Source: an uncultured Rhodospirillales bacterium (lineage in GTDB: Bacteria; Pseudomonadota; Alphaproteobacteria; Azospirillales; Azospirillaceae). Taken from it: 33,548 nucleotides of DNA. The notes under the pieces are model-generated. The model searched no databases. It saw only the letters and a list, made by a program, of their open reading frames with translations, and was not told the origin of the DNA. The position numbers were made by a program, and so were the translations under genes. Every line of letters begins with the position of its first letter. Position 1 is the stretch's first letter. Positions 1 to 33,548 of this stretch are shown in pieces. The stretch is taken from contig CAIZDL010000111.1 of the NCBI GenBank assembly GCA_903931735.1, positions 1 to 33,548 of the forward strand, written 5' to 3'.

Positions 1-160
1 AACCGGCCGCCCCCCCGGTGCCGCCCAGCAGTTTTGCGGTCAGCGCATCGCGCACCAATTCATGCTCGATGCCCGGAAAGATGGCCGCCGTTGCCGGTGT
101 CATCCCGTTTGCGACCAGGGTTTGGCGAACCACCTCATGGCTAACGCCGGCAGGAACCAT
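1..160 (-). CDS. 5' end of an unrecognised gene (partial, runs off the left edge)
   Basis: An open minus-strand frame begins with ATG at 160 and leaves the window at base 1, giving the first 53 residues (MVPAGVSHEVVRQTLVANGM...). A G-rich Shine-Dalgarno-like stretch (GGGGGGAT) lies about 7-8 nt upstream of the ATG, which supports the start. The visible part is helical-looking and soluble, has no signal peptide or membrane segment, and ends in a Gly/Ala-rich run. I do not recognise the family. It is divergent from the plus-strand gene at 397, so the 236 bp between them should hold both promoters. Confidence 0.55.
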   Translation of the reverse strand, partial: MVPAGVSHEVVRQTLVANGMTPATAAIFPGIEHELVRDALTAKLLGGTGGAAG

Positions 161-396
161 CGCGCTTATCCCCCCATAAAATCTGGTGCCGACAACAACG
201 GCACCGCACAATGGTAGCACCCCCTTGCCACAGCGGGCAACCCATTCGGCGGGGAGGCGCGCACCATTGAAGCCGTGGGGGCTAAAAATGGCGTTCCGTG
301 CCAAAACAAGGTGATAATGGCGTAGGTATCAGCGACCGAGTTATGCCATGATGCCAACGCCCTTTGCGCCAATGATCGTCTTATCCGCGTGGCTTA
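161..396. other. Divergent intergenic region
   Basis: This non-coding stretch separates the divergent genes starting at 160 (minus) and 397 (plus). I see no convincing sigma-70 pair or operator. A short minus-strand ORF here starts with a non-ATG codon and looks like chance. Confidence 0.5.
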
Positions 397-1539
397 ATGC
401 CCTCTGACCAGTATCCGTTTGCGCCGCAGTCCCATTTGCCTTTGGATGTCCTCCTCGCCGTTGACGTCGATGTCGGCTGGCAGGTGGGCTTGACTGTGCT
501 GCCGGGAAAATCGCCCCCAGACGATGCCTTTCCGCTCACCGACCCCGACAACGTTACCCACGTATTTGACGCCGAATTCACCGAGTTGATGGCCGATCCT
601 GAAGGATTGCGGACACTGAAGGAAGCATCCATCAACGCGATCATGATGCGACACGTCGACATTGGCACAGAGTTCTATATTAAAAATTTCGGTTCCAGCT
701 TTTACCGAATCGCTCTTTGCTATGATTGCCCAGGTAAACAGGAATGCAGCAAGTGCAATAAGACCGGCTATATCACCGAGGTTTTTCAGCCCTATTTAAT
801 TGGCCTTTGCTACGTAAAAGACGCAACCGAGCAACGGCAACCAGATCTGCCCGACCCGGCCGTGGTGGGGGCACCAGCCAACCCGCCGCCCCGGTCGCAC
901 CCGGCGAAGCCCAAACCAAAACCCAAACCAAAACGCTGGTCATGGAGCATCCCGCTCGCGGCCCTCGCCACGATGGTGATGGCGGTGAGCATCGGCCTGC
1001 GGTTCATGTACGAATCCGAGGCGCCGAAGCGACCACCCGAGATCGTCCGCCCGCTGGAGCCGTCGCCACCACCCGCAACCGTTCCGCCAGTGCCCGCCCC
1101 TCCTCCGGCCAGCGCGCCAATCGTGACGCCCCCCGAACCAGTGCTGGCGCCGGCCCCGACTCCCGCACCTGCACCACCCGAGGTTGTGCCGCCGCCACCC
1201 CGCCCGAGCAAGCCGCCGCCCCCTCCCCCACCTGCACCCGTGCTGCCGGCTCCGGCGCCAGTTCATTCGGCGCCAGTTCCAACTCCGAGTCCACCACCGC
1301 CGCCTGCCGCCAGCATACCGGCGGGAAAAAATAGCCCGGTGGCAAGGTTACAGACGGCACTGGCCCAGTTGGGTTTGTATCACGGCCCAATCACCGGCGT
1401 TCTTGATGGACCGACGCATCAGGCCCTTTCGGAGCTGAACGCGCTCGTGCCGGCACCAATCCGGACAAAATTCGGCCTGCGCAGCGCGGCAATGGCTGAG
1501 GCCGCCGCCCGGCACGAATTTGAACTCAAATCGCGGTAA
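397..1539 (+). CDS. Membrane protein with cytoplasmic four-Cys knuckle, proline-rich stalk and peptidoglycan-binding domain
   Basis: A 380-residue protein with four visible parts. Residues 1-160 are a soluble domain with C108-x2-C111-x5-C117-x2-C120, a pattern resembling a zinc knuckle of the DnaJ cysteine-rich type (followed by NKTGY). Residues 161-180 are Pro/Lys-rich and basic (KPKPKPKPKR), and 181-205 form one transmembrane helix, so by the positive-inside rule the N-terminus is cytoplasmic. Residues 207-325 are an extended Pro/Ala-rich stalk. Residues 328-365 match the PG_binding_1 fold (ARLQTALAQLGLYHGPITG...). I infer a protein that links the cytoplasm to the cell wall; the layout recalls TonB-like or SPOR/PG-anchored proteins, but the N-terminal domain is not recognised. 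The ATG at 397 has no clear Shine-Dalgarno. The following small genes lie on the same strand. Confidence 0.75.
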   Translation: MPSDQYPFAPQSHLPLDVLLAVDVDVGWQVGLTVLPGKSPPDDAFPLTDPDNVTHVFDAEFTELMADPEGLRTLKEASINAIMMRHVDIGTEFYIKNFGSSFYRIALCYDCPGKQECSKCNKTGYITEVFQPYLIGLCYVKDATEQRQPDLPDPAVVGAPANPPPRSHPAKPKPKPKPKRWSWSIPLAALATMVMAVSIGLRFMYESEAPKRPPEIVRPLEPSPPPATVPPVPAPPPASAPIVTPPEPVLAPAPTPAPAPPEVVPPPPRPSKPPPPPPPAPVLPAPAPVHSAPVPTPSPPPPPAASIPAGKNSPVARLQTALAQLGLYHGPITGVLDGPTHQALSELNALVPAPIRTKFGLRSAAMAEAAARHEFELKSR

Positions 1540-1830
1540 GCGCGACATTTAGGCACCAAGTCCACCGATTTGACAGATTCTCCCCGGCAACAACCCCGGG
1601 CGCACCCTGGAAACGGCCCCGGACCTTTAGGGCAACACATTGATAGTGCAAGGATAAATACCAACTAGCCAAATTTGCGGCAAAAATCAACGCCCTTGCC
1701 AAAACCAACTTCAGGCGTTCACTCGCGATCAAAATGGGGTTATGCTCACGGTGTGGCAGGTGCATCGGCGCGATTGCCGATCCCCGCTGTCATCAATGAG
1801 GTCAGTACGAAGCTGCCGCACAAGGTCGTC
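1540..1830. other. Intergenic stretch without a supported gene
   Basis: The 291 bp hold no supported coding region. A perfect -35 hexamer TTGACA occurs near 1572, but no acceptable -10 element follows at 16-18 bp. An upstream extension of the next small gene (from a TTG at 1675) is possible but lacks protein-like composition. Confidence 0.4.
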
Positions 1831-2031
1831 ATGACAACGCCCCAGAATGATCAGGTGGATGTAACGCTGGCAACGGCTAAACGCCAGCCACCATCAACAG
1901 GCCACCATGTGCCCGCCCTGATACTGCTCTGGATACTCATCATCGTCGCTGGCTACTTTATCTGGCCAAGCAAAGGTTATTTTATCAGCCCCCCGCCTCT
2001 GGACGCACAAACGTCGAAGGCACCACCATGA
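1831..2031 (+). CDS. Small single-pass membrane protein, unknown function
   Basis: A 66-residue frame starts at ATG 1831, with AAGG about 6 nt upstream. Residues 1-25 are polar. Residues 27-47 (rich in Leu, Ile, Val and Trp) form one transmembrane helix, and a short Pro-rich tail follows (about 49-66). The longer open frame back to 1675 begins with TTG and adds a low-complexity basic stretch, so the ATG start is preferred. The stop overlaps the start of a 15-codon ORF in an ATGA at 2028, which suggests translational coupling. I recognise no family; it may be a membrane anchor for the neighbouring STAS-like protein, which is inference only. Confidence 0.5.
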   Translation: MTTPQNDQVDVTLATAKRQPPSTGHHVPALILLWILIIVAGYFIWPSKGYFISPPPLDAQTSKAPP

Positions 2032-2075
2032 GCGTGAGCCCGCAGACGATGGCGCAAAGGGAGCTGGGGATATGA
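2028..2075 (+). CDS. 15-codon mini-ORF coupled on both sides
   Basis: The ORF (MSVSPQTMAQRELGI) starts in an ATGA overlap with the stop of the 66-residue gene and ends in a second ATGA overlap with the start of the STAS-like gene at 2072. Purine-rich GGGAG/GGGG inside it acts as the Shine-Dalgarno of the STAS-like gene. It may be a real peptide, or simply a device that carries ribosomes from one cistron to the next. Double overlap by chance is unlikely but possible. Confidence 0.3.
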   Translation: MSVSPQTMAQRELGI

Positions 2076-2497
2076 AGGTGAACGAGCTTTGGGTTGCGTT
2101 CGCGGATAGTAAACTAACAAGTTCCGTGTCTCTTCATCATCTTGATGACAGCTCGATGATCAAGGTGGATATTGGTGGGATAATCGACGAAAATTCGGCA
2201 TTTGTCACAAATGTTATCCTCGCCGCGATGGATAGCGGCCACCACGACTATTGCCTGCTCGATGTCAAGAACCTGATCTTTGTGGATGGCATCTCGGTGA
2301 ACGAGTTTGCTATCGAATGCTTGGTCAAGCTCACCGGCTTTGCGATGAACCGCGACATGAAAGCATTTTTGGTGGTTGATAACAGTTATGTGCGCGAGGT
2401 TATGGCCAATATCCTCCGCCGGCATCGTGGCTTTTCCAAGCTCGCGATCCAATCGAGCGCCGACTTTATGGATAGCGACCTCGCCCACAAGGTTTAA
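2072..2497 (+). CDS. STAS-like (anti-sigma factor antagonist type) protein
   Basis: A 141-residue soluble protein whose pattern of strands and helices fits a STAS domain. It has a strand IKVDIGGII near residue 30, a long helix, a buried strand YCLLDVKNLIFVDGIS (about 65-80) where the regulatory Ser/Thr loop normally sits, a helix, the strand KAFLVVD, and a C-terminal helix with a hydrophobic strand. The loop reads VDGIS rather than the classic IDSSG, so a phosphorylatable serine is possible (Ser about position 77) but not certain. STAS proteins act in partner-switching with serine kinases, or as modules in membrane and lipid-asymmetry complexes; no kinase is in view. A strong terminator follows at 2509. 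Confidence 0.55.
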   Translation: MKVNELWVAFADSKLTSSVSLHHLDDSSMIKVDIGGIIDENSAFVTNVILAAMDSGHHDYCLLDVKNLIFVDGISVNEFAIECLVKLTGFAMNRDMKAFLVVDNSYVREVMANILRRHRGFSKLAIQSSADFMDSDLAHKV

Positions 2498-2508
2498 ACC
2501 GCCCCTAA

Positions 2509-2559
2509 AGCATGATGCGATCAAGCGAAACCGCATCATGCTCTAACTATTTTATTTTT
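2509..2559 (+). terminator. Perfect 11-bp hairpin and T-rich tail; alphaproteobacterial dispersed palindrome
   Basis: AGCATGATGCG (2509-2519) pairs perfectly with CGCATCATGCT (2532-2542), and the T-rich stretch CTAACTATTTTATTTTT follows. It works as a Rho-independent terminator for the STAS-like gene. The same arms and the CTAACT-T-rich tail are familiar from dispersed intergenic palindromes in alphaproteobacterial genomes (recalled, not searched). Confidence 0.85.
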
Positions 2560-2562
2560 AGA

Positions 2563-2604
2563 GCGGGTCAACGCTACGGGGTGCCCTCCCCTTTCGCGAC
2601 CCGC
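2563..2604. repeat. Second inverted repeat between convergent genes
   Basis: GCGGGTC (2563-2569) is inverted as GACCCGC (2598-2604), just before the stop codon of the Sel1-repeat gene. There is no T-run on the minus strand, so a terminator for that gene is not assured. It could be the second half of the dispersed element at 2509. Confidence 0.4.
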
Positions 2605-2605
2605 C

Positions 2606-3331
2606 CTAAGGGTTTAGCATCACCCGCTGTTGCGCGGCAGGGAACCCTTGCTCGGCCGCCCGAGTGTAATACTCAAGCGCCAATGCCAAATCGGCCTCTC
2701 GTCCCTCGCCATTTTCATAAATAACACCAAGGTTGAAAAGCGCCCGGGCATAATGTTGATCGGCGGCCCGGCTATACCAGTAAAATGCTTTTCCTTTGTC
2801 TTGGGCCACGCCCTCGCCATCATCATACATCAGAGCCAAATTAAACTGCGCCGCAGCATGATCTTGCTCGGCCGCCTTTTGATACCAAACCGCCGCCTGT
2901 AATTTGCCCTCGGGGACACCCTGACCGCTGGCGTACATCACCCCCAACGCATATTGGCTGGCAGCATCGCCCTGCCGTGCGGCCAGTCGAAACCACTGAA
3001 AAGCTTCCTCCGGGCAGGCCAACACGCCATCGCCATTGACCAACCGATAGCCCAGCTCCCGTTGTGCACCGGCGCTGCCGCCCTTGGCGCGCATCCGCAA
3101 TGTGAGGGCCGCAATCCGGCCCGCGCCGCCCTGCAACCCCAGTGCGCCCAGCGCCGCATCCAGCTTTTGAGACACGGCCCGCACCTGTTGAGCAGCGACC
3201 CGGCCCGACTCCCGCGCCGCCTCGGCCAGAGCCGGCAACGCATCTTCAACCGGAATACGCACCAGCTCCGCTGGCGGGGCCTCGCCTAAATCCTGGTCCT
3301 GGTCCATATCAAAATCCGGGTCGTCAATCAT
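2606..3331 (-). CDS. Sel1-like tetratricopeptide-repeat protein
   Basis: A 241-residue soluble protein with an acidic N-terminus (MIDDPDFDMDQDQD), a helical middle (about 30-80), and four tandem Sel1-like repeats of about 36 residues (about 85-235). Each repeat carries the A..LG.MY..G.GV......A..WY..AA..G pattern. Sel1 repeats are protein-interaction scaffolds. No signal peptide is visible, so a cytoplasmic site is likely. ATG 3331 is chosen because GAGG lies about 9 nt upstream; an in-frame ATG at 3379 would add 16 unconvincing residues. It begins 73 bp after atpG on the same strand with no terminator between them, so it may be read with the ATPase operon. A role in assembling that ATPase would be speculation. 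Confidence 0.85.
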   Translation of the reverse strand: MIDDPDFDMDQDQDLGEAPPAELVRIPVEDALPALAEAARESGRVAAQQVRAVSQKLDAALGALGLQGGAGRIAALTLRMRAKGGSAGAQRELGYRLVNGDGVLACPEEAFQWFRLAARQGDAASQYALGVMYASGQGVPEGKLQAAVWYQKAAEQDHAAAQFNLALMYDDGEGVAQDKGKAFYWYSRAADQHYARALFNLGVIYENGEGREADLALALEYYTRAAEQGFPAAQQRVMLNP

Positions 3332-3404
3332 GCCCCGCACCCTCGTCCAGCCGGCAACGTTGGGCGAGGGTAAATACATTGGCCGCCAACGGCAATACCG
3401 CCGT

Positions 3405-4268
3405 TCAGTTTCGACGCGCGGCGGTGGCGCCGATCACCACATCAAGCAACTCGGTCGTGATTTCCTCCTGCCGTTGCTGCCGAGCCTGCTGGGTCAAGGC
3501 TTCGAGCTTGGTCTCGATGTTGTCGTGGGCGGCCTCCATCGCCGTGAGCCGGGCGGCATTCTCGCTGGCAAAAGACTCCAGTGCGGCGTGCATCAGCCGG
3601 GTAAAGACAAACTCCTCAACCACCTTATCGAACAAATCGCCGGCATCGAGATAAACCATCGGCACCGCCGTCTCGGCTTGATGATAGGCGGCGGCATCGA
3701 AGGGCAGTACCGGTTCAACCTCCACCATCCACAAAGAGCCGTTGGTGTTCCGGCCATACACCAACGTAACGCGCTCGATGCCATCTTGGGCCAACCGCCG
3801 AAACAGTTCTTCGGAACACCGCAGCACCACCTCCAGCACCCCACCGATGTGGGTTGCCATTGGCTGCGCATAAGCGACCCGACACCCATGCTCCTCGGCC
3901 TTGACCTTGCCCCGCGAGCCAACCACCAACAGCCGATGGCCACTACTTTTGGCAAGGCTCCACGCCCGCTCCAGAATCCGCTCGTTGTAGGCGCCGGCAA
4001 AACCATGCTCGGAGGTGAACGCCACCACCGCCAACCGCCCCTCCCCCGCGCCGGCCCGCGCCCGCTTGGGGCCGCCACCGCCCCCGGTCAACGCCAAGCC
4101 GCGCGCGAGACCGAAATTTATCACCTCGGTATATTGACGAATGCCCGGGAGCGCGTTTTGCGCCTGCCCCAAGCGCATCGCCGCCAGCGCCCGCATGGCG
4201 CCCATAATGTCCTGCAAATCACCAAGATTGGCGATCCGGGCCTGTATTTCCGCCAGCCGCTCGACCAT
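3405..4268 (-). CDS. atpG: N-ATPase gamma subunit
   Basis: A 287-residue gamma-type central stalk. The N-terminal helix (ERLAEIQARIANLGDLQDIMGAMRALAA) and the C-terminal coiled-coil helix (AARLTAMEAAHDNIETKLEAL...) are the two halves of the rotating shaft. Between them lies a Rossmann-like globular part. The divergent sequence (GGGG-rich loop near 61-66) fits the N-ATPase gamma, not the housekeeping one. In the rotary motor it couples c-ring rotation to the catalytic sites. It is the last ATPase gene of the operon and starts 15 bp after atpA. Confidence 0.93.
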   Translation of the reverse strand: MVERLAEIQARIANLGDLQDIMGAMRALAAMRLGQAQNALPGIRQYTEVINFGLARGLALTGGGGGPKRARAGAGEGRLAVVAFTSEHGFAGAYNERILERAWSLAKSSGHRLLVVGSRGKVKAEEHGCRVAYAQPMATHIGGVLEVVLRCSEELFRRLAQDGIERVTLVYGRNTNGSLWMVEVEPVLPFDAAAYHQAETAVPMVYLDAGDLFDKVVEEFVFTRLMHAALESFASENAARLTAMEAAHDNIETKLEALTQQARQQRQEEITTELLDVVIGATAARRN

Positions 4269-4283
4269 CGAACCACCCCCGTC

Positions 4284-5852
4284 TCACGCTGCGGCGTCCC
4301 GCCCAACCGCCGCCCCATCGGAGCATTGCTTGGCCCGCGCCTGAAGCCACAACAGCAACTCGCGCCGGTCATCCTCGTTGAGCTGTCCGGTACTCTCGAC
4401 CCGCTCGGCCGCAGCACGCACCTCGGCCACCAGCGCCGCCGCAAAGCCTCGCTTAAACTCCTCAACCTGAGCCAGCGAAAGCGCGGTCAACACCAGCTCT
4501 TTTAACGCCAGCAATAAAGCCACCTCGGCCGCAAGACCAAATGGTGCCGAATGCACCTGCCCAAGCACAGCCCTGATCCGGCGCCCATGCTCGATGGTAT
4601 TCTGGGCCCGCGCATCGACCATCTGGCCGAATTTGGTAAACACCTCCAGTTCCAAAAATTGCGCATATTCCAGTTTCAAAGACCCGGCAACGTCCTTCAA
4701 CGCCTTGAACTGAGTCTTGCCACCGACCCGGCTCACCGATTTCCCAACATTCACCGCCGGCTTATGGCCCTCATTGAACAATTTGGGCTCCAGGATGATC
4801 TGACCATCGGTGATCGAGATCAGGTTGGTCGGGATATACGCGCTGATATTCCCCGCCTGTGTCTCGGCGATCGGCAGCGCCGTGAGCGAGCCGCCGCCAT
4901 AGCGATTGTGCAACTTTGCCGCGCGCTCCAACAGACGCGAATGGATGAAAAAGACATCGCCGGGATAGGCTTCCCGGCCCGGCGGGTTGCGCAATAACAA
5001 CGATACCTGACGATGCACCGCCGCGTGTTTGGTCAAATCATCGGTAACCAACAAGGCATGGCGGCCGGTATCGCGGAAGTATTCGGCCATCGAGCACGCG
5101 GCATAGGGCGCGATCCACTGCAAACCGGGTGGATCGTCGGAACTGGCAATAACAAAGATCGTCCGCTCGATCGGCCCAAACCGGCGCACGGTATCGATCA
5201 CCCGCGCCACCGCCGACGCCTTTTGCCCCACCGCGCAATAAACACAATAAACGTCGGAGTTTTTTTGGTTGAGAATGGCGTCGACGCCGATTGCGGTCTT
5301 GCCGGTGGAACGATCGCCGACGATCAACTCACGCTGACCGCGCCCAAGAGGAATAAGGGCATCGACCACCAAAAGCCCGGTCTGCAACGATTGGGTGACC
5401 AACTCCCGATCGATGATCCGGGGCGCCGGGCGCTCAATCGGCTCGAAGCGCACCGGCTTGATCGGCGGGCCATCGTCGCGGGGGCGCCCCAGCGGGTCGA
5501 CAACCCGCCCGAGCAGCCCTTCCCCCACCGGCACCCGCACCACCTCGCCAGTGCCACGAACCTCATCACCAGCGGCAATCGCGCGATCGCTATCGAGCAG
5601 CACCACGCCCACCTCGCCCCGCTCCAGCGAAACCGCCATGCCGCTCAGGCCGCCGGGGAACTCCAAAATTTCATCGAGCCGGCAGCCATCCAGGCCCGAG
5701 AGCACGGCAACGCCATCGCCCACCCGCTCGACCCGGCCAAGCTCCGCCATCACCGGTTTGCTCTCCACCGTCGCCACCTGGCGCCGCACTTCCTCGATCC
5801 GGGCCTTAACTTCGTCCGCCAGCCCACCGCCCTTTTGCACCCGCGTCGTCAT
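4284..5852 (-). CDS. atpA: N-ATPase alpha subunit
   Basis: A 522-residue nucleotide-binding alpha subunit of the F1-like head. The Walker A loop reads GDRSTGKT (about residues 179-186; GDRQTGKT is usual). The conserved arginine-finger region is NVGKSVSRVGG and the catalytic-interface segment is GNISAYIPTNLISITDGQ. Alpha subunits bind non-catalytic nucleotide and supply the arginine finger to beta. ATG 5852 is preferred over an upstream TTG at 5885 because it has purine-rich AAGGGCGAGG before it and leaves a normal 36-bp gap after atpF. Confidence 0.95.
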   Translation of the reverse strand: MTTRVQKGGGLADEVKARIEEVRRQVATVESKPVMAELGRVERVGDGVAVLSGLDGCRLDEILEFPGGLSGMAVSLERGEVGVVLLDSDRAIAAGDEVRGTGEVVRVPVGEGLLGRVVDPLGRPRDDGPPIKPVRFEPIERPAPRIIDRELVTQSLQTGLLVVDALIPLGRGQRELIVGDRSTGKTAIGVDAILNQKNSDVYCVYCAVGQKASAVARVIDTVRRFGPIERTIFVIASSDDPPGLQWIAPYAACSMAEYFRDTGRHALLVTDDLTKHAAVHRQVSLLLRNPPGREAYPGDVFFIHSRLLERAAKLHNRYGGGSLTALPIAETQAGNISAYIPTNLISITDGQIILEPKLFNEGHKPAVNVGKSVSRVGGKTQFKALKDVAGSLKLEYAQFLELEVFTKFGQMVDARAQNTIEHGRRIRAVLGQVHSAPFGLAAEVALLLALKELVLTALSLAQVEEFKRGFAAALVAEVRAAAERVESTGQLNEDDRRELLLWLQARAKQCSDGAAVGRDAAA

Positions 5853-5888
5853 GGCCTCGCCCTTTCCCGCAACTTTTGTCCCCAACCG

Positions 5889-6617
5889 TCAGTCCCGAAC
5901 CATCAAACTCGCCCGCGCATCAATCAGGCTGTCGCGCCACGAACAGGCCACAACCATGCTGGGAAAGCGCAACTCGGCGCCGGCGATCAGGCTCTCATCG
6001 GTCATAAAAAACAGCTCGGTGTCGGCGCCAACCAACGGCGCAAGGCGCCGGCTCCACTCGGCTTTGGCGCCATCTTCCAGCGCCGGCATGGTCGCCACCT
6101 GAAGCACCGGGCCGCGTTCAGCCAAGCGCTCGGGCGGCACGGCGGCCAAAAGCACGCACACCCTTTCCAACAACACTGCGGTAACCGCAGCACCGCTCAC
6201 CTCGGACAACAGCTTTTGCGACAACGCCACCGCCAAATCGATGGCCTTTTCGCCCAGGTCTTCGGCGATCTGGCGTTTTTCATCGTCAAGGGCGCGCCGC
6301 TGCGCCTCGATCACCGCCCGCGCTTCAATCTGGGCGTGCTCGATAACGTCGCGCCGCTCAACCTCGATGTGGGAACGCGCCTCGGCGATAACCCGCTCCC
6401 GCTCGGCCGTTATCTCGGTGATTTGGTGCTCATACCTGCGGCGGTGCACATCGGCGGCGTGGCGGGCCTGCTGGGCCTCCTCAAAATCCTTCTGAACCAG
6501 CGCCCGCCGCTGGGCCACCACCGTCGTCACCGGCCGATAGAGAAAGCGGTGCAGCAGCCACGCCAGGATGACGAAGTTGGTCGCCTGGAGGGCCAGTGCC
6601 CATAGGTCGATATGCAT
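5889..6617 (-). CDS. atpF: N-ATPase b subunit with C-terminal delta-like extension
   Basis: A 242-residue peripheral-stalk subunit, well above the roughly 160 residues of ordinary b. It has an N-terminal membrane helix (about 6-24), then a long charged coiled coil (about 30-130, rich in Arg/Glu/Ala). A folded C-terminal part follows (about 135-242), ending in SLIAGAELRFPSMVVACSWRDS, which resembles the C-terminal region of the delta subunit. The operon has no atpH, and N-ATPases are known to lack a separate delta, so this extension probably links the stalk to the top of the catalytic head. ATG 6617 follows atpE by 45 bp. Confidence 0.92.
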   Translation of the reverse strand: MHIDLWALALQATNFVILAWLLHRFLYRPVTTVVAQRRALVQKDFEEAQQARHAADVHRRRYEHQITEITAERERVIAEARSHIEVERRDVIEHAQIEARAVIEAQRRALDDEKRQIAEDLGEKAIDLAVALSQKLLSEVSGAAVTAVLLERVCVLLAAVPPERLAERGPVLQVATMPALEDGAKAEWSRRLAPLVGADTELFFMTDESLIAGAELRFPSMVVACSWRDSLIDARASLMVRD

Positions 6618-6662
6618 GGCGAACCTCGCCTTCCATCACACAACTCTGAGCGGTAGGCGCTC

Positions 6663-6908
6663 TCAGGCATGGACATAAGGGTTAGCGAACAGCAACAAAA
6701 GCGCGATCACCAGGCAATAAATCGCCATGGTCTCGATCATCGCGAGGCCGACAAACAGCGTGCGCGAGATCGTCCCCGCCGATTCCGGCTGGCGGGCGAT
6801 GGCGTCCATAGCTCCCGCGACCGCCCAGCCTTCCCCAAGCCCCGACCCGATGGCTCCGAAACCGACCGCGATGGCGGCGGACAGGACGCTGATCATTTCG
6901 ACGTTCAT
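6663..6908 (-). CDS. atpE: N-ATPase c subunit (rotor ring)
   Basis: An 81-residue hairpin of two membrane helices joined by the polar loop ARQPE (38-42). The ion-carrying carboxylate is Glu59 in helix 2 (GLAMIETMAIY). Helix 1 has Glu26 (GLGEGWAV) at the position occupied by Gln in the sodium-binding Ilyobacter-type ring, so two carboxylates face the site. The characterised Burkholderia N-ATPase ring is proton-specific and very large (17 subunits). By analogy I infer proton coupling, but ring size cannot be read from sequence. The gene sits 3 bp after atpB. Confidence 0.95.
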   Translation of the reverse strand: MNVEMISVLSAAIAVGFGAIGSGLGEGWAVAGAMDAIARQPESAGTISRTLFVGLAMIETMAIYCLVIALLLLFANPYVHA

Positions 6909-6911
6909 GGC

Positions 6912-7586
6912 TCAACCCTTCTCGATGGTTCCGATGGCACCACCAATAAACACGGTGGCAAGGATGGTGAAGATATAGGCCTGGACCAAACCGATCAGAA
7001 TGCTGAGCGCCATGAACGGAATGGGCACCAGTAAGCCAACCAAACTGATAACAATGCCGATGGTCAACTCGTGGCTCATAATGTTCCCAGCCAGACGAAC
7101 CATCAGCGAAAACGTGCGGGTGAACTCGGCCAATACATTGAGGGGTACAAAAACCGGGTAGGGTTCAAAAAATGTTTTGAGGTAATGCAGCAAGCCGCGC
7201 CGTTGCACCCCCAGCGCATGGACCGAGAAAAACACGATCAGCCCAAGCGCCCCGGTGGTCTCGAAACTGGCGGTCGGCGGCTTAACCCCCGGCAAAAGCG
7301 GCGAAAGGTTGCAGGTCGCGATATAGATAAACAAAGTCCCGATCAACGGCAGGAACGGCCCCGGCTCGGTGCCCATGACATCGCGGATAATGTCTTCACA
7401 AAAACCGACGATTGCTTCCAGCACCACTTGCCACGGCCCCGGTTCATCCACCGAGAGCTTGCGGGTGCCAAAATAACAAAGCACGACCAGCACCACCATG
7501 ATCACCCAGGTCGTCACCACCTCCAACCCAACCGGCACCGGCCCAACATGAAAGACAATGGGGGCATTCAACGATACCTTCTCCAT
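6912..7586 (-). CDS. atpB: N-ATPase a subunit
   Basis: A 224-residue integral membrane subunit with five to six hydrophobic helices. The essential helix-4 arginine is visible as Arg164 in SLMVRLAGNIMSHEL, and the last helices carry the polar residues of the exit half-channel (GLVQAYIFTILATVFIG). It forms the stator channel against the c-ring. A strong Shine-Dalgarno (AGGAGGG) precedes ATG 7586. A tandem repeat with hairpins lies just upstream, at the end of atpR. Confidence 0.95.
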   Translation of the reverse strand: MEKVSLNAPIVFHVGPVPVGLEVVTTWVIMVVLVVLCYFGTRKLSVDEPGPWQVVLEAIVGFCEDIIRDVMGTEPGPFLPLIGTLFIYIATCNLSPLLPGVKPPTASFETTGALGLIVFFSVHALGVQRRGLLHYLKTFFEPYPVFVPLNVLAEFTRTFSLMVRLAGNIMSHELTIGIVISLVGLLVPIPFMALSILIGLVQAYIFTILATVFIGGAIGTIEKG

Positions 7587-7602
7587 GACTTTCAGCCCTC
7601 CT

Positions 7603-7654
7603 GGCGGTTACCCCACGCCGTTCGGCGGTTACTTCCACGCCGTTCGGCGGTCAC
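7603..7654. repeat. 21-22 bp tandem repeat with hairpins at the atpR/atpB junction
   Basis: A unit starting GGCGGTTAC and ending CACGCCGTTC occurs at 7603-7623, again at 7624-7645, and partly at 7646-7660. Each unit boundary contains the palindrome CGCCG-TT-CGGCG. The array spans the last codons and stop (7629) of atpR and the leader of atpB. Confidence 0.85.
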
Positions 7655-7928
7655 TCCACACCATCACCAAGCGCCGCGCCACCGTAAAGCCGACCAACCC
7701 CGCCAGCATCACCGGCCAGCCCCAAGGCAGCATCACCCACAACAGGCCCAACGTCACCATCATGCGACAAAACATCAGCGCAATCGGCCGCCATACCGGC
7801 CCCTGGCCCAAATACAGCCGGGTATTGTAGCGAAGCGTCAGAAAATACAAAATGCCCACCACCAGCCCATAGGGAACCGCCAACCCCATCGCCGGCCACG
7901 GCAGCATGGCGAGCGAGGCGGCGCTCAT
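7629..7928 (-). CDS. atpR: N-ATPase accessory membrane subunit AtpR
   Basis: A 99-residue protein with three hydrophobic helices (about 13-30, 45-62, 66-84) and arginines within or at the edges of the helices. Size, topology and position between atpQ and atpB fit AtpR (Pfam N-ATPase AtpR family), a subunit confined to N-type ATPases and proposed to help c-ring assembly or function. ATG 7928 overlaps the stop of atpQ by 4 bp. Its last codons fall inside the tandem repeat. Confidence 0.85.
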   Translation of the reverse strand: MSAASLAMLPWPAMGLAVPYGLVVGILYFLTLRYNTRLYLGQGPVWRPIALMFCRMMVTLGLLWVMLPWGWPVMLAGLVGFTVARRLVMVWSDRRTAWK

Positions 7929-8275
7929 GTCCCGGTCCTCGATTTTGGGGGCTCCAGCCCCGCTTCAGCCCGCATCCGCTTCCACCCCAGCCAACCGCCT
8001 AAGCCAATACCAACCAGAACCATCAGAGCGGTCACCCCAAAGCCAGTATCAAAGGCGCGGTCAAGCCAGCGACCAAGAAAACCGAACAGCAATGGCGGCG
8101 TCACCAGCACCCAGCCCAACGCGCCCATCATCCCCAAATATTGAGCGACCGAGCCGCCGCCCTCGCGCCGAGCCTGGTCGGCTTTTTTGGTCTGGCGCAC
8201 CACCGCGCGATCAAGGGCGCCCTGGGATCTTTGGAGAGTCTGTGGCCTTTGGGGAGTATTGGGCTGGTCAACCAT
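7925..8275 (-). CDS. atpQ: N-ATPase accessory subunit AtpQ (AtpI-like)
   Basis: A 116-residue protein with a charged N-terminal tail (about 1-40) and two membrane helices (about 46-69 and 79-97), joined by a short loop and followed by a basic tail. This is the AtpI/ATPase_gene1 layout; in N-ATPase operons the gene is called atpQ. AtpI-type proteins assist c-ring assembly or ion supply. ATG 8275 has GGAGG 5 nt upstream and overlaps atpC by 8 bp. A GTG at 8290 is possible but less well placed. Confidence 0.85.
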   Translation of the reverse strand: MVDQPNTPQRPQTLQRSQGALDRAVVRQTKKADQARREGGGSVAQYLGMMGALGWVLVTPPLLFGFLGRWLDRAFDTGFGVTALMVLVGIGLGGWLGWKRMRAEAGLEPPKSRTGT

Positions 8276-8723
8276 GCTCGCCTCCCCCACCGGTCAGACC
8301 AAAGGGCAGCACCCCCGGCCGCTCCCCGCGCAAGTAAGCATTCAACTGCCGCATCACCCGAAGCTGAAGCTTCATGGTCTGCGTGCGCGCCTCGGCCTCC
8401 CGGTCCGCGTGCTCGGCCATTTGCCGCAACACCTCAGCCCGCAACACCGCCAGATCGTCGCCCACCACCGCCTCCCGGGTCGCGATCTCGCAGCTAACGC
8501 CCCCGCGCATGTTGAGCACGCCCCCCCGCACCGCCACATGCCGAACCTGCCCCCCGGTGGTGCGAAACGTCAGCACCGAAACCGTGAGCGCGGTCATAAA
8601 CTCGCAATGCCCCGGCTGAAGCCCAAACGAACCGGAATAGTCATCCGCCTTAACCAAGACGACATCCGCCTGATCAACCACCACTTCCGCTGGCGTCGTG
8701 ATGAGCAGGCGCATTGTGTTCAT
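8268..8723 (-). CDS. atpC: N-ATPase epsilon subunit
   Basis: A 151-residue epsilon-type subunit. The N-terminal beta-barrel (residues 1-85) shows the family pattern LLITTPAEVV and the GxxGxxPGH-like motif GSFGLQPGHCEFM. A C-terminal helical hairpin follows (about 90-130), rich in Ala, Arg and Glu. It binds gamma and the c-ring, and in many enzymes regulates ATP hydrolysis. ATG 8723 has GGGGAGG about 9 nt upstream. It is separated from atpD by an unusually long AT-rich gap. Confidence 0.92.
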   Translation of the reverse strand: MNTMRLLITTPAEVVVDQADVVLVKADDYSGSFGLQPGHCEFMTALTVSVLTFRTTGGQVRHVAVRGGVLNMRGGVSCEIATREAVVGDDLAVLRAEVLRQMAEHADREAEARTQTMKLQLRVMRQLNAYLRGERPGVLPFGLTGGGGEHG

Positions 8724-8880
8724 GGTGCGCTACCTCCCCAAAACCACAATCATCCCGTCATTTGCTACTAGGTGGCAGGGATGGTTTGCTGCTGGTTGGC
8801 TCTGTACCAAAAATTTACCATCCGCCCAAATCCTACACAAAAACAACACCAGTCATGCTTTTTAAAATTTCCATAATAAT
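8724..8880. other. AT-rich gap between atpD and atpC
   Basis: This 157-bp stretch is far richer in A and T than the flanking genes and holds no supported ORF. Runs such as AAATTTTTGG and TTTTAAAATTTCC stand out. I found no complete sigma-70 promoter and no clear terminator hairpin. Confidence 0.6.
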
Positions 8881-10443
<1,563 letters not shown>

Positions 10444-10484
10444 TCACCGTAACGGCTGGGGTGTGTTTTTTAAGCGTAGCGGGG

Positions 10485-10505
10485 AAAAAACGCCGGCCAC
10501 CGCGT
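10485..10505 (-). terminator. Possible lpxC terminator
   Basis: Read on the minus strand, ACGCGG-TGG-CC(G)GCGT forms a short GC-rich hairpin with one bulge, followed at once by six T. It lies about 130 bp after the lpxC stop and about 130 bp before atpD, so it would separate lpxC from the ATPase operon. The stem is short and the call tentative. Confidence 0.4.
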
Positions 10506-10585
10506 AAAAAACCAAAACGCCGCCAAGACTAAGCCGGGGTCAACTCGTAATATGTTCAACGAATGGAGACTATTTTTCTGAACCT

Positions 10586-10610
10586 GGCCAGGCGATCACT
10601 CCACCTGGCC
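10586..10610. repeat. Inverted repeat after lpxC
   Basis: GGCCAGG (10586-10592) and CCTGGCC (10604-10610) form a 7-bp stem with an 11-nt loop, 23 bp past the lpxC stop. No T-run follows on the minus strand, so this is a transcript 3' structure or protein site, not a clear intrinsic terminator. Confidence 0.45.
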
Positions 10611-10632
10611 CGATGCCGACAAGATTCGGGGC

Positions 10633-11580
10633 TTACGCAGTCGCGGCGAGTCGGGGGCGAAAAGCCCAACTTTCAGACTGGAGATCGTCCTCGGTAATCT
10701 CGGAAAGCTCAAACGACGCGGCGTCAGCAAACATAGCGTGAAGAAGCTTGTTGTTCAGCATATGGCCAGAACGCCAGCCATGGAAGTGACCGATAATCCG
10801 GTGTCCGGCGAGATAGAGATCCCCAACGCTATCGAGAATCTTGTGGCGAACGAACTCGTCGTCAAACCGCAGTCCTTCTTCGTTCAAAATCGTATCGCCG
10901 CTAATCACCACGGCATTGTCAAGGGAGCCGCCGCGCGCGAGACCCAGCCGGCGCAACTCCTCAACCTCGTGCAGGAAGCCGAAGGTCCGGGCGCGGGCGA
11001 TATCGGTTTTAAAGGCGTCGCCCTCCAGCGCCAAGCTGCCGACGTTGTGTTTCATCATCGGGTGATCGAACGCGATCTCGAAGCTGAAGCTGGAGCCAAA
11101 GCCCGGCGTCAGGGTGGCGCGCCGGTTGGCATCGCCGACTGCGATCTGCTTGCACACCCGCAGCACCTTGCGGCGCTGGTTCTGCTCCTCAACGCCCGCG
11201 CACTCGGCGAGGAACACGAAAGGCGCGGCGCTGCCATCCATAATCGGCACTTCGGGACCATCGATCTCGATCACCACGTTATCGACGCCCGCGCCCGAAA
11301 GCCCCGCGATCAAGTGCTCGACGGTGCCAACGTTGACGCCCCGGCCATTGCCAATCACGGTGCACATCCGGGTATCGACCACGCGATCCCAAAGCGCCGG
11401 AATTTCGGCTTGCCCCCCGCGCGGGTCGGTGCGGACAAACACAATCCCCGTGTCGGCGTCGGCCGGCTTGAGTTTCATCGAAACCTTGGCACCGGAGTGA
11501 AGGCCAACACCGGTGCAATGAATGGACCGCTTCAGCGTCCGCTGATACAATCCCGGGGTGGTTTCGTTGCTGTGGGTCAA
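10633..11580 (-). CDS. lpxC: UDP-3-O-acyl-N-acetylglucosamine deacetylase
   Basis: This zinc enzyme catalyses the committed step of lipid A synthesis, removing acetate from UDP-3-O-acyl-GlcNAc in the cytoplasm. The family signatures are visible: QRTLKRSIHCTGVGLHSG at the N-terminus, the zinc histidine in GTVEHLIAGLSG, the zinc-binding HKILDSVGDL, and the catalytic GHFHGWRSGHMLNN. With a TTG start at 11580 the product is 315 residues, close to the usual 300-310. The frame stays open to an ATG at 11721, but those 47 extra codons include a CtrA-like box and non-conserved sequence, so the TTG start is preferred. It lies downstream of the ftsZ terminator and is probably transcribed on its own. Confidence 0.93.
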   Translation of the reverse strand: MTHSNETTPGLYQRTLKRSIHCTGVGLHSGAKVSMKLKPADADTGIVFVRTDPRGGQAEIPALWDRVVDTRMCTVIGNGRGVNVGTVEHLIAGLSGAGVDNVVIEIDGPEVPIMDGSAAPFVFLAECAGVEEQNQRRKVLRVCKQIAVGDANRRATLTPGFGSSFSFEIAFDHPMMKHNVGSLALEGDAFKTDIARARTFGFLHEVEELRRLGLARGGSLDNAVVISGDTILNEEGLRFDDEFVRHKILDSVGDLYLAGHRIIGHFHGWRSGHMLNNKLLHAMFADAASFELSEITEDDLQSESWAFRPRLAATA

Positions 11581-11624
11581 GGTCTTATTCCGTCTTGCTT
11601 GGCCGTTTCTGCGCTGACAGTATG

Positions 11625-11640
11625 TTAACGAAACATTAAC
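11625..11640. promoter_or_regulatory. CtrA-type binding site upstream of lpxC
   Basis: TTAA-CGAAACA-TTAAC matches the alphaproteobacterial CtrA consensus TTAA-N7-TTAAC exactly, and the minus strand matches it too because the site is an inverted repeat. It lies 45-60 bp upstream of the proposed lpxC start, where it could drive or repress lpxC through the cell cycle. Confidence 0.6.
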
Positions 11641-11798
11641 AACGTGCCGGTCAGACCAGGCCCAAGAGTTGAAGTGCGGTTCCAATTTCGACACCACTGA
11701 CTTACCCCTCCCGGCCTTCATCACCAAATCAAACTTTGTTTCCGATTGTTACGTTGCCATCGGGCAACACTTATTTAGTTCACCCCTCCCATTTGACC

Positions 11799-11839
11799 AA
11801 AAAAATGGCCTTCCGACGACATAAAGTCAGCGGAAGGCC
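11799..11839 (-). terminator. Rho-independent terminator of the dcw cluster after ftsZ
   Basis: On the minus strand GGCCTTCCG (11839-11831) pairs with CGGAAGGCC (11815-11807), with a short inner GAC/GTC pairing in the loop. ATTTTTTT follows at once. It lies 88 bp past the ftsZ stop. Confidence 0.9.
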
Positions 11840-11926
11840 AATAGTTATTCAAAAACGGCTAACGAAACCGACCAGTCAGGGGGCCGGCGACAATCTCTCG
11901 CCACCGCACCGGCGATAAAACCCGAA

Positions 11927-13654
11927 TCAGTTGGCCTGCCGGCGCAAAAAAGCCGGGATGTCCAGCACATCTTCCTCGGTCCGCCCGGCCTTGCCACGAT
12001 CACCACCTTCAGACGCCCGACCGCCGTGACCCGGCTTTGCTGCCGCCTGCAACACGGGCTGCGCCCGGTTTTGCGCCATCGCCGGATCTTCCGCCTCAAT
12101 ATCCACCTCTTCTCGGCCCCGCCAGCCAAGGCCGGTGACGCGCTCGAACAGGGACATGCTGCGCTTGCGCGGGCGATCGCCCGCCGCCGACCCCTCGGGA
12201 GTGGTCGCCGGTTGACGCGGACCCGGATCGACCGGACGCGGCGCGATAAACGACCCATCGCGCCGTTCGCCCCGCAACGGGCCATTGGTGCGAGTCTGGA
12301 GCGCTTCCCCGCCGCCGCCCAACGCCTGCCGAACCACCGCTGCGGCATTGGCCGCCGCCTTCGGATCGGCATAGGCCGGCTCGGCCACGCCCTGAGCCAA
12401 CCACGGCTCCAGGTCGTAAGCGCGCGCAGTAGCGGCCCCCCCCTGGCCGGTCATCACCGATCCACCCGAAGCGGCGGCAGCGGCAGCGGCAAACGACTGG
12501 CCGGGCGCGATCGGCGCTTCGACCAAGGTGCCATGATAGCCAACCGGCCGGGCCGAGCCCGGATTGGTGGGAGCGGCACCCGCCGGACGCTTGATCCCGG
12601 GCAAGCCAAACGCCGGGGCCGGATTGGCGACGGGCGCTGCTGCCGGCTGGGCAACCTGCTGGCCCCGCCCCGCAGAAATCGCCATCGACGCTGCATCGAT
12701 GCCGGTAGCAACCACGGAAACCCGCATCACCCCTTCCATCGAGGGATCGAAGGTCGAACCGAAGATGATGTTCGCGTCGGGGTCAACTTCATCGCGAATG
12801 CGATTGGCAGCCTCATCGACCTCAAACAAGGTCATGTCGTAACCGCCGGTGATGTTGATCAACACCCCGCGCGCGCCCTTCATCGACACATCATCGAGCA
12901 GTGGATTGGAGATCGCGGCTTCCGAAGCGTTGATCGAGCGACGCTCGCCACTGCCCTCGCCGGTCCCCATCATCGCCTTGCCCATCTCAGTCATCACCGA
13001 CCGAATATCGGCAAAGTCGAGATTGATCAACCCCGGCATAACCATAAGATCGGTCACGCCGCGCACGCCCGAATGCAGCACATCGTCGGCCATTTTAAAG
13101 GCGTCGGCGAAAGTGGTCTTCTCGTTGGCGATACGGAACAGATTTTGATTAGGGATAATGATCAACGTATCGACATATTGCTGAAGCTCGGCAATACCCG
13201 ATTCCGCTAGGCGCATCCGGTGAGCACCTTCAAAATGGAATGGCTTGGTTACCACGCCAACCGTGAGAATGCCCCGCTCCCGAGCGATGCGCGCAATCAC
13301 GGGCGCCGCCCCGGTGCCGGTGCCGCCGCCCATGCCACCCGTGATGAACACCATATTGGTGCCGTCAAGATGCGAGGCGATCTCGTCCAACTGCTCCTCG
13401 GCCGCCGCCCGGCCAACATCCGGCCGAGACCCGGCGCCAAGCCCGCGCGTGATGGTGGTGCCTAGCTGGATGCGACGCTGGGCAAGACTTCCCTTCAACG
13501 CTTGCGCGTCGGTATTGCCAACGACAAACTCCACGCCTTCCAGATTAGACTTGATCATATTATTGACCGCGTTACCGCCAGCGCCACCGACGCCAAAGAC
13601 AGTAATGCGCGGCTTCAATTCAGTATCGATACCCGGCATGCTCAAGTTGATCAT
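11927..13654 (-). CDS. ftsZ: Cell division protein FtsZ
   Basis: A 575-residue tubulin-like GTPase that forms the Z-ring. The GTP-binding tubulin signature GGGTGTG lies near residues 109-115. The T7 synergy loop is [11 protein letters not shown] (about 211-221). The globular domain ends near 320. A very long Ala/Pro/Gly-rich linker of over 200 residues follows, then the conserved C-terminal peptide [11 protein letters not shown] that binds FtsA and other partners. Long linkers are usual in alphaproteobacteria. ATG 13654 has GGAGG about 5 nt upstream; an in-frame TTG at 13666 has no such support. It is the last gene of the cluster before the terminator, with its own leader carrying tandem palindromes. 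Confidence 0.97.
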
Positions 13655-13711
13655 CGCGCCCTCCAAATCCTTTCCGTCAATCCCGTTACCCGTTTTCCGC
13701 TTAAGTACCGT

Positions 13712-13746
13712 CCCGGATTTCCCGGGCGGGCCGCCGGATTTCCGGC
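13712..13746. promoter_or_regulatory. Tandem palindromes in the ftsZ leader
   Basis: CCCGGATTTCCCGGG (13712-13726) and GCCGGATTTCCGGC (13733-13746) share the core CCGGATTTCC. Their centres are about 21 bp apart, two turns of the helix, and they lie about 60-95 bp upstream of the ftsZ start. This is the look of a paired operator. A further hairpin, CCGTCC-N5-GGACGG, lies at 13756-13772. Confidence 0.45.
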
Positions 13747-13841
13747 TGATTATTGCCGTCCATTCAGGACGGGTGCTTTCGCGATTTATGCCCGCCGGCC
13801 CTCAAAACCCCCAACGCCCGAAACTCTTACACCCCAAACTC

Positions 13842-15110
13842 TCACAAATGCTCCCGTAGCCACATCCCGACCCGGCCCATGAGCCCCCCCGGCACCGCGA
13901 CGGCGGGACTGCTAATGGTCAACTCGGTGTGCTGCCGCGTCGCCTGAATGAGCAAACCGGCAGCGGTCGCAAACGCCGGGCCGCTCGCCGCCTCGGGCAA
14001 CCCGCTAACCCGCGTCGGCCGTCCAATGCGCACCTGTTTGTCCAACACCTGTTGCGCCAACTCCCGAATACCGGGAAGCTGGGCGCCACCGCCGGTCAAC
14101 ACCACCCGGCGACCGGAGAGGGTATCCGCACCCGAATCCTCGAGCCGCGTACGCACCAGCTCGAAAATTTCCTCCAGCCTTGGCCGGATGATCCGGACCA
14201 AATGGGATTTCGGCACCTGATTCGTCTGGGTGCGCTCATCCTCGCCGACCAACGGCACGGTGATCATTTCACGATCATCGGCACTGCTCGACATGGCGTT
14301 GCCATGCAAAATTTTCATGCGCTCGGCATGGGCCTGCGGCGTCGCCAGCCCGCGCGCAATATCGCTGGTCACATGAGAGCCGCCGACCGGAACGCAGTCG
14401 GTAAAAACCAGATTGTTCTCGGAGAACACGGCAAGGGAGGTGATGCCGCCGCCAAGATCGATACAGGTACAGCCTAAATCCAGCTCGTCTTCGACCAAAC
14501 TCGCCAACCCCGAGGCATAGGGACTGACCGCCGAGCCTTCAATGTCGAGATGGCACCGGGCAACGCAGGTGGCCAGATTGCGCAGCGGCCCGGAACCGGC
14601 GGTAACCACATGAAGTTGCACCCCCAACCGGTCGCCAAACATCCCGCGCGGATCGCGAATGCCCCGGTTGCCATCAAGAGAATAGCTCACCGGAATGGCA
14701 TGAATAACCTCGTTCTCGGGAATCCGATGTTGAGCGCGGCCCTGGGCCAGTGCCCGGCGCAAATCCACATCGCTGACTTCCTGATCGAGAATTGCGACCT
14801 CAACCCCCAAGGTTAAAGAGGTCGGCCGCCCGCCGGACACATTCACAAACACATCATGGGCCGTTACCCCGGCCATTTGCTCGGCGGCATGAACGGCATT
14901 GGCGATTGCCGCTTCCGCGTCCTCCATATTGACAATGGTGCCGGCCCGCACCCCCTGGGAACTGGTGTGGCCAAAGCCGATAACTTTAATCGCGGCCGGA
15001 TCTTCGGCGCTGGCGATCAGGCAGCAGATTTTACTCGAACCGATATCGAGCGCGGAAATGACCCCACCATGGGAGCCTTTTTTAAGCTTCTTTCCAGGAA
15101 TATAAGTCAT
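13842..15110 (-). CDS. ftsA: Cell division protein FtsA
   Basis: A 422-residue actin-like ATPase that anchors FtsZ to the membrane and recruits later divisome proteins. The phosphate-1 motif is SALDIGSSKICC (about residues 19-30). The SHS2 (1C) domain follows, with INVSGG-type sequence (VFVNVSGGRPTS). Later actin-fold motifs are CTCIDLGGGITS and VVLTGGGAQLPG. The C-terminal GRVGMWLREHL is an amphipathic membrane-targeting helix. ftsA starts 149 bp after ftsQ, one of the few real gaps in the cluster, and ends 187 bp before ftsZ. Confidence 0.95.
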   Translation of the reverse strand: MTYIPGKKLKKGSHGGVISALDIGSSKICCLIASAEDPAAIKVIGFGHTSSQGVRAGTIVNMEDAEAAIANAVHAAEQMAGVTAHDVFVNVSGGRPTSLTLGVEVAILDQEVSDVDLRRALAQGRAQHRIPENEVIHAIPVSYSLDGNRGIRDPRGMFGDRLGVQLHVVTAGSGPLRNLATCVARCHLDIEGSAVSPYASGLASLVEDELDLGCTCIDLGGGITSLAVFSENNLVFTDCVPVGGSHVTSDIARGLATPQAHAERMKILHGNAMSSSADDREMITVPLVGEDERTQTNQVPKSHLVRIIRPRLEEIFELVRTRLEDSGADTLSGRRVVLTGGGAQLPGIRELAQQVLDKQVRIGRPTRVSGLPEAASGPAFATAAGLLIQATRQHTELTISSPAVAVPGGLMGRVGMWLREHL

Positions 15111-15166
15111 GACTCAAACCCGCTGCTCAGTACCAACCGTCGCGCGCTCTTGAAAGGTGCCGCGCG

Positions 15167-15196
15167 ATAACAACATGCGGTGTGCGTTCCCGTCAA
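15167..15196 (-). promoter_or_regulatory. Candidate ftsA promoter
   Basis: In the ftsQ-ftsA gap, TTGACG (minus strand, 15196-15191) is followed after 18 bp by TGTTAT (15172-15167). The -35 matches 5 of 6 bases and the -10 matches 4 of 6. It lies about 57 bp upstream of the ftsA start. Confidence 0.35.
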
Positions 15197-15259
15197 GAAC
15201 CATCAAGATTTGGATTGTTTTGAAAACCCGTTTCGGTTCCACAAGAATTTTAAAACTGC

Positions 15260-16147
15260 TCATATCTTTTCCCCCGAAACCTTCTTGCGGGGGACACCGC
15301 TCTCGGCGGTCTGGACGATCAACCGGTCGGGCAACCGAAGATCGATCGCGACGATATCCCGATCAAAGAGCGACTCCTGGGAGACCAAGCCACTCAGCCG
15401 GCGCAGCGCCCCGGCGTAATCATACTCTGGCAAGCGGACATTGATGCCGTTATCGAGCCGCAGATCCCAACGCCGGCTGCCCACCCAAACCGCAGCCGCG
15501 AGATGAGGCGATAAGATCGGCTCATTGGCTAAATGCAACAACAAATCCGGCGCGTGCTCGGGCGCGCCTTTTCCAACGATGATCGGCAGCTTCACAAAAC
15601 GGTCAACCCCCCGGTCGGCCAGGATGTTGCCCGCTTTATCGATCAACACCAGCTTGCGATCATACTGCCAGAGCGCCATCGGCACCCGCTCGGTGATCTG
15701 GATATGAACCAGATTTGGCAACCGGCGCTCCACGGTCGCGGCGGCAATCCAGGGCAACCGCTGCAACTCAGCCTGGGCATGAGTGATGCTGAAGCCGAGA
15801 ATGGGGTCGCCGCGCTGCACCTTGATGGCGTTGAGCAAATCCTGCTTTTCCGCGCCGTTGCGGCCGGTGACCAGCACCTCATCCACCAGAAAGCCCGCAA
15901 GCGCGGTCGCCCGAACCAGGGAGTGGCTGAAACCATCGCAAAAACGCTGGACCACGCCCGCTTGCCACAGCACCGCGCCAACGCCGCCAACGCCGCCAAC
16001 CACCGCCAGCACCATGGCAACCCGAAAGGCCGGCTTGATCCAACGCGGCCAAGCCCGGCGGCGATTGGCGCGCTCAGCATCCCGATGAAATTGCCCCCGC
16101 GCCGAAGAGTCGCGCTGTTGGGCGATGATCTGGCTCAGCTTTGGCAT
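15260..16147 (-). CDS. ftsQ: Cell division protein FtsQ
   Basis: A 295-residue bitopic divisome protein. It has a cytoplasmic basic tail (1-40), one membrane helix (about 41-62), then a periplasmic POTRA domain (VDEVLVTGRNGAEKQDLLNAI...) and the FtsQ beta domain with the typical ERVPMALWQYDRKLVLID segment. It links early and late division proteins and binds the FtsL/FtsB pair. ATG 16147 is chosen because GGTGGAG lies about 8 nt upstream; ATG 16168 and 16198 are in frame but poorly supported. The start overlaps ddl by 13 bp. Confidence 0.92.
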   Translation of the reverse strand: MPKLSQIIAQQRDSSARGQFHRDAERANRRRAWPRWIKPAFRVAMVLAVVGGVGGVGAVLWQAGVVQRFCDGFSHSLVRATALAGFLVDEVLVTGRNGAEKQDLLNAIKVQRGDPILGFSITHAQAELQRLPWIAAATVERRLPNLVHIQITERVPMALWQYDRKLVLIDKAGNILADRGVDRFVKLPIIVGKGAPEHAPDLLLHLANEPILSPHLAAAVWVGSRRWDLRLDNGINVRLPEYDYAGALRRLSGLVSQESLFDRDIVAIDLRLPDRLIVQTAESGVPRKKVSGEKI

Positions 16148-17049
16148 GATGCGTTCTCCACCATCCATGAGACGAAGTCGCGATACGATATCCCGCAATG
16201 GGCCGCCTGCTCGGGCACCAGCGACAACGGTGTCATCCCCGGCTGATTATTGACTTCGAGGAAATACAGCCCCTCGGTCCCCGGCTTTGAGGAATCATAC
16301 CGGAAATCAGACCGGCTGACCCCCCGACACCCCAAAGTTTGGTGCACCACCAAAGCCAACCGCATCACCTCGGCGCTGATCTCGGGCGGCAGCGGGGCCG
16401 GAACCACATGCCGGGCATGGCCTGCCACATATTTAGCCGTAAAATCAAAAATCTCGCCGGTAAAGCTGATCTCGGTCACCGCCAACGACCGGTCGCCCAT
16501 CACACCCGCCGTAAGCTCGCGGCCGGGGATATAGTCTTCAACCAACAACCGATCGCCTCCGGCCCAAATCTCGTCGCCGGGGGGCGGGTCGCCGGCCCGC
16601 ACAAAGGTCAACCCCACGGTCGAGCCTTCGTCCACCGGCTTCATGACGTAAGGGGGCGGAATGGGGTGGCCGCCAGCAAAACTTGTGCGCTCAATGATCA
16701 CGCCCCGGGGCGAGCGCACCCCAACGGTGCTGAGCACCCGCTTGGTCATGTCTTTGTCCATCGCGACCGCCGACGCCATCACCCCCGAATGGGTATAGGG
16801 AATGCCCAAAAATTCCAGCACGCCCTGAACGATGCCATCCTCGCCGCCCCGCCCATGCAAGGCGTTAAACACCACATCCGGACGCGGCGTGAGCATCTTA
16901 AGAAAAGCATCGAGATCGCGGGGCATATCCACGGACGTCACGCGATAGCCGGCCTCGACCAGAGCCGCCACAACGCCGGCCCCACTCTTCAACGAAACCT
17001 CGCGCTCAGCGGACCAACCGCCCATCAACACCGCCACGTGCCGGCTCAT
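16135..17049 (-). CDS. ddl: D-alanine--D-alanine ligase
   Basis: A 304-residue ATP-grasp ligase that joins two D-alanines for the peptidoglycan stem peptide in the cytoplasm. Recognisable segments are VLMGGWSAEREVSLKSG at the N-terminus, VFNALHGRGGEDG (the substrate loop), MKPVDEGSTVGLTFV in the ATP-grasp domain, SRSDFRYD, and the C-terminal FLEVNNQPGMTPLSLVP with its metal and phosphate ligands. Its size equals the DdlB class found in dcw clusters. It overlaps murB by 4 bp. Confidence 0.96.
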   Translation of the reverse strand: MSRHVAVLMGGWSAEREVSLKSGAGVVAALVEAGYRVTSVDMPRDLDAFLKMLTPRPDVVFNALHGRGGEDGIVQGVLEFLGIPYTHSGVMASAVAMDKDMTKRVLSTVGVRSPRGVIIERTSFAGGHPIPPPYVMKPVDEGSTVGLTFVRAGDPPPGDEIWAGGDRLLVEDYIPGRELTAGVMGDRSLAVTEISFTGEIFDFTAKYVAGHARHVVPAPLPPEISAEVMRLALVVHQTLGCRGVSRSDFRYDSSKPGTEGLYFLEVNNQPGMTPLSLVPEQAAHCGISYRDFVSWMVENASCQS

Positions 17050-18014
17050 ATCATATACTCCCCTTCGGAATTCCCCCCGGCGGTAACACCGATCCGCTTG
17101 ATTTCCCAGGAGAGTTCCACCCCGGAATGCTCCAAAACCCGCCGCCGCACCTCTTCGCCCAGCGCCTCCAGCTCCGCCGCCGTGGCGTTGCCAAGGTTGA
17201 GCATAAAGTTGCAGTGCTTATCCGACATCTGCGCGCCGCCAATGGTCAAGCCCCGACACCCGGCGCGGTCGATCAACTCCCAAGCCCGATGGCCGGGCGG
17301 ATTGGCGAAGGTCGAGCCGCCGGTCCGCGCGCGCACCGGCTGAGTTTCCGCCCGTCGGCGCGCGATATCGTCGATGCGCGCGCCAATTTCGGCAGCGACG
17401 CCCGGCTCGCCCCGCAACATAGCGCCAACGAAGATCCAATCCTTAGGCGCGGCGCACCGCCGATAGCTCAACCCCAATTCCGCCGCCGGCACCGTGAACC
17501 GCCGCCCCGCCCGATCCACCACCTCGGCCGAAACCAGCACATCGGCCAGCTCGCGCTCAAAGGCGCCGGCGTTCATCCGCAAGGCTCCCCCGATGGTGCC
17601 GGGAATGCCAGAGAGAAACTCCAACCCGGCCACCCCCGCTTGGCGCGCCGCGAGCGCAACATTCAGATCGAGCGCCCCCGCACCGGCTGTCACGGTCATA
17701 CCGTCCAGCCCCACCTGTGCAAACGCCCCGCCAAGCCGCACCACCACCCCCGGAACCCCGCCGTCGCGCACCAGCAAATTAGAGGCAACACCAATCACCG
17801 TTACCGCCACATCGGCGGGGCACTTCGCCAGGAACTCGGCAAGGTCGGCCACATCGGCGGGACGAAACATCACCTCGGCCGGGCCGCCGACCCGAAACCA
17901 CGTAACCCCGGCCAAAGGAGCCGCCGCCGATAGCCGGCCTCGCACCATCGGCAACCGGTCAATCAGGTGAGTGTTCCCAGAAAGCCCCGGCACCGCCGCC
18001 CCTCCGTTGCTCAT
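17046..18014 (-). CDS. murB: UDP-N-acetylenolpyruvoylglucosamine reductase
   Basis: A 322-residue FAD enzyme that reduces enolpyruvyl-UDP-GlcNAc to UDP-MurNAc with NADPH. FAD-binding segments include TWFRVGGPAEVMF, GIPGTIGGALRMNAGAF and YRRC. The catalytic serine is in TGGSTFANP, and the C-terminal glutamate region is LEHSGVELSWEIKRIG. ATG 18014 forms a TGATG overlap with the murC stop; the open frame upstream to 18110 is only the shadow of murC. Confidence 0.95.
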   Translation of the reverse strand: MSNGGAAVPGLSGNTHLIDRLPMVRGRLSAAAPLAGVTWFRVGGPAEVMFRPADVADLAEFLAKCPADVAVTVIGVASNLLVRDGGVPGVVVRLGGAFAQVGLDGMTVTAGAGALDLNVALAARQAGVAGLEFLSGIPGTIGGALRMNAGAFERELADVLVSAEVVDRAGRRFTVPAAELGLSYRRCAAPKDWIFVGAMLRGEPGVAAEIGARIDDIARRRAETQPVRARTGGSTFANPPGHRAWELIDRAGCRGLTIGGAQMSDKHCNFMLNLGNATAAELEALGEEVRRRVLEHSGVELSWEIKRIGVTAGGNSEGEYMI

Positions 18015-19447
18015 CACCCAGCCCCCCCCGCAACCCCGGCAGCGTAGGCGCGCTCCAAATCGGCGGGCAGGGAATTGGCCCAACCACTGATCGTCCCCGC
18101 GCCCAAACACACCACCAGATCGCCGGGCTCAGCAATGCCGGCCACGGTCGCGCCCAAAACTTCGGGACCTTCCAGCGCCACGACATTGCGATGACCGCGC
18201 AAGCGCAGCCCCTCGATCATATGGTCGCGATCGATACCCTCAATCGGCGCCTCGCCGGCCGCATAGACATCAGCCACCACCACCGCGTCGGCGTCATTGA
18301 AGCAAGTGCAAAACTCTTCAAACAAGCTCTGAAGCCGGCTGAATCGATGAGGCTGCACCACCGCCACCACCCGGCCACGGGTGGCCGTACGCGCGGCCCG
18401 GAGCACGGCGCCGATTTCCACCGGATGATGGCCATAATCATCGATTACCGTAACGCCATTGGCGATCCCGGTGCGGGTAAACCGCCGCTTCACGCCTGAA
18501 AAACCCGCCAGCCCCCGACGCATCACCGCCGGCGAAAGCTCCATCTCGTGGGCAACGGCAATGGCGGCCAAGGCGTTCTGAACATTGTGCTTGCCGAACA
18601 TCGGCAGCGTTACCCCCTCCATGGTGAAGGAGGTGCCGCCGGCCCGGTCACACAGCACCACATCAAACTTCGCGCCCTCGGGGCTCAGCTCGACGTTGCG
18701 GGCCTGGACATGAGCCTGAGGGCTAAACCCATAGGTCACGATCCGCCGGTCCGACACGCGGGGAATCATCGCCTGCACCTCGGGATGATCGAGACACAGC
18801 ACCGCAAAGCCGTAAAATGGCACGTTTTGAATGAAACTCTCAAAACCATCGCGCACTTTATCAAAGGTGCCGTAATGGTCGAGATGCTCGGGATCGATGT
18901 TGGTCACCACCGCGATGGTTGCCGGCAGCTTCACGAAAGTGCCATCCGATTCGTCGGCTTCGACCACCATCCACTCACCGGCGCCAAGCCGGGAGTTGGT
19001 GCCATAGGCATTGATGATGCCGCCGTTGATCACCGTCGGGTCTTTACCCGCCGCATCCAAAATCGCCGCCACTAGGGATGTGGTGGTTGTCTTGCCGTGA
19101 GTACCACCAATTGCGACCGACCATTTCAGCCGCATCAGCTCGGCCAGCATCTCGGCGCGCCTGACCACCGGAAGCTGCGCCATTCGCGCCGCAACCACTT
19201 CGGGATTGTCGCGCTTGACTGCCGATGATATAACGACAACTCTGGAGGAGCCTAAGTTTTCCGCCCGATGACCGATAAAAACATCGATCCCCTGCGCGCG
19301 CAGCCGCTTGACGTTGGCGTTCTCGCTAATGTCCGACCCTTGGACCCGATAGCCGAGATTCTTCAACACCTCGGCGATGCCACTCATACCGATGCCGCCA
19401 ATGCCGACAAAGTGAATCAACCCGATATTTAGCGGCAACGCCCTCAT
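18014..19447 (-). CDS. murC: UDP-N-acetylmuramate--L-alanine ligase
   Basis: A 477-residue Mur ligase that adds L-Ala to UDP-MurNAc. The N-terminal Rossmann motif is [13 protein letters not shown], the ATP loop is [10 protein letters not shown], and the Mur ligase centre includes EADESDGTF and [11 protein letters not shown]. The C-terminal domain has the [10 protein letters not shown] segment. The start is ATG 19447, overlapping the murG stop by 4 bp; the frame is open for 74 more codons inside murG, but that part is low-complexity and not conserved. Confidence 0.96.
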
Positions 19448-20592
19448 TCCGCACTCCCTTGACCATTCAATTGCTGGCTGCACGCACAGCCACTCGCGCA
19501 CCCGTGCGCCACCTCGATAACAGTTTCCGCCAGCCGCGCCGCAGCATCCACCACACACCAGCCTCGCGCCACCGCTGCTGCCAGCGCCAAATCTCCCGGC
19601 TGGGCCAACAACGCCTCCAACCGCACGGCCAGAGCATCCGCTGTAAACTCCGGCTGGGCCATCAGCCAAGCACCACCGGCTTGCGCCAGCGAGCGCGCGT
19701 TAACGGTTTGATGATCGTCGGTGGCATAAGGATAAGGCACCAAAACCGAGGGCCGCCCCACCGCCGTCAGCTCCGCCATTGTCGAGGCGCCGGCCCGACA
19801 AATCACCAGATGCGCCGCCGCCAACCGCGCCGGCACATCTGTAAAGAAGCTCGACAGCTCGACCCCACCGACGCCCAGCCCTTCATAGGCCGTGCGGGCG
19901 CCATCGATATCTTCCGGGCGGCATTGCTGCGCCACCACCAGCCGCGCCCGCAGCCCCTCGGGCACCCGTGCGAGGGCCGCAGGGATAACGTCGCTAAACA
20001 CCCGGGCGCCCTGGCTGCCCCCCAGCACCAACAGCCGGATCGGCCCCACCCCGTTGGGCGGCGTATAAAAAGCCCCCCGCTCCCCCGCCACCCCGGGCCG
20101 GACCGGATTGCCGGTCTGCACCACGATATCGCGGCAGGATTCCGGCACCCCCGACACCACGGGAAAAGACACGCCAAGCTTGATCGCGCCCCGCACCATC
20201 AACCGGTTGGCCCGGCCCAGCACGGCGTTTTGTTCATGAAGCACCACCGGGACCCGAGCGAGCCGCGCCGCGATCACCGCCGGCAGGGAGGGATATCCGC
20301 CAAAGCCAACCACCACCGAAGGCTTTACCTCTGCAATCACCCGCCGGGCCTGCACCGTGCCCAGCGCAATCAGGCCGATAGTCCGCACCTTACCCAGCAC
20401 CCCCGGAAACAGCGTGGCGGCATGGACCCGATAAACCGGCACCGCCGGCAGGGAGTCACCAAACGCCTTACCGCGCCGATCGGTGATCAACGCCACCGGT
20501 TGGCCCCGCGCCAAAAGTTCGCGCGCCAAGGCCTCGGCCGGGAACATATGCCCGCCGGTGCCGCCGGCAGTCAGCAGAACCGGCCCGATCAT
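19444..20592 (-). CDS. murG: Lipid II synthase (UDP-GlcNAc:lipid I transferase)
   Basis: A 382-residue GT-B glycosyltransferase on the inner face of the membrane. The N-terminal glycine-rich loop [16 protein letters not shown], the second loop [14 protein letters not shown], and the donor-binding [24 protein letters not shown] followed by DDHQ are diagnostic. It makes lipid II from lipid I. It overlaps ftsW and murC by 4 bp each, so the three are probably co-translated. Confidence 0.96.
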
Positions 20593-21713
20593 GACCGATC
20601 CCCCAAGCCGAAGTGACGCCGCGTCAACGCCAAAACCATGCCCATCCCGAAGCCGAGCGCGATCAACGACGAGCCGCCATAGCTGACAAACGGCAAGGTC
20701 ATGCCCTTGGTCGGCATCATGTGCAGCGACGAGGCCATGTTAATGAAGGCCTGCATCCCGAACTGGACCAACAACCCGGCCGCCGCCAGCAACACAAACA
20801 AATTTGAATCTTTCAGCAGGCGCGAGAACCCCCGCAGCACGATAAAGGCAAACAACGCGACCAGCAGCAGCGTCCACAATAAGCCCAATTCCTCCCCCGC
20901 CACCGCGAAGATAAAATCGGCGTGCGCATCGGGCAATTGCATTTTGACCGTGCCCTGACCCGGCCCGGTGCCCAGCAGGCCGCCGTTGCCAAAAGCCTCG
21001 AGGGAGCGAGTCACCTGATATTGGTCGCCCGCCGCCGGGTCTAGAAAGCGGTCGATCCGGCTATGGACATGCGGAAGAAAATAATAAGCACCAATCAGCC
21101 CACCAATACCAAGCACAAACAACACGAGAACGAAGCCAAGATTGAGGCCAGCGAGAAAGAACTGGCAAAACCACACCACCGAAACCACAAATGCCATGCC
21201 AAGATCTGGCTGCTTCAACAACAGCGCGGCAACGAGCAAGTATGCAAAAATCGACACCATGTTTCCGGGAAAGCCCGGACTGGTGCGCTGGAGCGAAAAC
21301 AGCCAAGCCGCCACCACCGCGAACGCCGGCTTCAAAAACTCCGAAGGCTGGATTGAGAGGCCGGGAAAATGAATCCACCGCCGCGCGCCCTTAATCTCCA
21401 CCCCAACCACCATGGTGGCCGCCGTCAACACCAGCGCAATACCAAAAACGATGAGCGCCGCCCGCCGCACCCCCCGAGGCGACAACAGCGAAATGCCAAT
21501 CATCAACAGCAGCGCTGGCACCAGCATCACCACATGGTGCTCAACGAAATGATACGAGTCGAGGCCAATGCGCGCCGCCACCGCCGGGCTCGCGGCCATG
21601 ATCAGGATCGTGCCATAGCCAACCAACACCGCCAGGGCCGCCAGCATCCAGCGGTCGACGGTCCACCACCATCTCCCCAAGATTGACTGATCGGTGCGGT
21701 CGAAGGCCATCAT
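20589..21713 (-). CDS. ftsW: Peptidoglycan polymerase FtsW (SEDS family)
   Basis: A 374-residue membrane protein with about ten helices. SEDS features include the segment MVVGVEIKGARRWIHFPGLSIQPSEF and the C-terminal GMTLPFVSYGGSSLIALG. It polymerises glycan strands at the septum with FtsI. ATG 21713 is favoured because GGGAG lies about 8 nt before it; ATG 21728, directly abutting the murD stop, would add five residues. Confidence 0.95.
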   Translation of the reverse strand: MMAFDRTDQSILGRWWWTVDRWMLAALAVLVGYGTILIMAASPAVAARIGLDSYHFVEHHVVMLVPALLLMIGISLLSPRGVRRAALIVFGIALVLTAATMVVGVEIKGARRWIHFPGLSIQPSEFLKPAFAVVAAWLFSLQRTSPGFPGNMVSIFAYLLVAALLLKQPDLGMAFVVSVVWFCQFFLAGLNLGFVLVLFVLGIGGLIGAYYFLPHVHSRIDRFLDPAAGDQYQVTRSLEAFGNGGLLGTGPGQGTVKMQLPDAHADFIFAVAGEELGLLWTLLLVALFAFIVLRGFSRLLKDSNLFVLLAAAGLLVQFGMQAFINMASSLHMMPTKGMTLPFVSYGGSSLIALGFGMGMVLALTRRHFGLGDRS

Positions 21714-21728
21714 GGCCCGGTCTCCCAT

Positions 21729-23132
21729 TTAACCCGAATAGTTCCCAACAAAATCCGCGACATAACCGGAGAAAGCCGCGCCTCGTGCCTCAAAATCCAC
21801 GAACTGATCGAACGATGCACAGGCTGGCGAGAGCAAAACACACGCCCCCGCCCGCCGTTCCGCAAGAGCCGTCTCGGCAGCCTTACGCACCGCCACATCG
21901 AGTGTACAACATCTTGTATACTGAACTTGCCCTTCAAGCCAAGCGGCAAACGACTCGGACGCTTCGCCGATCAAATATGCGTGGCGGACACGGCCCAAGA
22001 GCGGCTCCAGCCCGGCAAGACCGCCATCTTTTGGCTTGCCCCCGACAATCCAATAGATATCATGGTAGCAAGCCAGAGCTTTGCTTGTGGCGTCGGCGTT
22101 GGTCGCCTTGCTGTCGTTGACGAAGAGCGCGTTCTCCAACTGCCCCACGCGCTGCTGGCGGTGGGCAAGGCCGGGGAAGTTGAGAATCGACCGGGTAATC
22201 AGGTCCGGGTGCGCGCCCACTGCCCGCGCGGCGGCATAGGCGGCGCAGGCATTCTGCCAGTTATGGCGCCCCGGCAACGCCGCCACCCCGCGCAAATCAA
22301 GAATTTCGGCGGCTTTACTCTCGGTATCGTCAATCAACACACCGTGCTTGGTATAAACGCCGCCCGCAGCCCGATGCTCGGTGGAAATCGGGATCGCGAT
22401 CAAGTCATCGCGCCGCGCCAACGCCCGAAAGATCTCCCGGCTCGGTTCATCATCGACACCGATCACCGCCGTTAAAGGCTGGGCCGGCGCCACCACCGGC
22501 TTTTGCTCGAACATCAGCGTCTTGGCGCGGATATATCCTTCAAGGCCACCGTGACGGTCGAGATGATCGGGCGTGATATTCAGCATCACCGCCACGGCAA
22601 ACGGCGCGGCGAAGGTCTGTTCCAACTGGTACGACGACAGCTCGAGCACATAGGTGCCCGATGCGCCCATCGGGGGCAGGCTCAGCACCGGCGTGCCCAA
22701 ATTGCCGCCCACCGCCACCGGCCGCCCGGAAAGCTTTAAAATATGGCCGATGAGCGACGTGGTGGTCGATTTTCCGTTGGTTCCGGTGATCCCGATCCAG
22801 GCAGCATCGTGCTCGGAGCGCGCCAGCAACTCAATATCGCCAATGATCTCAACCCCCGCCTCGCGCGCCCGCGTCGCCACCGGATTGGGCTGCGGATAGG
22901 TGTGGGGAATGCCTGGGGCGAGCACCAGCGCCGCCGCACCGCCAAGGTCTGCCTCGTGCAGGTTGACCAACGGTACGCCCGCCGCCGCCGCCTCGGCCCG
23001 GCGCCCGGGGCTGTCATCCCAAGCCCATACCGTGGCCCCACTGGCTTTCAACGCCAGCGCCGCCGCCAAGCCCGACCGCGCGAGCCCCATCACCGCAACC
23101 GGGTAGCCTTTAAAGAAGAAGAGGTCGATCAT
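21729..23132 (-). CDS. murD: UDP-N-acetylmuramoyl-L-alanine--D-glutamate ligase
   Basis: A 467-residue Mur ligase that adds D-Glu. The N-terminal VAVMGLARSGLAAALAL binds the UDP-sugar, the ATP loop is GITGTNGKSTTTSL, and the LNITPDHLDRHG and GRHNWQNACAAYAAA segments are family-typical. Also visible are the late NDSKATNADATSKAL and GGKPKDGGL motifs. ATG 23132 follows mraY by 7 bp; the 19 upstream codons lie inside mraY and do not fit the family. Confidence 0.96.
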   Translation of the reverse strand: MIDLFFFKGYPVAVMGLARSGLAAALALKASGATVWAWDDSPGRRAEAAAAGVPLVNLHEADLGGAAALVLAPGIPHTYPQPNPVATRAREAGVEIIGDIELLARSEHDAAWIGITGTNGKSTTTSLIGHILKLSGRPVAVGGNLGTPVLSLPPMGASGTYVLELSSYQLEQTFAAPFAVAVMLNITPDHLDRHGGLEGYIRAKTLMFEQKPVVAPAQPLTAVIGVDDEPSREIFRALARRDDLIAIPISTEHRAAGGVYTKHGVLIDDTESKAAEILDLRGVAALPGRHNWQNACAAYAAARAVGAHPDLITRSILNFPGLAHRQQRVGQLENALFVNDSKATNADATSKALACYHDIYWIVGGKPKDGGLAGLEPLLGRVRHAYLIGEASESFAAWLEGQVQYTRCCTLDVAVRKAAETALAERRAGACVLLSPACASFDQFVDFEARGAAFSGYVADFVGNYSG

Positions 23133-23139
23133 GGCACCG

Positions 23140-24225
23140 TCACCGCAACTTAAGGGTTGATAGTCCGACCAATGCCAATATTGATGCAATAATCCAAAAG
23201 CGAATCACCACCGTGGGCTCGGCCCAGCCCTTTTTCTCAAAATGATGGTGAAGCGGCGCCATCCGAAACACACGCTTGCCAGTTAATTTGAATGATGCAA
23301 CCTGGACAATCACCGACACTGTTTCCAGCACAAACAACCCGCCGATAATGGCCAACACAATCTCGTGCTTTGTCACCACGCTGATCGCGCCAAGCGCACC
23401 GCCCACCGAAAGCGACCCGGTGTCGCCCATAAACACCATGGCCGGCGGGGCGTTGAACCACAAAAAGCCCAGGCTCGCCCCAACCAACGCGCCGCAGAAC
23501 ACCGTCAATTCGCCCGCGCGCGGCACGTAGTGGAGTTGCAGATAGTTGGCAAAAATGCTGTTGCCGACCAAGTACGCGATCAACGCAAAGCACCCCGCCG
23601 CGATCATCACCGGCACGATGGCGAGCCCGTCCAACCCATCGGTGAGGTTGACCGCATTGGAGGCGCCAACCATCACAAACACCGCAAATGCAACGAATGA
23701 CCAACCGAACTGGAGCAACACCTCTTTAAAAAATGGTATAGAAAGCCCGGTGGCCAAAGGCTCCGGCGTTACCAACACAATCAATACCGAGGCAACCAGG
23801 GATATGCCCACCTGAGCCACCAGCTTCAACTTACCGGGCAGGCCCTTGGGGTTACGCTTTGTTAGCTTCAGGTAATCGTCGCCGAAACCCACGAGGCCGA
23901 AGCCGACCGTTACCAGCAAAACGATCCAGGTATAAGCGTTTGAAAGATCGACCCATAATAAGGTGCTGACGATCACTGCAATCAGGATCATCAGGCCGCC
24001 CATTGTTGGCGTCCCTTTCTTTTTCTGGTGGGTCTCGGGACCGTCAGCCCGGATCGGTTGTCCCTCCCCCTGCTTGCGTTTAAGCCAGCGGATCAACGGC
24101 GGCCCGATCACAAAGCTGATAATCAGCGCCGTCAACACGGCGCCGCCGGTCCGGAACGTGATGTAACGAAACAGGTTGAACGGACCGAAATCGGCCGCCA
24201 GCGGATAGAGGAAATGATACAACAT
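23140..24225 (-). CDS. mraY: Phospho-MurNAc-pentapeptide translocase
   Basis: A 361-residue integral membrane enzyme with about ten helices that forms lipid I from UDP-MurNAc-pentapeptide and undecaprenyl phosphate. Diagnostic motifs are [32 protein letters not shown] with the catalytic aspartates, [13 protein letters not shown], and the histidine cluster [13 protein letters not shown]. Its full length matches the family. It starts 19 bp after murF. Confidence 0.97.
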
Positions 24226-24244
24226 GGTCTAAAGCCTCGCCCGC

Positions 24245-25705
24245 TTACGAAACTGCGGCGGCCGCCGCCACCGGTTGAAACTCACCCGACTTTGCCGGCC
24301 GGGACACATCCATTGCCGAGAGCGCGGCGACCAGACCACCCATCCGGCTCCCCGCCGACCCCTTGACCAACACCACGTCCCCGCCCCGTACCGCAGCCGT
24401 GACCGTTGGGGTCAACGCCGCCGCATCGACAGCATACGCGCCCTGTACGTGAGCCGGAAGCCCGGCGTACAGGGACTCCATATTGGGACCGCAACAAAAC
24501 ACCAAGTCAAAACCACACGCCACCAACGGGTTTGCCAGAGCACCATGGAGCGACGAAGACAGCGCGCCCAATTCCAGCATATCGCCCAACACCGCGATCC
24601 GACGCCCGCCTACGCCAACCGGGATCATTCCGGTCACCTGAAACGAGGCTTCCATTGCAGCGGGGCTGGCATTGTAACTTTCATCCACCACCGTAAAAGC
24701 GCCCGATTGCGCAACCACCCGCCCCCGTACGCCTCGGCCTTTCACCGCCGGCAGCACCCCAAGCGTACGCCCGGCAGCGCTCAAATCCCCCCCCGCGGCC
24801 CGCACCGCCAGCAACACCCCAAGGCTGTTCACCACCCAATGCCGGCCCGGCAACGAGAGGGTGTACGCGAAGTGTACGCCATCGATTTCGACGATGACAT
24901 CGCTGCCGTCTTCACGGCACGTACAGCCGACCAGTCGGGCATCGGCGCCAACAGCTTCGCCAAAACTCTGTACGCCCATCAACCCGGCACGCGCCGCCGC
25001 CCCGGCCAAGCGGGCAAATTGATCATTGTCGCGGTTGAGGATCGCGACGCCACCCGAGGCCATGCCCTCAAACAACTCGGCCTTGGCATTGGCGATAGCG
25101 GCAATCGAGGTGAAAAACTCAAGGTGCGCCGGCACAACGGTCGTGATCAGCCCGACATCCGGCCGAACCATCCGCGATAATGGCCCAATCTCGCCAGCGT
25201 GGTTCATTCCCAGCTCAAACACGCCAAACTTGCATTCCGGCGGCAAACGAGCAAGACTAAGCGGGACACCCCAATGATTATTGAGACTGCCGGCGGTGGC
25301 ATAACTTGGTGCCTGGGCGGCAAGACAACAAATCAGCGCTTCCTTTGTCCCAGTTTTACCAACAGAACCGGTAACCGCGATAATCTTAGCGTGAGTTCTC
25401 GCCCGAGCCGCCCGGCCAAGGTTCTCCAGCGCAACGAGGGTGTCGGCGCAAAACAGCAACGGCGCGCCCTCGTCCACACCATCGGGCCGCCGCGCCACCA
25501 ACGCCGCCACCGCGCCGGCCGCAAATGCCTTGGCAACAAAGGTATGGCCGTCGAAATTCGGCCCCTGAAGGGCAACGAAAAGATCACCAGGAGCGACCGT
25601 GCGGCTATCAATGGAAACACCGGTTGCGCGCCAAGCCTGCCGCGACGTACCGCCGGTCGCAGCCACCGCATCCTCGGATGTCCAAAGCGTTGGGGGCGTA
25701 CTCAT
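24245..25705 (-). CDS. murF: UDP-MurNAc-tripeptide--D-Ala-D-Ala ligase
   Basis: A 486-residue Mur ligase that adds the D-Ala-D-Ala made by Ddl. It has the N-terminal substrate domain with SIDSRTVAPGDLFVAL, the ATP loop VTGSVGKTGTKEA, and the central segments FELGMNHAGEIGPLS and VVDESYNASPAAMEAS. These are the MurF versions of the Mur ligase motifs. ATG 25705 overlaps the murE stop by 4 bp. The extreme C-terminus is an Ala-rich tail of no clear role. Confidence 0.96.
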   Translation of the reverse strand: MSTPPTLWTSEDAVAATGGTSRQAWRATGVSIDSRTVAPGDLFVALQGPNFDGHTFVAKAFAAGAVAALVARRPDGVDEGAPLLFCADTLVALENLGRAARARTHAKIIAVTGSVGKTGTKEALICCLAAQAPSYATAGSLNNHWGVPLSLARLPPECKFGVFELGMNHAGEIGPLSRMVRPDVGLITTVVPAHLEFFTSIAAIANAKAELFEGMASGGVAILNRDNDQFARLAGAAARAGLMGVQSFGEAVGADARLVGCTCREDGSDVIVEIDGVHFAYTLSLPGRHWVVNSLGVLLAVRAAGGDLSAAGRTLGVLPAVKGRGVRGRVVAQSGAFTVVDESYNASPAAMEASFQVTGMIPVGVGGRRIAVLGDMLELGALSSSLHGALANPLVACGFDLVFCCGPNMESLYAGLPAHVQGAYAVDAAALTPTVTAAVRGGDVVLVKGSAGSRMGGLVAALSAMDVSRPAKSGEFQPVAAAAAVS

Positions 25706-27165
25706 TTCGTTATCTCCGCCACCGCAGCCCGTACTTCTGCCGCATCATCAAAAGGTCTGGTTTCTGCGCCCACGATTTGCCCCTGTTCATGGCCTTTACC
25801 GGCAATCACCAGCAAATCGCCCGCCGCCAGATCCCCCACCGCCGCTTTGATCGCCATCCGCCGGTCGCCGATTTCCACAGCTCCCGGCGCCGCCGCCAAA
25901 ATCTCCGCCCGCACCGCCGCCGGAACCTCGCCGCGCGGGTTGTCGTCGGTCACGATGACCCGGTCGGCAAGGCGGATGGCAATTTCGCCCATCACCGGCC
26001 GCTTGCCCCGATCCCGATCGCCGCCGCAGCCAAACACCAACGCAAGCTTACCCGTAGCATGGGGACGCAGCGCATTCAGCACCGTTTCGAGGGCATCCGG
26101 GGTGTGAGCGTAATCGACAATCACCGGCGCCCCCGCCGGATGATGCGCCACCAATTGCAACCGGCCGGGCACCCCCTCCAGGGCCTCCACCGCCTCCAGC
26201 ACCGGCCCCACCGCGCCCTGGGGGTCGGCGGCAAGGACCAGCCCGAGCGCACACAGCGCGTTCCAGGCCTGAAAACGGCCGATCAACCCAAGCTCGATTT
26301 CCACCGGCTGGTTCAAAAACAAGAGGGTCAAGCGCTGACCATGGGCCAACGGCGTGACCTTCACCACTTTAAGCTCCCGGCCCGCAAAGCCGTAACCGAG
26401 CACGCGAATGCCCCGGATCTGGCAGAGCAACGCCAACTCGGGAAACTCAGGCGCGTCCGCGTTAAGGACCGCGATACCGTCATCGGCCAAAACCCGCGCA
26501 AAAAGAGCGCCTTTGGCCGCAAGGTAAGTCACCATATCGCCGTGATAATCCAAATGATCACGGGTGAGGTTGGTAAAAGCCGCCGCCTTGAGCCGCACAC
26601 CATCGAGGCGAAACTGGTCGAGCCCGTGGCTCGAAGCCTCCATGGCCAGATGATCGACCCCCCCCTCGGCCAGCGAGGCAAGGCCGGCGTGGAGCGCCAC
26701 CGGGTCAGGGGTGGTCATGCTCGGCCCCGCCCAATCCACCCCCGCAGGCGCGCTGAGGCCCAACGTCCCGAGGCAAGCGCCCCGCTTGCCCAACCGCTCC
26801 CAGATCTGGCGAACAAATTGAACGGTCGAGGTTTTGCCATTGGTGCCCGTAACCGCCACCACGGTTTTGGGCTGACGGCTATAAAAGGCCGCCGCCATCA
26901 GGGCGAAAGCCCGGCGTGGCGCCGGATCCTCGATCAAACGGACACCGGGCGGGACGCACATGGTGTCGGGCGGAGCCAAAATGGCCGTCGCGCCCTTCGC
27001 CACCGCATCGGCGATAAAAGCCCGGCCATCGTTATGAGACCCGGGCAGCGCCGCGAACAGAAAGCCGGGACGAACCAAGCGCGAGTCGGCGGTCAAGCCG
27101 GCGATCTCGAGGTCAGCCCCGTCCAACGCCCCTGAGGCGTCCGCGCCAGCGCTAATGGTCGTCAT
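25702..27165 (-). CDS. murE: UDP-MurNAc-L-Ala-D-Glu--meso-diaminopimelate ligase
   Basis: A 487-residue Mur ligase. The ATP loop is VTGTNGKTSTVQF, the UDP-binding GLTADSRLVRPGFLFAALPG lies near the N-terminus, and the VIVDYAHTPDALETVL segment is typical. The DNPR motif (VTDDNPRGE) is the signature for meso-diaminopimelate as third residue, as expected in a Gram-negative wall. ATG 27165 overlaps ftsI by 14 bp. A TTG at 27183 with AAAGG before it is an alternative that would add six residues. Confidence 0.95.
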   Translation of the reverse strand: MTTISAGADASGALDGADLEIAGLTADSRLVRPGFLFAALPGSHNDGRAFIADAVAKGATAILAPPDTMCVPPGVRLIEDPAPRRAFALMAAAFYSRQPKTVVAVTGTNGKTSTVQFVRQIWERLGKRGACLGTLGLSAPAGVDWAGPSMTTPDPVALHAGLASLAEGGVDHLAMEASSHGLDQFRLDGVRLKAAAFTNLTRDHLDYHGDMVTYLAAKGALFARVLADDGIAVLNADAPEFPELALLCQIRGIRVLGYGFAGRELKVVKVTPLAHGQRLTLLFLNQPVEIELGLIGRFQAWNALCALGLVLAADPQGAVGPVLEAVEALEGVPGRLQLVAHHPAGAPVIVDYAHTPDALETVLNALRPHATGKLALVFGCGGDRDRGKRPVMGEIAIRLADRVIVTDDNPRGEVPAAVRAEILAAAPGAVEIGDRRMAIKAAVGDLAAGDLLVIAGKGHEQGQIVGAETRPFDDAAEVRAAVAEITK

Positions 27166-28918
27166 CAGGCGAGTAAGCCGCAAGGGTGGTGCCTTTCACT
27201 GCTGCGTCGACATCGAGAGCCTCACGTATGTCCGGTCGGTTCTGATCAACCGGCTGCACACCCAGCAGCGGACCAATCTGTCTGATCACCCGGCCAACTG
27301 CCGGTGCGGCGGTCCAGCCCGCCGTTGCAAAGCCATGGGTGTTCACCGATGGCCGCGGCTCGTCGAACATCACCATGACCAGATATTTCGGATCGTTAAT
27401 CGGGAAGACACCGACAAACGACGTCAGGTTGGCGTTGGTAGCATAATGCCTGCCCCGCTGTTTATCGGCGGTGCCGGTCTTGCCACCAACCAAATAGCCG
27501 GGAACATCGGCGAATTTTGCCGTGCCCTCGGACACCACAATACGAAACAGCTTGCGCATCTCCTGAGACGTACGCTCAGAAATCAACCGCTCGCCCGATA
27601 CTTCCTGCCCCGGTTGAACCTTGATCAAGGTCGGCTTATGGAGGATGCCACCGTTGATGACCGCCGACGCGCCCATAGCCACATGAAGCGGGCTGACCGA
27701 CATGCCATGGCCAAAAGCAATCGTCATAGCGTTAATTTCGCGCCATGGGTGTGGAATGAGCGGCCGACCCAACTCAGGAAGCTCAATCGGCACCGCCTTA
27801 AGAAAGCCGATTTTGCCCATAAACGCTTGCTGGGTCGGCACCCCGGCCGTCAACGCCATATGCACCGAGCCAAGGTTGGATGAATACTCGAAGATTTCCG
27901 AGACATTCAACATCCGGTGCTTGCCGTGATAGTCACTAATGGTAAAGCGGCCAATATGAATGGGGTTGATCGCATCAAAGCTATCGGCCGCACGAACTTT
28001 TCCGCTATCCAGCGCCATCGCCGAGTTAAAAATCTTAAACGTCGACCCCATTTCATAGACGCCAAGCGTGTTGCGGTCGAACTTTTGTTCGTCCTCAATC
28101 TCGCCCGGCTCATGGGGATCAAAATCTGGTAGCGAGGTCATGGCCAGCACCTCGCCGGTGCGGACATCCATGATTATGCCGTTCCCGCCGATGGCCTTGA
28201 ATTCTTCGATTCCCGCCGAGATCTCCCGGCGCAAAATGTGCTGAAGGCGCAAATCGAGCGAGGTTTGCAATGCCGCCTGGGTCGGGTCTTTAAGTTGCTT
28301 ATCAAAAGAACGTTCCAAGCCGGCCAAGCCAACATTGTCAACGCCGGTATATCCCACAACGTGCGCGGTCAAGCTGGCGGGCGGATAAAAGCGGCGTTCC
28401 TCCCGCTCGAATAAAATACCCGGCAAACCCAGAACATGTACCGCCTGATGCTGGCGCGGCGTGAGGTTTCGCTTTAGCCAGACAAAGCGCTTGTTGCTGG
28501 CAAGCTTGGCGTAGGTTTCTTTATAGTCCAGGCCCGGCAGCGCTTCCACCAACTTGGCCGCCGCTTCGTGGGCATCCAGAACCAGCTTTGGGTCGGCAAA
28601 GAGCGAGGCGGTGGCAAGCGAGGTCGCGAGTTGCTGGCCGTTGCGGTCGAGAATGTCGGCCCGGGTCCGCTGCACGTCGGCTTCCGCGACATGCTCGGGC
28701 CGCCCCTCGTCGTGGCCGGTAAAACAAGTGGCGCCAACCAGCCGCACCGAAACCGCGCAAAAGGCGAGCACGATCAACAGGCCCGTAACCACCAGCCGAT
28801 CCCGCCCCCGCTCCAGAGCTTTCACCGATCCACTGACGGCGCGGGCATGAAACCGGCTTTCGGCTGAATAGCGCTGCTCGATTTCGTCCTGCTCGTTAGG
28901 CTCGAGCTCTCTCGTCAT
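27152..28918 (-). CDS. ftsI: Septal transpeptidase FtsI (PBP3)
   Basis: A 588-residue class B penicillin-binding protein. It has a cytoplasmic tail (1-40), one membrane anchor (about 41-62), a PBP dimerisation domain starting RADILDRNGQQLATS, and the transpeptidase domain. The catalytic triad motifs are S292-TFK, S346-SN and K480-TG. It crosslinks septal peptidoglycan together with FtsW. The start overlaps ftsL by 4 bp. A short C-terminal extension after the catalytic domain resembles other alphaproteobacterial FtsI. Confidence 0.96.
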   Translation of the reverse strand: MTRELEPNEQDEIEQRYSAESRFHARAVSGSVKALERGRDRLVVTGLLIVLAFCAVSVRLVGATCFTGHDEGRPEHVAEADVQRTRADILDRNGQQLATSLATASLFADPKLVLDAHEAAAKLVEALPGLDYKETYAKLASNKRFVWLKRNLTPRQHQAVHVLGLPGILFEREERRFYPPASLTAHVVGYTGVDNVGLAGLERSFDKQLKDPTQAALQTSLDLRLQHILRREISAGIEEFKAIGGNGIIMDVRTGEVLAMTSLPDFDPHEPGEIEDEQKFDRNTLGVYEMGSTFKIFNSAMALDSGKVRAADSFDAINPIHIGRFTISDYHGKHRMLNVSEIFEYSSNLGSVHMALTAGVPTQQAFMGKIGFLKAVPIELPELGRPLIPHPWREINAMTIAFGHGMSVSPLHVAMGASAVINGGILHKPTLIKVQPGQEVSGERLISERTSQEMRKLFRIVVSEGTAKFADVPGYLVGGKTGTADKQRGRHYATNANLTSFVGVFPINDPKYLVMVMFDEPRPSVNTHGFATAGWTAAPAVGRVIRQIGPLLGVQPVDQNRPDIREALDVDAAVKGTTLAAYSPDDDH

Positions 28919-29520
28919 TGAACGCGCCCCATCCGGGTGAGGAGAGAGCCGATCTCATCCCGTCCGCCCCCGATCGACGGTACTGAACGAGTCGACACGT
29001 GGGCCACCGCAAAGGCCGGGCCAGCGGCAGAGGCAGACCGAACCGTCCGGGCAATTCGCCGTTGCTGGGCCTGCGGATGACCGGACCGCTGAAGCTGAAC
29101 CGGCACCTGGGCCGCCGCCAACGTGGCGATTGGCGCTTGACGCTGCCCAATCCCCGGCACCCGATCGGGAGAGCGCACGGAAGGAGAGACGGCGCCTGTT
29201 TCATGGGCGAGAGGAGGGCTGGATAAGCTGGCCGGCATCGTGGTAGGGCGCGTTGGGAGCGCATCGAACCCCGAAATCTGGACCGTGGTAATCGGCTTCA
29301 AGGAAAGATAGGTCGCGGCCAACAACTCCAACCGCGCAGGATCATTCAGAAAGCTCCATTCAGCCTTTAGCACCTGAATGCCATCCTGCTGGGCAATAAT
29401 CTGCCGCTCCAGGCCAATCTTTTCATCTTTCAAGCTTTGCACCCGGTAGCTGGTGGAAAATAACGACACACCGGCGAACGCGACAATGCTGATCCAAAGA
29501 AAATCGGTTTTGCGGAGCAT
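28915..29520 (-). CDS. ftsL: Cell division protein FtsL
   Basis: A 201-residue bitopic protein with a short cytoplasmic start (MLRKTDF), a membrane helix (about 8-24), then a coiled coil containing the family core LKDEKIGLERQIIAQQDGIQVLKAEWSFLNDPARLE. A long Pro/Gln/Ser-rich periplasmic tail (about 85-201) is not needed in the classic 120-residue form. ATG 29520 has a perfect AGGAGG 6 nt upstream, which decides the start against an upstream TTG at 29544. FtsL pairs with FtsB and FtsQ and activates FtsWI. Confidence 0.9.
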   Translation of the reverse strand: MLRKTDFLWISIVAFAGVSLFSTSYRVQSLKDEKIGLERQIIAQQDGIQVLKAEWSFLNDPARLELLAATYLSLKPITTVQISGFDALPTRPTTMPASLSSPPLAHETGAVSPSVRSPDRVPGIGQRQAPIATLAAAQVPVQLQRSGHPQAQQRRIARTVRSASAAGPAFAVAHVSTRSVPSIGGGRDEIGSLLTRMGRVQ

Positions 29521-29553
29521 TTGGGGCCTCCTAGAGACGATCAATGGTAAAAT

Positions 29554-30564
29554 TCAAGATACAAGGATGGGGGCCGCGGGCGTTCGTTCGGCCACGCGCA
29601 GCCGGGCGGAACGGGAACGCGGGTTAGACGCGATTTCGGCATCCGACGGCATAAGGGGGCGGCGCGCGGCCAAACGAAAGCTCGGCTCACACCGTGCGAC
29701 CCCACCAATCGCCATCGGTTCGTGACGGGAAGGACCTGGAAGATTTCCTGCGCGCCGGCGCAAAAAGTCCTTGACGATCCGATCCTCAAACGAGTGAAAT
29801 GCGACCATGGCGAGATGGCCGCCCGGCGCCAGCAGGCGCTCAGAAGCGGCCAACCCGCGCACCAACTCACCCGGCTCGTCGTTAACCGCCATCCGCAGGG
29901 CTTGAAAAGTCCGGGTCGCCGGGTCGATGCCATCTTTGCTCATCGGCACCACCCGCCGCACGATCGAGGCCAAACGGCCGGTGCGCAAGATCGGCTCAAC
30001 CGCACGGGCTTCAACGATCGCCGAGGCCACCCGGCGCGCGCACCGCTCATCGCCATACTCGAAAATAATGCGCGCCAACTCCTGCTCAGGAAGTCGGGCG
30101 ACCAAATCCGCCGCTGTCTCGCCGCTGGCCCCCATGCGCATATCGAGCGGGCCGTCGAACCGGAAGGAAAAGCCCAGCTCCGCCTCATCAATGTGCGCCG
30201 ACGAAACCCCGAGATCGAAGACGATGCCCTGGGCCGCGCTCACGCCACGCGCCGCCAGCAACTCTTCAACATCTCCGAAGCAGCCTTCCAGCACGTCCAA
30301 CCGACCGTCACAGCCGGCGGCCAGAGTATGAGCAAGCGCGATGGCGCGCGGATCGCGGTCCACCGCGAACACCCGGCACTCGGCCGCGCCCAACAAGGCC
30401 TTGGTATAGCCGCCCTCGCCGAACGTGCAATCAACGTAAATACCGCCAGCGTGAGGCGTCAACGCCGCCAAGACTTCGGCGAGCATAACCGGCACATGTC
30501 CGTTGCCGCCCAAAGATTGCGCGGGGTTGGCTGCCTGACCAAGGAGTGAAGCCGGGACAATCAT
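29554..30564 (-). CDS. rsmH: 16S rRNA (cytosine(1402)-N4)-methyltransferase
   Basis: A 336-residue SAM-dependent methyltransferase (formerly MraW) that modifies C1402 of 16S rRNA. Family motifs are HVPVMLAEVLAAL near the N-terminus, YVDCTFGEGGYTKALL (SAM site), VFAVDRDPRAI, GIVFDLGVSSAHIDEAELGFSF, PLDMRM and the late VAFHSFEDRIVKDFLR. It overlaps mraZ by 4 bp in an ATGA, the usual second gene of a dcw cluster. Confidence 0.97.
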   Translation of the reverse strand: MIVPASLLGQAANPAQSLGGNGHVPVMLAEVLAALTPHAGGIYVDCTFGEGGYTKALLGAAECRVFAVDRDPRAIALAHTLAAGCDGRLDVLEGCFGDVEELLAARGVSAAQGIVFDLGVSSAHIDEAELGFSFRFDGPLDMRMGASGETAADLVARLPEQELARIIFEYGDERCARRVASAIVEARAVEPILRTGRLASIVRRVVPMSKDGIDPATRTFQALRMAVNDEPGELVRGLAASERLLAPGGHLAMVAFHSFEDRIVKDFLRRRAGNLPGPSRHEPMAIGGVARCEPSFRLAARRPLMPSDAEIASNPRSRSARLRVAERTPAAPILVS

Positions 30565-31043
30565 GACTGCGCCCCCCGCATTTGCGACGCTTTCGCAACG
30601 ATTTTGCTGAGCGAAATATCGCGCGAACGAGCCTTTTCACGCATGGAATCTTCCAATGTGGCGAGTGCCGTCGGCTCCCAGATGTGAAAGGTCTTCCGCC
30701 GACCAACGAACGCCGCTTCATCGGTGATGTTGGCAAACCGGGCGAAATGCTCCGGCAGCACAATCCGTCCCTCGCCATCGAAAGGGACCTGAACCGAGCC
30801 GCCAAAAATCGAAGTCTCGATTGCCTCGTAGTCTTCGTTAGAAATATCCTGAGCATCGAGGTCTTCGCTCAGTTGCTCCATGTGCTCGGCGCTACAAGCC
30901 TCAAGAGCGGGATAGCGAAGCGATTTAAAAATAACAACACCTTGATAGGTTTGACCAGACAGCACTTTACGAAACTCGGAGGGAACCGAGACCCGCCCTT
31001 TTTTGTCAACCTTGTTGACATATGTCGACAAGAAGACAGCCAT
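30561..31043 (-). CDS. mraZ: Transcriptional regulator MraZ
   Basis: A 160-residue protein with two SpoVT/AbrB-like swapped-hairpin domains, each carrying the DNA-contacting DxKGR-type motif: VDKKGRVSVPSEFR (about residues 10-23) and DGEGRIVLPEHF. MraZ forms a ring and represses the cluster from its own promoter. The start is ATG 31043 (MAVFLSTYVNKVDKKG), with GAGGA 11 nt upstream; the frame continues 14 codons to 31085, but that part does not fit the family. It heads the cluster, behind four periodic TGGG/TGGA boxes. Confidence 0.96.
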   Translation of the reverse strand: MAVFLSTYVNKVDKKGRVSVPSEFRKVLSGQTYQGVVIFKSLRYPALEACSAEHMEQLSEDLDAQDISNEDYEAIETSIFGGSVQVPFDGEGRIVLPEHFARFANITDEAAFVGRRKTFHIWEPTALATLEDSMREKARSRDISLSKIVAKASQMRGAQS

Positions 31044-31161
31044 CGGTGCCGTTGTCCTCAGGGCAAATGATGGGTGCCCACACAAAAATCAGAGCGATCC
31101 GCGCTCGCTCCCCGAGCCCGTCCGTAGACCTGGACGAGATGGGAAACACCCCCCTGTTCAT

Positions 31162-31195
31162 TGGGTGGTGATGGACTATCATGGGATTTTATGGG
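31162..31195. promoter_or_regulatory. Four MraZ-type boxes with 10-bp period
   Basis: On the plus strand TGGG (31162), TGGA (31172), TGGG (31182) and TGGG (31192) recur at exactly 10-bp steps, each with a 6-bp spacer. MraZ is known to bind short TGGG-type direct repeats at this period in front of its own gene. Here the array covers the -10 and abuts the -35 of the mraZ promoter, so repression by occlusion is expected. Confidence 0.7.
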
Positions 31196-31202
31196 CCGTC
31201 AA
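31175..31202 (-). promoter_or_regulatory. mraZ promoter
   Basis: On the minus strand TTGACG (31202-31197) and GATAGT (31180-31175) are separated by 16 bp. They match sigma-70 consensus at 5/6 and 4/6 positions and lie about 130 bp upstream of the mraZ ATG. Confidence 0.5.
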
Positions 31203-31531
31203 CCACAAGCACTGGTTTTTTTGGGGCGCAATCCGATTGGGTCTAAGTGTCACACCTATGCCCCACTTTGGGTGGGTCAAACTACAAACTCTAGCGGTGG
31301 CCAATACTAGATCTATGAATTTCGCCGAGTCGTTCGCCAGTTCACGATTGATGTCACGCCGCGGCCAAACGTTACTGTGCGGCGCAACATTGGCCCCGAA
31401 TCACCTAAATTTGCGACTCGAAAGAGCCCCGTTTAACAAAATTTTAATCGTAATGTCGCGAGTCGAATTTGGGATAGCGTGGGAGAATGGCCACAGCCAA
31501 GCGCACCGGTAAGCCGGTTTTGTTGGATTAA

Positions 31532-31870
31532 AAAAGTAGGCCACTGGAAAATAAAAGCAGACTGATTGGGAAAAATAGCTGGACTACGCTCATCGCCGCA
31601 GATACCTCGCTGCGATGCTCAAGGGCTTTCGATGCAGGCATAAACGATGTCGCCGCCCAACCACGCCTTTGGGCCACCCGTCTGCAAGGTCGTTACCCGA
31701 AGCTCCCAAAGGGTCAAGGCCACTTTGCGAGTCAGAAGAGGGGTGGGACGGCAATCCCCTGGGAGAGCGGGATCGAGAAGGACTTCATCGTCCTTGCGGA
31801 ACTGGACCCCACCGTCCGCAACTTTCATGCTCAGCCGCTCAGAGTCGAATACAGGCTCAACGATACACGG
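31532..31870 (+). pseudogene. Fragment of a TnsA-like transposon endonuclease
   Basis: A plus-strand frame open from a stop at 31529 has no ATG start. Its later part reads like the N-terminal nuclease domain of TnsA-family proteins: GRYPKLPKGQGHFASQ, then WESGIEKDFIVLAELDP and VRNFHAQPLRVEYRLN (about 31685-31867). The WES..E.DF..L.E.DP.V..F..QP pattern is what I rely on. The glutamate-bearing part is present, but the downstream catalytic Asp/Lys region (normally after YTPDF) is missing, because the frame runs into an IS66 fragment at about 31870. It is a broken remnant, recognised by motif memory and not by search. Confidence 0.5.
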
Positions 31871-32171
31871 GCGGCTACGATGCGGTCCTGCGCTGGGCCA
31901 TCCGCATCGGCCACCGAAGACCGAGCTTGAAGGACAGCACCCTCGGATACTACGCCGCCAAAGCCGAACGCCGCCTCGACGCCCTGGTCGGCGTCCCTGC
32001 CGCCCATCCCGCCGGAGCCAATCTCCAGCGCCAGATCAAGGCCTGGCGCACCAAGGTCTTCGTCTTCATGACCAACCGCGACGTGCCAGCGACCAACAAC
32101 ATCTCCGAACGGGAAATTCGACCCTCGGTCGTCTTCCGCAAGGTCACCGGTGGCTTTAGATCCGAATGGCC
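31867..32171 (+). pseudogene. IS66-family transposase C-terminal fragment
   Basis: The frame reads YDAVLRWAIRIGHRRPSLKD and, further on, VFVFMTNRDVPATNNISERE followed by IRPSVVFRKVTGGFRSEW. This is the C-terminal part of the DDE domain of IS66-family transposases, including the conserved TNN-SER segment with the last catalytic glutamate. The N-terminal two-thirds, with the first two Asp residues, are absent. The usual continuation after GFRSEWGA is lost at 32171. It is therefore inactive. The 5' edge coincides with the end of the TnsA-like fragment, so the two remnants were joined by deletion or insertion. Confidence 0.8.
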
Positions 32172-32388
32172 GCGTTCACCTGTTATCCTGGGAGGGTACG
32201 GTACCATAAGCCCTTTTGGCCGCCTCCCTCTTATATGGGCTGCGTGACGCGCAATTCGAGCGGGTGTGTTTTCGTGCCGGCCAATGCCTCTGCCGCTCCG
32301 TTCCACTGCCTTCCGATTTTATTGACACAAGGATATTTTTCAGAAAAAATGATCCTATCGGAACCCAATGGAATGAACGGGTGCGGCC
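32172..32388. other. Leader of the integrase gene
   Basis: The 217 bp between the IS66 remnant and the integrase hold no supported gene. GGTACGGTACC near 32196 is a small repeat close to the break in IS66 homology. A candidate integrase promoter lies at 32322-32350. No attachment site can be proven from one side. Confidence 0.45.
32322..32350 (+). promoter_or_regulatory. Candidate integrase promoter
   Basis: A perfect -35 hexamer TTGACA (32322-32327) is followed after 17 bp by AAAAAT (32345-32350; 4 of 6 matches). It is 39 bp from the integrase start codon. Confidence 0.45.
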
Positions 32389-33548
32389 ATGACCACCGGA
32401 TCAGTCTACAAGCTCGTACGCGATGATAAGCCGGTTCGCCGTAAGGACGGGTCGCAAATCTGGTGCGTGGACTATAAGGATTCGGAGGGAAAGCGGGTCG
32501 CTAAATCCACCTTCCGCAGCAAGCGCGAGGCGGAAGACTGGCTTGCCAGCACCACCGTTGACCTGAAGAACGGCGTTCATACTCCGGATCGTGACTCGAT
32601 CACCGTCTCTGAAGCCTGCGAGCTTTGGATCAACCACGTTGAGGGCTTGCGGGAGCGCTCGACGGTGAAGCAGTACCGCGAGCACGCCGAGAACCATATC
32701 AAGCCGCGCCTGGGGGAAATCAAGCTCTCGCAACTCACCAGGGCCGATGTGCGCAGGTTCGAGACGGCCATGCGGAAAGAGGTCAGCGAGGCGATGGCGC
32801 GTAAGACGCTAGCCAGCCTGAAGGCGCTGATCAACGTCGCCATGGATCACGGCAAGGTCGCGCAGAACGTCGCGCTGGGGGTGACGGCCGAGTCGACGGG
32901 CCGGAAGGGTGGCGAGGACAAGGTTGACGTGGCCGACATCCCGAGCAAGGACGAACTCAACGCCATGCTGGCCTTCACGCAGGCGAACTACCCGGCGCAC
33001 TATCCGCTGATCTACACCGCCGCCTTCACCGGGATGCGGCCGTCCGAGTGGCGCGGGTTGACCTGGGAGAATGTGGACCTGGAGGCCCGCACGATCAGCG
33101 TCACCCAACGGGCCGACGAATGGGGCGACATCGGCGAGACGAAGACCAGCCAGAGCGTGCGCACCATCCCGATTGGCCCCAAGCTCTATGGCGTGCTGGC
33201 GGCCTGGAAGCTCGCACAGCCTTTGCCGGCGCGGGTGCGGGGCTTCGTCTTCCCCAACAGCAAGGGCAACCCCGAGAACATCCAGAACCTGTCCCAACGG
33301 TTCTTGAGCCCGATGCAGGCCGGCAACCCGAAGGCCAAGGAAGACAGCCCGCTTCGGAAGAGTGCCGGAATCGTCGGCAAGGACGGCTCGCACAAGTTCA
33401 CCTTCTACAGCTTCCGCCACTTCTTCGCGTCGGTGCTGATCGATAGCGGCCAGGACGTGGTGAAGGTGTCGCGCCTCATGGGCCACAGCACCCCGAACGT
33501 GACGCTCGGCGTCTATGCCCACTTGTTTGACCGGAAGGTATCGCGGCA
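32389..33548 (+). CDS. Tyrosine recombinase / phage-type integrase (partial, runs off the right edge)
   Basis: 386 codons are visible from ATG 32389, just after an in-frame TGA at 32374. An N-terminal arm-binding-like region (KDGSQIWCVDYKDSEGKRVAKSTF...) is followed by a SAM-like core-binding domain (about 65-160) and the catalytic domain. Catalytic residues are Arg217 (TGMRPSEWRGL), Lys252 (ETKTSQSVRTI), Arg343 (YSFRHFF), His366 (MGHS) and the nucleophile Tyr376 (LGVYAHLF). The first His of the usual HxxR box is Tyr340 here. The gene reads away from the dcw cluster and probably lies at the left end of an integrated element. Only the last few residues should be missing. Confidence 0.93.
   Translation, partial: MTTGSVYKLVRDDKPVRRKDGSQIWCVDYKDSEGKRVAKSTFRSKREAEDWLASTTVDLKNGVHTPDRDSITVSEACELWINHVEGLRERSTVKQYREHAENHIKPRLGEIKLSQLTRADVRRFETAMRKEVSEAMARKTLASLKALINVAMDHGKVAQNVALGVTAESTGRKGGEDKVDVADIPSKDELNAMLAFTQANYPAHYPLIYTAAFTGMRPSEWRGLTWENVDLEARTISVTQRADEWGDIGETKTSQSVRTIPIGPKLYGVLAAWKLAQPLPARVRGFVFPNSKGNPENIQNLSQRFLSPMQAGNPKAKEDSPLRKSAGIVGKDGSHKFTFYSFRHFFASVLIDSGQDVVKVSRLMGHSTPNVTLGVYAHLFDRKVSR

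Follow-up and report, generated by a model that had tools for sequence, protein, structure and literature searches.

The window analysed here, 33,548 nucleotides of an uncultured Rhodospirillales bacterium (contig CAIZDL010000111.1 of assembly GCA_903931735.1), begins at a contig end and opens with a probable Mms6/MamD-like LG-repeat gene on the minus strand (2..160), of which the end leaves the N-terminal 53 residues. Divergent from it, on the plus strand, lies a gene with an ATG start encoding 380 residues (397..1539; hereafter, the target), followed on the same strand by genes for a small single-transmembrane (TM) protein of 66 residues (1831..2031) and a STAS-like protein of 141 residues (2072..2497). 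A gene for a Sel1-repeat protein (2606..3340, minus strand) converges on this group. Farther along, the minus strand between 3405 and 31085 carries ATP synthase genes beside lpxC and a long division and cell-wall block, as named by eye. We compare the window's own genome (G000) with the MAG VK3_bin-0780 (G002), from an uncultured Rhodospirillales bacterium of the same genus, which holds the sole known orthologue of the target (L010:4306-5445).

The target is a real gene, as its pN/pS of 0.44 against the orthologue, over the whole gene, lies beyond chance; and its product is a rare membrane-spanning protein, a single-pass envelope protein with a probable N-in, C-out topology. A putatively soluble cytoplasmic N-terminal domain (residues 1–141; 397..819, plus strand) that matches no family leads to the basic stretch KPKPKPKPKR (residues 171–180; 907..936, plus) and a TM segment at residues ~185–203 (949..1005, plus), which is the hydropathy maximum in both orthologues and, by hydropathy only, the one clear hydrophobic stretch in the target. 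Beyond the membrane follow a proline-rich stalk (residues ~205–305; 1009..1311, plus) and a PG_binding_1-like half-domain (residues 313–346; 1333..1434, plus). The 15 residues ahead of the TM segment contain six K/R and no D/E, and those after it three of each; on hydropathy and charge only, this bias makes the N-in, C-out orientation likely. The orthologue has three K/R and no D/E before its TM segment and carries RRPTRH in place of KPKPKPKPKR, the basic flank thus not being kept letter for letter. Its stalk is 32% proline, compared with 48 of 101 residues in the target. A reading made earlier from the sequence alone (the sequence-only reading) had proposed a transenvelope protein with a cytoplasmic CxxC-N5-CxxC motif, a KPKP linker, a single TM segment, a proline-rich stalk of about 115 residues and a PG_binding_1 domain. 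The motif is present at residues 108–120, the linker and single TM segment are where it placed them, and the overall layout is supported by sequence features shared with the orthologue; the stalk is indeed proline-rich, with a length nearer 100 residues.

Target and orthologue are 55% identical over their full length and 59% identical in the N-terminal domain, and have in common the four cysteines, the single TM segment, the proline-rich stalk and the C-terminal domain. Third codon positions account for 193 of the 393 changes between the two copies. By region, pN/pS is 0.41 in the N-terminal part, 0.38 around the TM segment, 0.56 in the stalk and 0.26 in the C-terminal domain, where purifying selection is strongest. 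The gene was found in 2 of 59 relatives (own genome counted), corresponding to 2 of 35 genomes of the family and 2 of 5 of the genus. A class-wide draw of 385 genomes, which left out G002, gave two matches, the source genome and a weak one in G186 that we set aside as chance (E = 0.0043 over 48 residues, with two stop codons inside); in a phylum-wide draw the source genome was the only match among 398. Searched against its own genome, the whole target matched itself alone. A scan of genome contigs recovered the same orthologue, identical in sequence, in VK3_bin-0780. A mobile-element origin was rejected, no relative being found in viral contigs or plasmids; two short peptide patterns served as queries in the contig scan and likewise in the viral scan, and could have missed distant relatives.

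Among Pfam families, PG_binding_1 and PG_binding_2 are the only ones matched by the target at E ≤ 1. PG_binding_1 (PF01471) scores 20.2 bits against the full-length protein and 23.5 bits against the C-terminal 81 residues alone (gathering cut-off 23), and PG_binding_2 scores 21.4 bits against the same 81 residues (cut-off 21.1). Both profiles match the orthologue as well, below their cut-offs, with PG_binding_1 at 18.4 bits over the full length and 21.9 bits in the C-terminal part; reversed-sequence controls gave no match to the peptidoglycan-binding profiles. The PG_binding_1 domain of the sequence-only reading is therefore present as a partial match, borderline at the cut-off and covering about half of the profile (positions 3–36 of 57) rather than a whole domain. 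An AlphaFold2 (AF2) model of the C-terminus (pLDDT 72) had no match in the PDB at E ≤ 0.001 and listed no peptidoglycan-binding chain; its best VIA-align hit, Las1 at Z 4.1, we count as uninformative and not as evidence against peptidoglycan binding. In a sequence profile search 6tci, a domain of a spore cortex-lytic enzyme, came up at E = 2.1. The C-terminal domain probably grips peptidoglycan.

The N-terminal domain carries a Cys4 knuckle, a putative zinc site, formed by Cys108, Cys111, Cys117 and Cys120 (718..756, plus strand) and present in both orthologues; a fifth cysteine of the region lies at position 138. A CxxC-N3–20-CxxC arrangement arose in 92 of 200,000 shuffles of residues 1–157. 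Across residues 108–120, the orthologue keeps all four cysteines and one of the nine other residues (p = 0.007 by a hypergeometric test applied post hoc to the two sequences), and so the cysteines are conserved in the only homologue found, as the sequence-only reading would expect. Where CxxC motifs come in pairs they often form structural zinc sites, and the Cys4 domain of the target probably binds zinc in a structural role. With phmmer, residues 94–127, which include the knuckle, gave a weak and non-significant match to the DnaJ-type zinc finger of BSD2 (E = 0.57). That finger repeats the unit CxxCxGxG, whereas the target has a single pair of CxxC motifs and its orthologue lacks the DnaJ-type glycines. 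The N-terminal domain does lie outside known families, as had been suspected: Pfam, NCBIfam, PADLOC and a PDB sequence profile search returned none, nor did Pfam for residues 1–142 alone at E ≤ 5, and no paralogue of the domain appeared at E < 1 among the 26 sequences examined. An AF2 model of residues 1–160, built from two sequences, was unusable (pLDDT 38).

The truncated reading frame at 2..160 shares 64% identity with the beginning of L010:3715-4110, the LG repeat itself falling outside the window. This G002 relative matches the NCBIfam profiles for MamD (6.4e-15), Mms6 (1.9e-14) and MamG (3.9e-9), all below their curated cut-offs (for MamD, 55 bits against 100), and the target is divergent from the Mms6/MamD-like gene in both genomes. 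Between the two genes, the stretch just 5′ of the target (340..396, no strand assigned) aligns alike in both genomes; elsewhere in the 26 sequences examined, its matches are all short. An upstream reading frame whose TAA overlaps the target ATG in both genomes was considered and rejected; since in the window it has no start codon except a GTG near its end, we prefer a possible regulatory stretch. Promoter and terminator scans performed no better than on shuffled sequence, and Rfam gave nothing at gathering scores in window positions 1–4000.

Downstream, the small TM gene, which probably starts at ATG 1831 and not at TTG 1675, has a 60% identical copy at L010:7502-7705 (pN/pS 0.37), and the STAS-like gene has a 75% identical copy at L010:7773-8198 (pN/pS 0.23) and paralogues in both genomes. 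The two travel with the target in both genomes, a point that the sequence-only reading had named as a check; in G002, genes for a pentapeptide-repeat protein and a further STAS-like protein intervene. The small membrane protein stands as first described; the label STAS-like rests on a sequence pattern, as 2072..2497 matches no Pfam family at E ≤ 1 and none of six relatives matches a STAS family. The Sel1 gene is 64% identical to the gene in the corresponding position of L010, and that gene matches Pfam Sel1 at 1.9e-39.

Core magnetosome genes occur in the source genome: over the NCBIfam cut-offs are MamB (403 bits, with a second protein at 365; cut-off 350), MamK (462; 400), MamP (312; 300) and MamQ (256; 250). 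On contig C153 the order is mamP-A-Q-R-B-S-T, and the MamA, MamR, MamS, MamT and MamO matches of this genome are below their cut-offs. G002 has neither MamB nor MamK over the cut-off; the assembly may lack them, or the organism may have lost them or never had them. MamD-like matches are found in 2 of the 5 genus genomes (six places in G000 and seven in G002). Across the order, 2 of 82 genomes have such matches, and these are the two with the target, a gene searched for in 35 genomes of the family; in none of the 82 does MamD exceed its curated cut-off. The association of the target with magnetosome genes is one of two related genomes of a single genus. A single other genome of the class draw, G375, has MamB over the cut-off, and also MamK; if included among the 385 genomes, it gave no target match. 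A genome named VK3_bin-780, evidently the MAG of G002, has been placed in a monophyletic group with magnetotactic, carbonate-forming Azospirillaceae from Lake Pavin (PMC11773610), and the genus is assigned to Azospirillaceae on this basis. The sequence-only reading is supported in part: its layout holds, while its suggestion of a metal- or redox-sensitive module that would sense or pull on the wall is conjectural. It missed the genomic context, with core magnetosome genes in the genome and an LG-repeat gene next door, and in our view this context favours anchoring over a free-standing sensor.

The G002 contig bearing the target (C190, 18.5 kb) carries, in this order, a response-regulator-like and a STAS-type reading frame (both by eye), an LG-repeat gene, an MmsF-like gene and a gene for a 444-residue TM protein. 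Next come a ParA-like gene, genes for proline-rich and hemerythrin-like proteins, ZorA and an EH-signature protein (ZorC), and then genes for an SRPBCC protein, a 442-residue TM protein, a small TM reading frame and an LG-repeat protein, with the target beyond. ZorA and ZorC lie about 3–7 kb upstream of the target. The MmsF-like gene was named by eye, its G000 relative having no NCBIfam match, and the ParA-like assignment rests on weak matches. In the source genome, the end of contig C24 carries hemerythrin-like, ZorC and SRPBCC genes in the order seen in G002, and C24 may precede the window. Strong assignments were obtained for ZorA (G000), ZorB (G002) and ZorC (both genomes) among proteins scanned with NCBIfam and PADLOC, a ZorA homologue reaching 252 bits with NF033914 (cut-off 190). 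EH_Signature matches occur in 2 of the 5 genus genomes, the same two that have the target. The 442/464-residue TM family has one member in G000; among 385 class genomes one other, G115, gave a weak match (E = 3.7e-4), which was left unused.

Genes for ZorA, ZorB and ZorC of Zorya type I-like character lie at L028:6-3145, L033:6649-9998, L035:8128-8859, L048:7026-8426, L049:983-3630, L050:5853-10102 and L051:3745-8549; they come from both genomes, and LG-repeat, MmsF-like, ParA-like and hemerythrin-like genes are interspersed among some of them. At L050:2436-5764 (G002), a VWA, PP2C-phosphatase and kinase trio, named by eye, adjoins ZorA, ZorB and ZorC homologues. Across eight loci with or beside Zor genes, one reading frame exceeds 800 residues, a kinase-like protein (by eye) of 1,772 residues in L035. 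The target itself matched no PADLOC family at E ≤ 0.01 and so no Zorya component. In the open-licence literature, we found no paper joining magnetosomes with Zorya, nor one joining peptidoglycan binding with magnetotactic bacteria.

We propose, at somewhat below an even chance, that the target serves as a tether or scaffold, specific to this lineage and anchored in the wall, with a docking domain whose Cys4 knuckle probably binds zinc, and that it is encoded in a magnetosome-accessory island. The island would belong to a genus of Azospirillaceae that are presumptively magnetotactic. The PG_binding_1-like domain, on its proline spacer of ~100 residues, would hold peptidoglycan while the TM segment crosses the inner membrane, and the knuckle, with its probable structural zinc, would stiffen the cytoplasmic domain. 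That domain may dock a partner, most likely one encoded at the same locus (the LG-repeat, small TM or STAS-like protein), such that a magnetosome-related assembly would be fixed to a site on the cell envelope. The tether or scaffold is suggested by the same layout in the orthologue, purifying selection, retention of the four cysteines and the peptidoglycan-binding matches; the island, by the divergent Mms6/MamD-like gene, the core mam genes of G000 and the co-occurrence in two genomes. Designs that bind the wall or serve as a membrane landmark can position things, as indicated by PodJ and McaA (PMC8980812, PMC9512821). The proposal is weakened by the lack of MamB and MamK over the cut-off in G002 and the confinement to two genomes of one genus, by a peptidoglycan-binding match to about half a profile and a C-terminal model that listed no peptidoglycan-binding structure, and by LG-repeat matches below the MamD cut-off and a G375 genome apparently lacking the target.

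Other functions can be drawn from the same genes. The Cys4 domain could respond to metal, oxygen or redox state, and together with a STAS-like partner it could relay the state of the wall to gene expression or chemotaxis-like signalling. A STAS-like gene, of the kind that would supply an anti-sigma-antagonist-type partner, is downstream in both genomes, response-regulator-like and STAS-like reading frames (by eye) lie near another LG-repeat gene of G002 (L033:146-863), and the wider island encodes a hemerythrin-domain protein and relatives. We nevertheless consider such a relay unlikely: CxxC pairs are often structural, nothing between the LG-repeat and Sel1 genes was recognised as a kinase, sigma factor or anti-sigma gene, and no STAS profile matches the downstream protein. 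The target could also be a general envelope or cell-division factor that happens to lie where the island meets the block of Sel1, ATP synthase and division/cell-wall genes. This would fit the Sel1 gene at the same place in G002 and the ATP synthase and cell-wall clusters next in the window, but seems rather improbable, as such a factor would be expected in close relatives, yet the target is present in 2 of 5 genus and 2 of 35 family genomes.

The Zor genes raise a further reading, in which the target would be a TonB- or GltG-like force transducer for an ion-driven ZorA/ZorB motor of the MotAB class, moved against the wall so as to position cargo. Homologues of ZorA, ZorB and ZorC are present, in G002 with ZorA and ZorC on the target's own contig; but the target matches neither TonB/TolA nor PADLOC families, ZorB has its own OmpA/MotB-type domain and so needs no second wall anchor, and the ZorA and ZorB genes of G000 were seen on contigs other than that of the target, leaving this quite doubtful in our view. 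Anchoring of intracellular amorphous calcium-carbonate inclusions instead of magnetosomes appears very unlikely. LG-repeat proteins are known from magnetosomes, and we found no report of carbonate for the organism of G002, even though that genome keeps LG-repeat proteins and the target with MamB and MamK not over the cut-off, and VK3_bin-780 falls within the carbonate-forming magnetotactic group (PMC11773610).

In its possible working mode, the wall-anchored tether might resemble several known systems to which no homology was found. PodJ, a polar scaffold of Caulobacter, combines a cytoplasmic part, a TM anchor and a periplasmic peptidoglycan-binding domain (PMC8980812). The target likewise has a cytoplasmic part, a TM segment and an outer peptidoglycan-binding-like domain; in place of the target's Cys4 domain and proline stalk, PodJ has six coiled coils together with a disordered region and a TPR domain in the periplasm, and Pfam finds no TPR or Sel1 match in the target at E ≤ 1. 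GltG of the Myxococcus gliding machinery has a cytoplasmic FHA module, a TM segment and a proline-rich TonB-like motif and is bound to a motor protein (PMC3169522); the target shares the order of cytoplasmic module, TM segment and proline-rich part, but Pfam finds neither FHA nor TonB in it. The NCBIfam GltJ profile (NF033761) scores 13.7 bits (E = 0.024) against the target, far below its equivalog cut-off of 450, and the match is limited to residues 147–309, that is, the linker, TM segment and proline stalk; GltJ has a cytoplasmic zinc finger. McaA of Magnetospirillum is a membrane protein proposed as a landmark that places magnetosomes (PMC9512821). It is oriented the other way round, its N-terminal VWA domain being periplasmic and its C-terminus cytoplasmic, and the target has no VWA match at E ≤ 1.

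To our knowledge, little is understood at the molecular level of how the torque on a magnetosome chain is transferred to the cell body. If it docks a partner in the cytoplasm and grips the wall, the target, whose gene lies beside a magnetosome-type gene, would be a direct candidate for such a link. Were it only a scaffold, it would add a family-less N-terminal domain and a new layout to the wall-anchored single-pass proteins. Given the nearby Zorya-type genes, one may also ask whether motors of the MotAB class work for organelles. As a far-reaching conjecture that we regard as most improbable, the target could mechanically link a mineral organelle (a magnetosome chain or carbonate inclusion) to peptidoglycan, with a ZorA/ZorB motor recruited from Zorya-type defence, such that the organelle would be actively positioned and magnetic torque passed to the wall.

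LG-repeat genes have further neighbours elsewhere in the two genomes. Long CDF transporters lie by them in both (L031:3527-4909 and L036:10221-11630), scoring ~150–160 bits with MamB/MamM (cut-off 350), and FeoA- and FeoB-like genes, named by eye, are near LG-repeat and MmsF-like genes in both (L029:2046-4428 and L034:1394-3892). A contig bearing an LG-repeat gene also carries, at L027:1-489, a reading frame composed of many PLDVLLPDEPE repeat units.
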